From positions 186,001-250,000 of the forward strand of contig NZ_CP101824.1 in NCBI RefSeq assembly GCF_024498195.1: a stretch of DNA of 64,000 nucleotides. Reading direction: 5' to 3'. The translations under genes were made by a program, and so were the position numbers. Under the pieces are notes generated by a model that did not search any database, was not told the origin of the DNA, and was given only the letters and a program-made list of their open reading frames with translations. Source of the DNA: Halovivax cerinus (lineage in GTDB: Archaea > Halobacteriota > Halobacteria > Halobacteriales > Natrialbaceae). Below are positions 1 to 64,000 of the stretch, in pieces (position 1 is the stretch's first letter; the number at the start of each line of letters is the position of its first letter).

Positions 1-2
1 GA

Positions 3-752
3 GTGCTGCAGACGCAAGCGTCCGACACCGGGTCGGAAACGCAGGAGGCCGTCGCCAACCAGATCGAGGTCGTCCACGCGAGTGGGTTGATCAACGAGAC
101 GCACGGCGAGGATATCGGATATATAAACGACACGAACGACAATTGGGATACTGCGACCGCGATCGACTTCGGTCAGGACGACGTGGTCGACATGGTCCAC
201 CTCACCGTCATGAAGTCCGCGGGATCGAACTCCATCGATCTCAGCTCGATGACGATCCAGTACACGAGTTCCCAGGCCGATCAGACGCTCACGTACGGCG
301 GCGACAATGGGGACTACAGCATCAATTCGACTGCGAACGGGACCGCCGAACTGCACCCTGACGTCGAACTCACGGACGACGAGTACAACGAAAGTACGCA
401 AGACTCGATCGCGTACATCAACACGTCCGCGACGCACGAAACGTTCGCGACGACGGCCGTCGCCGGTGACAACGCCAACGACGAACTGATCAGCACCCAG
501 GACCGCGTCCGTATCACGCTCTACGTCGGTGCGATCGAAGCCGATACGAGCTACGCGACGAACAACGAATCGGACAGCGCCCTCACGAACAAGAAGGAGG
601 CCGCGTCCGACCTCGCGACGGTCCTCGGCGGATCGGGTCTAGATGGGGGTCAGAGTGCCACCGTCTCGCTGAACGACCAGTCTGGCGCGCAGTACACGTA
701 CGGCATCAGCGTGCCCTCGACCTTCGGCAACAAGCAGGTCGTGGAAGTCTAA
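3..752 (+). CDS. Archaellin (archaeal flagellin), 5'-truncated by window edge
   Basis: The reading frame is open at the window edge, so the type IV pilin-like signal segment lies outside. The visible part begins with LLQTQASDTGSETQEAV-type sequence (first codon here is GTG), the segment that follows the hydrophobic N-terminal helix of haloarchaeal archaellins. It continues as an acidic, Thr/Ser/Asn-rich outer domain with several N-x-S/T sequons (for example NETH, NDTN, NSTA) that could be N-glycosylated. It ends with GISVPSTFGNKQVVEV, a normal archaellin C-terminus. By family it is the filament subunit of the archaellum. The GTG at position 3 is not the true start. Confidence 0.9.
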   Translation: MLQTQASDTGSETQEAVANQIEVVHASGLINETHGEDIGYINDTNDNWDTATAIDFGQDDVVDMVHLTVMKSAGSNSIDLSSMTIQYTSSQADQTLTYGGDNGDYSINSTANGTAELHPDVELTDDEYNESTQDSIAYINTSATHETFATTAVAGDNANDELISTQDRVRITLYVGAIEADTSYATNNESDSALTNKKEAASDLATVLGGSGLDGGQSATVSLNDQSGAQYTYGISVPSTFGNKQVVEV

Positions 753-787
753 CCGAATCGCTCGCTAACCAACTCCGATCACCTCAA

Positions 788-1381
788 ATGACCCCGGATC
801 GATCCGACGACGGCGTGCTCGACCCCGAGGACCTCGTCCTCGACCCGGAGCACGTCGACCGCATCGAGGACAACCGCTTCGTCGTCCGCCCGGACGACAC
901 CGATGGCGGACCATCGGCGGACGGATCGTCACCTCGTCTCGGGCCGGCCGAGGAGGTGCGACTGTCCGACGTCGACGGGTCGTCCCGCGATCCGAGAGAC
1001 GGGTCGTCGGCGTCACCGAATCCGATCACCGACGCCGACGGCCCGACGCTCGGGTCAGGCCCCGAACCGGCGGGGACCCCGGAGTCCGAACCGGCGGACG
1101 CACCGGCCTCCGAGACCGCGGGCGCCTCGGTCACAGACCCGTCTAGCGAGACGGGGGCGGACCCGACCGACGCGCTCGCGGCCGACCCGGCCCCACACGG
1201 GGTCGACATCAGTCTCAAGACGGACGGCGCGGTGGCTCGCCACCGCAGCACCTCGACCGACGTGCGGGAGGTGTTCGCCGACATGATGGCCTGGTACGCG
1301 AGCCAGCTGGGCGACGACGTGACGCCGATGGAAGCGCTCGAGGTCCTGGTGGCCACCACCGACCTCGACGAGCGGGCCTGA
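788..1381 (+). CDS. Acidic conserved haloarchaeal protein next to archaellin (DUF7500-like)
   Basis: A 197-aa protein starting 35 bp after the archaellin stop, same strand. The N-terminus (LDPEHVDRIEDNRFVVRPDD) and the C-terminal helical part (about residues 135-197, ending in EALEVLVATTDLDERA) look conserved. The middle (about 45-130) is a low-complexity Pro/Ser/Asp/Ala linker typical of halophile disorder. From memory this resembles the haloarchaeal DUF7500 family; that assignment is not certain. There is no signal peptide or membrane segment. Position suggests a link with the archaellum locus, but no function can be read from the sequence. Confidence 0.7.
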   Translation: MTPDRSDDGVLDPEDLVLDPEHVDRIEDNRFVVRPDDTDGGPSADGSSPRLGPAEEVRLSDVDGSSRDPRDGSSASPNPITDADGPTLGSGPEPAGTPESEPADAPASETAGASVTDPSSETGADPTDALAADPAPHGVDISLKTDGAVARHRSTSTDVREVFADMMAWYASQLGDDVTPMEALEVLVATTDLDERA

Positions 1382-1580
1382 CTCCCGACGGGGGTCGGCG
1401 ACGACGGCCCGCGACGTTTCGATGCGGCTCGCGGATCGACTGGGTTATTCGCACGCGGTCACCCGCGTGACTTCACACATATCCGGCGAGTGATGAGGCT
1501 GTATGAGTGCCGGCCCACGGAGCGGCAGGCGCACGGATCGTATCGAGTCGACGGTCGAATTCTCAGCTACTGGCGATCGT

Positions 1581-1904
1581 CTACAGTGAAGACAGCCAAA
1601 TCGGATCGGTCTGCGCGGGGTCGAACGCCAATGCAGAGATACGAGCGATCGCCGCACGTACGTCGCCACCAGTCATCTCGTGCGGAGCGACGAAGACGGG
1701 TATGGAGGCCTCACACCGACCAAAGTCCGTCAGATCTCCGGAGAGAATCACTACCTGATTCGCTTCCGCGTAGTCGATAATCGCCTGGTCCGTGGCTTCC
1801 GGGCCGAGCGATTCGATCGACCGACTGTACACGACCGAATGACCGTCCCCGCGAAGTGCCGAAACATGCTCCTCGGGAACGTTCGTATCGGCGATGATCT
1901 CCAT
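1581..1904 (-). CDS. DUF5615 PIN-like toxin
   Basis: A 107-aa protein of the DUF5615 PIN-like family. The N-terminus MEIIADTNVPEEHVSALRGDGH carries the first acidic active-site region (DTN), and VILSGDLTDFG supplies the second acidic cluster. DUF5615 proteins are predicted metal-dependent RNases and are nearly always paired with DUF433 antitoxins. Here the DUF433 gene is directly upstream on the same strand, with 5 bp between its stop and this ATG, so the two should be co-transcribed. Length is normal and the frame is intact. Confidence 0.85.
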   Translation of the reverse strand: MEIIADTNVPEEHVSALRGDGHSVVYSRSIESLGPEATDQAIIDYAEANQVVILSGDLTDFGRCEASIPVFVAPHEMTGGDVRAAIARISALAFDPAQTDPIWLSSL

Positions 1905-1909
1905 CGAAC

Positions 1910-2221
1910 TCAGTCCGCTCGTTCTCCGTTCTCGAGCCCGGACTGTTCGACGTGCTCGACGAGACGACGGCTGGCTCGCTCTCCTTCGGTCCGTTCCTGG
2001 TCCGCATCGCGTTCACGCTTCTCGAATTCTCGCCGATGGTCGTAGTAGTGTGTCAACGCACGGAAGAGTTCCGCCATAGAAATGTCATACTCGCCGGCGA
2101 CGACGTGTGGGTTTTCTTCCGCATCGATTACGCGACGCTTCACGTCGAGAACAGTGATCCTCGTCCCGTCGATGCGAGGAGAACCACCGCTGATTTCCGG
2201 GTCCGAAACGATACCGTTCAT
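1910..2221 (-). CDS. DUF433 antitoxin
   Basis: A 103-aa protein. The first 70 residues match the DUF433 pattern: GIVSDPEISGGSPRIDGTRI followed by a helix-turn-helix-like part with GEYDISMAELFRALTHYYDH. The rest is a highly charged tail that probably contacts the toxin. DUF433 proteins are antitoxins of DUF5615 PIN-like toxins, and the partner follows immediately. Autoregulation of the pair is expected by family but no operator is evident. Confidence 0.85.
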   Translation of the reverse strand: MNGIVSDPEISGGSPRIDGTRITVLDVKRRVIDAEENPHVVAGEYDISMAELFRALTHYYDHRREFEKRERDADQERTEGERASRRLVEHVEQSGLENGERAD

Positions 2222-2590
2222 GAATACACTTTAGGTAACCACGGTATTAATCGTTGGGCTCCGTCTGAGGGGTCTTACGTAGTACCGATCGAGGTTCAGC
2301 GCATGGAGTAGCGGCTGCCGATCGCACTACGAAGTGCCCAACCCATCCACGTAGAAACAACGGAGAAAGCAAGGCAGGAATGCGACGAGGAAAAATAGTT
2401 CGTCGACGCAAGAGGAGAGGTCGCCCCTTCCGGAGGAAAAGGTGGGTCGATCGGCGACGATTGAATCAGCAGGATCGAGCGATGACGCCTCCACCTCGTC
2501 AGTATACGTCTACACATCGCTGAATTCGGACGGCGATACCTCGCCGTCCATGACGCGGCCTTTTTCCCCGCTCGCACCCCAGTCGCCCGT
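2222..2590. other. Intergenic, no gene seen
   Basis: The divergent gap between the DUF433/DUF5615 pair and the next plus-strand gene. Base composition is less GC-rich around 2230-2260, where a promoter for the toxin-antitoxin pair would lie. Open frames here have no codon-use or homology signal. Confidence 0.5.
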
Positions 2591-3019
2591 ATGTCCACCG
2601 ACCGCGATGCGTTCCTGGCTGGCGACCGCCCTGACGACGTCGCCATCTACATCGCCGACCGCGCGATCGACGACGAGACGAAACTGGCCGAGTACGGCGA
2701 CCGGATCGACGACGGCAAGCTCCTCGTCGTCGAGGGCGAGCAAGGTCGCAACGCCTTCCGGGCGGCGACCGGCCTGGACGCGATGGCCTTCGCGAAGGAG
2801 GCCATGGGCACCGAGGGCGACATCGCCCGCGACCTGACCGACGGCACCTGCCCGGGAGCGGGCGACGGGGACGACCACGACCTGAAGTTCGTCTTCGCGT
2901 TCAGCGAGGAGCAGAACGAGGACGTCGGCGGCCTCTACGCCGAGGGCGACGTGGTCCACGCCTACGCGCGGTGTACGTGCGGAGAAGCGTACTCCGAGAA
3001 GTGGGTCGTCGAGGAGTGA
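2591..3019 (+). CDS. Conserved haloarchaeal protein, DUF5807-like
   Basis: A 142-aa acidic soluble protein. It begins MSTDRDAFLAGDRPDDVAIY and contains GRNAFRAATGLDAMAFAKEAM. Cysteines occur at TCPG and at CTCGEAYSEKW, which could bind metal. The sequence agrees with my recollection of the haloarchaeal family DUF5807. No catalytic motif is recognised. It stands alone, with an IS200/IS605-type end shortly downstream. Confidence 0.75.
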   Translation: MSTDRDAFLAGDRPDDVAIYIADRAIDDETKLAEYGDRIDDGKLLVVEGEQGRNAFRAATGLDAMAFAKEAMGTEGDIARDLTDGTCPGAGDGDDHDLKFVFAFSEEQNEDVGGLYAEGDVVHAYARCTCGEAYSEKWVVEE

Positions 3020-3064
3020 CCGGACGATCCGCACTCGGTACGTTTCTCACGTAGATTCGAGGCG

Positions 3065-3090
3065 GAAGCCCACGACTTCAGTCGTGGGTC
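3065..3090. mobile_element. IS200/IS605-type right-end hairpin (remnant)
   Basis: Positions 3069-3088 form a perfect 8-bp stem (CCCACGAC/GTCGTGGG) with a TTCA loop, preceded by GGAAG and followed by T. This is the well-known sequence found just after tnpB genes at the right end of IS200/IS605 and IS1341-type elements. No transposase remains, so it is a scar beside the decayed vapBC genes. It could also act as a convergent terminator. Confidence 0.65.
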
Positions 3091-3101
3091 GGTGACGTCT
3101 C

Positions 3102-3498
3102 TCACGTCGGGTCGTACGCGACCACATCCACGTGCTCCCGTACAGGGTCGAGTAATAGCGTTTCATCACTCGTCGCGACGGTTCCGCCAGCTTCGTCCGA
3201 CGCAACGAGGAGCACGGCGTCGACGAACCCGAGTTCGACGCCGTCTGCTTTCACCGTTCGTTGTAACCGGGCCGCTCGCAAAACGATCGCGTCGGTGATA
3301 GCACTTCGAACGATCGGGTCGCCTCGAATACGTCTTCGATCGTTCCCCCCGGACGCCCATACAGCGCACCCATGTACGATTCGAACACGGCGAAGTTCGG
3401 CCCGCCCACGGGTGTTCAGACCAGTCAGTGAGGAACGGTTTCGCCGTCTCGGATCCGTCCAGGTAGTCAGCGAGAAGTGAGGTATCGAAACACAGCAC
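3102..3498 (-). pseudogene. VapC-type PIN toxin, broken by two frameshifts
   Basis: Begins with GTG at 3498 and reads LCFDTSLLADYLDGSE, the first PIN-domain motif, up to SEHPWAG. The correct frame then shifts to NFAVFESYMGALYGRPGG. It shifts again near 3315-3325 and continues DPIVRSAITDAIVLRAA ... GFVDAVLLVA ... VATSDETLLLDP to a stop at 3102. All PIN landmarks are present but in three frames, so this is a decayed toxin unless the read contains two indels. It lies directly downstream of the equally broken antitoxin. Confidence 0.75.
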
Positions 3499-3500
3499 TC

Positions 3501-3725
3501 CTAGGCCTCGTCCGTTCGAACGCGGGTGCGGAGTTCGTCCTCGATTTGCGTTCGAACGTCGTCCATCTCTTCGGCAGTACCGGTGTCAGACATCGCGCCG
3601 AATCCGCGCTACTTGTCTCGCGTCGTGAGGCGCGTGACGAGATCGTCGAACGACTCGTCTGAGCGTTCGAGATCGTGCAACCGCTCCCAGTTCTCCTCCG
3701 AGATCCGGATCGTCTTGCTCGCCAT
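3501..3725 (-). pseudogene. VapB-type antitoxin with internal TAG stop
   Basis: Starts ATG at 3725 with MASKTIRISEENWERLHDLE, the usual haloarchaeal VapB ribbon-helix-helix N-terminus. The frame stops at TAG (3609-3611) after 38 residues. It then continues in the same frame as RGFGAMSDTGTAEEMDD and on to a second stop at 3501, giving the normal length of about 74 residues. One nonsense mutation therefore splits the gene. Its toxin GTG begins 2 bp after the final stop. Confidence 0.7.
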
Positions 3726-3832
3726 AGGTGTTTGTATACACTCAGTATACAGGATGCTTCGGGTGACATCGACGTCGATTCGGAACGCCCTCACACCCCT
3801 CCATTTTGCCCGTTCGTCCCGTAGACCCACCA

Positions 3833-4534
3833 ATGAGTTCCGTCGAAACCGGCACGTCGTCCGGCCACGGGTTCGGCCTCTCGAGTCGGGACGTCCGTGT
3901 CATCAGCGGCGCGACGGGATTGCTCGTCGTGACCATCGCCGTGATGTACGCCATGGCGACGACGCCGCTCGCCGCGCTCAACCGTCAGCTGTTCGCGTAC
4001 CCGATCGTCGGCGTCCTCGTCTACGGGGTCGCGATCGGCGGCGGCGAGTACGTCGCCGAGCGGGGTGTCGAACGAGGAGACCTCGGTATCGCCGCCCTCG
4101 GGACGGGGATACTGATCCTCGCCTTCGGGATCTTCGGGGCGGGCGTCCTGGCGATCGCCCCGCTCGACCTGCGCGTCGAGATTCTCGCCATTTCGGCGGC
4201 CGTCACGGCGATCCTCACCGCCCTCGTCGCCACGTACGTCTACGGACGAGCCAAATCGTTCGCCTCGTGGGGGACGTACGCCACCTACGCGTTCCTCGGC
4301 GGCATCGGCGCCATCGCGATCGGCACATTCGTCCTCCCGGAACTCCTGCTCGTCGGCTTCGGCCTCGTCTTCCTCGGGTTCATGCTCCGTCTCGGGTGGG
4401 AGATCTGGCGCGTCCGCGAGAACAGAACCGCGTCGACGACGATCCAGGCGATCGGCGTGTACGTCGCCATCGCCGGCGTCTTCGTCCACGTGCTGCAACT
4501 GGTGCTCCGATACGCGCTCTCGCGGAACGGGTAG
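3833..4534 (+). CDS. Multi-pass membrane protein of unknown function
   Basis: A 233-aa protein. The ATG at 3833 is preferred to a frame opening 27 bp earlier because the extra residues are basic and unlike a haloarchaeal N-terminus. After about 27 soluble residues there are seven hydrophobic segments, starting VISGATGLLVVTIAVMYAMA and ending near VYVAIAGVFVHVLQLVL, with short polar loops. No transporter or enzyme motif is recognised. It stands alone between the decayed vapBC genes and the convergent DHH gene. Confidence 0.75.
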   Translation: MSSVETGTSSGHGFGLSSRDVRVISGATGLLVVTIAVMYAMATTPLAALNRQLFAYPIVGVLVYGVAIGGGEYVAERGVERGDLGIAALGTGILILAFGIFGAGVLAIAPLDLRVEILAISAAVTAILTALVATYVYGRAKSFASWGTYATYAFLGGIGAIAIGTFVLPELLLVGFGLVFLGFMLRLGWEIWRVRENRTASTTIQAIGVYVAIAGVFVHVLQLVLRYALSRNG

Positions 4535-4603
4535 GCGAACCGGGCGTTCGGTGGGCTAACTGTCACATACCAGTTCCACCGCAGGATGCACGCCGCAGGC
4601 GGC

Positions 4604-5812
4604 TCACTCCGCGTTCGACTCGTCACCGTCCGAAGCCGGCTCCGCGACGACGTCCTCGAAGGCTCGGAGGATCACGCGTTTCGTGACTGCGCCGCGGGTC
4701 GTCCAGTGAGTCGCGTAGTCGAGCATGTCGTCGTAGATGTCGGGCTTGCAGCCGGCGGCCTTCGGGTGACCGCCGCCGTTGACCAGGTCGGCGACCTCGT
4801 GGCACCGCTGGAAGGCGTCGGTCCCGCGGATCGACGCGCTCCCGGCGGGTTTGACGACGACGGCGGCGTCGGCGCCGGCCTCGCGAAGTCCCTCTGCGAC
4901 TTCGTTCTGTGAGCAGCGGCCGTAGGTGACGCCGACGGTGTAGGGTCCCACCTCGTGGAACTCGGCGCGGTCGATGGCGAACTCGATCATCCGTTCCTTC
5001 TCGACGCGACGTTCGGCGAGGTACGCCACGACCCAGTCGGGCAGGTCGGCGCCGAACTCACGGACGACCTCGACGTACTCGCCGGGATCGGTCCAGTAGG
5101 CGTAGTCCGCGAGGTCGTCGCTGCGGGGATCCTCGCGGATCCAGAGGTCGTGGTCCCGCGTGACCGCGACGAGGTCGGTGTGGCGGTCGTCGAAGTCGTA
5201 GTCGAGCGAGCGGGCGACGACGTCGGCACTGCACTCCTCGTCCGAATCGCCCACCACGAGGTCTGCGCCGGCATCGCGAACGGCCGTCGCGACGGCGTCG
5301 TCCCACTGGTGGTGGTCGTACCAGCGGACCGATTCGGCGACGTTCACCGCGGCGTCGAGTTCGTCGTCCACGTACTCGTACCGATCGGGAGCGAGATCGC
5401 AGACGAAGAGGTCGACACCGGATTTCGCCGCGCCGGCGACGCGACCCAGGGCGTCCTCGACGTCGTGCGGACTCGCCGGGACGAGAACCACGTCGTGCGG
5501 ACCAGGCTCAGGTGCATCGATGGCCTCGGCGGGGGCGTCCGGGTCGGGCGTTTCTGCCGCCCCGGAGTCGTCGCTCGCACCCGGTTCGGGGAGCTCCAGC
5601 ACGTCGTCGTACGCGTCCCGGATCAGTGCGACGCACGCGAGGCCGTCGGCGTCCGGGTCCGCCACGACGACCGCCTCGGCGTCGGCGACGGCGGCTTCGA
5701 TTCGTTCTGACTCCAGGTCTGCCTCGACCTCGTCGGGAAGGAAGAAGCCGGCCCCCGGAAGGAGACTCCGGCGGACCGGGTCGAGATCAGACGTGTCGAA
5801 CAGGTCGTCCAT
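4604..5812 (-). CDS. DHH/DHHA1 family phosphoesterase (RecJ-like)
   Basis: A 402-aa protein. ADPDADGLACVAL at about residues 51-63 gives the metal-binding D-x-D motif, RWYDHHQ at 164-170 is the DHH motif, and NGGGHPKAAGCKP near 355 is the GGGH motif of the DHHA1 domain. An acidic Pro/Ala-rich insert at about 76-105 is typical of haloarchaeal versions. Such proteins hydrolyse single-stranded nucleic acid ends or small nucleotides; which substrate applies here cannot be told. The ATG at 5812 is chosen because the frame upstream (MASRTGG) is not family-like. Confidence 0.85.
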   Translation of the reverse strand: MDDLFDTSDLDPVRRSLLPGAGFFLPDEVEADLESERIEAAVADAEAVVVADPDADGLACVALIRDAYDDVLELPEPGASDDSGAAETPDPDAPAEAIDAPEPGPHDVVLVPASPHDVEDALGRVAGAAKSGVDLFVCDLAPDRYEYVDDELDAAVNVAESVRWYDHHQWDDAVATAVRDAGADLVVGDSDEECSADVVARSLDYDFDDRHTDLVAVTRDHDLWIREDPRSDDLADYAYWTDPGEYVEVVREFGADLPDWVVAYLAERRVEKERMIEFAIDRAEFHEVGPYTVGVTYGRCSQNEVAEGLREAGADAAVVVKPAGSASIRGTDAFQRCHEVADLVNGGGHPKAAGCKPDIYDDMLDYATHWTTRGAVTKRVILRAFEDVVAEPASDGDESNAE

Positions 5813-5919
5813 ACCCCCGGTTCGGGAAGCCACGGGAAGAACCCGCCGGTCTCAACCGCTGGCCCCATAGCCGGCGTCGACCCACCTCCGTGTCCGGACG
5901 GTCGACGGCGTCCGGGTGG

Positions 5920-6381
5920 CTACCTCGTCGCCGTCTCCCCGGAGACGTCCTCTTTCGCCGCGAGCTGACGAACCGTGAGGACCGGGACCGACGAGTTGCG
6001 GACGAGGTGCTCGGCCACGCTCCCGAGCAGCTGGCGGTGCTCGCCGTGGCGGCCGCGAGTCCCCGCCACGATCAGGTCCGCGCCGATCTGGTCGGCGTGT
6101 GCGCGGATCTCGGCCGCTGGTCGCCCCTCCCGAATCGCCGTCGACACCGGTTCGTCGGGGATCTGGCGCTCGAACGAGTCGAGGGACGTCTCGGCCTGCG
6201 ACTCGAGCGCCGCACGATACTCCTCGCGCAACGCCTCCGGCGTGGCGTCCAGTTCACTCGTATCGAGGACCGTGACGGCGTGGAGGTCGGCGTCGAATCG
6301 CTCCGCGACGTCCAGACCCACGTCGATCGCCCGCCGTACGCTCTCGGAGCCGTCCGTCGCGACGAGCACCCGCTCGAACAT
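5920..6381 (-). CDS. Universal stress protein (UspA family)
   Basis: A 153-aa single-domain Usp. It opens with MFERVLVATDGSESVRRAID. The nucleotide-binding loop is at GTRGRHGEHRQLLGSVAEHL (G-2x-G-9x-G-S pattern), so ATP binding is expected, and it ends SVPVLTVR. It is divergent from a second, more degenerate Usp gene at 6499; the 117 bp between them must contain both promoters. By family it is a dimeric cytosolic stress protein. Confidence 0.9.
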   Translation of the reverse strand: MFERVLVATDGSESVRRAIDVGLDVAERFDADLHAVTVLDTSELDATPEALREEYRAALESQAETSLDSFERQIPDEPVSTAIREGRPAAEIRAHADQIGADLIVAGTRGRHGEHRQLLGSVAEHLVRNSSVPVLTVRQLAAKEDVSGETATR

Positions 6382-6498
6382 GGTCGTCGGTTCGCCTCGC
6401 CTCCACATAAGACCTCCCGTCCGACCCGAACGCGGTCGTCCCCCGGCGGTCGGGAACGGAGAGGGACCTTTTTGCCCCCGCCTGACACACCCACCTGC

Positions 6499-6954
6499 AT
6501 GGTCGATAGCGCTGCGCTCTCGGTGGAGACGATCCTCGCCCCCGTCGACGGTAGCGACGCCTCCACGAACGCGGTCGAACACGCCGTCGAACTGGCCGAC
6601 CGCTACGACGCGACCGTCCACGTCCTCTTCGTCCTCGGACGCGAGGTCGTCCTCGGGATGGACGCCGACGCCGTCGCGGAGGACGACGTCGCCCAGAACG
6701 TCCAGACGTACCTCGCAGACGTCAGATCGTACGCCGACGAGCGGGCGATATCGATCACGACGTCGACGGTACACGGCTTCTCACGCGAGCGAAAGACCAC
6801 CCACCCCGGTAGCGTCGTCCTCGACACCGCCGACGACATCGACGCGGATCTCGTCGTCGTTCCACGGCCATCGACCGACGGACCCGCAACCGTCCTCGAA
6901 ACCGTCGCCGAGTACGTCCTCGGCTACGCCAGCCAGCCGGTCCTATCAGTGTAG
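6499..6954 (+). CDS. Universal stress protein, probably not ATP-binding
   Basis: A 151-aa Usp-fold protein: VETILAPVDGSDASTNAVEHAV at the start and a final strand ending SQPVLSV. The middle helix region is present, but the glycine-rich G-2x-G-9x-G-S/T loop is replaced by VPRPSTDGPATVLETVAEYV, so nucleotide binding is probably lost. It is divergent to the canonical Usp at 5920 and convergent with the MBL gene. Its separate role is unknown. Confidence 0.85.
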   Translation: MVDSAALSVETILAPVDGSDASTNAVEHAVELADRYDATVHVLFVLGREVVLGMDADAVAEDDVAQNVQTYLADVRSYADERAISITTSTVHGFSRERKTTHPGSVVLDTADDIDADLVVVPRPSTDGPATVLETVAEYVLGYASQPVLSV

Positions 6955-6996
6955 TGAACTGTCGTCTACCAGCAGCCGGGTGAATCCGCCCGGGAA

Positions 6997-9000
6997 TCAC
7001 GCATCGGGGGTCTCAGATCCCTCTACCCCTCGATCGACGTTCGCGACCTCGTTCTCGGTCTCACCGTCCTGCTGGCGACTCGTCTCGCACCCAACCTCCC
7101 GCGGGGACACCCGCCGTATCTCGATCGACACGCGCTCGCCCGGATCGAGCGAGACGTCGCCGAGCGGTTTGAGGAGTCGGTCGTCACCGCCACCGAGAAC
7201 CACCGCCGGAACCGACTCCACCACCCCCGGAGCCGGCTCCGGATCCGGGAGCGATCGCTCGATCGCGTCGAGTCGGTCGAGAACCGCCGCTTCGAACCGC
7301 TCCGGGCGCTCACCCGTCCAGTCGGTCAGGTCGACGTCACTCGGATCGGACGAACCCCCCGAGAACGACGGTCCGTCGGTCGAGGATGACTCGATCACCG
7401 CGTCTCCGTCTACAGGTGCGTCGCGTTCGGCAGCACCTGCGACCCGCAGACGGGTATCCGCGACGGACCCATCGGCGTCGTCGTAGGTGACGACCATCGT
7501 GTCGGAATCGTCGTCGCTCCGGGTCGCCGTTCCCCCGCCGGCCGCCGGTGGAGCGTCGGCGTCCGGCACACCACCCTCCAGTGGGTCAGCATCCGCGGAC
7601 GTCGAGGGCTGACGCCGCTCCGCGTAGGGATTCGTGATCTCGACGCCGAAGCGGTCGCGGAGAGCATCGACATCGATCCCTTCCGACGTCGGATCGACCG
7701 GACCGGGTGCGACAGCGGGGAGAGACGTGTCCTCACACGGCGGGTTCTCCTCGAGTCGCCTTCGGTGCTTGCGGTGTATCGTCCGGACGGCACCGTCGCC
7801 GAGCCACGCCGGTTCGGCCCACGACCCGTCCTCGTAGAGTCTGTGGCGGCCTCGATCGGCGCTCCCCCAGACGAAGCAGTCCTCCAGGTCTCGCTGGTAG
7901 GACTTGAGGGTCCGCAGACCAGCGTGTGAGACGACGACCTGTCTGGGGGCGAGGCGCGCGATGAGTCCGTCGACGGTCTGGCGCGACGGGTGGTTGGAGC
8001 AGTCGAACGACCGCGTCGTACAGCGCTGACCGTCGGTGACGCCGGCGTCGTCCGGTGTGAGTTGCACGAAGAGGGCCGCGGGATCGTCGGCGATGGCGTC
8101 GAAGAGCCTCGCGGCGCTCCCGCGAACCGGATCGGCTGGACCACAGATCGTGATGCCACCGGGCGTCAGGACGTCCGACGGTCGCTCGAACACGGCCCGT
8201 CGGTCGACCGTCGACGGGGCCCAGTCGATGGCGTCACACAGTTTGGCGGTCTGGCCGACGGCCGTGATCGGCACGGGACGGTCGATTCGATCGACGATTG
8301 CCTCCAGCAGGCGGGCGAGGTGAAGGCCTGCGAGCGATCCCGCGGCGGCGACGACGTGCGAACCGCCGTAGGCCCGCTCGAGCACCGTTCGCACGGCATC
8401 CTGGAGCGCCGCTTCGTACCCGTCGTTCGTCGGTGCGTTGAGAATGAGGGTGTCGACGGCGAACGGGAACGCCCCAGGAAACCCTCCGAACCCGGCGCAG
8501 TCCCGGCGGGTGAAGTCGCCCGTGATCACGACGTGGTTGTCGTCGGGGCCGAGCTGGGTGCGATCGTCGGCGAACCGGCAGACGAAGCCGGCCGCACCGG
8601 GGGCGTGACCGGCCGGAACGGGGCGTACGGCCACCTCGGGGAGGACGTCGACCCAGTCGGTGATCGGCGTGAGCGCTTCGATCGCTCGGTCGACCGGGCC
8701 GACGTCGTTGTCCTTCGTCGCCTCGGGAAGCGCTCGTTCGACGAGAGCCGCCGTCGCCGGGGTGGCGTAGACGGGCGCACCGTGGACGACGTTCCGTGCG
8801 AGAGATCGGTAATGGTCGATGTGCGCGTGCGTCAACAAGATCGCCGTGAGGTACTCGTCGTCGTCGAGAACGTCGGTCACGTCGACGTCGTCGCCGGCGT
8901 CGACCAGCACACAGGCGCGCCTCCCGTCGCGCGTCGTAAAGCGAAGCAATGTCGATTCGTTCCCCCGACCAACGTTAGTATGTTGAAAGGAGACGTCCAT
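6997..9000 (-). CDS. MBL-fold metallohydrolase with long C-terminal extension
   Basis: A 667-aa protein. Residues 1-380 form a metallo-beta-lactamase domain: ILLTHAHIDHYRSL (HxHxDH), PAGHAPGAAGF, VITGDFTRR and a later VVSHAGLRTL strand resembling the beta-CASP class of nucleases. From about 440 the sequence is a disordered acidic linker, followed by a small C-terminal domain (DWTGERPERFEAAVLDRLDAIE and VSIEIRRVSPREV). No RNA-binding KH domain was seen, so the substrate is unclear. The upstream TATA-like box at 9025-9032 fits the ATG at 9000. Confidence 0.8.
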   Translation of the reverse strand: MDVSFQHTNVGRGNESTLLRFTTRDGRRACVLVDAGDDVDVTDVLDDDEYLTAILLTHAHIDHYRSLARNVVHGAPVYATPATAALVERALPEATKDNDVGPVDRAIEALTPITDWVDVLPEVAVRPVPAGHAPGAAGFVCRFADDRTQLGPDDNHVVITGDFTRRDCAGFGGFPGAFPFAVDTLILNAPTNDGYEAALQDAVRTVLERAYGGSHVVAAAGSLAGLHLARLLEAIVDRIDRPVPITAVGQTAKLCDAIDWAPSTVDRRAVFERPSDVLTPGGITICGPADPVRGSAARLFDAIADDPAALFVQLTPDDAGVTDGQRCTTRSFDCSNHPSRQTVDGLIARLAPRQVVVSHAGLRTLKSYQRDLEDCFVWGSADRGRHRLYEDGSWAEPAWLGDGAVRTIHRKHRRRLEENPPCEDTSLPAVAPGPVDPTSEGIDVDALRDRFGVEITNPYAERRQPSTSADADPLEGGVPDADAPPAAGGGTATRSDDDSDTMVVTYDDADGSVADTRLRVAGAAERDAPVDGDAVIESSSTDGPSFSGGSSDPSDVDLTDWTGERPERFEAAVLDRLDAIERSLPDPEPAPGVVESVPAVVLGGGDDRLLKPLGDVSLDPGERVSIEIRRVSPREVGCETSRQQDGETENEVANVDRGVEGSETPDA

Positions 9001-9024
9001 TTATCGCATATTTCCCACAGAGAT

Positions 9025-9032
9025 ACTTATAT
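9025..9032 (-). promoter_or_regulatory. TATA box of the MBL-fold gene
   Basis: On the minus strand this reads ATATAAGT, centred about 28 nt before the ATG at 9000 in an AT-rich stretch. That spacing predicts a leaderless or nearly leaderless transcript, the common haloarchaeal arrangement. Confidence 0.55.
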
Positions 9033-9163
9033 CTCTATTAGAAAAATAATCACTTTCGTCCCGGAGCTGAATGGGGACGCTCGTCGGCGCGGTGCACACA
9101 CTGCAGAAGCGAGCGGATGGCCGGACGAAGGTAAAGACTGGGTGTCGCGACGGCGATACCCGC

Positions 9164-10072
9164 TCAGTCGGCGTCGAGACGGATCGCCATCTCCACGTCG
9201 AAGCGCTCGGTACCGACGGTCTCGAAGCCCACCTTCTCGTAGAGCGAGATGGCCGCACCGTTCCAGCGCTCGACCGTGAGCCAGACGGTTTCGATGCCGA
9301 CCCGCGTCGCCTCTCCGAGGAGGTGAGAGAGGAGCGCCGTTCCCACGCCGGCTCCCTGGTAGTCCTGTAGGACGAATATCGCGAGTTCCCACTCGTACGC
9401 GTCGGGCGCGTCGAGCACCGCCGAATCGTCCGTCTCGGGAACTAGAACGGCGTGGCCGACGTACTCGGCGTCGGTCGTCCCCGTGGCACCGCTTTCGCTT
9501 CTCGCAGTCTCGCCCGTCCCCGTCTCGGCGTCTGTCCCGGCCGTCCCCGTCTCGGCGTCTGTCCCGGCCGTCCCCGTCTCGGCGTCTGTCCCGGCCGTCC
9601 CCGTCTCGGCGTCTGTCACGGCCGTCCCCGTCTCGGCGTCTGTCACGGCCGTCCCCGTCTCGACGTCTGTTCCGTCTGTTCCCGTCTCGACGTCTGTTCC
9701 GCCTGTTCCCGTCTCGACAGTTGTCCCGACCGCTCCCGTCTCGGCGTCCGTGTTGGAAACAGCCGAACCGGCCGAGGTATCATCCGACACGGCCCCAGCA
9801 TCGGTCGAGACGACGGCGACGTTCACCCCGCGGTCGACGAGCGGTTCGAGCCAGGTGCGGATCTGTGCCTCCCCCGTCGGTGGGATCCCCTGCGCGCGAT
9901 CGGCGGGGTGAAACCGTCGGTACATTCGCGTCAGCGCGTCGGTGGTGGACTCCTCGGCCGGAAGCCGTTCGATGGTGAGTTCCCGGCCCTCACGGTCCGT
10001 CATCGTCGCCGGCGGCTCCGGGAACGGACCGGCGGGCTCGTCCGGGTAGCGTCGTGAAGGTTCCATAGTCAT
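9164..10072 (-). CDS. GNAT N-acetyltransferase with internal tandem-repeat insert
   Basis: A 302-aa protein. The first half of a GNAT fold is at residues 30-92 (YRRFHPADRAQGIPPTGEAQ; NVAVVST). An insert at about 93-200 follows, with nine 9-residue units of the type TDAETGTAG. The fold resumes at EYVGHAVLVPET, with acetyl-CoA motif A at 236-247 (QDYQGAGVGTALL) and LYEKVGFETVG. Residues before and after the insert form one normal domain of about 190 aa, so the repeat is probably a surface loop. The ATG overlaps the stop of the upstream Usp gene (ATGA), so the two form an operon. Confidence 0.85.
   Translation of the reverse strand: MTMEPSRRYPDEPAGPFPEPPATMTDREGRELTIERLPAEESTTDALTRMYRRFHPADRAQGIPPTGEAQIRTWLEPLVDRGVNVAVVSTDAGAVSDDTSAGSAVSNTDAETGAVGTTVETGTGGTDVETGTDGTDVETGTAVTDAETGTAVTDAETGTAGTDAETGTAGTDAETGTAGTDAETGTGETARSESGATGTTDAEYVGHAVLVPETDDSAVLDAPDAYEWELAIFVLQDYQGAGVGTALLSHLLGEATRVGIETVWLTVERWNGAAISLYEKVGFETVGTERFDVEMAIRLDAD
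9515..9757. repeat. 27-bp minisatellite inside the GNAT gene (9 copies)
   Basis: Nine 27-bp units, each encoding nine residues in frame. The central copies (about 9515-9620) are nearly identical and the outer ones diverge, as expected if expansion occurs in the middle. Unit length is a multiple of three, so copy-number change would not break the frame. Confidence 0.9.
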
Positions 10073-10437
10073 CGAATCAGAGTGACCGGCATCGTCGCGT
10101 TCAGCAGGACGAACTCCGTGATCGGTCCGAGTCGGATCTTTCCCATCGGCGTCTCCGTACCGCCACCGATGACGACGTGATCGAACCCCTCACCTTCGGC
10201 GAGTTCGACGAGTGCCGGACCGGGATCCCCGTCGAGGTGGCGAATGTCCGCGTCGAACCCCGCCGCCTCCAGCGTCATCGTCACCTCCTCGCGCATTTCG
10301 GCTGGCGTCCGTGACGCACCTGGCTGATCGAGAATCGCGACGACCAGCTCGTCACCGACGTCGGCGGCCCGGTCGATCGTCGCCTCCAGGGCTCTGATCG
10401 ACTCGTCGGTCCCGCCGAGCCCCAACAACACGTTCAT
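10069..10437 (-). CDS. Short universal stress protein
   Basis: A 122-aa Usp-like protein beginning MNVLLGLGGTDESIRALEAT and ending TEFVLLNATMPVTLIR. The binding-loop region reads GGGTETPMGKIRLGPITEFV, a partly conserved G-rich loop. It is about 20 residues shorter than typical Usp proteins. It is the first gene of a two-gene operon, sharing ATGA with the downstream acetyltransferase. An AT-rich stretch at 10620-10640 (TATAAATAAATAT) lies too far upstream to be assigned to it. Confidence 0.85.
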   Translation of the reverse strand: MNVLLGLGGTDESIRALEATIDRAADVGDELVVAILDQPGASRTPAEMREEVTMTLEAAGFDADIRHLDGDPGPALVELAEGEGFDHVVIGGGTETPMGKIRLGPITEFVLLNATMPVTLIR

Positions 10438-10840
10438 ACCCCGGATTCGGCCGGCGCCGGGAAAATAATTGCGGGGTGCAGACCCGACACCCGGTCTCCG
10501 ACCGTCTGTCGGGCAACGGTGGCACCGCGGACAGTGCCGCTCGAAGTGGCGGTTCGTGACCCACCAGCATCGCTGGATATCTGCGACCGTCGATCGCGAC
10601 GGGGCGCCACTCGTCCAATCCAATATAAATAAATATGGATCGGATGTAGCAGTAATACATCGTAGATGGAAAATATTACGTACAGCGCCTCTGGGGCGCC
10701 AATTTTAGAGAATATGTACATTTCCAAAAGTTATAATTAGTGTTGAACTAGAACGTCGTCGTGATGATACACGGGGGAACGGTCCGGAGCAATTTGTACG
10801 TCCGAGAATCGATAGGCCACCTGCTCGCGAGGACACCGGG

Positions 10841-12844
10841 GTGGTGGCCGTGGTGAACCTGACGCGTCGACGACTGCTACAGGCGACGGGTGCCGTCGGG
10901 GCGGCGAGTCTCGTCTCGACGAACGTGACCGCGATGGAGATGGAGGGGCCAACCTACGGCGAACACTCCTCGCCGGATTTGGACAAATACGTCCACGAAC
11001 TCCCCGTCCCGGAGGTCCGCGACCCAGACGGGAAACGGTTCGGCGTCGACTACCACGAGGTAACCGTCGAAGAGTCCACCCATCGTTTCCATCCGGACCT
11101 GCCGGAGACGACTATCTGGGGGTTCGACGGCCAGTTCCCCGGCCCGGTCATCGCGGCGAAGCGGTGGGAGCCCATCGCCGTCGAGTTCGACAACGGCGAT
11201 ATGCCCGACGAGCACCTGTTCGACGTGGACACGCGGATCGACGGCACGACGACGGAGAACTACCACGATTACGCCGGCCCCGTTCCCGAAGTTCGGACGG
11301 TGACGCACTTCCACGGCCTCAAGGTCGACCCGGCGAACGATGGGCAGGCCGACATGTGGACCTCGCCGGGAGGCGTCGAAGGGCCACGATTCTCGAACGA
11401 CGTCCAGTGGCTGGCGAACCGACAGAATCGGCTGACGTCGACGTATCACGACCACGCACGCGGGATCTCTCGGCTCAACAACTACGCCGGGCTCGTCGGA
11501 CACTATCGAATCGAGAGCTGGCGCGAGAAGTGGCTGGACCTTCCAGACGACGAGTACGACGTCCCCCTGGTCCTCGCGGACCGGTCGTTCACCGAGGATG
11601 GAGAACTGTTCTACCCTGGCATGTTCATGGCGAACGTCGCCGGCGACACGGCGACGGTCAACGGCGCCGCCTGGCCACGCATGACGGTCGAACCGCGCCG
11701 GTACCGGTTCCACGTCGTCAACGCCTCAAACGGCCGGACGTACGACCTCGGTCTCGTCGCCGGCGACCCGGACGACGGACACGACGAGGATGGGGGCGCC
11801 CACACCGCCGACGACGGACACGACGTGCCCTCGCTGTACCAGATTTCAGCCGGCCACGGCTTCCTGGAGGAGGTCGTCGAGATCGGTCACGACGGTGACA
11901 TGGAGTCGCTCGTCCTGTCGCCGTTCGAACGCGCCGAGATCGTCGTCGACTTCTCCGAGTACGCCGGCGAGACGTTCACCGTGACCAACGACGCCGCGTT
12001 CCCGTACGGAGGTGGCCACGGCGGCGGTGACCACGGCGGGCACAGCACGGACACGGAAAGTGACGATGGTCACGACGACGGCGGCATGGACATGCCGATG
12101 GACCCCGACCACCCGGAGATAACCGAGATCATGCAGTTCCACGTCACGGAGACGGCGTCCGGCCGCGATCGGAGCGCACCGGTTTCCGAGCTGTCGCTCC
12201 CGTCGCGCTCCGGTACGGATCCCAGCGAGGCCGAGACGACGCGGAAGGTCACCATGCAGATGGGGATGGACGACGAGGAACTGATGATCCACACCCTGAA
12301 CGGGAAACGGTGGGGCGACCCGATCGAGTACAAACCGACGCTCGGCTCGACGGAGATCTGGGAGCTAGAGAACACCGACGATCACACGCACCCGATCCAC
12401 CTCCACCTCGTCGAGTTCGACGTCATCGACCGGGAGCGCCACGACAGCGACGAGGGACCACACCCACCGAAACCGAACGAACGCGGCGGTCTCGACATCG
12501 TCAGGGTCGATCCCGGCGAAACCGTCCGCATCGCGGTCACGTTCGACGGCTACGCCGGAAAATTCCCGTTCCACTGTCACATCCTCGAACACGAAGAACA
12601 CGACATGATGCGGATGTTCGAGGTCGTCGAAGCCGAGGACTGCGAGCCGTGGGAGGGGTGGTTCAGAGACGACTGCGATCCGTGGAACGGCTCGCAGGGG
12701 ACAGGTACCACCGACCACCGAGGCAGCTGGCCCGGCAGAGGCAAGGGCCCTGGTCGCAACGGGAGTCGGGGCCGGGGTACCGGCCCAGGTCGAAACGGAG
12801 GTCGAGGGCGAGGGAGCGGCTCTGGACGCGGGCGCGGACGGTAA
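10841..12844 (+). CDS. Tat-exported multicopper oxidase (CotA/laccase type)
   Basis: A 667-aa protein. The signal peptide has a twin-arginine motif (NLTRRRLLQATGAVGAASL), so the folded enzyme is exported. Copper ligands are visible: THFHGL (156-159), YHDHARG (203-206), HPIHLH (517-522) and HCHILEHEEHDMM (578-590), which covers the type 1, 2 and 3 sites. A His/Met/Asp-rich insert at 391-423 may bind copper, as in cuprous oxidases. A Gly/Arg-rich basic tail (about 630-667) is unusual for a halophile. By family it oxidises phenolic substrates or Cu(I) with reduction of O2 to water. The start is a GTG; other GTGs nearby are possible. Confidence 0.9.
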   Translation: MVAVVNLTRRRLLQATGAVGAASLVSTNVTAMEMEGPTYGEHSSPDLDKYVHELPVPEVRDPDGKRFGVDYHEVTVEESTHRFHPDLPETTIWGFDGQFPGPVIAAKRWEPIAVEFDNGDMPDEHLFDVDTRIDGTTTENYHDYAGPVPEVRTVTHFHGLKVDPANDGQADMWTSPGGVEGPRFSNDVQWLANRQNRLTSTYHDHARGISRLNNYAGLVGHYRIESWREKWLDLPDDEYDVPLVLADRSFTEDGELFYPGMFMANVAGDTATVNGAAWPRMTVEPRRYRFHVVNASNGRTYDLGLVAGDPDDGHDEDGGAHTADDGHDVPSLYQISAGHGFLEEVVEIGHDGDMESLVLSPFERAEIVVDFSEYAGETFTVTNDAAFPYGGGHGGGDHGGHSTDTESDDGHDDGGMDMPMDPDHPEITEIMQFHVTETASGRDRSAPVSELSLPSRSGTDPSEAETTRKVTMQMGMDDEELMIHTLNGKRWGDPIEYKPTLGSTEIWELENTDDHTHPIHLHLVEFDVIDRERHDSDEGPHPPKPNERGGLDIVRVDPGETVRIAVTFDGYAGKFPFHCHILEHEEHDMMRMFEVVEAEDCEPWEGWFRDDCDPWNGSQGTGTTDHRGSWPGRGKGPGRNGSRGRGTGPGRNGGRGRGSGSGRGRGR

Positions 12845-12931
12845 CTCGCACCGATACAGCCGTACCGAGGAATCGATCGATCCGCCGCCGGCGACCCAAC
12901 GATTTATTCACGCGTTTGCGTAACAGACACC

Positions 12932-13318
12932 ATGAGCAGTTCGGGCGGCGGGTACGATCTCGTGGAGCTGTTCGTCCTCAAATTCGTCCTCGCCGACGTC
13001 ATCATCATCGCGACGCTGCTCCTCGTCGGGCCGCTGGCCGCCGCCGGGATCACCGCGTTGCTCGTCCTGAGTACGCTGCTTCTGTGGTACGTCACGAAGG
13101 ACGGAGACGAGGACCCGTCGTCGACAGTCGACGAGCGACGGGACCGGCCGACGTCGGAGACGGACGACCCCGTGACGACGTTACAACGACGCTACGCGAA
13201 GGGAGAACTCACGGAGCGCGAGTTCGAACGACGGCTCGATCAGCTCATCGCGGCCGACGAGCGCGCCACGAAGGCCGACGTCGAGACGGACCGGCTCTCG
13301 CTCGACCGGGACCGATAG
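12932..13318 (+). CDS. Small membrane protein with SHOCT domain
   Basis: A 128-aa protein. Two hydrophobic helices (about 12-36 and 38-54: KFVLADVIIIATLLLVGPLA, GITALLVLSTLLLWYV) are followed by an acidic linker. A C-terminal SHOCT motif follows (about 92-110: LQRRYAKGELTEREFERRLDQL). Such proteins are widespread in haloarchaea and their role is unknown. Confidence 0.8.
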   Translation: MSSSGGGYDLVELFVLKFVLADVIIIATLLLVGPLAAAGITALLVLSTLLLWYVTKDGDEDPSSTVDERRDRPTSETDDPVTTLQRRYAKGELTEREFERRLDQLIAADERATKADVETDRLSLDRDR

Positions 13319-13529
13319 CGGGGCGAACCACGGCAGGGAACGCAACGGTCGGGCAGCCGAGCGGGCTGGACCGCAAGTCAGTCGGGGAAGGGAACTGACC
13401 ACGGACGACAAACCAGTCGAGCTGGGAACCGGACCACGGACGACAGAGACGGCCACCGAGTCCCACCCAGACGACGCGAAGGCGTCGAGACAGCAACATA
13501 TTTTGGCCGGGACGTCGTACCAGGGACCG

Positions 13530-14540
13530 ATGCACGAGACACCCGCCTCCGCCCCGGTGGGCGCGACGGCCGAGCCGCCGGACGTCGGGTGGCTGGCCGC
13601 GGTCGGCCTCTACGTCGGGGTCGTCCTCTCCGCGGCGAGTGTCGCCGTCGCCGCCGCGGCCGGCGTGAGCGCGGCGACGATCGTCGGAACCCTCTCGACG
13701 CTGTTCACGTTCGGGCTCGTCGCCGGCGCGCTTGGCGCGAAGGGTACACCCGGCCTCGCGGAGCGGATCGGACACGGACTGCCCTGGCTGGCTGTACCGT
13801 TTCTCGCGCCGGTCGGGTTCGCCGCCGCGACCGTCGTCGTCCTGGAGACGGGCGTCCCCGACGTCGCAGCGATCGGCACCGGGCTCGGCACGCTCCTCGC
13901 CGGCAGCGTCGGCGGCGCACTCGTCGGAATGGCCCGGACGCGCTACGCCAGAGCGATGGTCTCGGGCGACGCGCTCGCGACGATCGACTGGGTGCGCACG
14001 AACCAGGCGACGGTCACCGCGGGCTGGGGCGTGGGCCTGCTCGTCCTGGCCGGCGTGCCAGTGCTGTTCCAGGACGGGCCGATACGCACCCGGTTCAGTC
14101 CCCACCTCCTTCTCATGGGAACGATGTTCATCCTGATGGCCTGGTCGTCACACGCCAGGCTGACACCGAACGGCGACAAATCGACCGAGGAGGGCCGCCT
14201 ACGACGATTCCTCCCTGATCGGGCGCGTCGATCCGTGTTCGGCCAGGAACTGCGATACGACCAGGAGATCGACCCCTGGGTCACGCTGAACGAGATCGAG
14301 TTCCACCCCGAGGGTCTCGTCCTCTCGAAGCCGATGCAACGACGGTTCGTCCCGTGGACGGCGATCACGGGGGTGACGCTGACCGACGACGAACTCCGAC
14401 TCGAACGCGATGGGTGGCTCGACGTTCGCTGCCACCGCGACGTCATCGACGATCCGACGGCGGTCGTCGAGACGATCGAACGCCTCAGATCGAGTCGGAA
14501 CCTGGCAGACCGACGCCGGGGAATGGAGACGGTCGCCTGA
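13530..14540 (+). CDS. Multi-pass membrane protein with C-terminal PH-like domain
   Basis: A 336-aa protein. The N-terminal two thirds hold about eight hydrophobic segments rich in Ala/Gly/Val, from WLAAVGLYVGVVLSAASVAV to HLLLMGTMFILMAW. The C-terminal 130 residues form a soluble beta-rich part (EIEFHPEGLVLSKPMQRRFVPWTAITGVTLTDDELRLE, split here by commas of the fold) reminiscent of bacterial PH-like domains: short strands with a W-x-x-I turn. The ATG at 13530 is preferred because nine residues upstream are not conserved in type. Function unknown. Confidence 0.7.
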   Translation: MHETPASAPVGATAEPPDVGWLAAVGLYVGVVLSAASVAVAAAAGVSAATIVGTLSTLFTFGLVAGALGAKGTPGLAERIGHGLPWLAVPFLAPVGFAAATVVVLETGVPDVAAIGTGLGTLLAGSVGGALVGMARTRYARAMVSGDALATIDWVRTNQATVTAGWGVGLLVLAGVPVLFQDGPIRTRFSPHLLLMGTMFILMAWSSHARLTPNGDKSTEEGRLRRFLPDRARRSVFGQELRYDQEIDPWVTLNEIEFHPEGLVLSKPMQRRFVPWTAITGVTLTDDELRLERDGWLDVRCHRDVIDDPTAVVETIERLRSSRNLADRRRGMETVA

Positions 14541-14801
14541 CGACGGGTGAGACCGCGACCGACACGCCAGACACACAGAACGGACGAGACACCTGGAACC
14601 GGGTGACGACACGCCGGCTCCTGCGCTCGAGGTAGAGCGTGTGAACGTATCGGAGTGCTCACTTCGACGCCGTCGGTGCTCCTCGCCGATCTGTGTGAGA
14701 GAGTGAGGTCTAGAGAGCGAGTGGCAGGCGAATTTTGCCGTCTCTCGCGGTGTGGTACTGGAAAGGACTTCTCACCGGCCACCACGCGGCCCTGATCGAA
14801 G

Positions 14802-15443
14802 TCACTCCTTCGCGACGTCCGGGCGGAGGACCGCGTACGCAACGGCGGAATCGTCCACCGCGTCGAGTCGAAGGACGCCCGACTCCGCCGCGTCTGTGGG
14901 GATCGAGAGACACCGCGTCTCCCGGTAGTGGCCGTCCCGTTCCGCAGCACCGAGCTGTGCGGTCTCGTCGCCGCGACAGGTGGCCCCATCCCGACGCGCG
15001 TACGTCTCGTTCCCCGCGACGACGCTCATCGTGAGCCCGAGCGTCTCGATCGCCCCGTCGTCGGGATCGGCCACTTCGACGTCGACGAGTACGTACGTCT
15101 CGCCGGCGGGCGGTCGGTCGTTCGACGCAGGATGTGCACCGACGTGCTCGTCGGCCGCGTCGTCGCCGAGTAGCACCGAGTGTACGACGAGTTCGCGGTC
15201 GCCGAACGAGCCGCGTTCACCGTGACCGAGCGGTCGTTCACGGCTCGGTTCCCGGGGATCCTGGTCCCCGGGTTCGGTTTTGCGCAGTCCACCACCGGTG
15301 TCGTCGGCCGATTCGCCGTCGACCGAGCCACCGTCCGACGACTCCGACGGGCCGTCGCCTCCGCTCAGACACCCGCTCGTCACGCCGACCGCGCTCGCAC
15401 CGACGACCGTGAGCACGCGTCGTCGATTCAGTTGCAACCCCAT
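14802..15443 (-). CDS. Tat lipoprotein, DUF4352-like
   Basis: A 213-aa protein. The N-terminus QLNRRRVLTVVGASAVGVTS is a twin-arginine signal ending in the lipobox SGC at about residue 25, so the mature protein is lipid-anchored outside the cell. After a Ser/Gly/Asp linker, a beta-sandwich-like domain (about 80-213) contains VVHSVLLGD, GETYVLVDVEVADPDDGAIE and ETRCLSIPTDA, like the DUF4352 immunoprotective fold. The ATG at 15443 gives a perfect signal; longer upstream frames do not. An AT-rich segment (15484-15500) upstream probably holds the promoter. Confidence 0.8.
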   Translation of the reverse strand: MGLQLNRRRVLTVVGASAVGVTSGCLSGGDGPSESSDGGSVDGESADDTGGGLRKTEPGDQDPREPSRERPLGHGERGSFGDRELVVHSVLLGDDAADEHVGAHPASNDRPPAGETYVLVDVEVADPDDGAIETLGLTMSVVAGNETYARRDGATCRGDETAQLGAAERDGHYRETRCLSIPTDAAESGVLRLDAVDDSAVAYAVLRPDVAKE

Positions 15444-15625
15444 ACTCCACTCAGTCACCCCACGAACAAAGTATTTTTCCTCGATCGACAATATATTGTG
15501 AAGGTGATGTGTGGGTGTATCTAACGACGGGCGGCGATCCTGTCGCCACCCACGGTGACGAACAGACCCTGCATGCGACTGGAAACCGGGCCGCACCCGT
15601 CGGTGCGACCGTGTGAGGAGAACCG

Positions 15626-16168
15626 CTAGGACCCGAAGCTTTCGTCCTCGAGCGGGTCGAAGAGTGTCTCGAGGTGACACTCGATCGAGTCCAGGGCCGC
15701 GATCGAACTCACCCGACGACGTACTCGATCGTACTCGATCAAGTCGAGCGACGCGAGGCGGGGAAGGTGATCGTGGACGAGCGAGAGTTCGATCTCCCGT
15801 CGAGCGTTCTCGTCGACCGGGTCGGCACGGAGTTCGGCGAGATCGTCCGCGAGAGTCCGGACGGAGACCGGTGCCTCCACGGACCGAAGAATCGCCAGCA
15901 ATCTCCGGCGACGGGCGTTCCCGGCGAGTGAGAGCACCGTCTCGAGCGAGACGGGGCCGCCCTCGACGACGTCTCCGTCGAGAGCGTGTGAACCCGAATC
16001 GGCCCGCGAACGGGTCCCACGTCGGTCTCCGTCGTCGGCTGCCCTCGCCGGTCTCGGGCCGGCCGGCGAATCACGCATCCGTCGCTGGACGGGCGGTCGA
16101 TCCCGACCGCTGAACTCCCCGACGCCAGGCGACGAGTCGAACGGGTGCGGCGGATCGGTATCGGTCAT
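15626..16168 (-). CDS. wHTH protein of the DUF7344 type
   Basis: A 180-aa protein. After an acidic, Pro/Arg-rich N-terminal 70 residues comes a winged-helix domain: LSLAGNARRRRLLAILRS, TLADDLAEL and ELSLVHDHLPRLASLDLIEY. The RRR-x-LL start and the HDHLPRL-x-x-x-x-x-I-x-YD segment are the marks of the haloarchaeal DUF7344 family of likely transcription regulators. It stands alone; targets are unknown. Confidence 0.8.
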   Translation of the reverse strand: MTDTDPPHPFDSSPGVGEFSGRDRPPVQRRMRDSPAGPRPARAADDGDRRGTRSRADSGSHALDGDVVEGGPVSLETVLSLAGNARRRRLLAILRSVEAPVSVRTLADDLAELRADPVDENARREIELSLVHDHLPRLASLDLIEYDRVRRRVSSIAALDSIECHLETLFDPLEDESFGS

Positions 16169-16369
16169 CTCCGGCGACGAGGTGATAGAGAGGGAAGAAC
16201 CTCCTGCAGTACGGTCGAGGCCATTTATATCAGCCCGGGATGCTGGCGGTTCAGCAACTCGGTCGCATCCTCGCCCGGGTGTGGCTCGCGAGTCATCGTT
16301 CCCGAACCGTCGAGTGCGGGTTCGTACCGCGCCGGTTTCACGGCCCCGCAGGTCCGAAGCCAGGACGCC

Positions 16370-16537
16370 TCACCGGTTCGAGAGCCCGGCACCGATCACG
16401 ATGCCGATCGCCAGACCCATCGACAGCCCCAGCGCGAGTTCGCCCATCACGATCCCGAGCACGACACCGATGCCGGCGCCGAACGCGATCCCGGCCCCGA
16501 TCAACTGACTGTCGGAACCGCCGCCTGACCGACCCAT
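16370..16537 (-). CDS. Small glycine-rich membrane protein
   Basis: A 55-aa protein starting MGRSGGGSDSQ, followed by one or two Gly/Ala/Ile-rich helices (IGAGIAFGAGIGVVLGIVMG and LALGLSMGLAIGIVIGAGL). GxxxG spacing suggests tight helix packing or oligomers. A frame extending 15 codons upstream has no such character, so ATG 16537 is chosen. Function unknown. Confidence 0.65.
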   Translation of the reverse strand: MGRSGGGSDSQLIGAGIAFGAGIGVVLGIVMGELALGLSMGLAIGIVIGAGLSNR

Positions 16538-16720
16538 GTATCGCCCGACGGGAACCCGGAGAATACTACCCCGGTCCCCCACATCGGCCCGATCGGCAGC
16601 GGTCCGAATTCACCGATACCCGGGCCCACCCGGCCGATCACGACGTCCCTGGCCACCGATAGTGTCCGCGTGCACGGGAGAATGGCGGCACGGAATCCAA
16701 TCAGAATCCACGGAATCCAA

Positions 16721-17221
16721 TCAGAACCGCCTGGCGTGGCCGTCGTGTTCGGTCTCGGCGTCCGGGTCGTGTACCCAGTAGAACGTGGGGACGTAGGCGA
16801 GCCAGGCGAGGACGTACGCGGCACCGATGACCGCGTTCCCGGTGTCGATCGCCTGTATCGCGCCGTCGACGAGACCGACGACGAGGACGCCGGCGACGAG
16901 GACGGGCGCCGGCGGTTCGTCGAGCCAGTCGTAGACGACGCCGATCAGCGAGCCGAGTACGTACGCCAGGGCGTACCGGGCGAGTACCGCACCGGCCGTC
17001 ACGAGCCAGAAGTAGATCGTCAGGACCGCACCGGCCTCGACGCCGAAGAGGGTCGGTCCGATCCCGAGGAGGTCGACGATGACGCGCAATTGCCCGACGA
17101 ACGTCTCGCGCATCGACAGCAGGCTCACGACCGCGAGGGCGCCGGTCAACAGGCCGACGACGCGGCCGGCCACGACGCCCGTGCGGGCCGGATCGACCCG
17201 ATCGATGGAGACGTCACTCAT
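16721..17221 (-). CDS. Membrane protein of unknown function
   Basis: A 166-aa protein with four to five hydrophobic segments (AGRVVGLLTGALAVVSLLSM, VLTIYFWLVTAGAVLARYAL, VLVAGVLVVGLVDGAI, VIGAAYVLAWLAYVPTFYWV) and a short acidic tail. It starts at ATG 17221, 70 bp downstream of the YbjQ-family gene on the same strand. No family assigned. Confidence 0.7.
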   Translation of the reverse strand: MSDVSIDRVDPARTGVVAGRVVGLLTGALAVVSLLSMRETFVGQLRVIVDLLGIGPTLFGVEAGAVLTIYFWLVTAGAVLARYALAYVLGSLIGVVYDWLDEPPAPVLVAGVLVVGLVDGAIQAIDTGNAVIGAAYVLAWLAYVPTFYWVHDPDAETEHDGHARRF

Positions 17222-17291
17222 GGTGCGAGGCGGACGCACAACGGAGCGGGCGGTCCGTCGCGACCCGGGCAGCGACCCGCCCGTTCGACGG

Positions 17292-17606
17292 TCACTGCAG
17301 CGTCACGGCGGTGCCGTAGGCGATGACCTCCGAACTTCCGCCGGCGATCTCCGAACTCTCCATGCGGACGTTGACGACCGCGTCGGCGCCCATCGACTCG
17401 GCGTCGTCGACCATCCGGGCGAGCGCCTCGTCGCGCGCGTCCGTCAGCAACTCGGAGTAGGCCTTGAGTTCGCCGCCGGTGATGTTTCGGATGCTCTGGG
17501 TGATGTCGCGACCCACGTTTCGCGCCTTGACGGTGTTTCCGCGAGCGATCCCGAGCGCCTCGTCGATCTCTTCGTCAGGAATCGTCTCCGTCGTGACTAT
17601 CTCCAT
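17292..17606 (-). CDS. YbjQ/UPF0145 family protein
   Basis: A 104-aa protein that is wholly one YbjQ domain: MEIVTTETIPDEEIDEALGI, VKARNVGRDITQSIRNITGG, ARMVDDAESMGADAVVNVRM and a final AYGTAVTLQ strand. The family forms pentamers and was once called heavy-metal binding; its function is unsettled. The full length is normal. Confidence 0.9.
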   Translation of the reverse strand: MEIVTTETIPDEEIDEALGIARGNTVKARNVGRDITQSIRNITGGELKAYSELLTDARDEALARMVDDAESMGADAVVNVRMESSEIAGGSSEVIAYGTAVTLQ

Positions 17607-17683
17607 GGGTAGTAGTAGGCGTTTCTACATATTTTACCGTTTTCATCCAGTACTGTGCGATCCCACATCGCCGACGACGAGCC

Positions 17684-17778
17684 GTGCACACCTCACGAGG
17701 GCGGGCGGTGCACTCGTCACGTGGGCGGCGGTGTACCCGTCACGAGGGTGGACGGTGCACCCGTCACGATGGCGGGCA
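17684..17778. repeat. Four imperfect 24-bp tandem repeats
   Basis: Copies start at 17684, 17708, 17731 and 17755 (the second is 23 bp). Each holds GTGCAC/GTGTAC followed by GTCACGA-type and a GGGCGG run. It lies between the YbjQ gene promoter and the 3' end of the kinase gene. The shared GTGCAC and TCACG blocks could be repeated protein-binding sites. Confidence 0.75.
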
Positions 17779-17794
17779 CCGTCGCAACCCGCCG

Positions 17795-20149
17795 TCAGTC
17801 CGTGGCAGCCGACTCGACGATATCGACACCAGTCACGTCGAATCGGGCCCCGCCAGCCTCGCTCTCCGAGACGTCGATGGACCAGCCGTGGGCGTCGACG
17901 ACCTGTCGAACGATCCCCATGCCGAAGCCGGTTCCCTCACTCGACGTCGTGTATCCCGTCTCGAAGATCTGGTCGCGGTCGTCCGCCGGAATCCCCCGGC
18001 CGTCGTCGGCGACGTAGAACCCGTCTGGACAGGAACCGACCGTCACGGTCAGGTCGGCGGTGGGTTCGGAGTTGGGCCCATCCGATCCGGCCGCCCGCGG
18101 AGCGGCGGACGGTGCGGACGGAGTGCCGTGTTCCACGGCGTTACCCAGCAGATTTTCGAGGAGCTGTCTGAGTCGGCTTCGGTCGGCGCGGACGACCAGG
18201 TCCGAGCGACACCGGATCGTCGCGGCCTGCGTGTCGACGGTGTCCCAGCACTGCCGGGCCAGGTGGTCGAGAACGACGAGTTCGAGGTCGCCGATCGCCT
18301 CGCCCTGTCGCGAGAGGGTCAGCAAATCGTCGACGAGTGCGTCCATCCGGTTTAAGGCCGAGATCGCGTCCTCGAGCGCCGAGTCGTCCGCTCCCGACTC
18401 CCGCGCGAGTTCGACCCGCCCGCGGGCCACCTGTAACGGGTTTCGCAGATCGTGGGAGACGACCGAGGCGAACTCCTCGAGGCGGTCGTTCTGCGCCGCT
18501 AGTTCCCGCTCGCGATCGGCGAGTTCTTCGGTTCGCTCGACCGCCTCGAGCGCCGACTCGATCGACCCGGCGAGGATCTCCCCGAGGACGACGTCCTCGA
18601 CGTCGAAGGCGTGAGACGTCTCCGAAGCGGCGATGAGGACGCCGTGCTCGCCGAGCGGGAAGAAGACCTCGCTCTCGATCGACGTCTCCGGGTTCAACAC
18701 GTCCGGGTCGGAGCGAACGTCGTCGGAGGCGTACGAGTCGCCGGACTCGAAGACGCGCCAGGCGATGCTCTCGCCCGGTTCGAGCGTCGGCGGCTCGGGG
18801 AGGAGTTCTCCACCGATCCCGGTCTGTGCCACTGGCACGAGACCGCCCGCGGACTCGTCGTAGAGGTGGATAGCGTTCGCCTCCATGCCGAGGACGTCGC
18901 GCGCGGCCTCGACGCCCGTCTCGACGACCGCCGTCTCCGTCTCCCTGCCCATCAGTTCCTGGCCCGTCTCGTTGAGGGCTCGGAGTTTCCGCTCGCGCTC
19001 TCGTCGCGCCGAGATGTCACGTCCGACGCCGATCACGCCGGCGAGGTCGCCGTCGCCGTCGAGGAGTTGATCGCCGGTGAACTCGAACGGGACGCGTTCA
19101 CCGTCGGCCGTCTCGATGGTGGTCTCGATGACCACGCTGTCGCCCGCGAGCACGTCGTCGAGCGCCGTTTCGATCCGGGAGCGCTCGACGGGCGGGAAGA
19201 ACTCCTGGACGCTCATCTCGTCGATCGCCGACGGGTCGTACCCCGATACCGCCGGGAGCCGCTCGTTGTACCACGCCAGGCGCCCGCGCTCGTCGACCAC
19301 GTAGAGCACGTCACGCAGCAGGTCGATGGCGCGATCGACGAAGAGGCGCTCTTCGATCTCGGCCGCCTGCGCATCGCGCGCGTCCACGTCGTGGACCGTA
19401 CAGACGAGCGTACCGTCCGCGGTCAGCGCGAGGTTGTGATCCTCGACGAACGTCGAGCCGTCGGCCCGGAGTCCGGTCGTGTAGCCGCTCCAGCTCCCAG
19501 TCTCGTACACCGTCGGCAGAATCTCCTCGCGGACGTCCGCGACGTCCTCCGGTCGGTAGAGTCGCTCCCACGACTCGCCGACGAGGTCGGCCGGTTCGTA
19601 GCCGTAGAGCTCCGCGTACGCCTCGTTGACGTAGAGAAAGCGTTCGTTCTGGTCGAGGTGACTGATCCCCTCCGTCGCCGTTTCGATCGCGGTGAGCTGG
19701 CGCTCCCGGTCGCGACGGGCGCGACGGCGGTCGACCGCGTCCCGAAGTCGCTTCGCGAACGCCCCGGGCCGGGCGTCCGTCTCGTGCGTCGAGAAGTAGT
19801 CGGTGACGCCGGCCGAGATGGCGTCGCTCGCGATCGCCTCCGACCCGGCGTCCGTAACGAGGACGACGGGTACCTCCGGATCGATCGACCGGACGCGGGA
19901 GATGACGTCGATCCCCGTCGCTCCAGACAGCTCGTACCCGGTGACGACGCAATCGACGGCGGTCGAATCGGTCCGCAGCGCGTCGAGTGCGGCATCCGGA
20001 TCGGATTCGGTCCGTACCTCGAAATCGGACTCGGCGTGCAGCTCCGCCTCGACGTCGGCCGTGATCGCCGCCCCGTCGACGATCCAGATGTCCGCCGGTT
20101 CGTCCACCCGCGCCCACGTCGTATCGCCGCCAGCCGCGTCCCTGCCCAT
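17795..20149 (-). CDS. Hybrid sensor histidine kinase: REC-like, PAS, PAS, GAF, HisKA, HATPase
   Basis: A 784-aa soluble kinase with no membrane segment. Domains in order: a receiver-like domain (about 20-140), two PAS domains (about 150-265, with RFLYVNEAYAELYGYEPADL; 275-390, with RLAWYNERLPAVSGYDPSAI), a GAF domain (about 395-560), HisKA with the phosphorylatable His in VVSHDLRNPLQVARGR, and HATPase_c with LLENLLGNAVEHG and DDGRGIPADD. In the receiver domain the usual phosphoacceptor Asp position reads VVTGYEL (68-74), so it is probably not phosphorylated. The ATG at 20149 is chosen over a frame 48 bp longer. It probably reads cytoplasmic signals; no partner regulator is adjacent. Confidence 0.88.
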   Translation of the reverse strand: MGRDAAGGDTTWARVDEPADIWIVDGAAITADVEAELHAESDFEVRTESDPDAALDALRTDSTAVDCVVTGYELSGATGIDVISRVRSIDPEVPVVLVTDAGSEAIASDAISAGVTDYFSTHETDARPGAFAKRLRDAVDRRRARRDRERQLTAIETATEGISHLDQNERFLYVNEAYAELYGYEPADLVGESWERLYRPEDVADVREEILPTVYETGSWSGYTTGLRADGSTFVEDHNLALTADGTLVCTVHDVDARDAQAAEIEERLFVDRAIDLLRDVLYVVDERGRLAWYNERLPAVSGYDPSAIDEMSVQEFFPPVERSRIETALDDVLAGDSVVIETTIETADGERVPFEFTGDQLLDGDGDLAGVIGVGRDISARRERERKLRALNETGQELMGRETETAVVETGVEAARDVLGMEANAIHLYDESAGGLVPVAQTGIGGELLPEPPTLEPGESIAWRVFESGDSYASDDVRSDPDVLNPETSIESEVFFPLGEHGVLIAASETSHAFDVEDVVLGEILAGSIESALEAVERTEELADRERELAAQNDRLEEFASVVSHDLRNPLQVARGRVELARESGADDSALEDAISALNRMDALVDDLLTLSRQGEAIGDLELVVLDHLARQCWDTVDTQAATIRCRSDLVVRADRSRLRQLLENLLGNAVEHGTPSAPSAAPRAAGSDGPNSEPTADLTVTVGSCPDGFYVADDGRGIPADDRDQIFETGYTTSSEGTGFGMGIVRQVVDAHGWSIDVSESEAGGARFDVTGVDIVESAATD

Positions 20150-20505
20150 ACCCGACGCTACGCCCGCCCGCTGTAAGGCCTTGTGATTTGATAGCACTTC
20201 TTTCCACAGCCAATAGCGTGCGGAGGGACAGTCGTGGCACTCGCCCGTGAGGAAATCGGGTGGGAACGACGCGTGTCTGGGAAGTCATCGGTCTGGAAAG
20301 GTACCGGCGGCGTCCGCCGACTAGCGGTGGCGACGACGTGGCGCACCGACTGTGACTCCGTTGTGCGTACGACCTCACCGGAATACGAGTTCTCGCTTCG
20401 TCGCCTGACCGACTGTACTCGCTCGACACCGGCAGACGCTTTCTACAACCCCAGTACCGTCGCGCGATAGCAATACGAATCGGTCCGAGTGTACGCAGGG
20501 TCCAC
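20150..20505. other. Intergenic, no gene seen
   Basis: Separates the kinase start from the 3' end of the DoxX-like gene. Part of it (20180-20260) is less GC-rich and probably holds the kinase promoter. No frame here has a coding look. Confidence 0.45.
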
Positions 20506-20973
20506 TCACTCGGATCGGCGGGCGAGTTCCAGAAAGACGAGTGCAGCCCCGAGGAGGCCGACGTTCTTGAGAAAGGCGAGTTGCTCTTGCTGGGCTTGTT
20601 CGGCGTCGTCTATACTCCAGAAGTCGTGGATCACGGGTGTGACGCCGACGAAGAACAGGGCGACCGTGCTCGCCGCAGCGCGGGGCCACCGCCACAGCGT
20701 GATGCCGACAGCGCCGGCCAGGAGCAACAGGTGGGCGTAAACGGTCGCGAACCAGGGCGCGGGGACGCCCTTCGCCTCGGCGTACTCGGCCTGTGCATCG
20801 GCATTTTGTAGCCCGTTTACCGCCATCACACCGAGAACGCTGCCGTAGAGCAGGCGGCCGAGGCGGACGGCCGCCGACGTCACGAGCCGGTCCGATTCGG
20901 CTCGCTCGGGCACAGGATGAGCCGTCGGCTGAAGCCGGTCGGGTATCGACTGCTGTCGAGGACTGGGACCCAT
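20506..20973 (-). CDS. DoxX-like small membrane protein
   Basis: A 155-aa protein starting MGPSPRQQSIPDRLQ. Four hydrophobic segments follow (RLLYGSVLGVMAVNGL, ATVYAHLLLLAGAVGITLW, AASTVALFFVGVTPVIHDFW, LAFLKNVGLLGAALVFLEL). The motif PVIHDFW followed by QQEQLAFLKNVGLLGAAL is typical of the DoxX/DoxD-like family. Subunits of this kind occur with quinol oxidases or redox proteins, but none is nearby. Confidence 0.75.
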   Translation of the reverse strand: MGPSPRQQSIPDRLQPTAHPVPERAESDRLVTSAAVRLGRLLYGSVLGVMAVNGLQNADAQAEYAEAKGVPAPWFATVYAHLLLLAGAVGITLWRWPRAAASTVALFFVGVTPVIHDFWSIDDAEQAQQEQLAFLKNVGLLGAALVFLELARRSE

Positions 20974-21394
20974 GCGGCCGACTACACCCGAGGGCGCCTT
21001 AGTAGCAGTTGGCACCGGTGCGCACCGTCTTCGACGCTGACCAGACGGCGAGCCGTCGCGGCGTCCGGCGCCGCGATCACCAGAGCGAATTGACACGGTC
21101 GGCCGACTCCAACAGATTCTTCCATCCCACGCCGCTGGTCGCCGGGCACATGCAGGTACTCGGCGTACCGGCACGCGACGCGACGAGACACGACAGTGGC
21201 GGACGATCGACGATGACGACGGCCCCCGCTTCGTCGACGGATATCGACCCGGCGACGACGAGAGACGAACTGGCGTTGGCGGGACACGAACCAGTGGTGG
21301 CGAGAGACGACCCGTCGACGACGACACGAGCGGGTGAGGGTGCGGCGACGGTCGCACCGGCGAACGGTGGACACAGTTGCAGTACTGCTAATCC
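20974..21394. other. Intergenic, no gene seen
   Basis: A divergent gap of about 420 bp between the DoxX-like gene and the BCCT transporter. It keeps high GC and several open frames in all directions, but none has family-like sequence. The promoter of an osmolyte transporter would be expected here; no convincing TATA box was found. Confidence 0.4.
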
Positions 21395-23026
21395 ATGAGT
21401 GCGATCGAGTCGTTCGAACGGGAGACCGATCTGCCCGTGTTCGCACTCGCGGTGACAACACTGCTGGGACTCATCGTCGCTATCGTCGGCTGGCCGAACG
21501 CCGCGGCGGCGAAGTTGGCGAGCGCGAACGAACTCATCGTCTCCAATCTCGGCTGGTTCTACCTCTGGGTCGTCTTCCTCTCGTTCCTCTTCGTGGTCTA
21601 CGTCATGATCGGCCCGTGGGGGAAGATCAAACTCGGCGAGCCCGACGACGAGCCCGAATTTGCCTTCTGGCAGTACATCGTGTTGACGTTCACCGCGGGC
21701 CTCTCCTCCGGCGGGCTCGAGTTCTGGGGTCCCGTGGAACCGCTCGTCCACTACGACACGCGGCCGCCGTACTTCAGCGGTGAGGCGGGGACGTGGGCCG
21801 GGATGGCCGACGCGCTCCAGTACGCTATCTTCCACTACGGCCTCTCGGCGTGGGCGACGTACCTCGTGTTCGCCGTGGCGATCTCGTACTACGTCTATCG
21901 GAAGGGCGCCGACTTCCGGCCGGCTGTCGTCCTCGCGCCGTTCGTCGGCGTCGACAACCTGGACGGCTGGCTGGCGAAGCTGGTCGACGCGCTGATGATC
22001 ATCGTGATCGTCAGCGGGATCACCGTCTCCTTCGGCCTCGGGATCAGTCAGTTCGCCTCGGGGCTCGGCTTCAAGTGGGGTGTCGCACTGGGTGACGGCG
22101 GGAAGATCGGGCTCGCGCTGCTGGTCGGCGTCCTCTTCTTGCTCTCGGTCCTCGCCGGCATCCAGAAGGGCATCCAGCGCTTCGCCGACTTCAACGTCGT
22201 CCTGCTCGTCGGGCTGATGGTCGCGACGTTCGCCTTCGGGCCGCTCTCGTCGATGGTCGATCTGGGCACGCAGGCGGTCACCGGCTACGCGACCGACTTC
22301 GTCGGCATGAGCCTCTTCTTCGCGCCCGGTGCCGAGGGGGCAGACTGGCTCAGCAGCTGGACGCTGTTCTTCTGGCCCTGGTGGCTCACCTTCGCGCCGA
22401 TGGTCGGCATCTTCATGGCCCGGATCTCGAAGGGGCGGACGCTCCGCCAGCTCGTCGCCGCGGGTCTCTTCGGCTCCTTCGGGCTAACCGTCCCCTGGTA
22501 CGTCGGGACGGGTGGCGCCGCACTGCTGCTCCAGACCTCCGGCGCGGCCGACTTGCTCTCCGTGTACGACGCGTCCGGACTGGAGGCCGTCGGCTTCGCC
22601 CTCTTCGAGGAACTCCTGCCGTTCGCCGGCCTGTTCTCGGGCGTGTTGTTGCTGCTCGTCGTGAGTTTCCTCATCACCACCATGGACTCCTCGACACTCA
22701 GCCTCGCCATGATCGTCGCCGACGGCGAGTCGCCATCCTGGATTTCGCGCGTCGTCTGGGGCGTCCTCATGGTACTGTTGACCATCGCGCTGATGCTCGC
22801 CGGCGGCATGAGCGTCATGCAGTCGTTCACCATCCTCGTCGGGCTCCCGACTGGGGTGCTGTGTGCGGTCACGATGGTCGGGATGGTGCTGGAGTTCGAG
22901 CGGGAGGTGCCCGTGCTCGGGGCCGCGCTGGGTCGAGACGAGCGGGGTTCGGCGGACGATTCCGCCACATCGACGGGTGCCGTGCGCGTCCAGCAGTCGG
23001 GCGGGCAACCCGCTGACTCGGACTAA
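21395..23026 (+). CDS. BCCT family osmolyte transporter
   Basis: A 543-aa, 12-TM carrier of the betaine/choline/carnitine family. The family signature is plain at about 318-349: WLSSWTLFFWPWWLTFAPMV then GIFMARISKGRTLR. The Trp-rich segment of TM8 forms the aromatic box that binds trimethylammonium groups. AGLSSGGLEFWGPVEPL at 101-117 corresponds to the Gly-rich unwound TM3 helix. It takes up glycine betaine or related solutes with Na+ or H+ for osmotic balance; exact substrate unknown. The C-terminal tail is short and acidic, without the positively charged osmosensor of BetP. Confidence 0.93.
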   Translation: MSAIESFERETDLPVFALAVTTLLGLIVAIVGWPNAAAAKLASANELIVSNLGWFYLWVVFLSFLFVVYVMIGPWGKIKLGEPDDEPEFAFWQYIVLTFTAGLSSGGLEFWGPVEPLVHYDTRPPYFSGEAGTWAGMADALQYAIFHYGLSAWATYLVFAVAISYYVYRKGADFRPAVVLAPFVGVDNLDGWLAKLVDALMIIVIVSGITVSFGLGISQFASGLGFKWGVALGDGGKIGLALLVGVLFLLSVLAGIQKGIQRFADFNVVLLVGLMVATFAFGPLSSMVDLGTQAVTGYATDFVGMSLFFAPGAEGADWLSSWTLFFWPWWLTFAPMVGIFMARISKGRTLRQLVAAGLFGSFGLTVPWYVGTGGAALLLQTSGAADLLSVYDASGLEAVGFALFEELLPFAGLFSGVLLLLVVSFLITTMDSSTLSLAMIVADGESPSWISRVVWGVLMVLLTIALMLAGGMSVMQSFTILVGLPTGVLCAVTMVGMVLEFEREVPVLGAALGRDERGSADDSATSTGAVRVQQSGGQPADSD

Positions 23027-23104
23027 CTGGCCTGCGTTCGCCACCGGGGTAAAAATCGGGTCACGGCGTCACGCGAAACGACCCGGCCGCGGGCTCGAGA
23101 TCGA

Positions 23105-23623
23105 CTACAGATCGCGTCGGTATCGCACGGTCGGATACGTCTCTCCACCGACGTCCGTCTCGCTCGTCCCGGACCGCTCGAACCCGCGGGACTCGAAGAA
23201 TCGCGCGCCGACCTCGTTTCCGTCGAGCATCTCGAGCGTGATCGCGTCGACGTCGTCCGGGAGGACGTCGAGTCCGCGCTCTATCAACGCGGTGCCGACG
23301 CCCTCGCCCCAGACCTCGGGGTCGACGTAGAGTTCCGTCAGTCCCGCCTCGGTCTCGCCGACGAACGGCTGGGTATTCTCGCCCCAACGGAGGTGAGCGT
23401 AACCCAGCACCTCGCCCTCGTCGTCCTCGGCGACGAGAAAGCCCGCCGGATCGTCGAGGAGCTGGTCGAACCGCCGATCCACGTGTTCGTCCGCGGGCTC
23501 GCCGGCGACCTGTGCGACGACGTCCGCCGGGAGGACGTCGGCGTAGGCCGCCTCCCACGCTCGGCCGTTTATCTCGATCGCCGCGCGCACGTCCTCGCGA
23601 CTGCGGAGCTGTCGGATGTTCAT
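23105..23623 (-). CDS. GNAT family N-acetyltransferase
   Basis: A 172-aa single GNAT domain: NIRQLRSREDVRAAIEINGR, GFLVAEDDEGEVLGYAHLRW, motif A at LTELYVDPEVWGEGVGTALI, and ARFFESRGFERSGT at the end. It acetylates an amino group of an unknown substrate with acetyl-CoA. It is convergent with the BCCT gene and runs as a single unit. Confidence 0.9.
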   Translation of the reverse strand: MNIRQLRSREDVRAAIEINGRAWEAAYADVLPADVVAQVAGEPADEHVDRRFDQLLDDPAGFLVAEDDEGEVLGYAHLRWGENTQPFVGETEAGLTELYVDPEVWGEGVGTALIERGLDVLPDDVDAITLEMLDGNEVGARFFESRGFERSGTSETDVGGETYPTVRYRRDL

Positions 23624-23703
23624 GGGTGGTGGGTTGGAGTCGGTGTGGCAAAAAACGGATTGGTGGAACTCGCTCTCTATGTTCTCACGTCCGAACGTCG
23701 GTC

Positions 23704-24171
23704 TCATTCCGGTAGGTGCACCTCGTAGTCGGCTGCAAGCTCCTGAAACACGTCCCAGTCTGGAAAGTGATCGTCGTCGACCTCGCCACGGGTGTCTAGA
23801 TATCGGCGCAGGGCGTCGATTTCGGCTTCCAGTCCGTACGTACTCGCACACTCGTGGAGCGCGTCCTCGTCGACGTCGACGTGGCTGAGCAGGAGGAGGC
23901 AGTACGACCGGTGGCGCGTGTCGTCGTCGATCAACAGGGTGTGACAGCACATCTCCGCCGGCGTGACCGAATCGAGCGTCGCCGAGTAGACGTAGTAGCG
24001 GTGGCTGGTCAGCAGGAACTGCAGGTCGAAGGCTGCGAACCGAGCTAGCCCCGTTTCGTGGAACTCGTCGGCGTCGATCTTCCTATCGACCTTCGCGAGA
24101 AATGTGTCGGCGTCCTCCCAGAGGATCGTGCCGTTCGGTGCGACGGATGACGTGCTGGAGACGTTTTTCAT
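23704..24171 (-). CDS. Hypothetical acidic protein
   Basis: A 155-aa soluble protein starting MKNVSSTSSVAPNGTILWED. It contains FDLQFLLTSHRYYVYSATLD, AEMCCHTLLIDDDTRHRSYC and a helical C-terminus (ALRRYLDTRGEVDDDHFPDW). No family is recognised. The ATG at 24171 follows an AT-rich spacer and fits better than a frame extending 69 bp upstream. Confidence 0.6.
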   Translation of the reverse strand: MKNVSSTSSVAPNGTILWEDADTFLAKVDRKIDADEFHETGLARFAAFDLQFLLTSHRYYVYSATLDSVTPAEMCCHTLLIDDDTRHRSYCLLLLSHVDVDEDALHECASTYGLEAEIDALRRYLDTRGEVDDDHFPDWDVFQELAADYEVHLPE

Positions 24172-24412
24172 GCTCGAATTGGAAACCGAAAACGACAACG
24201 GCCTCAGCGACGTCCGCGAAAACCAGAACGACACCCTCATCGCTTACCTGAGTGGGTATCGACAATTTCCACACGGATGCAGAGACTGTGAAGGGTGCCG
24301 TCGTCGATGATAGCACACTACGAGGACTGGCCTCCGGACTCACGCACGAAGTGGGAGACAAATTGAGCGATCTCAACGAGGAGTTAGCAGCCAGACTCGA
24401 GGGCGTGGCCCT

Positions 24413-25723
24413 TCACGCGCTCAGTTCCCACCCGCAGTTTGGACAGTACGACGGCTCCTCGAGATGTGCGAGGTTCGTTTCGCAGTTCAGGCACGTCTCT
24501 GTGAAGTCGGGATACGGTCGTCGATGAACCGTGTGATCGTGGTGCCCGAGTGTCCCCCGGAGGACTCTCGAGCCCGTACTGTTTCCCGTCTCGTTCGGGA
24601 CATCGATGGCATACAGCGTCCCTTCGTCGGTTCCAAAGAACGCGGTGCCGTCGACGACCGTCGCAGGGGATGGCCTCCCTTCGGTCGAGAACGTCCATCG
24701 AGTACCGCCCTCATCGGTGTCGACGCCAAGTACGATGGTTGCGAGCGTTCCGACCACGACCGTATCACCGACCACAGTCGGATCGGCAGTCACACCAAGA
24801 CCGGTGTCGAAGCTGGCGTCTACCGCCCAGCATTTCTCTCCGGACATCGCATCGATTGCGTACAAGACACCATTCTGACTACCGAAGTAGACAATTCCAC
24901 CGGCTACCGTCGGCATCGTTGCGAGATTCCCGCGCGTGTCGACTTCCCAGTGTGTCTCACCAGTCACGGTATCAAGTGTGGACAATGTCCCGTGGTGAGA
25001 TCCGTTGACGATGTACACGGATCGTTCGGGATCGATGGGTGGGACGTCCTCGCCGGTATCGTCCGGCGTTTGTGCAGTCCCAGTTCCGTTTACCGTCGAA
25101 TCAACGGGGACAGTCGGCGATGCCGAGACCTGTGCCTCCGGCTGGAACCGCCATCGTTCGGTTCCGTCACCCGCGTCGAGTGCGTGAGCGATTCCATCAA
25201 ACGTGCCCGAGGTCACGAATACGACTCGGTCGGTGGTCGACTCCGCATCGGCAGACGCGACGTCAACGACCGTCGGGGATCCATTCACGGACTCGTCGGT
25301 CTCAAAGCGCCATCGCTCGCTGCCACTCTCGATACCGACCGCGTGGACGTAGCTATCGCCGATTCCGCCGCCACCGACGTACGCCGTCCCGTTGATGACG
25401 GTCGGTGACGTGTCGACTTCAGCAGTGGCGTCGGAGGTTGTCTCAAAAGACCACCGCTCCGTACCGTCCTTGGTATCGATACCATAGAGGAGTCCGTCCG
25501 TGCTACCGACGACGACTGTGTCTTCGGAGACCGCCGGGGCACCCGTAACCTCGTCGCCCGTCTCGAATCGCCATCGTTCCTCCCCCGTCTGTACGTCGAG
25601 TGCATACACATGGCTGTCGGCGCTTCCGACGTAGCCAGTGCCGTTGACGATCGTTGGACCTCCTTCAATACCATCTCGAGCCTCGAATCGCCACAGTTCG
25701 TCGGCCGCAGGAAGGTCTCTCAT
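24413..25723 (-). CDS. PQQ-like beta-propeller repeat protein with C-terminal zinc ribbon
   Basis: A 436-aa protein from ATG 25723 (a GTG nine bases upstream is possible). It has at least seven repeats of the form YALDxxTGEERWRFET...PTVxxGTxYVGS, the pattern of quinoprotein-like propeller blades (BamB/PQQ_2). It ends with CLNCETNLAHLEEPSYCPNC, a four-cysteine zinc ribbon, then GWEL. There is no signal peptide, so this version appears cytosolic, unlike BamB. It probably acts as a protein-binding scaffold. Codon use is less GC-rich than its neighbours. Confidence 0.8.
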   Translation of the reverse strand: MRDLPAADELWRFEARDGIEGGPTIVNGTGYVGSADSHVYALDVQTGEERWRFETGDEVTGAPAVSEDTVVVGSTDGLLYGIDTKDGTERWSFETTSDATAEVDTSPTVINGTAYVGGGGIGDSYVHAVGIESGSERWRFETDESVNGSPTVVDVASADAESTTDRVVFVTSGTFDGIAHALDAGDGTERWRFQPEAQVSASPTVPVDSTVNGTGTAQTPDDTGEDVPPIDPERSVYIVNGSHHGTLSTLDTVTGETHWEVDTRGNLATMPTVAGGIVYFGSQNGVLYAIDAMSGEKCWAVDASFDTGLGVTADPTVVGDTVVVGTLATIVLGVDTDEGGTRWTFSTEGRPSPATVVDGTAFFGTDEGTLYAIDVPNETGNSTGSRVLRGTLGHHDHTVHRRPYPDFTETCLNCETNLAHLEEPSYCPNCGWELSA

Positions 25724-26233
25724 CTGGCGCACGGTTCAGTAGCCAGAGATTTAAATAAATTGATTGTTACATGATTCGGGCCGTTGAATCGTCGAAAGTA
25801 CTACCCTATCCCACCAGATACTATAGTCCACGACGTGAGGGAGTGGTGAGCGTACATAGGAAGCGCATTTTCACCTGTGCTCCCCGACGACGAACAGACC
25901 CGTGAAACGGGCGACGAGTTGTAGCGGTATCACGTGGAGAACCCGGCCCATGAGACGTCTCTCGTAGAGGCATTCGAGTACAAACAGTTTCGACAGCGTC
26001 TCGAACAGGACGATCGCTCCGCTATTTTCAAGAAACTCCGTCGACGGTCGTGGATGCTGGCGAACCCGTTCTGGCAGACATCGGACTGGAGTACGAAGAC
26101 GAAGCTGGCGTCGGACGTGACCCAGCGGAACTCGAGGCGATCCTTGAATCGCTTGCTGTCGCCCGAGACGATCTGAAACGGGAGGGAACGCACGGACGGA
26201 CGTAACAGAACCAAATAGATGCCTTCGAGAGAA
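25724..26233. other. AT-richer gap with a decayed ORF
   Basis: Marks the left edge of the accessory island. It starts with an AT-rich promoter-like stretch for the propeller gene (about 25740-25775, with TTAAATAAATTGATTG). Further right is a possible broken reading frame, listed separately. Confidence 0.45.
25934..26205 (+). pseudogene. Possible decayed ORF, unrecognised
   Basis: Two frames look protein-like in turn: HETSLVEAFEYKQFRQRLEQ up to about 26040, then in another frame VVDAGEPVLADIGLEYEDE and RDPAELEAILESLAVARDDL to a stop at 26205. Both are acidic and have haloarchaeal codon use. A single frameshift near 26040 would join them. I do not recognise the family. Confidence 0.3.
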
Positions 26234-26326
26234 AGTATTATTGTATACTAAAATGAAATTATCGGCGATGAGCTATTGGCTCCGCTGCGAATCCCGACGT
26301 CGACGGTCCCCGGAGGGGAGTCGTCG
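26234..26326 (+). promoter_or_regulatory. Conserved leader of the eCIS-core genes, copy 1
   Basis: Aligns without gaps to 30394-30486 upstream of the second eCIS-core gene. The last 36 bases before the ATG are almost identical (ATCCCG, CGACGGTCCCCGGAGGGGAG, TCGTCG) and include a strong GGAGGGGAG ribosome binding site. The distal part shares ATTATTGT and AAAATxxAATT blocks that probably hold the promoter. So the module was duplicated with its control region. Confidence 0.6.
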
Positions 26327-27520
26327 ATGACCAGGCGCAAGCGACGCCGCTCACGCAAATCCGCCACGGACGAACGCGAGTCGTCCCGGTCGCGCCGGCG
26401 TGCCCGAACCGAGTCGGCCGACCCGATGGCGCCCGGCCCAATTGGGATACCCGTGCTGCGGTCGACAGAGTCGACGCTGGACGAACCGGTCACGCTCGGG
26501 CCGGCGGCGAGCGAGCGGGCGTCCGAAATCATCGCCGAGTTCCAGAATCGCCCCGACGAAATTCCAAACCACAATTCAAGGCAGGATCTGGCGTCGCACG
26601 AGCGGAACTGGGACGCCCACGAGGCGACTGGCCCAGCGGGCGACGCCGGTGTCCCCGAGAGCGTGCGAGAGGTAATCTCCTCGTCGGGGCAGTCACTCGA
26701 CGCGTCGATCCAGCGCGCGATGGAAGACCGGATGGGCGACGCGTTCGGTGACGTCCGGATTCACACGGGGCCGAAAGCGGCGAACGCCTGTGAGGACATC
26801 AACGCCCGGGCGTTTACGGTCGGGAATCACATCGCGTTCAACGCGGGTGAGTACGATCCGGAGAGTGCAGCGGGCCAGCACCTATTGGCGCACGAGTTGG
26901 CCCACGTGAGACAGCAGACCGGCGGGGTGGTATCAATGCTCTCCCAGGAGGACCTGGAGCTGGAGATCGATCCGGACCCGGAGCAAGAGCGGGAGGCGGA
27001 GGTGACTGCAAAGCGCGTGGTGTCCGGTCGTGAGTTGGGGATTCAGCGGTTAGCGAATACGGAAGTGTATATTCAGCGCTTCCCGTGGGACCAGAGTAAT
27101 CTCAACTCATCCAACGGAGATGGATACGATTCCAGGGCGGACGACGGCCTGGGACACCCCGTCAAGAATCGGTCTGCTCGATTTGGTTCAGCAATGCGTA
27201 CGGACTACCGAAAAACGTTCTTCAAGGCCTATCCCCACTTGGAGGGCGATGTCGTGGTCCATCACGCAGTAGAAAAACGAATGGCTTCGGGCGAAAACAC
27301 CAACTGGCCTGATATCGTCTCACAATCTGAAATACACTCCCTGGAGAATTTACGGGGCATTCCCAAAGAGTTGAACAGTGAAGTCCACTTGAGTGAGATC
27401 AGAAGGGAATGGGACAAATTCTACGACGAAAATCCGAGCCCCAGTAAAGAAGAACTACTGAACAAGGCGACAGAAATTGACGATGCGTACGGTCACGTAT
27501 TCGAACCCCCGGTGAGGTAG
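26327..27520 (+). CDS. eCIS-core (DUF4157) protein with C-terminal nuclease-like toxin
   Basis: A 397-aa protein. A basic N-terminus (MTRRKRRRSRKS) and a proline-rich stretch precede the eCIS-core domain (about 120-205). That domain has SLDASIQRAMEDRMGDAFGD, VRIHTGPKAANAC and HLLAHELAHVRQQ, with the zinc-protease-like HELAH at 189-193. DUF4157 marks cargo of extracellular contractile injection systems. The tail (about 285-397) holds VVHHAVEKR (HH at 312-313), SLENLRGIPKELNSEVHLSE (N341, H354) and EWDKFY. This matches HNH/Endo VII-like toxin tails of bacterial RHS and other polymorphic toxins, so it is probably a DNase or RNase. The tail is less GC-rich than the core. A candidate immunity gene follows after 3 bp. 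Confidence 0.8.
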   Translation: MTRRKRRRSRKSATDERESSRSRRRARTESADPMAPGPIGIPVLRSTESTLDEPVTLGPAASERASEIIAEFQNRPDEIPNHNSRQDLASHERNWDAHEATGPAGDAGVPESVREVISSSGQSLDASIQRAMEDRMGDAFGDVRIHTGPKAANACEDINARAFTVGNHIAFNAGEYDPESAAGQHLLAHELAHVRQQTGGVVSMLSQEDLELEIDPDPEQEREAEVTAKRVVSGRELGIQRLANTEVYIQRFPWDQSNLNSSNGDGYDSRADDGLGHPVKNRSARFGSAMRTDYRKTFFKAYPHLEGDVVVHHAVEKRMASGENTNWPDIVSQSEIHSLENLRGIPKELNSEVHLSEIRREWDKFYDENPSPSKEELLNKATEIDDAYGHVFEPPVR

Positions 27521-27523
27521 AGT

Positions 27524-27958
27524 ATGACCACCTATTACCATATTCATCCAGAGGTTGCCGGTGAACTCGGTGCAGAAACGGAACACGATGGCTCTTCGCT
27601 CCCACCGACCCAAGAGAGCATTCAGAAGCTCCATTACGAATTTAGTGGCTGGCTCGGGGATGAGCTGTTGAAATCCTATTCCTGTTACATCATTACAGAT
27701 AGCGTGAAGAACCATCTTGACGGCAGTGAGTTATCTGGATGGGAGATCAACGACGTCCAGGTGACGACATCGGTACAGTTCCAGGAGTTGCACCCGGACA
27801 GAGACCTCCCCACGTTCCACTGGCTCAAGATCACTGGAGAACCCGGGGAAGACGATTTCGGGATTGCGGAAAACAATCGGCTGGTGATCTCCGAAAGCGC
27901 GCTTTCGGTCCTTCAGGAAGTGACCATCGACAACGCAGAAGTCGATGAATGGGGGTAA
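27524..27958 (+). CDS. Candidate immunity protein for the adjacent toxin
   Basis: A 144-aa acidic soluble protein starting 3 bp after the toxin stop, so translationally coupled. It contains ELSGWEINDVQVTTSVQFQE, PTFHWLKITGEPGEDDFGIA and NRLVISESALSVLQEVTIDN. The last part (xLVISExALxxL) resembles the Imm11/Imm43-type immunity families from memory. Position, size and AT-richer composition equal to the toxin tail all fit an immunity role; no direct functional motif exists. Confidence 0.6.
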   Translation: MTTYYHIHPEVAGELGAETEHDGSSLPPTQESIQKLHYEFSGWLGDELLKSYSCYIITDSVKNHLDGSELSGWEINDVQVTTSVQFQELHPDRDLPTFHWLKITGEPGEDDFGIAENNRLVISESALSVLQEVTIDNAEVDEWG

Positions 27959-27960
27959 CG

Positions 27961-28080
27961 CTCGATCCGCCGAGCCAGCGCGCGATCGATGCTCGCATGG
28001 GCGACTCGGTCGGCGACGTGCGGATCCATAGGGGGCCGAGGGCGGCGAACGCCTGTGAGGAGATCAACGCGCGTACCTCG
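27961..28080 (+). pseudogene. eCIS-core fragment
   Basis: Translates as PPSQRAIDARMGDSVGDVRI and then HRGPRAANACEEINAR, which aligns to residues 127-161 of the gene at 26327 (QRAMEDRMGDAFGDVRIHTG). It has no start and runs out of homology at 28080. It is a broken copy left between two immunity genes. Confidence 0.75.
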
Positions 28081-28106
28081 TCACATCGACTGGAGACCTA
28101 TACCAT

Positions 28107-28403
28107 ATGAGTGAGACTGAGCTAACTCGAACGTATCTCGAATTGATTCGGAAATTCACCGGCGGCGAGATGACTGCGCCGGAATTCGAGAGGCAGTATC
28201 TCGACGAATTCAAATCAGATCGGGGTAACTTTCCGAGTGGAGATGCGTTCGACCCGTATCATCGACTGTTCGTCGCGGTCGACGCCTATTGTTCGGATCC
28301 GGAGCTGCGAGACGAGTACGACATCGACGAAACAGCACTTCGGGAAACGGCTGTCGAGACGAAAGCGCAACTGGAACACCGGCTAGAAACGATTACGGGT
28401 TGA
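28107..28403 (+). CDS. Orphan colicin-type immunity protein
   Basis: A 98-aa, mostly helical acidic protein: YLELIRKFTGGEMTAPEFER, QYLDEFKSDRGNFPSGDAFD, RLFVAVDAYCSDPELRDEYD. The order helix, E-F-E-R-x-Y-L, L-F-x-x-V-D-A-Y-C-x-D-P-E-L-R is that of the bacterial self-protective colicin-like immunity family (Colicin_immun). That family blocks tRNase-type colicins. No matching toxin is next to it: the sequence on both sides is broken eCIS-core. It is probably kept to resist toxins of relatives. Confidence 0.7.
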   Translation: MSETELTRTYLELIRKFTGGEMTAPEFERQYLDEFKSDRGNFPSGDAFDPYHRLFVAVDAYCSDPELRDEYDIDETALRETAVETKAQLEHRLETITG

Positions 28404-28482
28404 AGCGGAAGACCCCATTGGCCTCATACTATTGGTAGACAGACGACCGTGCTTGTACTTTCGCAGGAAAGAAACTGACTTT

Positions 28483-28605
28483 GAGATCGATCCCAATCCA
28501 CAACTGGACGGCGAGGCCGGAGAGACCGCCCGGCGGGTGATGGAGGGCGGCGAGCTGGGATCGAAAACCGCCTCAGTCTTCGAGGACAGTAGCACGCGGA
28601 CCTGA
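28483..28605 (+). pseudogene. eCIS-core downstream fragment
   Basis: Reads EIDPNPQLDGEAGETARRVM then EGGELG, matching residues EIDPDPQLEREAEATAQRVM and EGGELG in the intact gene at 30487. The frame ends in unrelated residues at 28605. Together with the fragment at 27961 it brackets the orphan immunity gene. Confidence 0.75.
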
Positions 28606-28673
28606 CCGGCCAACCTATTCATCGTATTCAACGCGAGTGACCAGAAAAACGTGGGCGGTGAGATCGGTGATGG

Positions 28674-29156
28674 TCACTCGCAGAGACAATCTCGCGTTCG
28701 GGTCGATCCAACGATTTCGTCGTGAAGTTGCGCCGCGAGTCGCCGAACCGTCCGGGCTCGGTACTCGCCAGCGACGCCGGTCCGGTAATAAGATTCAGAC
28801 CGATTTTCGATCCAGAGTTCCTCCAGGCGGTCGGCGATATCTCGCGAGAAGAGGCCAGCCCTGACTCCCAGATCATATACCTCGGTGTGGCGCTGACCGG
28901 CGACATCGTATCCCTTCTCCTCGACGTAGAACTGAATCGAGCGTTCGATCGCGACGAAGGACGTCTCGATGATGACCGTGTAGTGGCCATTTCGATCGAG
29001 CAGAAATTCGGCGGCATCTAGAAGCCGACACGCCTTCCGCAGTTGGAGGATGGCCGGGTCGGAGACGTGTTCGAGCCCGACCTCCGGGTTCTCGGGTTTC
29101 CGCAGAAATGCGTCCTCCGCGTCCGTGAGCGCCGACTCGAGTTTCTTCGAGGTCAT
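28674..29156 (-). CDS. HEPN-domain protein of a HEPN/MNT pair
   Basis: A 160-aa helical protein: ILQLRKACRLLDAAEFLLDR, TVIIETSFVAIERSIQFYVE and RARTVRRLAAQLHDEIVG. The RRLAAQLH segment fits an R-x(4-6)-H HEPN RNase motif. Its ATG overlaps the stop of the upstream nucleotidyltransferase gene, the normal HEPN/MNT layout. In such pairs the HEPN protein is the toxin and the MNT protein silences it by AMP transfer or binding. Confidence 0.75.
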   Translation of the reverse strand: MTSKKLESALTDAEDAFLRKPENPEVGLEHVSDPAILQLRKACRLLDAAEFLLDRNGHYTVIIETSFVAIERSIQFYVEEKGYDVAGQRHTEVYDLGVRAGLFSRDIADRLEELWIENRSESYYRTGVAGEYRARTVRRLAAQLHDEIVGSTRTRDCLCE

Positions 29157-29809
29157 TCCGCGACCCCGAAGACGGTCCGGCGCACGCTTCGTAGCGTCTC
29201 GCTCTCGACCAGGGCGATCCCCTCCTGGAGTATCGGTCGGAGGGCCTCGCCCCGCTTACGAGCGGTTTCGGGCGACTCGACGAAGACCTCGAACTCGTAC
29301 CGATCGCCGTCGATCGACTCCTCCTCGAGTGCGCTGGTTACGTCCGAAATCGTTCGCCGCACGGGGACCGGGTCCTCGCCGTCGCCTACGAGAACGAAGA
29401 CGTCGATGTCGCTCGCTCGATCGGCTTCGCCACGCGCTACGCTGCCGAAGCAGAGGATTCCGGCGATAGAGTGGACGTCGGCGGTCACTCGCTCCACAAA
29501 CCGTTTCAACGGCTCGCGAAACTCCGCCTGCGGAATTTGGAGAAGCGGGTCGACAGCATCGTGAATACGGTGTTCGTCGATTCGATAGAGCGTTCGGTTT
29601 CCGGTGTCCGTCCCGACGATCAGTCCCATCGCCTCGAGCAGCGAGAGTGCCTTCGAGACGCTCGGGCCGCCGTAGCCGGTCAGCCGCTGGAGTTCGCGAT
29701 TCGAGAACGACGCCGACGGGTTCCGGACGAGTATCTCGACGATCTCGTCCATCGCCCCGTATCGGAAAACCTGTTCGTCCGGGAGCGGGAGTCGGAGTGA
29801 GACGTCCAT
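29153..29809 (-). CDS. HTH-nucleotidyltransferase (MNT) antitoxin
   Basis: A 218-aa protein. Residues 1-90 are a winged helix (FSNRELQRLTGYGGPSVSKA LSLLEAMGLI, in two parts). Residues 110-218 form a minimal nucleotidyltransferase with CFGSVARGEADRASDIDVFV, the GSxxxGxxxxxSDxD motif with both catalytic Asp present. A fused HTH suggests it also controls its own operon. It is followed by the HEPN gene with a 4-bp overlap. Confidence 0.85.
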   Translation of the reverse strand: MDVSLRLPLPDEQVFRYGAMDEIVEILVRNPSASFSNRELQRLTGYGGPSVSKALSLLEAMGLIVGTDTGNRTLYRIDEHRIHDAVDPLLQIPQAEFREPLKRFVERVTADVHSIAGILCFGSVARGEADRASDIDVFVLVGDGEDPVPVRRTISDVTSALEEESIDGDRYEFEVFVESPETARKRGEALRPILQEGIALVESETLRSVRRTVFGVAE

Positions 29810-30080
29810 TCGTTATACCACACATAACGCGTTACACCTCATATAACAGTTTCCGTCGCTGGACGGATAGAGACAGCATTCGGTCCCCGACGGGCTCCAT
29901 CGTCAATCGCCGGCGTCGTGTAGCCTGACGCTCGACACACATCCAGCCGCTGTGACCTCGAAAGGGATCGAGTGAGGATCGAGAACACCCCGGCTGAGCC
30001 CGGCAATACGCAGTTCGGTGGTCCCGCCGAGTACGAAACGGATTTCAGTGGCGTATTCAATTACGTTCCTTCGTTCATCG
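29810..30080. other. Intergenic
   Basis: Upstream of the HTH-MNT gene. Positions 29815-29850 hold ATACCACACATAACGC and a related CACCTCATATAACAG, imperfect repeats that could be operator sites for the HTH of the MNT protein and include TATA-like ATAAC/TATAAC. Nothing else is visible. Confidence 0.4.
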
Positions 30081-30210
30081 GTTCAATTCTCCAGCGTAGA
30101 GATCGATAGTGGTCACTGTACAACGCACTGACTGGTGGACGCATCCGTCTCCAGAAGACCAGGGGACAGGGAGTGAAATGTCCCGAGTGGTGGAGTATCC
30201 AAAACGACCA
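30081..30210. repeat. Dispersed hairpin repeat, copy 1
   Basis: About 75-80% identical to 42007-42140. The best-kept part is GTCACTGTACAACGCACTGA and the hairpin CTCCA (30149-30153) ... GGGACA (30163-30168) / TGTCCC (30179-30184) ... TGGAG (30191-30195). It lies some 280 bp upstream of the second eCIS-core gene. Confidence 0.65.
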
Positions 30211-30393
30211 TTTTCCGGATACTAGCCCTCCAGCAACCGGCGGCAGCTCGAGTCGAATGGATTGGCATCGATCAGAGACCGACTCAATTCGTTCACGCAA
30301 GCCGAGTAGCGAGAGGGTTTACTCCTGCCCCGTGGGCTGGGTGGTCGGAAAAATCACCCGGGAACCCATCCGACAGATCGCCACCGGTAGGTA

Positions 30394-30486
30394 AGGATTA
30401 TTGTGTTTTGGGGTAAAATTAGGATCGATGGTCTGTTGGCCCTCTTGTGAATCCCGGCGCCGACGGTCCCCGGAGGGGAGTCGTCG
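30394..30486 (+). promoter_or_regulatory. Conserved leader of the eCIS-core genes, copy 2
   Basis: Gap-free counterpart of 26234-26326, with the same GGAGGGGAG ribosome binding site seven bases before ATG 30487 and ATTATTGT and TAAAATTA blocks further up. Confidence 0.6.
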
Positions 30487-31554
30487 ATGACCAGGCGCAA
30501 GCAACGCCGCTCACGCCGATCGTCTGAGGACAAACGTGAGTCGACCGACTCGTCCCGATCCCGGCGGAGTGCTCGAACCGAGTCGGCTGACCCGATGGCG
30601 CCCGGCCCTCTTGGGGTACCCGTGCTGCGGTCGACGGAGACGAGGCTCGACGAACCGGTCTCGCTCGGTCCGGCGGCGAGCGAGCGTGCGTCCGAAATCA
30701 TCGACGAGTTCCAGAATCGACCCGACGAGATCCCGGACGACAACAATCGGCAGAACCTGGCGTCGCTACAGCGCAATATGGACGCCCATGAGGCCACGGG
30801 GCCGGCGGGCGACGCCAGTGTCCCCGACAGCGTGCGCGAGGTCATCTCCTCGTCCGGCCAGTCGCTCGACGCGTCGATCCAGCGCGCTGTCGAAGAGCGG
30901 ATGGGCGACTCGTTCGGCGACGTCCGGATTCACACCGGGCCGAACGCGGCGAACGCCTGCGAGGCCATCAACGCGCGGGCGTTCACCGTCGGGAACCACA
31001 TCGCGTTCAATTCGGGTGAGTACGACCCCGAGAGTCCGGAAGGGCAGCACCTATTGGCGCACGAATTGGCCCACGTGAGACAGCAGACCGGCGGCGCACT
31101 CTCGATGATGCCTCAGGCGAACGTCGAGCTTGAGATAGATCCTGATCCACAACTGGAGCGTGAAGCCGAGGCAACCGCCCAGCGGGTGATGGAGGGTGGG
31201 GAACTGGGGATTCAGCGGCTGGCGAAGTCGGAAGTCCACGTCCAGCGGGCTCCCGAGGCGAGTCGGCGCGACGTCCTCACCGGGAACGTCGACCTCGACG
31301 ACCTCGGCGAGGCGGTCGAGAACGTCGACACCGGGGACGTGGATTACGGCGAGGTCGCAGCCGCCGGGGCGCTGAGTCTCGTCCCCGTCCTGGGCCCCGC
31401 GATGAAGAGCTACGTCGATCAGAAAACTGCACCACTGAAACTGAAACAGACGCTGCAGCAGGTCGATCCGCCGACCGAGTGGGTCGAACAGGCCGCCACG
31501 CGTGCAGCCTCGATGGTCGAGAATCTGGTGACTGGACCGACTCGGTTTGGCTGA
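30487..31554 (+). CDS. eCIS-core (DUF4157) protein, second paralogue
   Basis: A 355-aa protein, collinear with the first 245 residues of the gene at 26327 (same MTRRKxRRSR start, RMGDSFGDVRIHTGPNAANA, LLAHELAHVRQQ with HELAH). The tail from about residue 260 differs: LDDLGEAVENVDTGDVDYGE, then a hydrophobic helix (VAAAGALSLVPVLGPAMKSY) and an amphipathic end. I see no nuclease or other toxin motif, so the tail may be a short effector, a membrane-active helix or a pretoxin stub. The frame is intact. The next gene starts 5 bp later. Confidence 0.8.
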   Translation: MTRRKQRRSRRSSEDKRESTDSSRSRRSARTESADPMAPGPLGVPVLRSTETRLDEPVSLGPAASERASEIIDEFQNRPDEIPDDNNRQNLASLQRNMDAHEATGPAGDASVPDSVREVISSSGQSLDASIQRAVEERMGDSFGDVRIHTGPNAANACEAINARAFTVGNHIAFNSGEYDPESPEGQHLLAHELAHVRQQTGGALSMMPQANVELEIDPDPQLEREAEATAQRVMEGGELGIQRLAKSEVHVQRAPEASRRDVLTGNVDLDDLGEAVENVDTGDVDYGEVAAAGALSLVPVLGPAMKSYVDQKTAPLKLKQTLQQVDPPTEWVEQAATRAASMVENLVTGPTRFG

Positions 31555-31559
31555 AACAC

Positions 31560-32597
31560 ATGTTCGCAGAGATCATCGACAAGGATGAGCGGGGTATTGG
31601 TGTCCGTGTAGTTGACAACAACGACGTCGAACACACCGTGGCAGTTGGGTTTGATGGCGAAGTGCAAGGTCATTCACAGGACGGCTATCCCGACGATCCG
31701 GCGAAGCGATCGATGATAGACGAGGTCGAGCCGATCAACCAGGCCCGGCGGTTCGCGAAGTACTGGGTCCACGCGAAACGCGGCTACGACACGCTCTCGC
31801 TCAACGAAGATCCCGCCCGGATCGCCGCGACGGCGCTCGTCGTCGCCGGCCTCGACGAGGAGGCGTTCGAGGAGCACTTCGTCGACCTCTACGTCCAGCT
31901 CGTCAGCCATGGCGAGGACACCGCCCGACCCCCCGCGGTGATACGGCCCGTGTCACTGCCCGAGGGTGCGATGGATACCAACGTGACCTACCGCACGGAC
32001 GTCTACCTGGGGATCGACGACGACGCGTTGGCCGCACTCGCCGCGGCGGTCACCGACCCCAACGCCGTGGCATTCCTGATGGACGTCCGTTCGGGTGATG
32101 TCCCCGCGGACCGATCGATCGCGTCCGTCCTGGGCGGTCTCGCAGAACGGAGTGACGCGCTCGACGAATCGCTGCTCGACCGTCCCGCCGATTCCTGGAT
32201 CGAAGCCGTCTCCGGGATCCACGTCCACTGGGACGACGCGACCGGCCAGTACCACACCGAGTGGGGCGAGCAACCGGCGATCGATCGCGATCCCGACGCC
32301 CGGATCGACGTCATGCCCTACGACGTCGGGACGCTCGAGACGTTCCATGCCCAGCTCGTCCGCGTGCTCTGCTGCCAGGTGCGCGACGTCTTCCTCGGCA
32401 TGGGGATCGCCCCGCCTGACGCCTTTCGACTACAGGGCCACGGCATTCACGAGTACACCACCTGGTACGAACACTACGACTTCTACGAACGCTACCACGA
32501 CCCCGACGCGACGATCGACACCTGGTACGAAGACCGGACGCCCGACGACGCCTACGAACGGGTCGGACCTGTCGGCGTGGACGGCGTCAGCCCCTGA
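31560..32597 (+). CDS. Unknown protein coupled to the second eCIS-core gene
   Basis: A 345-aa protein from ATG 31560, 5 bp after the eCIS-core stop. It begins MFAEIIDKDERGIGVRVVDN with a beta-rich part, then helices (NQARRFAKYWVHAKRGYDTL), and repeatedly shows aromatic/acidic patches near the end (HEYTTWYEHYDFYERYHDPD). There is no signal peptide or TM segment. Sequence is strongly acidic and GC-rich, unlike the AT-richer toxin tail upstream. Position suggests an immunity protein or co-delivered cargo, but size is large for immunity and no family is recognised. Confidence 0.65.
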   Translation: MFAEIIDKDERGIGVRVVDNNDVEHTVAVGFDGEVQGHSQDGYPDDPAKRSMIDEVEPINQARRFAKYWVHAKRGYDTLSLNEDPARIAATALVVAGLDEEAFEEHFVDLYVQLVSHGEDTARPPAVIRPVSLPEGAMDTNVTYRTDVYLGIDDDALAALAAAVTDPNAVAFLMDVRSGDVPADRSIASVLGGLAERSDALDESLLDRPADSWIEAVSGIHVHWDDATGQYHTEWGEQPAIDRDPDARIDVMPYDVGTLETFHAQLVRVLCCQVRDVFLGMGIAPPDAFRLQGHGIHEYTTWYEHYDFYERYHDPDATIDTWYEDRTPDDAYERVGPVGVDGVSP

Positions 32598-32771
32598 CTC
32601 GGGAGCGTCGTGTTCAGGGAGCGGAAAATCCGGCTCGGTTTTCCCACCCGAACGACGATCGTTGGATCTCCGATTCGGGTATGGAGCAGTTCCCTCGCAC
32701 ACACGTACCGACGCCGCCACGCTACGGTCACTGCTGGTATCATTTGGATCCGACCGTTGCAAGATGGCGGT

Positions 32772-32940
32772 GTGAAATATCAGTTCGTAGCTACGCAACA
32801 GAGTATCACCGAAGGCGAGTTGCGTACCCTCACCGCCCTCCACGGTGAACGGTCAGTCACCGAGTTTGCAACCGAGCTCGACCGCAGCCTCAGCTACACA
32901 TCGGAACTCGTCGATCGCCTCGGAGCGACCGGGTCCCAAC
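32772..32940 (+). pseudogene. Truncated wHTH regulator
   Basis: From GTG 32772: KYQFVATQQSITEGELRTLT, ALHGERSVTEFATELDRSLS, YTSELVDRLGATG. This is the front of a haloarchaeal winged helix (HGERSVxEFAxELDRSLSYTSELVDRL) that should continue into the wing. Instead it runs into sequence antisense to the lipoprotein gene, so the 3' half is lost. Confidence 0.65.
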
Positions 32941-33518
32941 TAGTCGACAGCTTCGACGTCGACGTCGATCGCCTCGGGGTCGACGTCCGAGAAGTCGCTC
33001 GTGAACTCGTGCGTCGTCGTCTCCCCACCGTCTACCAGTAGTTCGGCCTCATCGACGATCTCGGTGCCGTCCAGCAGTCGGACGGCGACCGTTCCGTCGC
33101 CGCCCTCGTTTTCGACCTCGACGCTGACCTGGCCGGCCCACACCCGAAAGCCGTACGCCGACCGGTCGTCTGACGGGTCCGCGGTCACCGAGACCGTCCG
33201 GCGTTCGTCGCCGTCGAAGTACCGCTCGTGGCTCGTTTCGACTTCCGCTGCGGAGCCGTACGGGTCGTCGTCCTGATCCTCGAGCCAGACGAGCGTGTAC
33301 CCCACGTCGCCGCTCGATCCCGTATTGTCGATCTCGACGGAGAACTCGTACGTGCCGTCGTCGTTTTGCTCGTTGTCCACGTCCACCACGCGCGGTTCGG
33401 GATGCGAGACGTCGACCGCCACCGGCTCCGGCGAGTCGCTCCCGCCCACGCAGCCCGCGAGCGTCATCGCAGCCGCGGTTCCCGTCCCGATCAGCACTGA
33501 CCGACGGTCATAGTTCAT
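32940..33518 (-). CDS. Tat lipoprotein with beta-sandwich domain
   Basis: A 192-aa protein. MNYDRRSVLIGTGTAAAMTL followed by AGC is a twin-arginine-like signal ending in a lipobox (Cys about residue 23). The mature part has an immunoglobulin-like pattern with two halves (YEFSVEIDNTGSSGDVGYTL; GQVSVEVENEGGDGTVAVRL) and an acidic end rich in D-V-D. It probably anchors to the outer membrane face. ATG 33518 gives the signal; the longer frame does not. It stands in decayed surroundings but is intact. Confidence 0.8.
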   Translation of the reverse strand: MNYDRRSVLIGTGTAAAMTLAGCVGGSDSPEPVAVDVSHPEPRVVDVDNEQNDDGTYEFSVEIDNTGSSGDVGYTLVWLEDQDDDPYGSAAEVETSHERYFDGDERRTVSVTADPSDDRSAYGFRVWAGQVSVEVENEGGDGTVAVRLLDGTEIVDEAELLVDGGETTTHEFTSDFSDVDPEAIDVDVEAVD

Positions 33519-33714
33519 GATATGTTTGTCGAGTGGGTGGTCTACTTTGTATCCTTCGGTCGCAGAACCTGCCGACTGCGATGGGTCTGGTTTCGCGAGG
33601 GAGTCCAGTTCACGGAGACGATCCTGGTCATCCAACTCTCGATTCTCTATGTCGATAGTCGCTGGAGAGAGTCGGCGGCCAGGCGTTCAAAACGTCGATC
33701 AGCGATCGTTGTTG

Positions 33715-34073
33715 TCACGGCGTTGCGCTCGTGGGCAGCGGTGTTCGGGTCCGACGGAAGTAGAACCAAAGTCGCTGGCCGTGTTCCAGTCCGTCCGGCA
33801 GTTCCTCGATTCGAAGCAGGATCGTCCCGTCGCCGGTGTCGACGACGCTGTCGGCAACCGCCACTTCGGTCCACTCCAATCGGGCGTCGATGTCAGCCAG
33901 AGTGGGTTCGAAGACGCACTCGTCCGTCGCCCGCGCCTCGGCTCCGCCTCCTCAAAGCGGATTTCGAGGACGAACCACCCAATATCGTTGCCCCTGGCGA
34001 CGTCGACGTCTACGGTGACGACACGACGGCGGTCGACACCGCGGCCGATGGCGAGGGTCGATGAGCAGTTCAC
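33715..34073 (-). pseudogene. Frameshifted small protein, unknown family
   Basis: One frame gives VVTVDVDVARGNDIGWFVLE then IRFEEA. After a shift near 33950 another gives ATDECVFEPTLADIDARLEW, VVDTGDGTILLRIEELPDGL and GQRLWFYFRRTRTPLP to a stop at 33715. Joined they form a small beta-rich acidic protein. The start is uncertain because the first residues overlap the divergent PIN fragment. Confidence 0.55.
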
Positions 34074-34297
34074 GACTGCGAACAGTCGTCGCCGACACCA
34101 GCGGGCCAGTCAATCTCGCCGTGACCCGGGCCGACGCACCCCTCGATACCGACACTCCGGACCCGTTTCAGGACCTGCTCATCTCGTGTGTCGTGTTCGT
34201 GCCTCCGAAAATCGTTGCAGAACTCCTCGGCATCACGCAGTTTCTGGATATCTACGCGTCACCCCAATCAGCGCTAGCATACGTAACAATCACATAA
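34061..34297 (+). pseudogene. PIN-domain protein, 3'-truncated
   Basis: 78 residues starting SSSRLRTVVADTSGPVNLAV, the first PIN motif (VVADTS), then ISCVVFVPPKIVAELLGITQ. Haloarchaeal PIN proteins of this kind have about 150-170 residues; here the second half with the other acidic residues is absent, and the sequence ends in unrelated codons. Confidence 0.55.
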
Positions 34298-34373
34298 ACG
34301 AAGTCGAAATTCGACTCAGACGCTAACTGTGTAGTGGCTGGGTATAGAGCACTGTGCTTGGTGGACTGTCCGT

Positions 34374-37300
34374 ATGTGGAAAATGTTCAGCGGCGCGGGA
34401 CGTCCGGACCGCGCTAACCGGCCCCGGCGGCAGTCAAACCGGACCGAACGGAAGGCAAAACGTCCCAGCCAGACACGTCTGCGGGTCGGGGCAGTGGTGT
34501 GGACGCTCCTTATCGTCGTCAGTGTATTCTCAGGCGGGGTCGGTAGCGGGGCCATTGGTACAGTCGGCGCGACCAGTGGGTCGACCGTGCCGTCCGTCGA
34601 TATTACTATCGACTCGGCGAATTCCCCTGTGCTCGAAGAGCAGACGCTGAACGTCACCGCCACCGTCACCAACACGGGGAAGACGACTGCCACACAGACC
34701 ATCACACTAGCGACCAATGCCACCCAACGCGATTCGACGTCGGTGACCCTCGCCAGCGGTGAATCGAAGTCGGTCACGCTCTCCTGGCTGACGGACCGCT
34801 GGGACGCTGGGAACTACACCGCCACCGTCTCCAGTGCGAACAACTCGACGACGGTCCCGGTGATCGTCAAGAGTGCCTACGAAACCCAGTACGGCATCAA
34901 CTCCACGTACATGCTTGACGGCGGCGACCGCTTCCACGACCTCGCGGCGACGAACGACGACGGGTACGTCGCAGTCGGCACGGCACGGAACGCGAGCGAT
35001 TACGCCGACACTGGCACCTGGATCATCAAGATCGACGCGAACGGCACCGAGGAGTGGAATCGGACGATAACCACCGAAAACAGAGAGAAGTTCAAAGGAG
35101 TTGTCCAGACGAGCGACGGCGGTTACCTCGCTGTCGGGGTAACGGACATCTACAGCAACGAGAAGGCCTGGGCAGTCCGGTACGACGCCACCGGGGCCAT
35201 GCTATGGGAGCAGACGTATGCGACGGCGGAAACCCACTCGACTTTCGAGGACATCGTGAAGACATCAGACGGCTTTGCCGTCGCCGGCAAGCGATCGATA
35301 AATAACGGTTCTGCAGATGGGTGGGTGATAGAACTCGACACGAGCGGAGCAAAGCAGTGGGCGTGGACCGGCGGTGGCCCCCATCACGACCAGTTCGTGG
35401 CCCTTCAGCAGACGACAGACGGTGGGTACGTCGCCGTCGGAGAGGATCAGTGGGACACCAACGACTCGAACGTCGGGCTGAGCCGAAATGCCTGGATGGT
35501 GAAACTCTCCTCGGACGGCGCGTCGGAGTGGAACCGTACGTATGGAGACTGGGCAGTCGTGGAGGACTTCCAGAGCGTGCGCCAGACCGCAGACGGCGGA
35601 TACGTCGCCGCCGGAAGCACGACCAATACCCCGGACATCGGCGAGAGCGCCTGGCTTCTGAGGACGGACGCGGCCGGGGTCGAGGAGTGGAACCGGACGT
35701 ACAGTCCCGAAGGGGGCAGCTACGAGTGGTGGAACGACGTGCGACAACTGTCCAACGGGGACTTCTTCCTCGCTGGTTCAACGGACGGTTTCAACAACGG
35801 CGACCGTGACGCCTGGCTCATGCGGGTCGACGGGACCGGCTACGAGCGCACTAGCTGGCTTGTCAATGGCTTAGGTGACGAGGACTTCACGTCGGTGGTC
35901 GCCACCGGCAGCGAGCAGTTCGCCGTGGCCGGCTTTTCCGAATCGTGGAACCCTGATTACGCGGGCTGGCTGCTGGAAGCCGACATTGGGGTCCCAGTGA
36001 ACACACCGCCGACCGCCGACATCATCGCGCCGTCCACGGCCACCGTCGGCGCGACCTACACCCTCGATGGGACCGGGTCGTCTGATTCTGACGGAACGAT
36101 CGATAGCTACGTCTGGGCCATCAACGGTAGCCAGATCGGCACTGGCTCGACGCTCACTCACACCTTCGGATCGACAGGTACAAAGACGCTTACGCTCACC
36201 GTCACCGACGACGACGGCAACACCGACACCACGACGACTACGGTGACTGTCACGAACACGAACTCACCGCCGACCGCCGACATCATCGCGCCGTCCACGG
36301 CCACCGTCGGCACCACTTACACCTTCGACGGCACTGGGTCGTCAGACGCTGATGGGTCTATCAGTAGCTACGTCTGGGCCATCAACGGTAGCCAGATCGG
36401 CACTGGCTCGACGACTGCGTATACGTTCACCTCGGAGGGCACCAAAACGCTCACGCTCACTGTCACCGACGACGACGGCAACACCGACGTCCGCAACCAG
36501 ACAGTGACAGTCAAATCGAAGGGCCCTACTGCGAACTTCACGTACTCGGGCCCGCCGAACTACGTCGGCGAACCTATCGTCTTCAACGCCTCGTCCACGA
36601 CCGACCCCACCGACGATATCGTGAGCTACGAGTGGGACATGGAGGCCGACGGCACCTACGAGATCAACTACACCGACCCGACCAACGTCCTCACATACGT
36701 CAACGCGGGCACCAAGACCGTCCGGCTCCGTGTCACCGACGACGACGGCAACACCGACGTCATCAATCGCACAGTGACGATTCAGACGGGTGAACCCACC
36801 GCGAACTTCACGGTCTCGAAGTCGAGGGCAAAAACCGGCGAGCCGATCGTGTTCAACGCTTCGTCCACGACCGACCCCACCGACGACGTGGTGAGCTACG
36901 AGTGGGACATGGAGGCCGACGGCACCTACGAGATCAGCAGTTCGAACCCGACCCAGGTCCTCACATACGTCAACGCGGGCACCAAGACCATCCGGCTTCG
37001 TGTCACCGACGACGACGGGAATACCGACGTCGCCAGCCGAACAGTGGCGATCGTCGACCGGACGCCGCCGACCGTCGATCTGAGCGCCATCGACGCCAAC
37101 GCGAGCGCGAAGACGCCGCCGACCGGTCAGACAGTTTACACCAACGGAACGCTCAGCGTGGCCGCCACGGCCGACGACGTGTCCGGGAGCGTGTCGTCGG
37201 TCCTGGTTGCACTCCGGTCGGATCGTTCGAACTTCCGGGCCGTCTTTGGCGCGACTCAGGCTTCTGAGACGAACTGGACGAAAGCGATCGATCTCTCGAA

Positions 37301-39089
37301 TACGTCGGCTGTGCCCGACGACGGCAACTACAGCCTGACGCTGACGGCCGTCGATACTGCGGGGAACGTCAACGTGACGACCACGAACGAGACCGTCGTA
37401 CTTGACCGCGAGGAACCGGAACTGGCCGCGACGATTTCGCAGGTCAACGATTCCACCGGACAGGTCAACGTCACCGCAACCGAGCAACTCTCGGGTGTGC
37501 CAACCGTCTCCGTGGAGCTGCCCAACGGGACCACCGAGATCCCGAGCGTCACGTCCAAGGGACCCACACGCTGGAACGGGACGTTCAACCTGACCGGCAC
37601 GTCCAGTGGACAGTACAACGTGACCGTAACCGGGACTGACCTAGCGGGCAACGTGGGCACCGACGCGGCGACCTCGAAGATTGGGACCGTCTCGACCCAG
37701 CAGAACGAGACCGCGATGGTTGTCCTGGAGCCGTCGGGAATGTTCGTCGACTTCACGACCGCCAACGCCACCAACGACACGGTCGTGTTGACCCGGAGCG
37801 ACTCGGCGCTGGCTCCGCTGAATCCAAGCCAGACCGGCGTCGCCTTCCTCGACGCGCGTCTCGGTGACGCCCTCGATGCTAACCTCTCCCACGCAGTCAT
37901 TGGGATGCCTGTCCCGGCGCAGTTGCCCGGCGACGTCGATCCTTCGACGGTGTCCGTCGCCTACTACAACGAGTCAAATCTTGGGTCTGACAAGTGGGAA
38001 GCGGTGAACACGACAGTCGAACAGCGAACGATCAACGGCACCACCCGGCAATACTGGATCGCTACCGTAACCCACTTCTCGACCTACGGTGCAGTCGCCT
38101 CGGACGATACCGCGCCAACGCTCGATACAGCCACCCCGACCGGTGACCTGTCGGTCAGAATTGAAAACCAAACGGTCCGGTTCGAATACAGCGACGACCT
38201 CAGCGGGGTGAACGCCAGTAACGTGACGCTCGCCTTCGACGGGAGTGACGTCACCGCAAACACCTCGGCTGCAATCACTAGCCAGTACGCCAGCTTCGAC
38301 GCGACTGGGCTCTCGACGGGCACCCACACCGCGACAGTAACCGTCGCCGACGCGGCCGGCAACGCCGACACCTTCACGCTCAGCTTCTCGATTCCGAAAG
38401 CGAGCAACGGAGGCGGTGGCATCGTTCCACCTCCAACCCAGACGAAAGCGGTCCAGTCGCTCGCGGACGGCGGCGCCGACGTGACGATCCAAAACGGCGT
38501 GGCGGGCCAGACGGCAGAGGTCAACCTCGACGGTATCGAGGCCGGATCGGCCACGTTCGACCGGCTGCAGGTCTCCTACGCCTACGACCTCCAAGAGCTC
38601 GCCTTCCAGGTTCACCCGAGTGCTGACCTGGCTGACGGCACGCCCGATCTCGAATCGGGCACCTCTCTGGGCTTCCTGACCGTCGAAAAGTCGGTCCAGA
38701 ACGACTACTTCGAATCGGTCGAGTTCCGCTTCGCCCTGCCCAGGAGCGCACTTCCCGAGGAAGCGAGCCGCGACGACGTAGCGCTCTATCGCTACGACGG
38801 GAGTTCGTGGAGCAAGCTCGAAACCAGCCGGCGCGAGGACACCTACACCGCCACCGCACCCGGCTTCTCGGTGTTTGCAGTCGGAGTCGATGCCACAGAC
38901 GAGAAGACACCACAACAGACTCCCGACACCAATCCATCACCTACTTCGGAGGAGCAGATGGACTCTACAACGCCATCGGACGGCACGCTTGGCTCCAGAA
39001 TCGATACTCGGCTGATCGCGTTACTCGGCATCGCTACTGGACTGATCGCATCACTCGGCATCGGGCTCGCCCGTCGCAGGCGTCGGTGA
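34374..39089 (+). CDS. Giant cell-surface protein: CARDB-like, propeller-like repeats, four PKD domains, C-terminal anchor
   Basis: A 1571-aa protein. A basic N-terminus and a hydrophobic segment (about 42-66: VVWTLLIVVSVFSGGVG) form a Sec-type signal. Then come a CARDB-like domain (about 75-165), DGGYVAVG-type repeats with W-x-x-K/L (about 175-540), four PKD domains (from about 542, 630, 718 and 807, each ending KTLTLTVTDDDGNTD-like), two Ig-like Big domains and a PGF-pre-PGF domain (about 1357-1505). A Thr/Ser/Pro linker and a TM helix with an RRRRR tail end it. Many N-x-S/T sequons suggest glycosylation. No PGF motif precedes the TM, so archaeosortase processing is doubtful. Probable role: adhesion or surface structure. 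Confidence 0.85.
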   Translation: MWKMFSGAGRPDRANRPRRQSNRTERKAKRPSQTRLRVGAVVWTLLIVVSVFSGGVGSGAIGTVGATSGSTVPSVDITIDSANSPVLEEQTLNVTATVTNTGKTTATQTITLATNATQRDSTSVTLASGESKSVTLSWLTDRWDAGNYTATVSSANNSTTVPVIVKSAYETQYGINSTYMLDGGDRFHDLAATNDDGYVAVGTARNASDYADTGTWIIKIDANGTEEWNRTITTENREKFKGVVQTSDGGYLAVGVTDIYSNEKAWAVRYDATGAMLWEQTYATAETHSTFEDIVKTSDGFAVAGKRSINNGSADGWVIELDTSGAKQWAWTGGGPHHDQFVALQQTTDGGYVAVGEDQWDTNDSNVGLSRNAWMVKLSSDGASEWNRTYGDWAVVEDFQSVRQTADGGYVAAGSTTNTPDIGESAWLLRTDAAGVEEWNRTYSPEGGSYEWWNDVRQLSNGDFFLAGSTDGFNNGDRDAWLMRVDGTGYERTSWLVNGLGDEDFTSVVATGSEQFAVAGFSESWNPDYAGWLLEADIGVPVNTPPTADIIAPSTATVGATYTLDGTGSSDSDGTIDSYVWAINGSQIGTGSTLTHTFGSTGTKTLTLTVTDDDGNTDTTTTTVTVTNTNSPPTADIIAPSTATVGTTYTFDGTGSSDADGSISSYVWAINGSQIGTGSTTAYTFTSEGTKTLTLTVTDDDGNTDVRNQTVTVKSKGPTANFTYSGPPNYVGEPIVFNASSTTDPTDDIVSYEWDMEADGTYEINYTDPTNVLTYVNAGTKTVRLRVTDDDGNTDVINRTVTIQTGEPTANFTVSKSRAKTGEPIVFNASSTTDPTDDVVSYEWDMEADGTYEISSSNPTQVLTYVNAGTKTIRLRVTDDDGNTDVASRTVAIVDRTPPTVDLSAIDANASAKTPPTGQTVYTNGTLSVAATADDVSGSVSSVLVALRSDRSNFRAVFGATQASETNWTKAIDLSNTSAVPDDGNYSLTLTAVDTAGNVNVTTTNETVVLDREEPELAATISQVNDSTGQVNVTATEQLSGVPTVSVELPNGTTEIPSVTSKGPTRWNGTFNLTGTSSGQYNVTVTGTDLAGNVGTDAATSKIGTVSTQQNETAMVVLEPSGMFVDFTTANATNDTVVLTRSDSALAPLNPSQTGVAFLDARLGDALDANLSHAVIGMPVPAQLPGDVDPSTVSVAYYNESNLGSDKWEAVNTTVEQRTINGTTRQYWIATVTHFSTYGAVASDDTAPTLDTATPTGDLSVRIENQTVRFEYSDDLSGVNASNVTLAFDGSDVTANTSAAITSQYASFDATGLSTGTHTATVTVADAAGNADTFTLSFSIPKASNGGGGIVPPPTQTKAVQSLADGGADVTIQNGVAGQTAEVNLDGIEAGSATFDRLQVSYAYDLQELAFQVHPSADLADGTPDLESGTSLGFLTVEKSVQNDYFESVEFRFALPRSALPEEASRDDVALYRYDGSSWSKLETSRREDTYTATAPGFSVFAVGVDATDEKTPQQTPDTNPSPTSEEQMDSTTPSDGTLGSRIDTRLIALLGIATGLIASLGIGLARRRRR

Positions 39090-39165
39090 GCACTGACGCC
39101 TGGGGGCTGTGTAAAATTTGTCTGAGGTAAGTCAAAGCCCACGGTGAACTCACCCTAAAGGGGTG

Positions 39166-41364
39166 TCAATCGGCAGCCCCTGGATCGAACAGGTCGGCCA
39201 GGATCTGTTCCTCGGCTTTCCTGAGGTGGGCGTGGAGGGTTGGGGCCGAGATGTCGAGGACGGCAGCAACCTCCTCGGCAGTGGAGTCCCGTGGCCACCC
39301 GAAGTAGCCGGCTCGATAGGCTGCCTCCAAGGCTTCCGCCTGGCGGTCAGTGAGATCGTCCAGATTGTGCTCGGTGAGCGCATCGGCACGTTCGACGGGG
39401 CGGGCGTGTTCGCGTTTTGCCACCACCCACGTGTCGGGAAACTGCTGCTCGACCGCGTCGACCAGTGCCCTGACGTTCGACTCGGCAGCGATTTCGAGAG
39501 TGTAGCTGGCACGACCATCCTCGACCGTGGCGTGCTGGATTTTCGCGCCGAAGTCGACGAGCATCCCGAGGAGTGTATCGCCGGTTACCTGCCAGTCGAG
39601 CAAGCCATCTGTCTCGCCATCTCGGATTATCCGCACTTCGCCTGATGACTCGAGTTCGTCGGCTACCACCGAGACATCGCCATCCGCAAGGCGGACGTAT
39701 GCGACGTGACCCGCCTCTCCCCCCGGGACGAGACCTGCGAGTTCGAGGTCGCACTCGGCGGCAATCGACGCCTCGACGAGTGAGTCGCTGTCGTCGGTGC
39801 TCTCCAGTTCGACCTCGGTAACTGCCTCGGCCGAGAGGAGTTGGCGCATCTCGACAGCATTGGTGGCGTGACCGACGATTTCGCCGAGTTCGCCAAGGAC
39901 CGCTCGCTCGCGATCACTGATCTCCGTACGGTCGGTGTAGAGGCCGAGTACACCGTGAACAGTACGACCGTAGACGACCGGAACGATGGCCCAGGTGCCG
40001 TCGTCGGTCGTCGGCTCGGGTACGATAGTCTGCGTTCTCGCCTCCTCGCTACGTTCGAGTGCCCTGCGTTCGATGCCGTCGCCATCGAGTGGCGGTGGAG
40101 TCGAGTCGACCTGGTCGCCTGCTACGAGCCATCGATCGGCGTCACCGGTCCACGTGGTGACATCGGCTACACAGGCGGTCCGGTAGAGGTCGGAGTGAGC
40201 GAGGCGCTCGCAGACGGCGCGTTCGACGGCGTCCCGACTGGTCGCCGAAACGAGCGCCTGGTTGACGCCACGAATGACAGCGTTCAGTTCGTTGACGGTG
40301 GCGAGTTCATCACGTTGGGCGGCCAGTCTCCGTTCCCGTCGCTTCCGGGTGGTGACGTCGTGGATGACGAGGGTGTGGCCGATCTGGCGGTCGCTCTGGT
40401 CGGTGATCGGCGAGGTTCTGACCTCGTATACGGTGTCGTCGATTTCGAGTTCCGCGAGGGCGTCCTCGGCATCGAAGTCGATCACGTCGCTGTCGACAAG
40501 CGACCGGATCTCTCGACCGAGTGCATCAGCAGGTTCACAGTCGATCACGTCGACAGCAGCCTCGTTGCAGTAGACGACGCGGCGGGCGTTGTCCACGATC
40601 AAGACCCCGGTGTTGAGCTGGGTGATAGCGGCGCTCCGGCCGAGCTGTCTGGTGGCGGGGACGAGATCGAACAGCTGTCGTCGGAAGAGGGCGTACCCGA
40701 ACGTGAGACCGGTCACTGTAAACGCGTGGGGTGTTGGATCGATAATAAGTTGGGACGCCCAGATAAAGTTCTCCGCGACGTTCCCGAGGAAAGGAGCGGC
40801 GATGCCTACGAGCAAGAGCGCCGACTGGTCGGTGTAAAGATAGTCAGATTGGAAGACCAGGCGGAGCAAGAGGGCCGTCGCGATGGCGATCAACGCATAC
40901 CCGTAGATGATGTCCACCCAAAAAATCGGTCCGTAGGTGAAATCGATCAGAGCAATACCGTCCACAACTCTCACCTGAAAGGTACGCCAGAGAAGATGGT
41001 GGAAGGGATTCGTCCACGCGCCGATGATAGCCAGTATCGGAACGAGACAGAAACCGACGACAGTCCGTCGAGTGATAATGTTGTCGTGACCAGTGTAGGA
41101 CAGCGCAAACAGGAACAACCAGACGTAGATGGTCGCAACGCCGAACCACTGCACACGCGCCCAGAACAACCGCCAGGTGGGATCGAACGTAATGACGCCA
41201 ACGGCGTAGCAGCCGGACCAGACCGTCAACGACAGCATCAACATGCCGAACCAGGTGGCACCTGGTTCCTGGCGGTGGCGGAAGGCGTAGACCGCTAACC
41301 CGGTCGTCGTCGCTGCCGAGAATGTGAGCAGGCCGACGTGAGCGAGTGCACTGTTACTTACCAT
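39166..41364 (-). CDS. 7TM sensor with PAS, GAF and HTH_10 (Bat-type regulator)
   Basis: A 732-aa one-component regulator. Residues 1-220 contain seven TM helices like the histidine-kinase N-terminal 7TM region (LLTFSAATTTGLAVYAFRHR at the start, with FFWVDIIYGYALIAIATALL-like helices). A PAS domain (about 235-345) includes GVLIVDNARRVVYCNEAAVD. A GAF domain (about 370-515) follows. The Bat-associated domain (about 525-665) precedes HTH_10 (about 670-732): LTDRQAEALEAAYRAGYFGW, STAEEVAAVLDISAPTLHAH. There is no kinase domain, so a membrane signal would act directly on transcription. It is convergent with the surface protein; targets unknown. Confidence 0.88.
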   Translation of the reverse strand: MVSNSALAHVGLLTFSAATTTGLAVYAFRHRQEPGATWFGMLMLSLTVWSGCYAVGVITFDPTWRLFWARVQWFGVATIYVWLFLFALSYTGHDNIITRRTVVGFCLVPILAIIGAWTNPFHHLLWRTFQVRVVDGIALIDFTYGPIFWVDIIYGYALIAIATALLLRLVFQSDYLYTDQSALLLVGIAAPFLGNVAENFIWASQLIIDPTPHAFTVTGLTFGYALFRRQLFDLVPATRQLGRSAAITQLNTGVLIVDNARRVVYCNEAAVDVIDCEPADALGREIRSLVDSDVIDFDAEDALAELEIDDTVYEVRTSPITDQSDRQIGHTLVIHDVTTRKRRERRLAAQRDELATVNELNAVIRGVNQALVSATSRDAVERAVCERLAHSDLYRTACVADVTTWTGDADRWLVAGDQVDSTPPPLDGDGIERRALERSEEARTQTIVPEPTTDDGTWAIVPVVYGRTVHGVLGLYTDRTEISDRERAVLGELGEIVGHATNAVEMRQLLSAEAVTEVELESTDDSDSLVEASIAAECDLELAGLVPGGEAGHVAYVRLADGDVSVVADELESSGEVRIIRDGETDGLLDWQVTGDTLLGMLVDFGAKIQHATVEDGRASYTLEIAAESNVRALVDAVEQQFPDTWVVAKREHARPVERADALTEHNLDDLTDRQAEALEAAYRAGYFGWPRDSTAEEVAAVLDISAPTLHAHLRKAEEQILADLFDPGAAD

Positions 41365-42006
41365 GTCCTCGCCCTTCGGCCGGGTCGATTGGTGGCGTTG
41401 CCCACCACGCGCTCGTGTTCATGTCTCAGTCACGCAAGTATCACTCATCGGTGGTTAAATAGGTAGACGTTCGAGGCCCTTATTCCGACGCTTGAAATTT
41501 CCCTGCTGAGAGCCCCCTTAGGGGTTTCTGGGGCCTACAAAAGTTGCTACCTGTCGTATTCACCACGAAGTGAAGCGGAACAGTTCGGTTGTACAACCGA
41601 AGATCACCGGCTTCACCGAAGGCATTGTCTCACGCTGAAAAAGCCGTCACTGGAGACGCACAACTGGCGTCTCACCCTGGGGAGTGGCTCCCCCGGCTGG
41701 AAACTCGTCGCCCTGCCCGATCACAGTTCGGCCGCGAACACCGCCGCCGATCCGTCTCGGAACACGGACGTGACGGGCGTTCGATCGACCGACAGGAACT
41801 CCAGGAAGAGACGGATCCGATCGCCGAGAGCGACCTCGAGCGCCTGGCTGACGGTGACGCCGATCCGGACTCGAACAGGCGCTCGTACGGACAACGAGTA
41901 GATGTGACTATGTGGCCGGGTTCGACGATACTCGGTCCAATGGACGGCCTCCGGTAGTGTCGGTATCGGGGGTAGAGTCGGAGTGGGTTACATTCCTTCG
42001 AATGGG
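41365..42006. other. Long intergenic region
   Basis: Over 600 bp without a convincing gene. Near 41440-41470 is an AT-richer stretch that fits the promoter of the 7TM regulator. 41505-41540 has a CCCCCTTAGGGG-type partial palindrome. From about 41700 to 41950 the composition becomes coding-like in more than one frame, including a minus-strand acidic frame (VTVSQALEVALGDRIRLFLE then FLSVDRTPVTSVF) that ends in a stop at about 41727. I do not recognise it and call it a possible gene remnant. Confidence 0.4.
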
Positions 42007-42140
42007 CGTTCAATTCGCTTGAGTAGAGATAGATATAAGTCACTGTACAACGCACTGACTGGTGGAAGCACTCGTCTCCAGAAGACCGGGGGCAGGTAGT
42101 GAAATGCCCCGGGTGGTGGAGCACCCGAGACGATTGCTTC
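42007..42140. repeat. Dispersed hairpin repeat, copy 2
   Basis: Matches 30081-30210. The hairpin is CTCCA (42076-42080) ... GGGGCA (42089-42094) / TGCCCC (42105-42110) ... TGGAG (42117-42121). Compared with copy 1 one base pair has changed from A-T to G-C with pairing kept. It ends 25 bp before the next gene. Confidence 0.65.
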
Positions 42141-42164
42141 CATACCAGCGGATGGCATGCAAGC

Positions 42165-42575
42165 ATGACCCGTTACAATTCACACCGACATAAGCGTCCC
42201 GGGAGTAAAGTGTACGCGAACGACCGCCAGAGGGCCACAAACGGCGGAATTAGGGATGAGTCTGCGGAGAATAGTCAGGAATCAGAGCAGGGCAGTCCGA
42301 CGCCCGACGCGGATGGTTCTGGCGACGACTGTGATCCCGATCCGCCAGCGACCGGTGCGGAGGCGGGTGGGGAAGAAGGAGACGGGAGCGAAGCCGAGGG
42401 AGCAGAGGACGTTCCGGGTTGGAAGGAGTACGGCTATCCGCGAAAACCGAAGTGGGCGCCAGACTGCCCGCGCTGTGGCGGACCCATCCTTCTCGTGACG
42501 ATCGCCGGGCCTGGCGTGAGTCAGATCACGCCCTGTGGGTGTAAGATGGCGCCGTCGGAAGTGGAGATTCTCTAG
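42165..42575 (+). CDS. Acidic protein with C-terminal zinc-finger-like motif
   Basis: A 136-aa protein from ATG 42165. A basic first 20 residues (TRYNSHRHKRPGSK) precede a highly acidic Gly/Glu/Asp-rich linker (about 35-90). A compact end follows: WKEYGYPRKPKWAPDCPRCG, then LLVTIAGPG and TPCGCKM. CPRCG and CGC could bind one zinc ion. No family is recognised. It follows the hairpin repeat, as does the second eCIS-core gene at greater distance. Confidence 0.6.
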   Translation: MTRYNSHRHKRPGSKVYANDRQRATNGGIRDESAENSQESEQGSPTPDADGSGDDCDPDPPATGAEAGGEEGDGSEAEGAEDVPGWKEYGYPRKPKWAPDCPRCGGPILLVTIAGPGVSQITPCGCKMAPSEVEIL

Positions 42576-42630
42576 GCGGAAAACCGGTGCGTGGATGCTG
42601 GACGTTTCGATAGTCCTTTTTCTGCTAGTA

Positions 42631-42852
42631 TTTCAAAAGCCCCTGACGCTCTCGGGTCGGTGCGGTCGTTGCGCTCCTCACTCGCTTCGCTCGTTGCGGT
42701 GTCTGTGACGGGAGTCTCAGATTAGCGGGAGCGCAGCTCCTGCGTCACTTACGTCCCGCGCCTTCCCCGAGAGGGCGGTCGGTGAAACCGACCGCCTATA
42801 ACGTGGCGGCTTCCGCCGCCACGCGCGCCAGCCCCTTTTATTCCCACCCGAG
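42631..42852. repeat. Two-hairpin repeat, left copy (inverted)
   Basis: Its reverse complement aligns to 45102-45275. Hairpins: 42774-42796 (GGCGGTCGGT / ACCGACCGCC, 3-nt loop) and 42802-42823 (GTGGCGG / CCGCCAC). The outer end carries CCCACCCG at 42844-42851 and AAAGCCCCTGACG lies at the far end. It also holds a GCTCCTCACTCGCTTCGCTC-type stretch common in haloarchaeal intergenic repeats. Confidence 0.8.
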
Positions 42853-42900
42853 CGGTTGACCAGTCGCTGTGGTGGACGAACGGACGGGCAGCTACAGCCC

Positions 42901-44046
42901 TCAAACTGGTTCCCGAAGCGCCCAGACGTCTTTCGTCGGATCCAGATTGTTCGGCTCCTTTCCCCTCTCGGTCACGATCCCAGCGTGATAGAGCATCGCC
43001 TTCAGTTGAAACACCGTCGGCGAGTGATAGACGGTCCCGTCCGCTAATTCTCCTTCCTGCAGTTCCCCGTCCTCGTCGAGCACGCGACTCCGCACGTCCT
43101 CGTCGCCTCTGATGAACAGTTCCACCGCGAAGGTCGAGTGCGTCCCGTAGAGGTGCGTGACCAGTTCGACCAGCGTCGGGCGGGATTTTCCGATCTCGTG
43201 TAACTCCTGCAGCATCGAGACCAGGAGCGTCGTGGCCTCGTACTCGAAGACGATCCGACGGGCGAGCTGGCCCCACAGCGGTTCGTCGTCGATGAAGCGT
43301 TTTCGGCTGCGTTGCCAGTTTTCGAACTCACGGAGGGCGTTCTCGACGGTCCCGTAGTTGGACTTAGCGAAACGGACGACCTCCTGTCCCAGCGTGGTGA
43401 GTTCGGTGCGCCCGTTGCGCTCGTGGATCAGACCGAGGAACGCAGCTCCCTGTCGCGAGCCATCGACCTCCCCGACGACGTGTTCCGCTTGCAGCTCCGC
43501 CGTGTCGCCGTCAGCGTAGCACGCCAACGCGTATCCGAGGTAGTTCTTCGGGTGGTTCAACGAGAAGGACTTGTCGGCCACGCCCTGCGCACTCGCCTGG
43601 AAGCGGATGGCCGTGGCGTCCGACGTCGTCCGGTTGCCCACGACTCGGGGGCGCTCGATCGGCGTCACGGTTCCTTGCTCGGAGACGCCCAACACGCCGA
43701 CGTTCAATTCGCGGGCTAGCGTCCGATTGGTTTTCGTGATCGTCTCCGCCGGGGCCGCGAGGTAGGCCACGTTGGCCTCTGCGAGCCGATCGTAGGCTTG
43801 CACGATACCGGTCTCGGTGTCGACGCCGCGGCCGCTCCCGTACCCCTTCGCCTCGATCACGATCAGTGGCGGCTCGTCGCCAAATCGCTCCACCGCCAGA
43901 AACTCGTCGTCCAGGTTTCGAACGCCGACGAGGTCGGGATACCCGCCACCGAGGCGGACGTGGTTGAACGGTGAGAGGAGCTCCCGAACAGGCTGATCGA
44001 CCGGCTGACCGGGTAGCCACTCGTTCTTCGCGAACTGCGTGTCCAC
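42901..44046 (-). CDS. PD-(D/E)XK nuclease-like protein, N-terminus frameshifted
   Basis: The open part is 381 aa from GTG 44046. It shows GGGYPDLVGVRNLDD followed by PPLIVIEAKGYGSG, the D...E-x-K core of the restriction-endonuclease fold. A helical C-terminal half ends in a small winged-helix-like part (VFQLKAMLYHAGIVTERGK). The probable true start is ATG 44146 (SSSPVSLSEPHVLARTKEAL FPED, in two parts), but that frame breaks near 44070-44074. One base less there would give PEDERSDTYAVVDTQFAKNE. So the gene is either newly broken or the read has an indel. It is divergent to the GIY-YIG-like gene and lies between inverted repeats, which suggests a defence or selfish role. Confidence 0.7.
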   Translation of the reverse strand: MDTQFAKNEWLPGQPVDQPVRELLSPFNHVRLGGGYPDLVGVRNLDDEFLAVERFGDEPPLIVIEAKGYGSGRGVDTETGIVQAYDRLAEANVAYLAAPAETITKTNRTLARELNVGVLGVSEQGTVTPIERPRVVGNRTTSDATAIRFQASAQGVADKSFSLNHPKNYLGYALACYADGDTAELQAEHVVGEVDGSRQGAAFLGLIHERNGRTELTTLGQEVVRFAKSNYGTVENALREFENWQRSRKRFIDDEPLWGQLARRIVFEYEATTLLVSMLQELHEIGKSRPTLVELVTHLYGTHSTFAVELFIRGDEDVRSRVLDEDGELQEGELADGTVYHSPTVFQLKAMLYHAGIVTERGKEPNNLDPTKDVWALREPV

Positions 44047-44343
44047 GACGGCGTAGGTATCCGACCGCTCCGTCCTCGGGAAAGAGCGCCTCCTTGGTCC
44101 GTGCGAGGACGTGCGGCTCGGAAAGCGATACCGGCGAGCTGCTCATGGGAGAAAATCGAAGGCCGGCGACAAGAACGTTCGCACTCGGTACACGTCGGTT
44201 CGGTCGCGGACGGGGTTAGGGCCATCTAAGGCGCAAGTTTCCAACTTTAACTTCCGCGATGGTACCTACCGCTTTGCTTATTTTCCGGCTCTAATCGGCC
44301 AGCTAGTTTTAGATAATAGAAGCAATTGGTATGCTGACCGAAG

Positions 44344-45057
44344 ATGGGACGACGCGACGATCTCGATCGACTGTACGATCTGCTGGATCGACTCGACGAA
44401 CGCGTAGGCGGTGCGAAAACGCTCGACGACTGCACCGGCTACATGGACTGGCCGGATCGCGGCCTCTACGTGTTCTTCGCCCGTGACGAGACCCGAGACG
44501 GGGCCGACCAGCCCCGGATCACTCGCGTCGGGACGCACGCAGTATCCGCAGGAAGCGGGACGTCCCTCTGGAATCGCCTCAGAACACACCGCGGCGCCAA
44601 CAGCGGGACCTACGGCGGTGGCGGCAATCACCGCGGTTCCGTCTTCCGGAAACGCGTCGGCGAAGCGCTCCTCTCGAAGAACGATCTCGGTTCCGAGTAT
44701 CCCGAGTGGGGCGTCGGGTCCTCCGCCGACAAAGCGGTTCGCCTCGACGAGCACGATCACGAGGTCCGCGTCAGCGAGTACATTCGTGACCTCCCGTTCC
44801 TCTGGATCGACGTGGACGACGAACCCGGGCCGGACAGCGAACGCGCGTACCTCGAATCGAACCTGATCGCGCTCGTGAGTAACTACGAAGCCGAACCGAT
44901 CGACCAGAGAGCGAGCGACTGGCTCGGCAGTCACTGTCCGTCCGAACCGATTCGAAATTCGGGCCTCTGGAACGTCAATCACGTCGACGAGGCGTACGAC
45001 CCTCACTTCCTCACCTTGCTCGAAACCAGAATCGACGAGACGGAACCGGTGGACTGA
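44344..45057 (+). CDS. GIY-YIG-like nuclease-fold protein
   Basis: A 237-aa protein. WPDRGLYVFFARDE (about 36-49), RITRVGTHAVSAGSGTSLWN (about 58-77) and RLRTHRG match the GIY, YIG and Arg elements of the GIY-YIG fold. ERAYLESNLIALVSNY (about 165-180) supplies the expected catalytic Glu helix. The end (NSGLWNVNHVDEAYDPHFLT) is a further conserved-looking segment. It is divergent to the PD-(D/E)XK gene, sharing a 200-bp spacer, and both are enclosed by the two-hairpin repeats. Confidence 0.65.
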   Translation: MGRRDDLDRLYDLLDRLDERVGGAKTLDDCTGYMDWPDRGLYVFFARDETRDGADQPRITRVGTHAVSAGSGTSLWNRLRTHRGANSGTYGGGGNHRGSVFRKRVGEALLSKNDLGSEYPEWGVGSSADKAVRLDEHDHEVRVSEYIRDLPFLWIDVDDEPGPDSERAYLESNLIALVSNYEAEPIDQRASDWLGSHCPSEPIRNSGLWNVNHVDEAYDPHFLTLLETRIDETEPVD

Positions 45058-45101
45058 CGGAGTCCGACCAATCCGCGGTTTACAGCGCCTCGATTAGCAA
45101 C

Positions 45102-45275
45102 CCGGGTGGGACTGAAAGGGGCTGGCGTGCGTGGCGGCTTCCGCCGCCACGTTATAGGCGGTCGGTTCCACCGACCGCCCTCTCGGCGAGCGAGACGACG
45201 TAAGGACCACAGCGAACGAAGTGAGTGAGGACCGCAACGAGTCGCAGCCGCCGAGGCCGTCAGGGGCTTTCAAAG
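45102..45275. repeat. Two-hairpin repeat, right copy
   Basis: Starts CCGGGTGGGACTGAAAGGGG and contains hairpins at 45130-45151 (GTGGCGG / CCGCCAC) and 45157-45179 (10-bp stem, loop TCC). It ends near GTCAGGGGCTTTCAAA. It is the inverted partner of 42631-42852 and lies 59 bp before queD, so it separates queD from any original upstream promoter. Confidence 0.8.
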
Positions 45276-45333
45276 CTCCAACACGAACGCGCCCCACCAT
45301 AATACTCAAGTATTCTCTCAATAGTACCCCCAC

Positions 45334-45798
45334 ATGCCGCTCGAATCGATTCCACAACACTGTCTCCCGCCCCAGTCCCTCGGCCACACTCCCCGAACCC
45401 TCCACGTCGGCCGCGAGTCACCCATCAGAATCAGTACGGGCCACCGCATCCTCCATCACGACGGCAAGTGCTCACGCCCGCACGGACACAATTACGAGAT
45501 AACCGCGACGATCACGGGCTACCTCGCTACCGAAGGCTGGGTCGTCGACAAAGGCGATATTACCCGAGCCATCTCCGAGTGGGACCACATGTTTCTCGTC
45601 GAGGAGGACGATCCCCTCGTCGAGGCCTTCCAACAGTCCGGCGACGAGGACGCCCTCGTCGTCCTCCCACACCCACCCACGGCCGAGGTGATGAGCCTCC
45701 TGCTCGAACGCCGTCTCGAAACCGAGCTCCCCGACACGGTCACCGACGTCTCCGTGCAGGTGCGCGAGACGGGCGAGCTCTGCGCCGGAGGGATCTGA
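45334..45798 (+). CDS. queD: 6-carboxytetrahydropterin synthase QueD
   Basis: A 154-aa protein of the PTPS/QueD fold. HVGRESPIRISTGHRILHHD and CSRPHGHNYEI contain the zinc-binding His residues and the catalytic Cys (CxxxHGH). EWDHMFLVEEDDPL and the final VQVRETGELCAGG are typical. It converts dihydroneopterin triphosphate to 6-carboxytetrahydropterin, the second step to preQ0. In archaea preQ0 is used for archaeosine at tRNA position 15. Its stop overlaps the queE start (TGATG), so the two are translated together. Confidence 0.93.
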   Translation: MPLESIPQHCLPPQSLGHTPRTLHVGRESPIRISTGHRILHHDGKCSRPHGHNYEITATITGYLATEGWVVDKGDITRAISEWDHMFLVEEDDPLVEAFQQSGDEDALVVLPHPPTAEVMSLLLERRLETELPDTVTDVSVQVRETGELCAGGI

Positions 45799-46661
45799 TG
45801 CCGGTCGAGACGATGCCGACACCGCCCGGAGAGAGTGGCACTGAACACAAGTCCGATTCCACCCCGACGAACGCACTCCCGATCAACGAACTCTTCTACT
45901 CGCTGCAGGGCGAGGGCCGACTCGCGGGCGTCCCCTCGGTCTTCGTGCGCACGAGCGGCTGCAACCTGCGCTGCTGGTTCTGTGACTCCTATCACACCTC
46001 GTGGGAGCCGACCCACGCGTGGCAGTCGGTCGACGACGTCGTCGCCGAGATCGCCGGCCACGACGCGGACCACGTCGTCCTCACCGGCGGCGAACCCCTG
46101 ATCCACGACGCGTCGGTCGACCTGCTCGACCGCCTTGACGCGTTGGACTACCACGTCACCGTCGAGACCAACGGGACGATCTACCGCGATGCGCCGATCG
46201 ACCTGGCGAGCGTCAGCCCGAAACTCGCGAGCAGCACGCCGACGCCCGAGCGACCGCCCGCGGGCGTCGACGCGTCCGACGGTCCGGACGCCGCCGACGT
46301 GGAGACGACGGCCGACACCGAACCGAGTCCCGACGCCGTCGCCGCCTGGACCGAGCGCCACGAGGCCGACCGGATCGACCTGGACGCCCTCGCCACGCTC
46401 GTCGAGACCTACGACACCCAGCTCAAGTTCGTCGTCACGGACGAGTCCGACCTCGACGAGATCACCGACCTCCTCCAGAACCTCCGCGCCAGAGCGACCA
46501 CACCTATCCCGAACGGCGACGTCCTCCTCATGCCCGAAGGGACCACCAGAGACGCACTCGACGAGCACCGAAACCGAGTTGCCCAACTCGCCCTGACCCA
46601 CGGGTTTCGATACACCCCACGACTCCACGTCGATCTCTGGGACGACGCGGCGGGGCGATGA
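45798..46661 (+). CDS. queE: 7-carboxy-7-deazaguanine synthase QueE
   Basis: A 287-aa radical SAM enzyme. INELFYSLQGEGRLAGVPSV precedes the cluster motif SGCNLRCWFCDSYH (C-x3-C-x2-C for the 4Fe-4S cluster). HVVLTGGEPLIHD is the SAM-binding GGE motif and TVETNGTIY follows. An acidic Pro-rich insert (about 145-185) is a haloarchaeal addition. It makes 7-carboxy-7-deazaguanine from QueD's product. The ATG overlaps the queD stop by one base. Confidence 0.93.
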   Translation: MPVETMPTPPGESGTEHKSDSTPTNALPINELFYSLQGEGRLAGVPSVFVRTSGCNLRCWFCDSYHTSWEPTHAWQSVDDVVAEIAGHDADHVVLTGGEPLIHDASVDLLDRLDALDYHVTVETNGTIYRDAPIDLASVSPKLASSTPTPERPPAGVDASDGPDAADVETTADTEPSPDAVAAWTERHEADRIDLDALATLVETYDTQLKFVVTDESDLDEITDLLQNLRARATTPIPNGDVLLMPEGTTRDALDEHRNRVAQLALTHGFRYTPRLHVDLWDDAAGR

Positions 46662-46779
46662 CGGGGGCAAATACGAACGGACGTACCAGATCAGCCGCTG
46701 CGCTCGTTTCGGGCGGAAGTCGTACACGATCACTGACCGGTGTGATTAGTACGATGGGGTGCGTAGCGCTTCGGAAGAG

Positions 46780-47661
46780 ATGGTGAATCGGGTTCCCTAC
46801 CACCACGAGCAGGATGTGCAGTTCTCGGTGGATTTCGTCAGCCCCAATCTGGAAGCGATAGGGGACCGCGTCGTCGGGTACGATCCGCACAAATCGGTCA
46901 AGGTGGAATCGGTCGAGTTAGATCGGACCGTCTACGTCGTCTACACTGCCTCAGGTGCGAGCGGCGCCGCGGACGAGATAGAGTACGATCTCGTCGAGTA
47001 CATCGGCTCGATGGAGCCGGCCAACGCCGTCATCGCGACCAGGTTGGTCGACGTGTTCAGAACCGTCCTCGAGGAGAACTACGAGGAAGAAGGAACGCGG
47101 GTACGAGCGTACAAGGATATCGCAGCCGAGGAGATCGAGCCCGCGCTCAACCAGATCGACTGGACCGGAACCGCGGTCGAGGTAGCCGGGCGACTGGCAG
47201 CAAACTTGATCCTCAAACACGTCCTTCCGAACGCGAACCATCGAACGGCTATCGGGATGAGCCAACTCTACCTCAAGCGGGTGAACCCGGGATTCTCGAT
47301 GCCAGAGACGGCGATCCAGTCGGAGGGGACTGACGAGTACGATTGGATGGCGTGGGTCAACGACTACATCAACGAATCCAAGCGACTCCTGACGGTTCGG
47401 CGAAAGGGTGGCCGGTTCAAATATCTCGAGAAGTTCGGGTGTGACGTCCTCGTGCGAAAGCACGATGTCGAAATCCCGCTCGAAGCGTACGAACTGGATC
47501 TGCAGCCAAGCCAGCGGTGGCGAATGTATGCAAATCGCCACGAAAAGCTGTGGGTCACCTTCACCGGGGAAGCCGTCCGTCGGGCGGGAATGACCGATCT
47601 GCTCGACACTGATGGGCTCACAAAACGCGAATTTGCGGACACACTCAGGGAACTCGGGTGA
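46780..47661 (+). CDS. Fic/Doc-family protein
   Basis: A 293-aa protein from ATG 46780 (a GTG 21 bases upstream is possible). An N-terminal domain (about 1-85) precedes a helical Fic core: AANLILKHVLPNANHRTAIG (about 139-158) matches the Doc-like motif H-x-F-x-D/N-A-N-K-R-T-A, with H, N and R kept and K replaced by H. The C-terminal 100 residues are unknown. Fic/Doc proteins modify targets with AMP or phosphate; Doc-like ones are toxins. The small ORF 3' to it is on the other strand, so no clear antitoxin partner is visible. It separates queE from queC. Confidence 0.7.
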   Translation: MVNRVPYHHEQDVQFSVDFVSPNLEAIGDRVVGYDPHKSVKVESVELDRTVYVVYTASGASGAADEIEYDLVEYIGSMEPANAVIATRLVDVFRTVLEENYEEEGTRVRAYKDIAAEEIEPALNQIDWTGTAVEVAGRLAANLILKHVLPNANHRTAIGMSQLYLKRVNPGFSMPETAIQSEGTDEYDWMAWVNDYINESKRLLTVRRKGGRFKYLEKFGCDVLVRKHDVEIPLEAYELDLQPSQRWRMYANRHEKLWVTFTGEAVRRAGMTDLLDTDGLTKREFADTLRELG

Positions 47662-47663
47662 GG

Positions 47664-47795
47664 TTAGTCCTGCAGACGAGCCACGGTCCGGCCGGCCTCT
47701 TCTACTTCATCGCTCCGACTCATTCCGAGACGATCCTCCAGTTCTCGGATGGAGTCTTCGAGGGTCATATCGGTATAGTGGTCACTCGGAGGCAT
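47664..47795 (-). CDS. Small acidic ORF
   Basis: 43 residues: MPPSDHYTDMTLEDSIRELE, DRLGMSRSDEVEEAGRTVAR, LQD. An amphipathic helix with Glu/Asp/Arg is likely. It ends 2 bp after the Fic gene on the opposite strand and starts about 58 bp inside a (CA)17 tract, so both lie in the same promoter region. It may be an antitoxin-sized protein for the Fic gene, but that is only a guess from position. Confidence 0.4.
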   Translation of the reverse strand: MPPSDHYTDMTLEDSIRELEDRLGMSRSDEVEEAGRTVARLQD

Positions 47796-47851
47796 AAATC
47801 CACTGGTGAGAGTGGCCCGTAATCGCGCGCTGTAGACGCTCGCAACGCTAA

Positions 47852-47887
<36 letters not shown>

Positions 47888-47998
47888 CGATCAGGAGGAG
47901 TTCCTGCGTAGCACTCCACAGTGCCGGCCGCTGCAGACGTATCGGGTGTAGAGACGATTCCGATTCGCTCTAGTACGGCGGCCTCCCCATCTGTACTA

Positions 47999-48709
47999 AT
48001 GCCCACTAGTCCGGCCACGTCAGCCGTCGTGCTCGCCTCCGGCGGGATGGACAGCGCGACCGCCGCGTACGAAGCCCGCGCCCAGGGCTACGACCTGCAC
48101 TTTCTGCACACCTCCTACGGGCAGCGCACCGAGTCGAAGGAGTACGAGTGCGCTCGCGCCCAGGCCGACGAACTCGACGCCGCGTTCCACCGCGTCGAGA
48201 CGGACCATCTCGCGAGTATCGGCGGGTCGAGCCTCACCGACGAGAGCGAAGCCGTCCCCGATGCGGACGACATCCCCGACGCTGCGGACGCTGACGAAGC
48301 AGCTCCTGAGGCCGTCCCGTCCACCTACGTCCCGTTCCGGAACGCCAACCTGCTCTCGATGGCCGTCGCCTACGCGGAGGCGACCGACTGCGAGGCCGTC
48401 TTCGTCGGCGCCCACTCGGAAGACCACGGCGGCTATCCCGACTGTCGACCGCAATTCTTCGAAGCGTTCCAGCGCGTCGTCGACACCGGCACGGCGGACG
48501 ACACCGAGATCGAGATCCACGCCCCGTTCGTCGAGGCCAGCAAAACCGACATCGCGGCTCGTGGGCTCGAACTCGAGGTCCCGTACGAACTCACCTGGAG
48601 TTGCTATCGCGACGACGAACCGGCCTGTGGAACCTGTGACTCCTGCGTTCGTCGACTCGAGGCGTTCCAGAATATCGACGAACGGGATCCGATTGGGTAC
48701 GGAGAATGA
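47999..48709 (+). CDS. queC: 7-cyano-7-deazaguanine synthase QueC
   Basis: A 236-aa protein. AVVLASGGMDSATAAYEARA is the ATP-pyrophosphatase loop, HTSYGQR follows, and TYVPFRNANLLSMAVAYAEA and FVGAHSEDHGGYPDCRPQFF are QueC motifs. WSCYRDDEPACGTCDSCVRR binds zinc through four Cys. It converts 7-carboxy-7-deazaguanine to preQ0 using ATP and ammonia, for archaeosine in tRNA. ATG 47999 gives the family start; a longer frame reaches back toward the CA tract. Its last 106 bp are duplicated at 51097, and the terminal codons after the repeat (IGYGE) come from this side. Confidence 0.93.
   Translation: MPTSPATSAVVLASGGMDSATAAYEARAQGYDLHFLHTSYGQRTESKEYECARAQADELDAAFHRVETDHLASIGGSSLTDESEAVPDADDIPDAADADEAAPEAVPSTYVPFRNANLLSMAVAYAEATDCEAVFVGAHSEDHGGYPDCRPQFFEAFQRVVDTGTADDTEIEIHAPFVEASKTDIAARGLELEVPYELTWSCYRDDEPACGTCDSCVRRLEAFQNIDERDPIGYGE
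48593..48698 (+). repeat. Direct repeat L: 3' end of queC
   Basis: Identical to 51097-51202 except one T/C difference at 48694/51198. It covers the queC codons from the TW of LTWSCYRDD to IDERDPIG. The two copies are 2504 bp apart in the same orientation and bracket non-que cargo. Confidence 0.95.
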
Positions 48710-48812
48710 CCAGCAAACGAGAAAGATACCCTCAAGAATCATACTTCAGAGTATCATACTTGAGAGTACGATAATAGAAACGCCTAATGTGAGTGGGGGA
48801 CACGGGACCAGT

Positions 48813-50201
48813 ATGAGGAGGTTCGTCAATCGAACCGCAGAGCTCGAGCAACTCCAGGAGCTGTACGAGTCGAACGAGGCCGAACTGGCCGTTGTTTACG
48901 GTCGCCGTCGGCTCGGGAAGACGGCACTCGTCAGGCAGTCGCTCGACGCGTACGACGGGGCAGTCGTCTACCAGGCGAGGCAGAAAACGAGCCGACTCCA
49001 GTTGCAACAGTTCGTCGAAGCGGCCGCGACGGCGTATCCGGATGTCGAGCGGATACGGAAGAACTGGGAGGACGTGTTGCGATATCTCGCCGAACAGGAT
49101 GCAATCGTCGTTCTCGACGAGTTTCCGTACCTGGTCGAACAGGAACCGAGCCTCCCTTCGGTGGTACAGGCGCTGCTAGATCACGAACTCGAGGATTCAT
49201 CGGCTACGTTCGTTCTCGTCGGCTCGTCGATCAGCATGATGGAAGAAGCGGCACTGCTTGGGAACAGCCCGTTGTACGGCCGCTCGTCTGTGAAGCTCGA
49301 TGTCGGACCGCTCCCGTTCAGCGCCGCACTGTCGTTTTTCGACGAAGTCCCATCACCGGCCGAACAGGTGAAAACGTGGAGTATCTTTGGCGGCGTTCCA
49401 TACTATCTCGAGGAGATCGACCCGAAACGGACACTCGAGACGGTAGTGTCTCGGACCATCCTCTCCAGACACGGAACGCTCCACAACGAACCCGACTATG
49501 TACTCCGGATGGAGCTGACGGAGCCCACACGGTACTTCTCGATACTGGAGGCGCTCGCCGCCGGGAAGACCAGCCGAAACGAAATCGCCGGGCAGACCGG
49601 AATCGACTATAACCAGCTCTCGAAGTATCTCGATCGGCTCTCTCGCCTTCGACTCGTCGATCAGCACGTTCCAATCACCGAGCGAAAAGCCCGAAGCAAA
49701 CGGAGCCGATATCGGATCCGAGACTCGTTCTTCAGGTTCTGGTTCCGCTTCGTCTATGGAGCCGCTGCCGAGTACGACGAACTCGGTGACGAAGCGTACC
49801 AAACGCTCATCGAACCCGAGATAGCCGATTTTGCGAGTCGTTCGTTCGAAACGTTGTGCTGTACCGCCCTCCGAACGTTCTATCCCTCGAAGACGGTAAC
49901 CAAGACTGGGCAGTGGTGGTACGACGATCACGAGATCGACGTCGTCGGATTCACCACAGATGGAACGTTGATCGCCGGCGAATGCAAATTCAGAGAATCG
50001 ACGCTCGGGTACGATGCGTTTTCGAAACTGCGTGATCACGTCGACGAACTTCGATGGACGCCTCGCGACGGGAGCGACAGGACCGAAACGTACGCGCTAT
50101 TTTCGAAGAGCGGATTTAGTAACGCCGTCGAGGAAGTCGCCGAAGAGCGGTCAGATCTCAGACTGTTTTCGATCGACGACGTGGTTTCGGCCGTCAGTTG
50201 A
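48813..50201 (+). CDS. Archaeal AAA-type ATPase with C-terminal DUF234 nuclease-like domain
   Basis: A 462-aa protein. FVNRTAELEQLQELY starts the family, Walker A is at VVYGRRRLGKTALV (about 27-40) and Walker B is AIVVLDEFPYL. A middle winged helix (RNEIAGQTGIDYNQLSKYLD) follows. The C-terminal DUF234 part contains HEIDVVGFTTDGTLIAGECK, the D...E-x-K nuclease core. The family is widespread in archaea and often mobile. It is the first gene inside the queC-end duplication. Its stop overlaps a minus-strand RelE remnant. Confidence 0.88.
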   Translation: MRRFVNRTAELEQLQELYESNEAELAVVYGRRRLGKTALVRQSLDAYDGAVVYQARQKTSRLQLQQFVEAAATAYPDVERIRKNWEDVLRYLAEQDAIVVLDEFPYLVEQEPSLPSVVQALLDHELEDSSATFVLVGSSISMMEEAALLGNSPLYGRSSVKLDVGPLPFSAALSFFDEVPSPAEQVKTWSIFGGVPYYLEEIDPKRTLETVVSRTILSRHGTLHNEPDYVLRMELTEPTRYFSILEALAAGKTSRNEIAGQTGIDYNQLSKYLDRLSRLRLVDQHVPITERKARSKRSRYRIRDSFFRFWFRFVYGAAAEYDELGDEAYQTLIEPEIADFASRSFETLCCTALRTFYPSKTVTKTGQWWYDDHEIDVVGFTTDGTLIAGECKFRESTLGYDAFSKLRDHVDELRWTPRDGSDRTETYALFSKSGFSNAVEEVAEERSDLRLFSIDDVVSAVS

Positions 50202-50421
50202 TGGCACCGATATCTCGTCGATGATCCGATTCCCAACACAGCGCATCGCCACCGTCGGTTTCAGTCACACCGCCGTCATCGCGGTGACCATCTTCGGTTC
50301 CTCCGTCGTTCTGCTGGCAGTCGATGAGAACGCGATAGTCACCGACACGGAGGACGTAGTCATCGCGCCCGGTCAGCGGCTTCAGGAAGTGGTCGAGCCA
50401 GTCGCGAATCTCGCGTAGTTT
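50194..50421 (-). pseudogene. RelE/ParE-type toxin remnant
   Basis: Minus-strand frame KLREIRDWLDHFLKPLTGRD followed by DYVLRVGDYRVLIDCQQND and, after an acidic low-complexity insert, ESDHRRDIG to a stop at 50194. The core DYVLRVGDYRVLID is the C-terminal half of RelE-family toxins. There is no N-terminal half and no antitoxin. Confidence 0.6.
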
Positions 50422-50650
50422 TGTGGTGATCCGATCTGTTGTAGAACGAGTTCCTGTCCGAACGCCTGCCGAACGTGGCCGTGAGAGGTGGGCACGGTCC
50501 GTTCGCGTACAGTGCAGCCTGGGCGACGTGAAAGGCGGCGTAGTACAGGCGGTTCACGACACCGGCTCGAGTTCTTTTACGTGGGTGGAGAATCAGGGCG
50601 TCGGCGAGCGCATCACGTGCCAATTCCAGTTCAGCGGAGGGATCACCCGC
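50382..50650 (-). pseudogene. HEPN protein with frameshift
   Basis: One frame reads AELELARDALADALILHPRK and VVNRLYYAAFHVAQAALYAN, the usual HEPN front. Near 50500 the frame changes to SHGHVRQAFGQELVLQQIG, the expected continuation, and stops at 50382. The gene is therefore broken and lacks its last helix. No ATG start is present (TTG 50623 is possible). It directly follows the nucleotidyltransferase gene, its normal partner. Confidence 0.65.
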
Positions 50651-50651
50651 G

Positions 50652-51023
50652 TCAGCCAGACAACGTCTGTCCGGTTCGGGTTACTGTCCGAACGAACGGT
50701 TTATTCTGGTCGCGTTCGAGCGCCGATCGCGTCCGTACGACCTGCGAAAGGACGACGCCGTAGTCGAGTTCGATGTCGTACGCGAAAGCACGGATGTCCG
50801 TCGTAACGCGCGACTCGTCGGCGTCGTCCGAGAGGACGACGAGTAAGTCGACGTCAGAATCGACACCCCGTTCGTCCCCGCGGACGACGCTGCCGAAGCG
50901 GTGGATCGCCTCGAGTTCGTCGTCGAATCGATCGCGTACCGCTCGGCCGAAGGCCTCCGCCGCCCGTCTGTGCGTCGTCTCGGCAGGCGGTTCCATACTG
51001 TGTCGTTCGAGTCCAACTGACAT
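50652..51023 (-). CDS. MNT-type nucleotidyltransferase (antitoxin)
   Basis: A 123-aa protein from ATG 51023 (ATG 50996 also possible). It has IHRFGSVVRGDERGVDSDVD and LLVVLSD, the GSxxxGxxxxxSDxD catalytic motif of minimal nucleotidyltransferases. It is the partner type for the HEPN gene just downstream, which is frameshifted. So an antitoxin is left without an intact toxin. Confidence 0.8.
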   Translation of the reverse strand: MSVGLERHSMEPPAETTHRRAAEAFGRAVRDRFDDELEAIHRFGSVVRGDERGVDSDVDLLVVLSDDADESRVTTDIRAFAYDIELDYGVVLSQVVRTRSALERDQNKPFVRTVTRTGQTLSG

Positions 51024-51096
51024 AAATCCTCGTCGGCAGATCCACCGCTCCAGTTCTGACTGGCGCCTCCACACCTCCGACCAGCTTATGACCACT

Positions 51097-51202
51097 ACCT
51101 GGAGTTGCTATCGCGACGACGAACCGGCCTGTGGAACCTGTGACTCCTGCGTTCGTCGACTCGAGGCGTTCCAGAATATCGACGAACGGGATCCGATCGG
51201 GT
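51097..51202 (+). repeat. Direct repeat R: second copy of queC 3' end
   Basis: Same sequence as 48593-48698 with one substitution. It is not preceded by the rest of queC, so it codes for nothing by itself. The end runs on as GSGTVAAWRTG instead of the queC stop. Confidence 0.95.
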
Positions 51203-51314
51203 CTGGGACGGTCGCGGCCTGGCGGACGGGCCGCTCGGTACGCATCGGTGCGGTATCACACCGGGCCACTGCTGAGCGCCGGGCGAAGAGCAGAATCGAG
51301 GCTCTGCCCCCGTC

Positions 51315-52580
51315 TCAGACGTCGATGGCGACGAACGCGTAGAGGCCCGTCAGACCGGCCAGGGCGGCGATCGCGAAGAACGCCGCGTCGAAGTGGCCGG
51401 CGTCTGCGACAGCGCCGACGAGGAGCGGGCTCACGGCGCCGAGGCCGATGTAGACGGTTCTGATGGCGCCAAGGCTCGTGCCCCGCGTCCGGTCGGGTAA
51501 CCGGCCGGTGAGATCCGAGATCACGATCGTCTCGAAACCGAGGACGCCGGCGGCGAGCGCGGTCAGGACGACGAACGTCGGGAGGCCGCTGGCGAACGGA
51601 ACGGCAGCGAACGAGACCGCGGTCGCGCCCATGATCACCACCAGCGGCGTTCTGACCCCCACGCGGTCGTAGGCACGACCGGCGAGCGGTTTCGTGGGGA
51701 TGCCGAGCGCGAAGAAGAAGCCGAACAACGCCGTCGCAACCGGGGAGGGGACCGTCGCGACGTCCATCAGATAGGTGGGGTAGAAACCCACGAACGCCTG
51801 GAAGAGGACGGCCCACAGCACGAGCAGGAGAGTTCTCCGCAGCACGAACGGTTGCGACAGCGTCCGCCAGAGGTCCGGCGGTGACAGCTGCTCGCGAAGC
51901 GGCGTCGCCGCCGTCTGCCGGCCCGGCAGCGTCGTCCAGAGGCCGACGGCGGCGAGCAGGAAGAGCGGGACTGCGAACCCGAGACCGTACTGCCAGGCGA
52001 CCGCGGTCGCGATGACCCCGGCCACCGGCGGCATCACCGCGTTTCCGACGTCGCCGGCGGCCATCGTCGCGCCCGTCGCCGTCCCGAGCTGGTCGGGAAA
52101 GACCCGCTGAAGGATCGTGAATCGGGACGTGCCGTAGAGCGCGGTACCCGCGCCGAAGAGTGCCGTCGCGACGAACAGAACGACCGGCGCGTCCGCGAGG
52201 ACGACGAGCGAGAGCGTCATCGCGGCGAGGACGGAACTGACGACGAGGAGCAGGCGCTCTCCGATCCAGTCGGTCAGCACACCGCCTGGAAGCTGACCGG
52301 CCGCGTAGGCGACCCAGAGCACGGTCAACAGGAGCCCGGCCGCCGTCAGCGACAGGCCGTACGCCGCCCGGATACGGGGTAACAACGCCGGGTAGATCGT
52401 CCGGACGCTGATCGAGAGGAACCAGCCGAAGGCCACGGCGAGCAGAATCGACCCGCGACCGCCACCCCGGAGAGCACCGAACGAGCGGATCGTCGACGTA
52501 ACCACGGCCACAGTGAATCGCGTCACCACTTCGACGTTCGCGGTCGGGATAATCAGTCTTCGCCACGCTGCACGTCTCAC
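51315..52580 (-). CDS. MFS transporter
   Basis: A 421-aa, 12-TM permease of the major facilitator superfamily. GWFLSISVRTIYPALLPRIR is the first helix, VLTDWIGERLLLVVSSVLAA carries the motif A-like loop between TM2 and TM3, and the second half repeats the pattern (LAGRAYDRVGVRTPLVVIMG). The first 40 residues are uncertain: internal GTGs near 52523 would give a more usual N-terminus. Substrate unknown. Confidence 0.85.
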   Translation of the reverse strand: MRRAAWRRLIIPTANVEVVTRFTVAVVTSTIRSFGALRGGGRGSILLAVAFGWFLSISVRTIYPALLPRIRAAYGLSLTAAGLLLTVLWVAYAAGQLPGGVLTDWIGERLLLVVSSVLAAMTLSLVVLADAPVVLFVATALFGAGTALYGTSRFTILQRVFPDQLGTATGATMAAGDVGNAVMPPVAGVIATAVAWQYGLGFAVPLFLLAAVGLWTTLPGRQTAATPLREQLSPPDLWRTLSQPFVLRRTLLLVLWAVLFQAFVGFYPTYLMDVATVPSPVATALFGFFFALGIPTKPLAGRAYDRVGVRTPLVVIMGATAVSFAAVPFASGLPTFVVLTALAAGVLGFETIVISDLTGRLPDRTRGTSLGAIRTVYIGLGAVSPLLVGAVADAGHFDAAFFAIAALAGLTGLYAFVAIDV

Positions 52581-52616
52581 GTCTCACTCACCGGACGGCG
52601 GCCGAAGAGTGGGGAC

Positions 52617-52889
52617 GTGGCGATCCGTTGCCTCCAGATGGTCGGTGCCGCCGCCATCGCCGGCACCCAGCCGATCGGCTTCGCTCTCGCGAGCCTTGGC
52701 ATCATCGGGTTCGACCCACCACCGGCTGTAGCGCGGTTGTACCTCGCCAGCGGGATCGCGTTGCTCGCGATCACGCGTGGACAGGCCACTCGGGGAGGTA
52801 TTCGCAGGTTCGTTCCGAAATCCGGGTCGGAACGTGCACCGACGACCGATGGGCGGAACGGTTCCCCCGCCGCACTGAGACGGTGCTGA
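52617..52889 (+). CDS. Possible small membrane protein
   Basis: 90 residues: GTG start, then AIRCLQMVGAAAIAGTQPIG, FALASLGIIGF and ARLYLASGIALLAITRG, which form two hydrophobic helices, and a basic tail. The codon pattern is weak. It could be a real short gene divergent from the MFS permease or a chance frame. Confidence 0.35.
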   Translation: MAIRCLQMVGAAAIAGTQPIGFALASLGIIGFDPPPAVARLYLASGIALLAITRGQATRGGIRRFVPKSGSERAPTTDGRNGSPAALRRC

Positions 52890-52987
52890 AACAGCGTGGA
52901 CGGAACGGTGTGTCCGTTCGACTCGTGACGGTGGCCGGGTGCCGTCGCTATCGGACGTCCCCGGTGTGGAACTGCCGACCGGAATCC

Positions 52988-52998
52988 AAAAAAAAAAA
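52988..52998 (-). terminator. Oligo-T terminator after subtilase 1
   Basis: Eleven A on the plus strand, T11 on the transcribed minus strand, 31 bp after the stop at 53029. Runs of T without a hairpin are normal archaeal terminators. Confidence 0.7.
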
Positions 52999-53028
52999 CG
53001 GATACTCCCGCGTTCGGTTCGTGCGACG

Positions 53029-54876
53029 TTACTGTCCGAGTTCGTCGACGGACAGCGTGTAGTTACCGCTTCCCGAGTACGCGTCGACCAGCAGGCCGAG
53101 TTCCTCGTCGCCGGAGAGGTCGACCGTGATCTCCTCCTGGCTGTTCGACGAGTACGACGCCTCGTCGTAGTCGTAGGTCGTCGGCGTCCGACCGTCGAGC
53201 GTGAGGTAGAGGTCGAAGTCGGAGTAGGTCGGGCCGGAGAGCGTGACCGTCGCCTGGCACGGGTTGGCCGTGTCGAGCGTGTAGGTGTAGCTCTCGCTGC
53301 CGTTGCCCCACCAGCCGCCGCTCAGGTAGCCCGAGACGGAGTCCGAACTCGTCTCGGCACCGCACTGGCCGCCACCGCCGTCGCCCCCGACGGCGACCGA
53401 CTGTCGCGCCGTGTCCGAGGTGCCGTTGTCGCCCGTGACCGTGAGTTCGACCGTGTACTCGCCCTCCTCGCGGTAGCTATGGGAGGCCGTCTGGCCGGAA
53501 CCGGTCGCCCCGTCGCCGAAGTCCCACTGGTAGCCGCGGATGCGGCCACCCTCGGGCGGCTGAGACGCGCTCCCGTCGAAGCTGACGGTCTCACCTGCCT
53601 CGGGGTCCGAGGGACTGAAACTGAAGCTGGCCGACGGCTGCTCCGGATCACCGCCACCGCCGCCCTCGACGATGTTCGCGGCGTCGACACGACCCGAACC
53701 TTGCTGGTCCGAGGGGAGACCGATGTCGACGGCCGTCTCCTCCAGCAGGTCCCAGAGTTCCTGTACCGACAGGTCGGGGTGGGCGGACTTGCCGAGCGCG
53801 GCGACGCCGGAGGCGACCGGACACGCCATCGACGTCCCCGACATCGTCGTGTACCCGCCGCCGGGGACCGGCGCGAGCACGTCGACGCCCGGCGAGGCGA
53901 CGTTGATCTCCGGGCCATAGTTCGAGAAGTTCGCGATGTTCTCGTTCTCGTCGATCGCGGAGACCGCGACACAGTTGTCGTACGCCGCAGGGTAGCTCAC
54001 CGGCGAGCCGTAGTCGTTGCCCGCGGCCGCGATCGGCAACGTGCCGTTTTCGTACGCGTAGTTGATCGCCTGGCGACCCGTCTGGCTGGCGCCGCCACCA
54101 CCGAGTGACATGTTGACGACGTCCGCCCCCTGGTCTGCGGCCCACTGAATCGCGTCGGCGATGTCTGACATCGAGCCGCTGCCGCCCGACCCGAGGGCGC
54201 GCCCGGAGATGAGCCGACAGTTCGAGATACCCGCGGTCCCGTCGCCGTTGTCGGTCGTCGCGGCCGCACAGCCGCCGACGTGTGTGCCGTGATTCTCCGA
54301 GTTGGTCACCGGCGCCGGATCACTGTCGTTGTCGACGAAGTCGTACCCCTCGGTACCCTGGAAGCGCGCCTGGAGATCGGGGTGCGTGTAGTCGACGCCC
54401 TGGTCGACGACCGCGATGGTGACGTCCATCGATCCCATCTCGGTGTCCCAGGCTGTATCCGCGTTGACCAGCTGTGGCGCGTACTGCGAGCCGAACTGCG
54501 GGTCGTTCGGCTGGGAGAACGCGTGCCAGGTCTCGTTGCGTTCTGCGTACTCGATTCCGGGCTGGCGTTCGAGCCGATCGATGACCGAGTCCATCGCGCT
54601 TGGGCCGTCGTCGGGTACCTTGACCGCCACGTACCCGAGCGTGCTGTTTTCGTGGACGACAGACGCGTCCGACGGGATCGCCGACTCCACCGTTGCACGC
54701 GCGCTCGCGATACCGACGGTGTCGCTCTTCCCGACGAGGATCTCGTCCTCCTTCGGTCCGGGTTCGCGTCCGGGCGTGGCGGAGACGACGCCACCCAACC
54801 CGAGGAACGCACCGGCCGCACCGGCCGCTTCGAGAACTGTTCTCCGACCGACATTGTGGGAGCCATTATCTGACAT
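53029..54876 (-). CDS. Tat-exported subtilase (halolysin-like) 1
   Basis: A 615-aa preproprotein. [20 protein letters not shown] is a twin-arginine signal. An I9-type propeptide (about 45-120) keeps it inactive. In the S8 domain the triad is D158 ([11 protein letters not shown]), H196 (NHGTHVGG) and S349 (GTSMACP), with oxyanion Asn287 (AAAGND). A PKD domain (about 418-505, ending [19 protein letters not shown]) and a C-terminal PPC-like domain (about 505-615, with [12 protein letters not shown]) follow. Transcription ends at an oligo-T run. It is nearly the same as the gene at 55290. Confidence 0.92.
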
Positions 54877-54900
54877 GGCCTTCGACTATATTCACACACC

Positions 54901-54910
54901 GTAATTAAAA
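54901..54910 (-). promoter_or_regulatory. TATA box of subtilase 1
   Basis: Minus strand TTTTAATTAC, about 25-34 nt before ATG 54876, in an AT-rich stretch. The same ATTTTAAT core occurs at the same distance before the other two subtilase genes. Confidence 0.6.
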
Positions 54911-55250
54911 TTTCCGTGAACTCGTCGGCATAGATTATTAATCTCTAAGTAATCATCGATTTACACTTCAGATAGAAAGATCGGCTACGTCTCGTCCGCC
55001 GGTCGGTGAAATGAACGGAACGTGTTTCTCGCTAGAGAACAGCCACTAGTTTATTGTTAATCTTCGCCGAAATTGTCCGGAGCCGTTGGTATCGAACGGA
55101 CGTCACGTCCGACACCGGCCGTCCGATACCCGATATCGGTGATCGATCGGGGAGGAGCGATGCACCTGGGACAATGTGGCGAAAACGGCGACAGGAAGGC
55201 GGTACCGGCTGTCGCTACGGGAGAAGTGATCCGAACCGTTCGGGTGGAAC
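54911..55250. other. Intergenic between subtilases 1 and 2
   Basis: AT-rich near subtilase 1 (54930-54975 and 55045-55065), then GC-rich and without a coding frame of its own. Frames reading into 55290 from the right belong to subtilase 2 in other phases. Confidence 0.4.
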
Positions 55251-55260
55251 AAAAAAAAAA
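55251..55260 (-). terminator. Oligo-T terminator after subtilase 2
   Basis: Ten A on the plus strand (T10 on the minus strand), 30 bp after the stop at 55290. Position and length match the run after subtilase 1. Confidence 0.7.
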
Positions 55261-55289
55261 CGATCGGAGCGCTGTCGCGTGTGTGCCGG

Positions 55290-57131
55290 TTACCGGCCGA
55301 GTTCTTCGACGCTGATCGTGTAATCGCCGCTTCCCGAGTACGCGTCGACCAGCAGGCCGAGTTCCTCGTCGCCGGAGAGGTCGACCGTGATCTCCTCCTG
55401 GCTGTTCGACGAGTACGACGCCTCGTCGTAGTCGTCCGTCGTCGGCGTCCGGCCGTCGAGCGTCAGGTAGAGGTCGAAGTCGCCCGAAGAGGGACCGTCG
55501 AGCGTGGCCGTCGCCTGGCACGGGTTGGTCGTGTCCAGGGTGTAGGTGTAACTGTCGCTATCGTTGCCCCACCAGCCACCGCTCAGGGAGCCGTTCGCCG
55601 AAGCGGAGTTCGATTCGGCGCCACACTGGCCGCCCCCGCCGTCGCCGACGGCGATCGTCTCGGTCGTCGAGTCCGCCCGGCCGTTGTTCGCGGTCACGGT
55701 CAGTTCGACGGTGTAGCTGCCCTCGGAGCCGAAGCTGTGCTGGGCGGTCTCGCCGGAAGCGGTCCGGCCGTCCCCGAAGTCCCACTCGTAGCGACTAATG
55801 TAGCCGCCTTCCGGCGGCTGGGACGCACGCCCGTCGAAGCCGACGGTCTCGCCGACGTCAGGGTTGGACGGGCTTGCGGAGAAGTTGGCCGTCGGCGCAC
55901 CCGGGTCGCCACCGCCACCACCGTCGACGATATTGGCGGCGTCGACGCGGCCCGCACCCTGGTGCTGGCCGGGAAGGCCGATGTCGACGGCCGTCTGCTC
56001 CAGGCGCTCCCAGAGTTGGCCCGCCGAGAGGTTCGGGTGGGCGGACTTGCCGAGCGCGGCGACGCCGGAGGCGACCGGACACGCCATCGAGGTGCCCGAG
56101 AGCCGCTCGTAGCTGCCGCCGGGAACCGGTGCGAGGACGTCGACGCCCGGCGAGGCGACGTTGATCTCCGACCCGCGGTTCGAGAAGCTCGCGAGGTTCT
56201 CGTTCTGGTCGATCGCCGAGACCGCCATACAGTTCTGGTACGCGGCGGGGTACGAGACCGGCCCGCCGTCGTTGCCCGCGGCCGCGATCGGCAACGTGCC
56301 GTTTTGGTACGCGTAGTTGATCGCCTGGCGACCCGTCTGGCTGGCGCCGCCACCACCGAGTGACATGTTGACGATGTCAGCCCCCTGGTCGGCCGACCAC
56401 TGGATCGCATCGGCGATATCGGACATCGAGCCGCCCCCGCTAGCGCCGAGCGCGCGCCCGGAGATGAGCCGACAGTTCGAGATACCCGCCGTTCCCCTGC
56501 CGTTGTCCGTCGTCGCTGCGGCGCAGCCGCCGACGTGCGTGCCGTGATTTTCGGAGTTGTTCACCGGTGCCGGATCGCTGTCGTTGTCGACGAAGTCGTA
56601 CCCCGCGTTACCCTGGAAGCGCGCCTGGAGGTCAGGATGTGAGTAGTCGACGCCCTGGTCGACGACCGCGATGGTGACGTCCATCGATCCCATCTCGGTG
56701 TCCCAGGCGTCGTCCGCGTTGACCAGCTGTGGCGCGTACTGTGAGCCGAATTGCGGGTCGTTCGGCTGGTAGAACGCGTGCCAGGTCTCGTTGCGTTCTG
56801 CGTACTCGATTCCGGGCTGGCGTTCGAGCCGATCGATGACCGAGTCCATCGCGCTCGGGCTGTCGTCGGCCAGCTTCACCGCCATGTACCCGAGCGTGCG
56901 GTTCTCGTGGACGACCGACGCGTCCGATGGAATCGCAGACTCGACGGTCACACGCGCGCTCGCGATCGAGACCGTGTCTTCGGTCCCGACGAGGATCTCG
57001 TCTTCCTTCGGTCCGGGTTCGCGTCCGGGCGTGGCGGAGACGACGCCACCCAACCCGAGGAACGCACCGGTTGCACCAGCTGCTTCGAGGACTGTTCGTC
57101 GACCGAGTTCGTTGGTACCATCTTCCGACAT
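55290..57131 (-). CDS. Tat-exported subtilase (halolysin-like) 2
   Basis: A 613-aa paralogue of the gene at 53029 with the same order: twin-arginine signal ([20 protein letters not shown]), I9 propeptide, S8 domain with D in [12 protein letters not shown] in NHGTHVGG, Asn in AAAGNDGG and S in GTSMACP, PKD domain (ISRYEWDFGDGRTASG) and PPC-like end ([20 protein letters not shown]). The first 120 and last 50 residues are almost identical to copy 1 while the PKD part has diverged, which suggests tandem duplication with gene conversion. Confidence 0.92.
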   Translation of the reverse strand: MSEDGTNELGRRTVLEAAGATGAFLGLGGVVSATPGREPGPKEDEILVGTEDTVSIASARVTVESAIPSDASVVHENRTLGYMAVKLADDSPSAMDSVIDRLERQPGIEYAERNETWHAFYQPNDPQFGSQYAPQLVNADDAWDTEMGSMDVTIAVVDQGVDYSHPDLQARFQGNAGYDFVDNDSDPAPVNNSENHGTHVGGCAAATTDNGRGTAGISNCRLISGRALGASGGGSMSDIADAIQWSADQGADIVNMSLGGGGASQTGRQAINYAYQNGTLPIAAAGNDGGPVSYPAAYQNCMAVSAIDQNENLASFSNRGSEINVASPGVDVLAPVPGGSYERLSGTSMACPVASGVAALGKSAHPNLSAGQLWERLEQTAVDIGLPGQHQGAGRVDAANIVDGGGGGDPGAPTANFSASPSNPDVGETVGFDGRASQPPEGGYISRYEWDFGDGRTASGETAQHSFGSEGSYTVELTVTANNGRADSTTETIAVGDGGGGQCGAESNSASANGSLSGGWWGNDSDSYTYTLDTTNPCQATATLDGPSSGDFDLYLTLDGRTPTTDDYDEASYSSNSQEEITVDLSGDEELGLLVDAYSGSGDYTISVEELGR

Positions 57132-57157
57132 GGTACGTAAAAATCACAGTGCCCGAT

Positions 57158-57166
57158 GATTAAAAT
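57158..57166 (-). promoter_or_regulatory. TATA box of subtilase 2
   Basis: Minus strand ATTTTAATC, about 27-35 nt upstream of ATG 57131, equal to the boxes before subtilases 1 and 3. Confidence 0.6.
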
Positions 57167-57528
57167 CTTCGCAAACTCGTTGAAATTTACTGTCGGTGTC
57201 CTTATTGCTCGTACCAATCACGTTCGGCGATCAGACGGCGGCGGATCGGTATTTACGCGAACCCGTACGAAAATTACAATAACAATTCCGACGAACAGAT
57301 GGTGCGTTTTGTCGTCCGCTGAAACGATGGCCGGTGGCACGGTCGGACGCCGATGGCGGGACCGTGAAGTTGCGGTGAATCGACGAGGCGGACGACCCGG
57401 CGACGAGGGACGAGCGGCTATCGACGAGGCGGACGGACCGACGACGGACAACGATCTGCCCCACCGATTCGTCGGAGTCTCCGAGACGGTGGGGAACACC
57501 TTTTGATCCCGGCCCGCACTGATAGGGC
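57167..57528. other. Divergent intergenic region
   Basis: Between subtilase 2 and the phosphoesterase. AT-rich up to about 57310, GC-rich afterwards. A CGGACGG/ACGACGGAC-rich stretch (57380-57450) has no coding signal. Confidence 0.4.
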
Positions 57529-58893
57529 ATGAGCGAACGGTCGATCGAGGAGGACGGCCTGTCGTCCGACGATCGAGCCTATTACGTCATCAGCGACCTC
57601 CACATCGGCGGCGACGAGCAACTCGGGGAGATCGAGTTCGAGCACGAGCTCGTCGCGTTCCTCGAACGGCTGGCGGCCACCGACGAGCCGGTCGAGCTAC
57701 TCATCAACGGCGACGCGTTCGGTCTCTGGGAGTTCACCGAACTCGACGGCGTCGAGAAGTTCGACAGGCTCGAAGCGACCTATCCAGACCTCTTCGCCCA
57801 GTTGCGAGCGACCGGCGAAGAGATCCCGATCACGCTCCTCCCGGGGAACCACGACCACGAACTGGCAGCGTACGACGAGTACGTCGAGCGCTTCGCGGCG
57901 TACAACGTCGACCTCGTTCAGGACCAGTCCATCACCAGACCAGTCGGCGACGGGGTGATCCACTTCGAACACGGCCACCAGCGCGACCCGAACAACCGGA
58001 TCGACGACTGGGGGAATCCACACGCAAAACCACTCGGCTACCACTACAACGCGGAGGTAACCAGTCGAGCGGGACAGCTCTCCGATCGCGGCCGGTTCGA
58101 CTGGCTCTCGGACGTCCAGGCCGTGACGCCGACGGAGTGGCTGCCCCTGTGGCTCCTCTCGAAGTACGTCTACCGGGAGATGAACCCACTCCTCCGGTAC
58201 GCGCTGGTGCCGTTTCTCTTCCTGTTCAACCTCAGTTCCCTCCTGGCGATACTCGTCGGTCTCGACATGGCGGGCGTCTACGCGGTCCCAATCGACGCCG
58301 TCCGATCGTTCCTCGGCGCGTTCGGCCTGGCCGGAACGGCCGCCTACGGCTTCCTCGCGGCGAACGTGGTCGTCGCCGGACTGGCACTGTTGCTCGCCGT
58401 CCCGCTGTACCTGATCCAGCACGACGTCAAACGAACGATCGATCGGTTCGGGCTCTTCGACGCGGAACTCACCGTCGACGCGGAACGGCCGTACGAAGCA
58501 GCGGCCGAGGAGATCTTCGCCGACAGCCCCGAGACGGCGGTCTTCTGCTACGGCCACACCCATCGCCCCGACAGCAAGCGCGTCGCGGGCGGGCTGCTGG
58601 TCAACACGGGGACGTGGCTCAAACGCCTCCACCGCCTCGATGGCGTTACCGGACTGCTCCCGCCGGTCTTCTATCCGACGTACCAGCTCGCTGCCGTCCG
58701 TATCGCGGCCGAGTCGGACGGCATCGCCGTGTCGTTCGAACCCATCGAGAAGCCGACACCAGCGCCCGACGAACTCACCCTGACCGAACGGCTGCTGACC
58801 CTCGGACGCAAACCGAATCCGACGCTCCCGGACCGGAGAGTCGTCGAATCCACCCGGCGACCCACCCCATCGACGCCGGAGCGAGCCGAGTGA
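57529..58893 (+). CDS. Calcineurin-like metallophosphoesterase with TM segments
   Basis: A 454-aa protein. The metal-binding motifs are in order: YVISDLHIGGDE, LLINGDAFGLWE, LLPGNHDHEL, FEHGHQRDP and YGHTHRPD (near residue 345). Two hydrophobic segments (about 225-245, FLFLFNLSSLLAILVGLDMA; 270-300, YGFLAANVVVAGLALLLAVP) interrupt the domain, so it is membrane-bound. The arrangement resembles UDP-2,3-diacylglucosamine hydrolase-like phosphoesterases; substrate unknown. It is divergent to subtilase 2. Confidence 0.88.
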   Translation: MSERSIEEDGLSSDDRAYYVISDLHIGGDEQLGEIEFEHELVAFLERLAATDEPVELLINGDAFGLWEFTELDGVEKFDRLEATYPDLFAQLRATGEEIPITLLPGNHDHELAAYDEYVERFAAYNVDLVQDQSITRPVGDGVIHFEHGHQRDPNNRIDDWGNPHAKPLGYHYNAEVTSRAGQLSDRGRFDWLSDVQAVTPTEWLPLWLLSKYVYREMNPLLRYALVPFLFLFNLSSLLAILVGLDMAGVYAVPIDAVRSFLGAFGLAGTAAYGFLAANVVVAGLALLLAVPLYLIQHDVKRTIDRFGLFDAELTVDAERPYEAAAEEIFADSPETAVFCYGHTHRPDSKRVAGGLLVNTGTWLKRLHRLDGVTGLLPPVFYPTYQLAAVRIAAESDGIAVSFEPIEKPTPAPDELTLTERLLTLGRKPNPTLPDRRVVESTRRPTPSTPERAE

Positions 58894-58989
58894 AAACGGC
58901 TCGGGCGATCGTGGGGCGATGCGGGTGACTGGAGAGCGGTCGCGCCACGAACGGACGATCGTGTCACGTCACTGGTGAGCGAAGCGCGA

Positions 58990-60375
58990 TCAACACGTCC
59001 CGATCTTCGTCCAGCGCCGGCTCCGCTCGGTCGGTTCCTGCCCCCAGACGAACCAGTCGGCCTCCCAGAGCGCGCCGTCGTGGACGACTCGATCTCCGGG
59101 ATGATACAGCGTCGACGAATCGAACGGGGACGTCCCGGCACACCGCCCGTCGTCACCGAGACGGGCAGCGACGCGACCGGCTCCACCCTTCTCCGGTTCG
59201 AGCCCCACGTCGACGGCGGTCTCGCGGAGCCGTGTCCGCCGTTCAGATGGCGACTCGTCCGGGTGGACCGACGCGTGCAGGGCCGCGACCCCGACCGCAG
59301 CCCCGCAGGCCATCGACGTCCCCGATCGCCGCTCGTACTCGCGGCCGGGCACCGGCGCGAGGACGTCGACGCCGGGTGCGGCGACGTCGATCTCCGGGCC
59401 GTAGTTCGAGAATGATGCGAACTCGTCGTCGGCGTCGACCGCCGAGACCGCCACACAGTTGTCGAACGCTGCGGGGTACGCGACGTCGCCGCCGTCGCCA
59501 CCGGCGGCCGCGATCGGGAGCGCCCCGGCGTCGACGGCGTGATCGATGGCGTCACGAAGCGTCTCGCTCTCTCCACCACCACCGAGCGGGAGTGCGATCA
59601 GGTCGGCACCCTCGTCGGCCGACCACTGAATCGCGTCGGCGATGTCGGAGAGGGTACCGGTCCCGTTCGAATCCAGCGCACGTGCAGAGAGAACCCGGCA
59701 GTTCGAGAGGCCGGCGATCCCCGCACCGTTTCCCGTCGTCGCCGCGGCGATCCCGGCGACGTGGGTCCCGTGGCTCTCCGCGTCGGTCTCGGGACGCGGA
59801 TCGTCGTCCCCGTCGACGAAATCGCGGCCCTCGTCGCCGGAGAATCGGTCGGCGAGGTCGGGGTGCGTGTAGTCGACACCCTGATCGACGACCGCGATCG
59901 TCACGTCCATCGACCCGAGGGTCGTGTCCCAGGCCGCCGGCGCGTCCACCTGCTGCGGGACGGTCTGCTCGTCGAACCGCGGGTCGTCGGGGTCGAACGG
60001 GCGTTCGGCCGACCCGGTCGACGCGTCCAAGGCATACAGTGTCTCGTTCGGTTCGGCGTACGCGATATCGGACCGTCGTTCGAGTCGATCCACGACCGAC
60101 GCCATCGACTGGGGCCCGTCGGCGGAGACGTCGACCGAGACGTACCCGAGTACGTCGTTCTCGTGGACGATCGTCGTCCCGTCCGGCAGCGCCGACTCGA
60201 CGGTCCGGCGAACGGACGCGATCGAGGTTCCGTCGCTCGTCCCGACGAGGAGTTCCGTTCCACCTGGCCCCGGACGGTCAGCCGGCGTCGCCGCGCCGAC
60301 CGCACTCGCACAGAGTCCAGCACCGAGCGTTTGTAAGACCGTTCTGCGACCGATCACCGTATTCATATTGGTCAT
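58990..60375 (-). CDS. Subtilase 3 with altered oxyanion hole and chitin-binding-like tail
   Basis: A 461-aa protein from ATG 60375 (60366 also possible). Twin-arginine signal (GRRTVLQTLGAGLCASAVG), I9-like propeptide and S8 domain. D164 ([11 protein letters not shown]), H202 (SHGTHVAG) and S354 (GTSMACG) are kept. The oxyanion-hole Asn is Gly293 (AAAGGDGG instead of AAAGND), and the Pro after GTSMAC is Gly. Catalysis may therefore be weak or lost. There is no PKD or PPC domain. The last 50 residues (YHPGDRVVHDGALWEADWFV then WTKIGTC) form a CBM5/12-type domain with Cys at both ends. Confidence 0.85.
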   Translation of the reverse strand: MTNMNTVIGRRTVLQTLGAGLCASAVGAATPADRPGPGGTELLVGTSDGTSIASVRRTVESALPDGTTIVHENDVLGYVSVDVSADGPQSMASVVDRLERRSDIAYAEPNETLYALDASTGSAERPFDPDDPRFDEQTVPQQVDAPAAWDTTLGSMDVTIAVVDQGVDYTHPDLADRFSGDEGRDFVDGDDDPRPETDAESHGTHVAGIAAATTGNGAGIAGLSNCRVLSARALDSNGTGTLSDIADAIQWSADEGADLIALPLGGGGESETLRDAIDHAVDAGALPIAAAGGDGGDVAYPAAFDNCVAVSAVDADDEFASFSNYGPEIDVAAPGVDVLAPVPGREYERRSGTSMACGAAVGVAALHASVHPDESPSERRTRLRETAVDVGLEPEKGGAGRVAARLGDDGRCAGTSPFDSSTLYHPGDRVVHDGALWEADWFVWGQEPTERSRRWTKIGTC

Positions 60376-60396
60376 AGTTCTACTTAATTTTTCTCT

Positions 60397-60405
60397 GATT
60401 AAAAT
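60397..60405 (-). promoter_or_regulatory. TATA box of subtilase 3
   Basis: Minus strand ATTTTAATC, 22-30 nt before ATG 60375, identical to the core of the boxes of subtilases 1 and 2. Confidence 0.6.
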
Positions 60406-60558
60406 AGTTTGTGGAGTGTGTCGGGCGTCTACTCCGGCGGGCACCTCACCGTTCGACGGCAGCCGGGCCCGAACCCCGTTCGAATCGATCGATCCCCGGT
60501 CTCGACACGAATCCGGTCACAACACCTACCTATCGTCGGTCTCGAAGGAACGGTATCG

Positions 60559-61416
60559 ATGACCGCCACACCGATTGCGATCTCGGCACTCAGTACGTCG
60601 GCGATCGCTCTCTCGATTATCGACGCCCTCGTCACGGCCCTCAAATTCGCCGTCGCGTTCGGACTCCTCTACGGCATCGGAAAACCGATCGTAACGCGCG
60701 CCGTCCGTGAGAGTCTCACGCGCCGCGGGTACGAACGCGCGATCGTCAGAACCGCGGTCCGCGTCACGAGCGTCGTGGCGGCCGTCGTGGCTGTCGCCCT
60801 GGCGGCGACGGTCGCCGGGTTCGGCGTCGTGCTTTCGGCGTTCGCGATCCTGGGCGGCGCGCTGGCGCTGGCGATCGGCTTCGCCACGCAGGACCTGATC
60901 GCCAACTTCGTCGCCGGCATCTTCATCTTACAGGACAAGCCGTTCACCGTCGGCGACTGGATCAAGTGGGACGACGAGGGCGGCATCGTTCGCGACATCG
61001 ACCTCCGGGTGACGAAGGTCGAGACGTTCGACAACGAACTCGTCACCGTCCCGAACGCAGACCTCGCGAACGCCGCCGTGACGAACCCGACCGCGAACGA
61101 ACGGGTCCGCGTCGGCTACGACTTCGGCATCGGGTACGGCGACGACATCGACCGCGCCAGAGCGTGCATCCTCGAGGCGGCACGGACGGTCGACGGCGTC
61201 CTCGACGAACCCAAACCGGCGGCACCGGTCACCGAATTGGGCGACTCGGCGGTCGTCCTCACCGGTCGCGTCTGGATCGATCCCGACGAAGACAGCCCGA
61301 AGGCCACAGAGTTCGCGTTCGTCGAGGCGGTCAAGAAGCGTTTCGACGAGGAAGACGAGATCGACTTCCCGTACCCCACTACCGAACTCACGGGCGAAGT
61401 CGCCGTCGCGGAGTGA
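60559..61416 (+). CDS. MscS-type mechanosensitive channel
   Basis: A 285-aa protein from ATG 60559. Three TM helices, the last Gly/Ala-rich (SAFAILGGALALAIGFATQD then LIANFVAGIFILQDKPFTVG), are the MscS pore signature. A beta domain (DIDLRVTKVETFDNELVTVP) and an alpha/beta C-terminal cage follow. It releases solutes on osmotic downshock. Other GTG starts lie upstream but give non-family sequence. Confidence 0.92.
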   Translation: MTATPIAISALSTSAIALSIIDALVTALKFAVAFGLLYGIGKPIVTRAVRESLTRRGYERAIVRTAVRVTSVVAAVVAVALAATVAGFGVVLSAFAILGGALALAIGFATQDLIANFVAGIFILQDKPFTVGDWIKWDDEGGIVRDIDLRVTKVETFDNELVTVPNADLANAAVTNPTANERVRVGYDFGIGYGDDIDRARACILEAARTVDGVLDEPKPAAPVTELGDSAVVLTGRVWIDPDEDSPKATEFAFVEAVKKRFDEEDEIDFPYPTTELTGEVAVAE

Positions 61417-61531
61417 GGCGGGCGGCTTCGACAACACGTTGATGGCTCACTGCGACGCCGCGACCGCACTATTGGAAATATTGGAAAGGGGGTGGAAACA
61501 GTTACAATCGTCCCGCCCAAATCAATACTCG

Positions 61532-62065
61532 ATGTCGCCACCGTCACCCGACGTCTGGGCGAACGATACCGACGGCGAAGAGAGAGTACGGACCGTCGCT
61601 TCGGCCCTCTCGAAGCCCCGAAGTGCAGTTTGGGTTGCCGAGCAATCCGACGTCACGTACAAGACGGCCCAGAAGTACCTCGAGAAAGGCGTCGAAGACG
61701 GCAGGCTCGAGACGATCGAACACGATCGAACGACGCTGTACGTTCCGGATCCCCGGGAACAGTATCTGGATGAAATCGCGACGCTCGTCGACGAGCACTC
61801 GAAGGACGAACTCACGAGGGAGTTGTCTGCGATGAGCGAGCGAATCGAATCGTGGCAGGAACGGTACGACGTTATGGAACCGGATGCGCTTCGGACGACC
61901 ATAGACGAGTCGCTCACGGTGGACGAACGGAGGGAACGCGAACGTGTCGTCGAAGACTGGACGTACGTACAGGAGATGCGTACCCTCGTTCGACACGCGA
62001 TACGACTGTACGACGACCTCGCGAGAGTGCAGCGATCGTCAGCTTCGTCGATTGCAGATGCGTAG
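61532..62065 (+). CDS. wHTH transcription regulator (DUF7342-like)
   Basis: A 177-aa protein. The winged helix is at about 20-70: SAVWVAEQSDVTYKTAQKYL then EKGVEDGRLETIEHDRTTLY. A coiled, charged helical part follows (REQYLDEIATLVDEHSKDEL). From memory this fits the haloarchaeal DUF7342 family. It is 57 bp upstream of an unknown gene on the same strand, a probable operon. Confidence 0.75.
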   Translation: MSPPSPDVWANDTDGEERVRTVASALSKPRSAVWVAEQSDVTYKTAQKYLEKGVEDGRLETIEHDRTTLYVPDPREQYLDEIATLVDEHSKDELTRELSAMSERIESWQERYDVMEPDALRTTIDESLTVDERRERERVVEDWTYVQEMRTLVRHAIRLYDDLARVQRSSASSIADA

Positions 62066-62122
62066 CCCCGAACGGGTGGCGTGGCGAGGGTCGATAGGGT
62101 CGAACGGGATCCACCAACGACT

Positions 62123-62683
62123 ATGAGTCGGGACACCGGCGACCGAGGACGTACGGGAGAGCGTATTTCGTTCGATGGGGGACAGTCACGAACGCGGAAG
62201 ACGATTCTCGCGCAGGTAAACGAACGGCTCAAACGCGAACCCGGGGTCGAGTATACACGCTTCGTCCCCGGACGGATCGCGCCGACGTCCGTCGTTGCAG
62301 CGATCGAGCCGACCCCGTTCCTGGGCGAGACGTATCCGGCGCCACACGCAACACTGGAGGTCTGGTGGGCACCGAAATCGACCGGTCGAGATCACGCCAT
62401 GATACAGTGGTACGAAACGCTCGACGAGGCACACCCGTCGACCGATAGTGACGTTGATCCGACAATTACGTCTCACTACACGCTTGCCTGTGGCTGGCAC
62501 CAGGACGATCATCACGACGAACTCGGCCCGGCACACTTCCAGGAGGAGTACCCGGACGGCAGAACGAAACGATACGGCATCCAGTTCGACGACGTGACGC
62601 CACTCTGGATAGTAAGTCGCTGCCTGGCGGAACTTCCGGACAGGCTGGCGAGGTTCCGTAATCGACTCGCGTCCGAGGGGTAG
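62123..62683 (+). CDS. Unknown protein paired with the wHTH gene
   Basis: A 186-aa acidic soluble protein: GRISFD-like start, LAQVNERLKREPGVEYTRFV, APHATLEVWWAPKSTGRDHA and SHYTLACGWHQDDHHDELGP, with several His/Trp residues (WHQDDHH) that could bind metal. A compact alpha/beta fold of about 110-130 residues is likely. The wHTH gene before it could be its regulator or antitoxin; no toxin family is recognised. Confidence 0.6.
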   Translation: MSRDTGDRGRTGERISFDGGQSRTRKTILAQVNERLKREPGVEYTRFVPGRIAPTSVVAAIEPTPFLGETYPAPHATLEVWWAPKSTGRDHAMIQWYETLDEAHPSTDSDVDPTITSHYTLACGWHQDDHHDELGPAHFQEEYPDGRTKRYGIQFDDVTPLWIVSRCLAELPDRLARFRNRLASEG

Positions 62684-62722
62684 GTGAGCCTCACCGTCGA
62701 CACTCCCGCTCTGCGTCCCCAC

Positions 62723-63142
62723 TCACTCCCCGGGATTCGGAATCGTCAGCACCGGGATCGACGAGTGCTCCTGGACGTCCTCGGCGACGCTCGGGTTGAG
62801 CACGCGGCCGACGCCGGTCCGGTTGTCGGTCCCCATCACGATCAGGTCCGCGTCGGCGGTCGCCACCCGGTCGTGGATCGCGTCCGCCGGGGCGCCCTCC
62901 GCGAGCGTGGTCGTGACGGGGACGTCCTCGGCCGTGGCGGCGCGCTCGACGGCCTCGACGGCGTCCCGGGCCTCGGCCTCGGGGTCGTTGCGTAACTGAT
63001 CGCGCTGCATCTGTCCGGACCCCTCGATCACCGACAGTGCGTGGACGGTCGCGTCGAGCGAGCGCGCCAGCGCGATCGCGTGTTCGGCCGCGCGCGTCGA
63101 CGTCTCGCTCCCGTCGGTCGGAACCAGCAGGTGCTCGTACAT
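62723..63142 (-). CDS. Universal stress protein (UspA family)
   Basis: A 139-aa Usp: MYEHLLVPTDGSETSTRAAE, and DADLIVMGTDNRTGVGRVLN, PSVAEDVQEHSSIPVLTIP with a G-2x-G-9x-S-like loop. ATP binding is likely. ATG 63142 is chosen over a longer non-family frame. It is the fourth Usp gene of the window. Confidence 0.9.
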   Translation of the reverse strand: MYEHLLVPTDGSETSTRAAEHAIALARSLDATVHALSVIEGSGQMQRDQLRNDPEAEARDAVEAVERAATAEDVPVTTTLAEGAPADAIHDRVATADADLIVMGTDNRTGVGRVLNPSVAEDVQEHSSIPVLTIPNPGE

Positions 63143-63268
63143 ACGACCACCCTCGATCGCCTGCCGCATACGGTCGGACCCTGCACTCGCAACCGGATCC
63201 GCGGGACGCCGATTCAGGCCCGCCGTCAACCAGTGGGTCTTTGACACTGCCCGCCAGTCAGTAGCCTG

Positions 63269-63478
63269 ATGTCCGACGACGAGCCAACCGTCCCTATCGT
63301 CTGTCCCGCGTGCGAAACCACCTCACGCGTTCCGATCGACGATGTCGCCGATACGGTCGAGGGCCACAACGAGCGCCACCACGACGGCGAGGCGATCGCC
63401 GAAGTCGATCCCGCACTCAAAGACCAACTAGCCGATCTCGTCGTCGACGACCTCGGATTACTGGAGGACGAGTCCTGA
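63269..63478 (+). CDS. Small zinc-finger protein
   Basis: 69 residues: VPIVCPACETTSRVP has one C-x2-C, and VEGHNERHHDGEAIAEVDPA has His residues that could complete a zinc site. The rest is an acidic helix (LKDQLADLVVDDLGLLEDES). Small proteins of this look are common in haloarchaea. Confidence 0.7.
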   Translation: MSDDEPTVPIVCPACETTSRVPIDDVADTVEGHNERHHDGEAIAEVDPALKDQLADLVVDDLGLLEDES

Positions 63479-63574
63479 GTACAGACGCGATCGGAGGCGC
63501 TGGAGGGTTCGACAGGACCACATGGCGACGCCCCCGTACGGCCGGGCGGCTCGTCCGCGTCGTGGACGACTCCC

Positions 63575-63669
63575 AGGGCGCCACACTTCAGTCAGGACAC
63601 CACGCCTCACCCAGGGCGCCACACCTCACCCAGGACACCACGCCTCACCCAGGACACCACGCCTCAGCC
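63575..63669. repeat. Five 19-bp tandem repeats
   Basis: Copies begin at 63575, 63594, 63613, 63632 and 63651. The unit is AGGACACCACGCCTCACCC with AGGGCGCCACACxTCAxxC variants alternating. The last copy overlaps the stop of the minus-strand gene at 63664. Nineteen is not a multiple of three, so the repeats are not coding. Confidence 0.85.
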
Positions 63670-64000
63670 GGGGAGCCCCACGTCGTCGATCGAGCGGATC
63701 GTGAGGTCGTACGTCTGCGGAATTCCCGAGAGATCGACACGAACGAGCAACACGTCGAGTGAGTCGTCGCGCCGGGCCAGCCGCGACATCCCGTCTCGCT
63801 GGTTGCGCTCGAAGCTGGTCGAGCCGTGCTTGACCTCCGCGACGTAGCGTTTGAGGACGCGACCGGACTCGCCGCCCGGCTCCGTCCCGTCCCGCTCCCG
63901 GACGGTGAACGCCGCGTCCGGGTGCCAGGCACCGTCGATGTCGGGGTCCAGCCCGCCGACGCGGTCGGGATCGTCGTCGACGATCACGCGGAACGAGTCT
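63664..64000 (-). CDS. Nuclease-like protein, truncated by window edge
   Basis: The frame is open to the window end (SFRVIVDDDPDRVGGLDPDI), so only the last 110 or so residues are seen. ALPDAAFTVRE-like and KRYVAEVKHGSTSFERNQRD contain D...E-x-K of a PD-(D/E)XK nuclease core, then LDVLLVRVDLSGIPQTYDLT. It may be a restriction-like or VRR-type nuclease; the rest of the gene decides. Confidence 0.55.
   Translation of the reverse strand, partial: DSFRVIVDDDPDRVGGLDPDIDGAWHPDAAFTVRERDGTEPGGESGRVLKRYVAEVKHGSTSFERNQRDGMSRLARRDDSLDVLLVRVDLSGIPQTYDLTIRSIDDVGLPG

Follow-up and report, generated by a model that had tools for sequence, protein, structure and literature searches.

An orphan ImmD-type immunity gene in Halovivax cerinus and the intact eCIS_core–Colicin_D cassette at the same site in Halovivax asiaticus

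Introduction

Immunity genes that have outlived their toxins are best described in bacteria. For orphan cdiA-CT/cdiI and rhs-CT/rhsI modules, it has been shown that they are co-transcribed with the genes before them and that the orphan immunity protein is made (PMC3150448), and the T6SS immunity arrays of Vibrio cholerae are thought to arise by sequential displacement of effectors (PMC5361080). In a haloarchaeon, Halogeometricum borinquense, a T6SS secretes DUF4157 toxins whose toxicity is relieved by downstream partners (PMC11566945).

Here we describe a locus in the haloarchaeon Halovivax cerinus at which an immunity gene of colicin D type stands without its toxin among genes and gene fragments of the eCIS_core (DUF4157) family. 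The window analyzed is a 64,000-nucleotide stretch of the chromosome (NZ_CP101824.1, positions 186,001–250,000), and coordinates refer to it unless another locus is named. The locus had been singled out by an original prediction made from the letters of the DNA, whose claims are taken up where the relevant results are given.

Results

An intact ImmD-type gene without its toxin

The gene in question (28107–28403, + strand) is an intact reading frame encoding 98 residues. Its product scores 46.2 bits (E = 6.8e-12) against the Colicin_immun family, PF09204, for which the curated cut-off is 22 bits, and this is its sole Pfam match; the predicted identity as an intact gene of colicin-immunity type is thereby borne out in the very search that had been proposed to check it. 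An NCBIfam scan of the protein returned nothing but a spurious weak match to the bacilliredoxin AbxC, at 19 bits where the cut-off is 340. The structure predicted by AlphaFold has four helices and high confidence (pLDDT 94); VIA-align superimposes it on E. coli ImmD (1v74_B) over 86 residues at 2.4 Å with a Z-score of 11.7 and TM values of 0.72–0.79, and on 1tfk_B with a Z-score of 11.4, compared to 8.0 for the next best entry that is not ImmD, bearing in mind that helical bundles can reach high Z-scores by chance. With Foldseek, E-values below 0.001 were obtained for ImmD chains only, and in a profile search ImmD again ranks first, albeit weakly (E = 0.035–0.043). Profile search, Pfam and fold thus agree on the same ImmD chains, and the 98-aa protein is of the ImmD type. 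Family membership rests on the profile score and the fold; a neighboring Colicin_D gene, present beside the 92% identical H. asiaticus orthologue, is represented here only by a remnant of its 3′ end, and its absence bears on the word “orphan” rather than on the family assignment.

Core fragments, a toxin remnant and two intact cassettes

The orphan is flanked on the same strand by two pieces of eCIS_core sequence, for which we use the residue numbering of the intact 355-aa core at 30487. Fragment 1 (27952–28074) corresponds to core residues ~126–164, matches PF13699 over profile positions 2–40 with 28.3 bits (cut-off 22), and, over 41 residues, shares 66–73% identity with most of the genome’s intact cores and 49% with that of locus L016 (tblastn E down to 1e-13). 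Fragment 2 (28474–28575) corresponds to residues ~213–241 and is 59–72% identical over 29–34 residues to most intact cores, with 72% reached by the piece 28474–28560, and 50% identical to that of L016 (tblastn E down to 5e-8); by blastn it is 73–87% identical to the paralogous cores. These alignments confirm the homology of both pieces to eCIS_core and agree closely with the predicted extents (residues 127–161 and about 213–238), and the predicted starting position of 27961 was nearly exact, since the homology of fragment 1 begins at about 27952–27961. The HELAH metal motif (residues 192–196) belongs to the stretch of core that has been lost, and neither fragment contains it.

Directly upstream of the orphan’s ATG lies a short remnant of the lost Colicin_D toxin gene, consisting of its 3′ end plus spacer (28079–28106, +), in which 27 of 28 bases are identical to positions 7768–7795 of the H. 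asiaticus locus L038; tblastn reads the last toxin residues out of frame with core fragment 1. Fragment 1 and the out-of-frame remnant together form a short ORF of 52 aa plus stop (27949–28107, +), the start of which overlaps the stop codon of the preceding gene, imm1, and the stop of which overlaps the start codon (ATG) of the orphan. The earlier description of the locus was correct as to the gene and the fragments, but it overlooked the toxin remnant, the missing HELAH motif and the overlapping short ORF.

The effector of cassette 1 (core1; 26276–27520, +) is intact, with an eCIS_core domain (PF13699, E = 9e-33), the HELAH motif, and a C-terminal tail that has no Pfam match and that we label HNH-like from a His/Asn motif judged by eye. 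It is 69% identical over 371 residues, core plus tail, to a paralogue with the same tail in locus L018. Its probable cognate immunity gene, imm1 (27524–27958, +), encodes 144 aa without a Pfam match and is 48% identical to the gene that follows the same effector in L018; its C-terminus is about 5 residues shorter than that of its paralogue and its stop codon lies at the junction with fragment 1. Cassette 3, on the other side of the orphan, also has an intact effector (core3; 30487–31554, +; PF13699, E = 1.9e-32), with a different tail, followed by a probable immunity partner (31479–32597, +) that aligns at 32–40% identity with paralogues found after other eCIS_core effectors, including those of the sister species G002. 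The genes at 26276 and 30487 and their paralogues combine a DUF4157 core bearing HExxH with a variable C-terminal tail and a downstream partner. The ~300–370 aa probable immunity family to which the partner of core3 belongs follows eCIS_core effectors at several Halovivax loci (31479–32597, L019, L021 and L051), and the two members scanned had no Pfam match. Between core fragment 2 and cassette 3, the opposite strand (28674–29809, −) carries what looks like an MNT/HEPN-type toxin-antitoxin pair: one gene is of unknown family, and the other encodes an HTH-nucleotidyltransferase (NTP_transf_2, 1.3e-8).

The missing toxin is found at the same site in H. asiaticus

In a search of 295 related genomes, a protein 92% identical to the 98-aa one was found in H. 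asiaticus JCM 14624, where the same chromosomal site holds one intact effector–immunity cassette: a gene with both eCIS_core (8e-32) and Colicin_D (7e-18) domains (L038, 6656–7792), with the immunity gene beginning 3 nt later. The two sites are syntenic, at 88% identity over 2.5 kb to the left and 83% over 3.2 kb to the right, and window positions 28079–28500, the toxin 3′ end included, are 91% identical to H. asiaticus. In sequence, the tail of the H. asiaticus toxin is a relative of colicin D of solved structure (1tfk, E = 4.7e-17), and the alignment includes K-x-K-H, D and S-x-W, which we take to be the colicin D active-site residues; as judged by this similarity, the tail lost from the H. 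cerinus locus is a colicin-D-type tRNase. The window itself contains no Colicin_D domain beyond the 3′ remnant. That this toxin 3′ end immediately precedes the immunity ATG and matches H. asiaticus implies that the window lineage once had the toxin here and then lost it. The lost toxin tail that the original prediction had suggested seeking in relatives has therefore been located, and its syntenic, intact cassette supports the view that a displaced polymorphic-toxin cassette left its immunity gene behind. The locus shows the features of an orphan module: an intact immunity gene without its cognate toxin, beside a truncated effector backbone and downstream of an intact pair, with the cognate toxin present in a relative, here syntenically.

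H. asiaticus, too, has the first part of fragment 2 after its immunity gene (aligning to L038 8157–8191), which implies that this fragment predates the loss of the toxin and was left by a further cassette. Being older and independent, it does not make the immunity gene one trapped between two halves of a single core. In G002 the same site holds a different cassette, and these differing contents across species mark it as a slot where effector–immunity cassettes come and go. Nearby, a flank that is single in both H. asiaticus and G002 is present twice, as an 86% identical direct repeat (30081–30165 and 42008–42092), and a further repetition, spaced at 4.16 kb, involves the cores at 26276 and 30487; it seems that the effector slot was duplicated or that a segment of ~11.9 kb was inserted.

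The mapped junctions do not join core to core

Two junctions could be mapped, in the numbering of the 414-aa core1: the first joins the imm1 stop to core residue ~138, and the second joins core residue ~178 to the last ~9 toxin codons. Neither is core-to-core, and no crossover between a resident and an incoming core was visible in the sliding identity of core1 compared to the H. asiaticus core and the paralogues; the 5′ part of core1 is mostly 0.8–0.9 identical to the window’s own core3 and to L019, compared to 0.63–0.75 to the H. asiaticus core at the site. Recombination through the shared core sequence, as the original prediction had it, is thus not borne out, and we rejected it as a demonstrated mechanism. 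We likewise rejected fragment 1 as a clear descendant of an H. asiaticus-type core, to which it is 78% identical, compared to 81–83% for several of H. cerinus’s own cores.

eCIS_core and Colicin_immun genes elsewhere

The H. cerinus genome contains 18 stretches of eCIS_core, 11 full-length and 7 partial. Most intact cores share a common N-terminal part, differ in their tails and are usually followed by a smaller acidic gene, which is the layout of polymorphic toxins. A contractile apparatus is encoded at 1.21 Mb, with CIS_tube (9e-35), gp25 (1e-28), a hub and two baseplate J genes. One of the paralogous loci is a second array (L018, 2799–6797), which opens with the intact core–HNH-like effector and its immunity gene, continues with a core fragment joined to a 383-aa frame, which is intact and has an HExxH-like tail, and its partner, and ends with a core piece lacking a toxin tail. 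Another (L020, 7592–10645) encodes a 1017-aa protein in which a LysM domain and a region of uncharacterised sequence lie between two full eCIS_core domains.

Across the 295 related genomes, all six Colicin_D genes have a PF09204 gene directly downstream, and four of the ten PF09204 genes are orphans: the 98-aa gene, one at 3.249 Mb in H. cerinus, one on contig 8 of H. asiaticus, and one in genome G025. We found no convincing tblastn match to a toxin remnant beside the other orphans (L017, L039 and L040). The third Colicin_immun gene of H. cerinus (L017 3160–3471; chromosomal 3249168–3249470, −) is solitary: it is flanked by a chemotaxis-like cluster and an ATPase gene, and its surroundings contain neither eCIS_core nor a toxin.

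The orphan of H. asiaticus (L039, 3538–3828) is 91% identical to the immunity gene of an intact eCIS_core-Colicin_D pair found in H. cerinus at 1.086–1.087 Mb (L016, 2697–4178), and the two loci have the same effector leader and the same local order. In H. asiaticus, the orphan stands behind a different effector with that same leader and three paralogues of a 112-aa type, and a SUKH gene comes next. Given these two reciprocal loci, each species has one Colicin_D cassette plus an immunity gene for the other’s.

Discussion

We think it probable that the 98-aa gene is what survives, as the immunity half, of an eCIS_core–Colicin_D cassette, and that it protects its host against a tRNase injected by relatives. 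In this scenario, the site would originally have held such a cassette with its Colicin_immun gene, as it still does in H. asiaticus, and cassette 1, with its HNH-like effector and imm1, would have come to lie upstream in the window lineage. The old effector would have been lost through a deletion that began inside the core and stopped short of the last ~9 codons, fusing fragment 1 out of frame to the toxin 3′ end, and the immunity gene would have been kept intact, to be read onward from where the new cassette ends by way of overlapping stop and start codons. Those overlaps, at both ends of the 27949–28107 ORF, would allow coupled translation, and we infer that the gene is transcribed and translated with cassette 1. 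Its product would bind to a colicin-D-type tRNase and inhibit it, as ImmD does by covering the colicin D active site, and the cell would be protected when an effector-bearing relative injects through the archaeal contractile injection system, which by analogy may deliver these particular effectors. Continued protection against the relative appears likely.

The same history could instead have left a neutral relic, unexpressed or no longer protective and awaiting decay, which we regard as unlikely. The neighboring core fragments and toxin have indeed decayed, and five amino-acid differences allow the direction of change to be assigned, four of which map to the window branch, with E16K and E77A each losing an acidic residue; these changes would fit relaxed constraint, although the numbers are too small to tell. 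Nevertheless, the reading frame is intact, as are those of the three other orphans of the family, and its coding part is 94% identical to H. asiaticus (278 of 297 bases), compared to about 81% for the ~100 bp that follow it. Between the two species, 8 of 17 changes are nonsynonymous when 13 would be expected from the numbers of sites (binomial P = 0.006), giving a dN/dS of 0.24 that spans the whole split and is not assignable to the time after toxin loss.

The remaining alternatives fare far worse against the sequence context. Acquisition of the immunity gene alone as a ready orphan, with no toxin ever at the site, has precedents in traceless orphans such as the one at 3249168–3249470; it is largely refuted by the toxin 3′ end that is still attached and by synteny with the intact H. 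asiaticus cassette, including the 3′ flank and the start of fragment 2, and we consider it very improbable. That the protein might be a second immunity factor for the effector of cassette 1, or have another function, is suggested by its position directly downstream with overlapping reading frames, yet that effector has its own partner in imm1, conserved in L018, where no PF09204 gene follows, and family and fold both point to colicin D immunity, leaving this idea with scarcely any credibility. Finally, 18 eCIS_core stretches could confuse an assembler into joining paralogous cores, but the junctions lie outside shared core sequence, partial cores of a similar kind are found at several further loci as well as in G002, and the chromosome is a single contig of a 99.9% complete assembly, so an artefact is exceedingly improbable.

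Returning to the surviving immunity half of a displaced cassette, its reciprocal counterpart in H. asiaticus raises the possibility, which we put forward tentatively, that the sister species maintain mirror-image armouries, in which each one’s orphan would guard against the other’s tRNase as an acquired archaeal defence against contractile injection, as in bacteria. The comparison of one site across three species, together with the mirror-image locus, provides a direct test of orphan immunity protection in haloarchaea.

The closest parallels are bacterial. In the orphan CDI and Rhs modules, as here, an immunity gene is found downstream of an intact pair and after a truncated piece of the shared backbone (PMC3150448); in H. 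cerinus, however, all but the last ~9 codons of the toxin domain have been lost, the backbone is eCIS_core rather than CdiA or Rhs, and the host is an archaeon. In the V. cholerae arrays, a new pair likewise takes over and the old effector is lost while the old immunity gene is kept, remaining highly similar to that of effector-bearing strains (PMC5361080), whereas the present case involves a haloarchaeal contractile system, a site away from the structural cluster, and a comparison between species rather than strains. The DUF4157 pairs of H. borinquense likewise consist of an eCIS_core/DUF4157 effector with an immunity gene after it, in a haloarchaeal host that has a contractile system, and the main text of that study mentions neither a colicin-like tail nor an orphan immunity gene (PMC11566945). 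Within the literature that we searched, outside of which most subscription papers fall, we found no earlier report of orphan immunity or effector displacement in archaeal contractile systems. Colicin D and ImmD (1v74, 1tfk) provide the toxin family (PF11429), the immunity family (PF09204) and the predicted immunity fold, but here the toxin is the tail of an eCIS_core protein, not of a colicin with receptor and translocation functions, and the copy in the window has lost it. Bacterial CDI, Rhs and T6SS loci offer well-known examples of effectors displaced while their immunity genes are retained, and the H. cerinus locus adds an archaeal case.

Follow-up and report, generated by a model that had tools for sequence, protein, structure and literature searches.

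The window, a 64,000-nt stretch of the Halovivax cerinus genome that forms part of one 3.9-Mb contig, carries an intact queC gene whose 3' end recurs downstream (Table 1). A repeat search recovered the two copies as 106 nt with a single mismatch (99% identity) at a spacing of 2504 nt, as an earlier sequence-only reading of this DNA had claimed, and the length of the repeat is in itself enough to rule out chance. No further copy is present in the 3.9-Mb genome, where the next best match in a genome-wide search is 20 nt of exact identity. The intact gene uses copy 1, and copy 2 begins at about -113 nt, near the left edge of other Halovivax cassettes. The C-terminal tail of the window QueC (YGE) is shorter than those of Halovivax G003 and G004 and of Halorubrum. 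Set against the 74-86% identity between queC-end copies in congeners, the near-perfect agreement seen here suggests that both window copies were recently made alike, via either insertion or conversion.

Table 1. Features of the queC locus in the Halovivax cerinus window (positions are those of the window).
Feature	Position	Strand	Basis
queC (7-cyano-7-deazaguanine synthase), anchor gene, intact	47999..48709	+	Translation; 82-87% identity to QueC of three congeners
queC 3'-end copy 1, within queC	48593..48698	+	Repeat search
Candidate defence cargo, ATPase_2 + DUF234 protein	48813..50201	+	Pfam; PADLOC PDC-S27, E 1e-46
RelE/ParE-like toxin remnant	50238..50442	-	88% identical to second cassette of Halovivax asiaticus
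HEPN toxin pseudogene	50443..50660	-	Alignment with H. asiaticus gene; intact homologue is Pfam HEPN
MNT antitoxin (nucleotidyltransferase), intact open frame	50652..50996	-	NTP_transf_2 (Pfam); PADLOC PDC-S09
queC 3'-end copy 2, distal bare fragment without the remainder of queC	51097..51202	+	Repeat search

Between the two copies, the DUF234 ATPase matches PDC-S27, a candidate-defence family of PADLOC. The intact homologue of the RelE remnant has a weak ParE_toxin match that falls under the Pfam cut-off. Compared with the intact H. asiaticus gene, the HEPN gene has lost its start codon, carries a 1-nt deletion and has its 3' end cut off at the point where it is fused directly to the RelE remnant. 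The cargo given by the sequence-only reading holds, with the correction that the HEPN gene of the HEPN/MNT pair is broken; MNT is intact. The HEPN/MNT part is 90% identical to the first cassette of H. asiaticus; relative to that species, the HEPN/MNT and RelE parts occur in reversed order and fused, and the queC end between them is missing. Judged by these alignments, several decayed cassettes have been joined in the 2.5-kb segment; congeners have them separately and in another order.

Two further features were observed near the locus. The DNA between queE and queC (window 46759-47885) contains a 300-aa frame whose HVLPNANHRTA motif resembles Fic/Doc, a small opposite frame and a (CA)n run; neither frame has a Pfam match, and the region is possibly another toxin-antitoxin (TA) insertion inside the archaeosine gene cluster. 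Downstream of the array (window 53029-54876 and regions L026 and L029), there are subtilisin-like genes, with tandem copies of about 80-87% identity in Halovivax.

The same site is occupied elsewhere in the genus. In a QueC search, four of the five Halovivax species examined had additional queC 3' ends downstream of the gene (two each in H. asiaticus and G004, one each in G003 and G000), and G002 had no extra fragment. The segments between queC ends in congeners measure 0.6-1.2 kb and differ by species: H. asiaticus has HEPN/MNT first and then a RelE/ParE-like pair, G004 has an HTH gene with a PIN gene followed by a DUF7342 HTH gene with a TumE-like protein, and G003 has a MarR-like HTH gene with a MazF/PemK-looking frame, the latter judged by eye and without a Pfam match. 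Across the Halovivax and Halorubrum cassettes, two-gene TA operons (HEPN/MNT, HicA, TumE, PIN with HTH partners) are found, with the TumE and ParE matches lying under the Pfam cut-off. The left edge of the fragment is at about -113 nt in three distinct Halovivax cassettes, and one G004 copy extends further. Among 125 genomes of the family, such fragments occur only in Halovivax, and the remaining family has empty sites. The sequence-only reading took the repeat for the trace of an integrative element. Its picture holds insofar as the queC end is duplicated, empty sites are present across the rest of the family and other cargo sits at the queC 3' end in congeners. However, this spread across the genus contradicts a single 2.5-kb insertion peculiar to one genome, and the segment is not one integrative element but the fused remnant of several cassettes.

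Outside these two genera the site is usually empty: among 392 genomes of the order, Halorubrum, which belongs to another family than Halovivax, stands out for queC fragments, and a 170-genome family search found extra fragments to be essentially limited to this genus. A queC match was obtained in 32 of 52 Halorubrum genomes, with more than one match in 17 of the 32 and a maximum of nine. In a few cases the additional match is another complete queC gene; extra 3'-terminal fragments, up to eight, are carried by about half of the queC-bearing genomes. The right edge of these copies is nearly always the queC stop codon. The left edge is specific to the cassette and can lie anywhere from nt 284 to nt 636 of queC, a span of about 350 nt, which is unlike a classical att core. 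In the same genus, H. ezzemoulense has a further full-length queC that is divergent and oppositely oriented, and Halorubrum sp. BOL3-1 seemingly has queC fragments only and no full gene (regions L089 of G424 and L079 and L076 of G382 for both). Across about 1.05 Mb of regions, a script counted 52 queC repeat pairs and 38 other gene-end repeat pairs, three of the 38 being queC pairs in a duplicate record.

Individual Halorubrum cassettes recur in different contexts. Cassette A (about 1.09 kb; DUF7342 + TumE) has different upstream neighbours: a HerA-type fragment in G427 and G186, cassette B in G230, cassette C (HicAB) in G420 and, immediately adjacent, native queC in G426. In segment comparisons its copies match over their whole length, from the first bases past the stop codon up to the point where the next fragment begins. 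Cassette B is found directly behind native queC in G172 (plasmid pHrrPV6 of Halorubrum sp. PV6) and in G434, and in mid-array in G230. In several species, a Mre11-Rad50-NurA-HerA operon, which may be either repair or defence cargo, stops a few bp short of a queC fragment, with different modules following, and several cassettes are minimal TA operons just 5-20 bp from the fragment. The junctions are combinatorial: over 68 copies, nine downstream modules each occur behind two to five different upstream contexts. Cassettes A and C are 95-97% identical among G230, G186 and G427, whose queC genes are 88-93% identical; for cassette A of G426 and G420, no such excess over queC is seen. Relatives of cassettes A and C are also present at other Halorubrum genome sites that have no queC fragment, so the array draws on a shared pool of TA modules and is not their sole vehicle. 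The sharp ends of cassette A at other sites raised the idea that it is a mobile unit, which we rejected because the ends fall at the stop codon of the toxin gene and at the promoter of the antitoxin and are explained by function. Two side observations concern these regions: a metallo-beta-lactamase-fold gene lies just upstream of the Mre11-Rad50-NurA-HerA operon (region L068, 9545-17200, and homologous Halorubrum regions), and an IS200/IS605 element (tnpA + TnpB) lies within cassette B, directly behind queC, on pHrrPV6 (region L136, 9406-11030).

The queC fragments themselves carry some record of where exchange took place. Copies that share the downstream module and differ in the upstream one were alike on the right and different on the left in 54% of pairs, versus 21% for unrelated pairs. 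The change points cover about 70 bp of the fragment, from about 86 nt to about 16 nt ahead of the stop codon. This pattern, with its variable change points, fits recombination inside the queC homology and hence homologous recombination. A single crossover position was considered and discarded, as the change points are scattered. The mirror control, however, lacked the expected pattern, copies with the same upstream module being not more alike on the left, so the test does no more than lean toward homologous recombination.

On sequence grounds, we regard the array at queC as established; it resembles an integron-like site for collecting genes in which no integrase is visible. As to its origin, we propose, with a probability of roughly 0.6, that modules with a piece of the queC 3' end attached enter this TA/defence cassette array and are shuffled in it by recombination within that homology. 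The 3' end of queC would be the anchor, and each cassette would consist of a small module, TA or defence, with a 3'-terminal queC fragment behind it. DNA carrying both would recombine either at the 3' end of queC itself or at a fragment already in the array. The 3' end of queC would stay complete, the new module would come to lie immediately after the stop codon, and a fragment would remain downstream as a new target. Repeated rounds could then build, shuffle and delete cassettes, and TA cargo would make loss costly. For this scheme we infer a circular or incoming intermediate, with homologous recombination as the engine. Several points count against this proposal: the homology measures only about 100 bp, with 74-93% identity in most arrays, and is short for efficient homologous recombination; the mirror control failed; cassette relatives at sites without a queC fragment show that the TA modules do not depend on this route; and the shared left edge of three different Halovivax cassettes fits a fixed site better.

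That shared edge is also part of the case for a trans-acting site-specific recombinase. Such an enzyme would be a tyrosine recombinase whose gene lies elsewhere or on an unsampled helper element, with the queC 3' end as its attachment site and the cassettes as integron- or satellite-like passengers. Restoration of a gene end is typical of integrative elements with a site-specific recombinase, the right edge in Halorubrum falls precisely at the stop codon, and the genomes do hold 3 to 18 tyrosine recombinases each at other locations. We nevertheless consider this explanation rather unlikely. Tyrosine recombinases (PF00589) are absent from the window, where the sequence-only reading had likewise seen no integrase left, from the examined segments and from the surroundings of every array, and the integrase that this reading had envisaged as a partner of the queC-end site was not found in those segments. 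Serine recombinases (PF00239) are absent from the four Halovivax genomes searched and from the Halorubrum arrays. The wide span of left edges in Halorubrum and the lack of one common change point also speak against a recombinase acting at a defined site, as does the absence of attC-like single-strand folding in the two window copies on both strands (z-scores 0.47 to -1.36). In viral contigs, DNA-pattern scans for the queC 3' end gave no match, and a peptide scan gave six distant relatives (36-59% identity), none of the haloarchaeal type. Between the two engines, homologous recombination is therefore favoured by about two to one.

Plasmids provide the material for a third explanation, in which a plasmid with a whole queC integrates by homology at the chromosomal gene, after which the second queC decays from its 5' side and the TA/defence genes survive. 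The haloarchaeal plasmid matches listed are nearly all annotated as queC, many of them full queC; among these matches, pHrrPV6 is the only plasmid or phage with a second site, and it carries a queuosine-type gene cluster plus an array. Copies can span as much as about 400 nt of queC, and in cassette C older, internally deleted queC sequence seems to be present. We find such an origin improbable, since the fragments are almost only 3'-terminal and 5' fragments were not seen, several cassettes are the minimal, closely abutting TA operons described above, and the reuse of one cassette behind different fragments would go unexplained. Finally, neither a mere tandem duplication at the queC end nor an artefact of assembly has anything but the repeat itself in its favour, and both can practically be dismissed: the former is refuted by the empty sites and different cargo at the same queC end in relatives, cargo and copy divergence differ per species, the genomes are complete single contigs, and the flanks are unduplicated.

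The queC array points to a hot spot at which archaea gather TA and defence genes, with an anchor and junctions that can be read in the sequence, and queC 3' ends could serve as a marker for finding new TA or defence modules. If the engine is homologous recombination, this would amount to integron-like gene collecting without an integrase, for which any gene end could serve. More tentatively, and at somewhat less than even odds, the array may represent an integrase-free system in which short fragments of one conserved housekeeping gene act as interchangeable homology tags, such that TA and defence modules are collected, shuffled and shared across haloarchaeal species by homologous recombination and the anchor is always restored. 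The proposal is testable in cultivable haloarchaea with good genetics. A search of the open-access literature, which is not proof of novelty, found no earlier description of queC as an integration site, as an island anchor or in Halovivax.

Several known systems share features with the queC array. In Staphylococcus, SCC elements sit at the 3' end of rlmH and carry ccr serine recombinases. Like the queC array, they are anchored on an RNA-modification gene with a restored 3' end and form tandem cassettes and remnants, but they differ in those ccr enzymes, a class seen neither in the Halovivax genomes searched nor in the Halorubrum arrays. Tyrosine-integrase elements that enter a protein-coding gene and restore its 3' end also duplicate the gene end at both borders and leave the gene intact; the queC array differs from them in having no integrase, cassettes as small as 0.6-1.2 kb and a variable left edge in Halorubrum. 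Within Halorubrum, the homeocassettes of H. ezzemoulense are mutually exclusive islands exchanged through conserved flanking core genes (PMC11078007) and thus, like the array, islands at one position swapped by recombination; queC, toxins and direct repeats are all unmentioned in that paper. Integrons have been described in archaea, in a paper from which haloarchaea and queC terms are absent (PMC9668308). They rely on a folded attC where the queC array has the 3' end of a host gene, on a nearby IntI where the array has none (PF00589 is absent in the examined segments) and on attI, in place of queC, as anchor. Nevertheless, exchangeable cassettes bounded by one type of site are a defining feature of integrons that the queC array has, and both integrons and CALINs (including the archaeal ones; PMC9668308) resemble it in their small mobile cassettes with one recombination sequence each, reordered between genomes and carrying TA cargo, with CALINs sharing, in addition, the lack of an adjacent integrase.

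Follow-up and report, generated by a model that had tools for sequence, protein, structure and literature searches.

The 64,000-nucleotide stretch of Halovivax cerinus DNA analysed here (the window) contains an intact gene, P0001, that is by homology a halolysin-like subtilase. It keeps the full catalytic triad and has lost both the Asn of the oxyanion hole and the Pro that follows the nucleophile motif, each replaced by Gly. Unrelated haloarchaeal copies show the same double loss, which therefore appears to be a functional shift that recurs and not an accident. With a probability of about 0.42, we propose that the product is a triad-keeping weakened subtilase, perhaps self-cleaving, poor on other proteins and mainly a binder. 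An earlier note on this DNA had the residue losses right but treated P0001 alone; the change recurs, always together with loss of the Pro.

P0001 occupies 58990..60375 on the minus strand (the strand of all its features given below), with an ATG start at 60375, a stop at 58990-58992 and a frame of 461 residues free of stops and frameshifts, in a host genome assembled as a single contig of 3.9 Mb (99.91% complete). The product matches PF00082 with an E-value of 1.1e-47 and 163.1 bits (curated cut-off 21.8) and carries Asp, His and Ser in order, with HGTH and GTSMA motifs; homology assigns it to family S8. It is 55-57% identical to both paralogues in the window and to a fourth copy in the same genome. 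Residues 1-30 (60286..60375) hold a twin-Arg motif, GRRTVLQTLGAG, read by eye, whose aligned RR is invariant among the four paralogues. The prodomain at about residues 37-115 (60031..60267) matches PF22148 below its cut-off (E 0.0033, 18.2 bits against 21) and folds confidently in a model of residues 37-405. A 10-residue insertion at the junction between prodomain and catalytic domain (residues 118-127, 59995..60024) corresponds to a gap in the three paralogues. The S8 catalytic domain spans residues 140-404 (59164..59958; PF00082 at 157-390, structural match to 1thm), and the protein ends in a CBM5/12-like tail, Cys412-Cys461 (58993..59142).

The 37-405 model, built from 61 rows, has a mean pLDDT of 91.4. 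Its best structural match is 3whi_A (Z 48.7, rmsd 2.1, 340 residues aligned), an unautoprocessed pro-subtilisin E carrying an inserted segment; thermitase (1thm) superimposes with Z 45.6 and an rmsd of 1.1 over 271 residues. The only stretch with pLDDT below 50 is model residues 82-90 (P0001 118-126), inside the junction insertion. The full-length model is poor (mean pLDDT 57.8) and gives no confident model of the tail.

Textbooks name the oxyanion Asn as the transition-state residue of subtilisins. As the earlier note stated, P0001 keeps all three triad residues, and alignment and codon reads place them at Asp164 (GAT, 59884..59886), His202 (CAC, 59770..59772) and the nucleophile Ser354 (TCG, 59314..59316). 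The DNA likewise confirms the two changes described there: AAAGND has become AAAGGD, with Gly293 (GGC, 59497..59499) at the oxyanion position, and GTSMACP has become GTSMACG, with Gly358 (GGG, 59302..59304) in place of the Pro. Both window paralogues, P0002 and P0003, have Asn (N287, AAC) and Pro (CCG) at these sites. We take these positions as equivalents of BPN' 155 and 225, with 217 and 221 assigned in the same way by analogy, a numbering in keeping with the end offset seen for matches to BPN'. N-to-G and P-to-G each take two base changes, more than one miscalled base could produce; this, with the recurrence in other genomes, rules out sequencing error.

The changes are rare. A set of 156 S8 frames, less four lacking most of the domain, gave 152 domains, and the oxyanion residue is Asn in 150 of them, the exceptions being P0001 and L250. 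None of the 150 comparators lacks the Asn, so that its loss in P0001 is more than chance, and the Pro after the nucleophile motif is present in 149 of them; L250 has Ser there and P0001 has Gly. Gly293 thus sets P0001 apart from standard subtilisins, and its complete triad from triad-loss pseudoproteases. It resembles subtiligase-type enzymes in having a residue other than Pro at 225 (Gly358) and not in its nucleophile, which is Ser354 and not Cys. We propose a grouping of subtilases with Gly at the Asn position, a residue other than Pro after the nucleophile and the triad kept, to which P0001 belongs.

The earlier note had suggested looking among S8 families for other natural N-to-G variants, and these exist. 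Gly occupies the oxyanion position in 10 of 267 domains, P0001 included, where the count covers only rows with all three triad residues aligned and so leaves out one further gene, L271 (see below). Asn and Pro occur together in 249 of these domains, Asn without Pro in eight, neither in 10 and Pro without Asn in none (Fisher p 1e-13, a value that ignores relatedness and is not proof of coupling). Since loss of the Pro alone occurs and Gly at the Asn site is never seen with the Pro, the dependence runs one way.

In a tree of 74 rows, built with three columns omitted, the Gly label takes four changes, and the starred branches force three. A single clade of all 11 Gly-oxyanion genes was tried and rejected (AU p 1.75e-82), and a clade of P0001 with L250 was marginally rejected (p 0.034, for a pair chosen after seeing the tree). 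The 10 genes in the count appear to come from at least two lineages and probably three: two independent events are firm in the sequence comparison and a third is likely. It weighs against the weakened-subtilase reading that the coupling counts related sequences separately and reflects two or three independent events only. L250 lies in a genome of family f3 and has an exact twin in G433, a genome that is an exact repeat of G330; the two are the only Gly-oxyanion genes among those read in seven genomes of their genus.

Searches of wider scope returned few further cases. The pattern AAAGGDGG gave eight sites in seven of 125 family genomes, and the single subtilase among them is P0001. A looser pattern gave 14 sites in 391 class genomes, four of them subtilases with Gly at the Asn position (P0001, L250, L270 and L271); the other 10 comprise four S8-like frames with AAGG elsewhere and six sites without an in-frame feature. 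Since the looser pattern misses AGGG and GTSYA forms (L290, L291), the true number of such genes may be higher. In 381 class genomes a protein search turned up no Gly-oxyanion genes beyond the f6 clade described below; it added 27 further domains in 22 loci, each with both Asn and Pro in place. Among open-access papers on N155G, the Asn155/Pro225 pair and natural Gly variants, we found no description of the coupling, and a subtilase survey (PMC9549277) does not mention the oxyanion in its main text. What appears to be new here, from these comparisons, is the recurrent Asn-Pro double loss; natural replacement of the Asn was already known from PC2. Five Streptomyces S8 genes (L120, L122, L128, L130 and L137) have GTSNST or GTSDST followed by Ala, having lost Pro225 and kept the Asn.

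The f6 clade contains eight intact Gly-oxyanion orthologues (seven of nine g66 genomes and one g40 genome) plus L271; the survey searched 28 genomes and gave more than 100 matches, of which those inside fetched loci were read. All eight have Asp, His, Gly, Ser and Ala at the triad, Asn and Pro sites. In the seven g66 genomes the gene was in every case flanked by normal tandem paralogues. Over the catalytic domain (Nei-Gojobori), seven of the f6 orthologues give a median dN/dS of 0.14 (0.082-0.219, 21 pairs) and seven normal tandem neighbours a median of 0.131 (0.062-0.23, 21 pairs). The f6 clade is under purifying selection, and its members are not pseudogenes. Mean prodomain identity is 71.2% among the Gly-oxyanion copies and 69.4% among the normal copies, and the junction between prodomain and catalytic domain is similar in the two and looks unchanged. 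The g66 loci are L285-L290 and L270/L284; the eight orthologues have N at 261 in 8/8 and V at 206 in 7/8, where normal copies have mostly S and C. L271 (G410:C1, around 545163-545747) also reads Gly at the Asn site and Ala at the Pro site; its upstream part lies in a different frame, and this g40 gene is probably a damaged copy. Two features separate the f6 clade from P0001, whose role may therefore differ: its members lack a CBM5-like tail, and their 217 position holds Leu instead of Arg.

In another reading, which we consider unlikely, P0001 is a duplicate heading for loss, its Asn and Pro having gone under relaxed constraint, and the f6 clade is a separate matter. The branch leading to P0001 is long (0.47), and no orthologue above 62% identity was found in the 125 family genomes or the 391 class genomes. 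P0001 departs from eight columns conserved in at least 95% of comparators, which have a median of 0 departures. Two of the eight, 261 and 263, fall in Ala261-Leu262-Pro263 (59587..59595), where N (147/150), M or L, and S (150/150) are near invariant, a region that we take to be the subtilisin substrate-binding strand. The composition of the catalytic domain has also shifted strongly, with 1.8% N and 1.8% Q against 6-7% and 5-6% in the neighbours, and more D, E, R and A. Against decay stand a frame that is open and stop-free at about 40% divergence, a complete triad and a well-formed, Cys-bounded tail. Both active-site losses match those of a clade under purifying selection, and some comparators with an intact Asn reach six departures of their own.

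The earlier note also described the C terminus as a CBM5/12-like end with flanking Cys that replaces PKD and PPC domains. That description agrees with the profile matches: P0002 and P0003 have both domains (the PPC matches weak and below cut-off), and P0001 has neither and no PPC-like extension. The 50-residue tail matches PF02839 (CBM_5_12) with E 0.014 and 15.8 bits, below the curated 26.2, and we class it as CBM5/12-like only; its best end-to-end PDB match is 6z40_A (E 0.023, residues 1-50, Cys pair aligned). Such tails are not new on haloarchaeal subtilases: among the 155 other S8 frames read, nine carry one. Eight of these are of one type (six with a PKD motif match), and the ninth, L187, has a PKD and two tails. 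The eight are L166, L167 and L170-L175, from other Natrialbaceae, and several of them lie near other CBM5-bearing or GH18-like frames. L187 (G006:C43:34000-46000, 4923-6812) lies between two GH18 genes, a locus that is perhaps a chitin-deproteinising operon. It branches just outside the P0001 clade, and its pairing with P0001 was not rejected (AU p 0.433); the tail may therefore be old in the lineage, with the PKD lost. Of the earlier statement that P0001 gained a tail, the presence of the tail stands and the gain is uncertain, a common origin of P0001 with L187 not being rejected.

The tailed relatives bear on a further reading, in which P0001 is a normally active protease whose oxyanion site accommodates Gly and whose tail targets it to chitinous or polysaccharide-bound substrates. 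The backbone NH and the Thr would stay as oxyanion donors, and other Natrialbaceae do have S8-PKD-CBM5-like proteases encoded next to genes of GH18 or GH18-like type. Yet all nine tailed relatives keep both Asn and Pro, searches of five Halovivax genomes found no GH18 in any, and a published oxyanion-Asn change costs 200-fold or more (PMC5986005); we regard this reading as very improbable. A place for the tail in a chitinase system belonging to the host itself was rejected, since GH18 was absent from those 5/5 genomes and the host genome has no second copy of the tail. Binding through the tail is plausible from its sequence, and the ligand could be foreign chitin, another polysaccharide or an envelope.

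P0001 is an extra gene at its locus. It lies between a metallophosphatase gene (57529..58893, plus strand; PF00149) and an MscS-type channel gene (60559..61416, plus strand; PF00924), on the opposite strand to both, and orthologues of both flanking genes are found in L150 and L154. In two congeners, G004 and G001, the flanking genes are direct neighbours, with about 87 bases between matched ends, so that P0001 is missing at the locus in two of four other Halovivax genomes; the comparison leaves out G002 and G003, whose fetched stretches do not match the two flanking genes. The normal paralogues P0002 (53029..54876, minus strand) and P0003 (55290..57131, minus strand), S8-PKD-PPC-like by profile matches and alignment with Asn and Pro kept, are separated from P0001 by the metallophosphatase gene. 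The idea in the earlier note that P0001 might regulate these neighbours draws its only support from the fact that the related genes lie in tandem. At the corresponding locus of G001, taken to be H. asiaticus (L154, G001:C10:58000-74988), both tandem subtilases are frame-split, at about 6784-6792 and 9327-9329. The two splits fall at an equal place, near P0002 residue 213-219, and could reflect a shared assembly error, a programmed shift or parallel breakage.

We favour the weakened-subtilase reading on the strength of the kept triad and fold, the joint loss of Asn and Pro, the conserved f6 clade and published substitutions, the last as given in the parts of these papers drawn on here. In subtilisin, Asn155-to-Leu leaves Km nearly normal and lowers kcat 200-300-fold (PMC5986005). 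The PC1/3 mutant N309K, an oxyanion Asn-to-Lys change, removes its own propeptide slowly and is inert in trans, and PC2 has a natural Asp at the same position (PMC4182778). In engineered subtilisin, P225A and P225N make the helix bearing residue 221 shorter and displace 221 by 0.5 Å (PMC7921005). By analogy, catalysis in secreted P0001 would be turned down, not switched off. The Ser and the backbone NH remain and would allow a single slow cut freeing the protein's own prodomain, for which the triad would be needed, and without the Asn the turnover of other proteins would be poor. The main job would be binding: a stable groove would hold partner proteases or the ends of peptides, and the Cys-bounded tail would anchor the protein to a chitin-like polysaccharide. 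Loss of the Pro would be the structural partner of the Asn loss, the Ser-bearing helix relaxing beside the emptied oxyanion site. If only the self-cut is needed, the Asn can be dropped while the triad is obligatory, which fits the pattern seen. Of the earlier suggestion of a catalytically poor binder, poor catalysis is thus likely, judging from the kcat loss of Asn155-to-Leu and the inertness in trans of the PC1/3 mutant. Against the weakened-subtilase reading, the 10-residue junction insertion could hinder self-processing, and the missing orthologue, the long branch and the loss of N261 and S263 may point to decay.

P0001 can be compared with several known systems. It shares with the halolysins SptA and HlyR4 a twin-Arg signal, a prodomain, an S8 domain and a two-Cys C-terminal extension (features that are partly general background and partly from abstracts), and it has normal paralogues nearby; it differs from them in having neither the oxyanion Asn nor a Pro following the nucleophile, and in an extension that is CBM5/12-like, not PPC-like. 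The Natrialbaceae S8-PKD-CBM5-like proteases share the S8 domain and the Cys-bounded CBM5/12-like tail, several of them beside chitinase-like genes, and differ in a PKD motif match (7/9) and in their intact Asn and Pro. CspC, CspA and other subtilisin-like pseudoproteases are catalytically altered subtilases too, with non-proteolytic roles as far as the partial sources go. Pseudoproteases of the CspC/CspA type lack some triad residues; P0001 keeps its triad. PC2 and the PC1/3 mutant are S8 enzymes whose oxyanion Asn is changed, naturally or by disease, with the triad intact, but the replacement is Asp or Lys, not Gly, and the excerpted part of PMC4182778 does not mention a change of the Pro. 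The HFX_0892-type halolysin precursor proteins were also considered; the excerpted part of PMC12893001 presents a processed precursor and does not describe it as a subtilase, and no link to P0001 was found.

Engineered ligases bring in a further reading, that P0001 is a rebuilt and still useful enzyme. Its new active site would be made up of the oxyanion hole without its Asn, the helix relaxed by loss of the Pro and, in P0001 and L250, an Arg of the S1' region. Such an enzyme would rely on another donor or catalyse another reaction, for example cleavage of one particular bond or acyl transfer to an amine instead of water. Two sites that touch catalysis change jointly in every case. Arg350 (59326..59328), at the equivalent of BPN' 217, is common only to P0001 and L250; the position is hydrophobic in all 150 comparators, none of which has Arg. 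Indeed, Gly293 and Arg350 are the sole residues identical in the two catalytic domains and absent from all comparators. An Arg four residues before the nucleophile would fit either an S1'-pocket role or the substitute oxyanion donor raised in the earlier note. Residues 217, 222 and 225 line the S1' pocket, and in peptiligase Asn, Asp, Ser, Cys or Gly at 225 raises synthesis over hydrolysis relative to Ala (PMC7921005, in part); the natural residues at 225 here are G, S and A. P0001 is also like subtiligase, peptiligase and omniligase in that Pro225 is replaced (by A, G, S or N in those enzymes), with 217 and 225 shaping S1' (same source). Those enzymes are engineered, however, and combine a Cys221 nucleophile with a kept Asn155, whereas here the Ser is kept and the Asn lost. 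Arg is also missing from the f6 clade, which has Leu at 217, and the excess of shared columns between P0001 and L250 is modest (hypergeometric 0.004) and was sought after the fact. We judge a rebuilt enzyme unlikely. A stronger form of it, which we think highly improbable, is that haloarchaea repeatedly evolved rebuilt subtilases favouring acyl transfer or prodomain-only chemistry, natural counterparts of the peptide ligases, in which the S1' Arg of two lineages would seat an acidic acceptor and the P0001 tail would bind a polysaccharide.

The Gly-oxyanion genes offer a ready set for separating three needs of a protease: self-processing, turnover and binding. The second residue that they always drop, the Pro, is one that protein engineers change to make ligases. 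Side-by-side comparison is possible with the eight conserved orthologues, of which seven have normal copies in tandem on either side. If these proteins are inert in trans, they would show a protease becoming a binding protein with its triad retained; if they are active, they would show oxyanion stabilisation outside the textbook.
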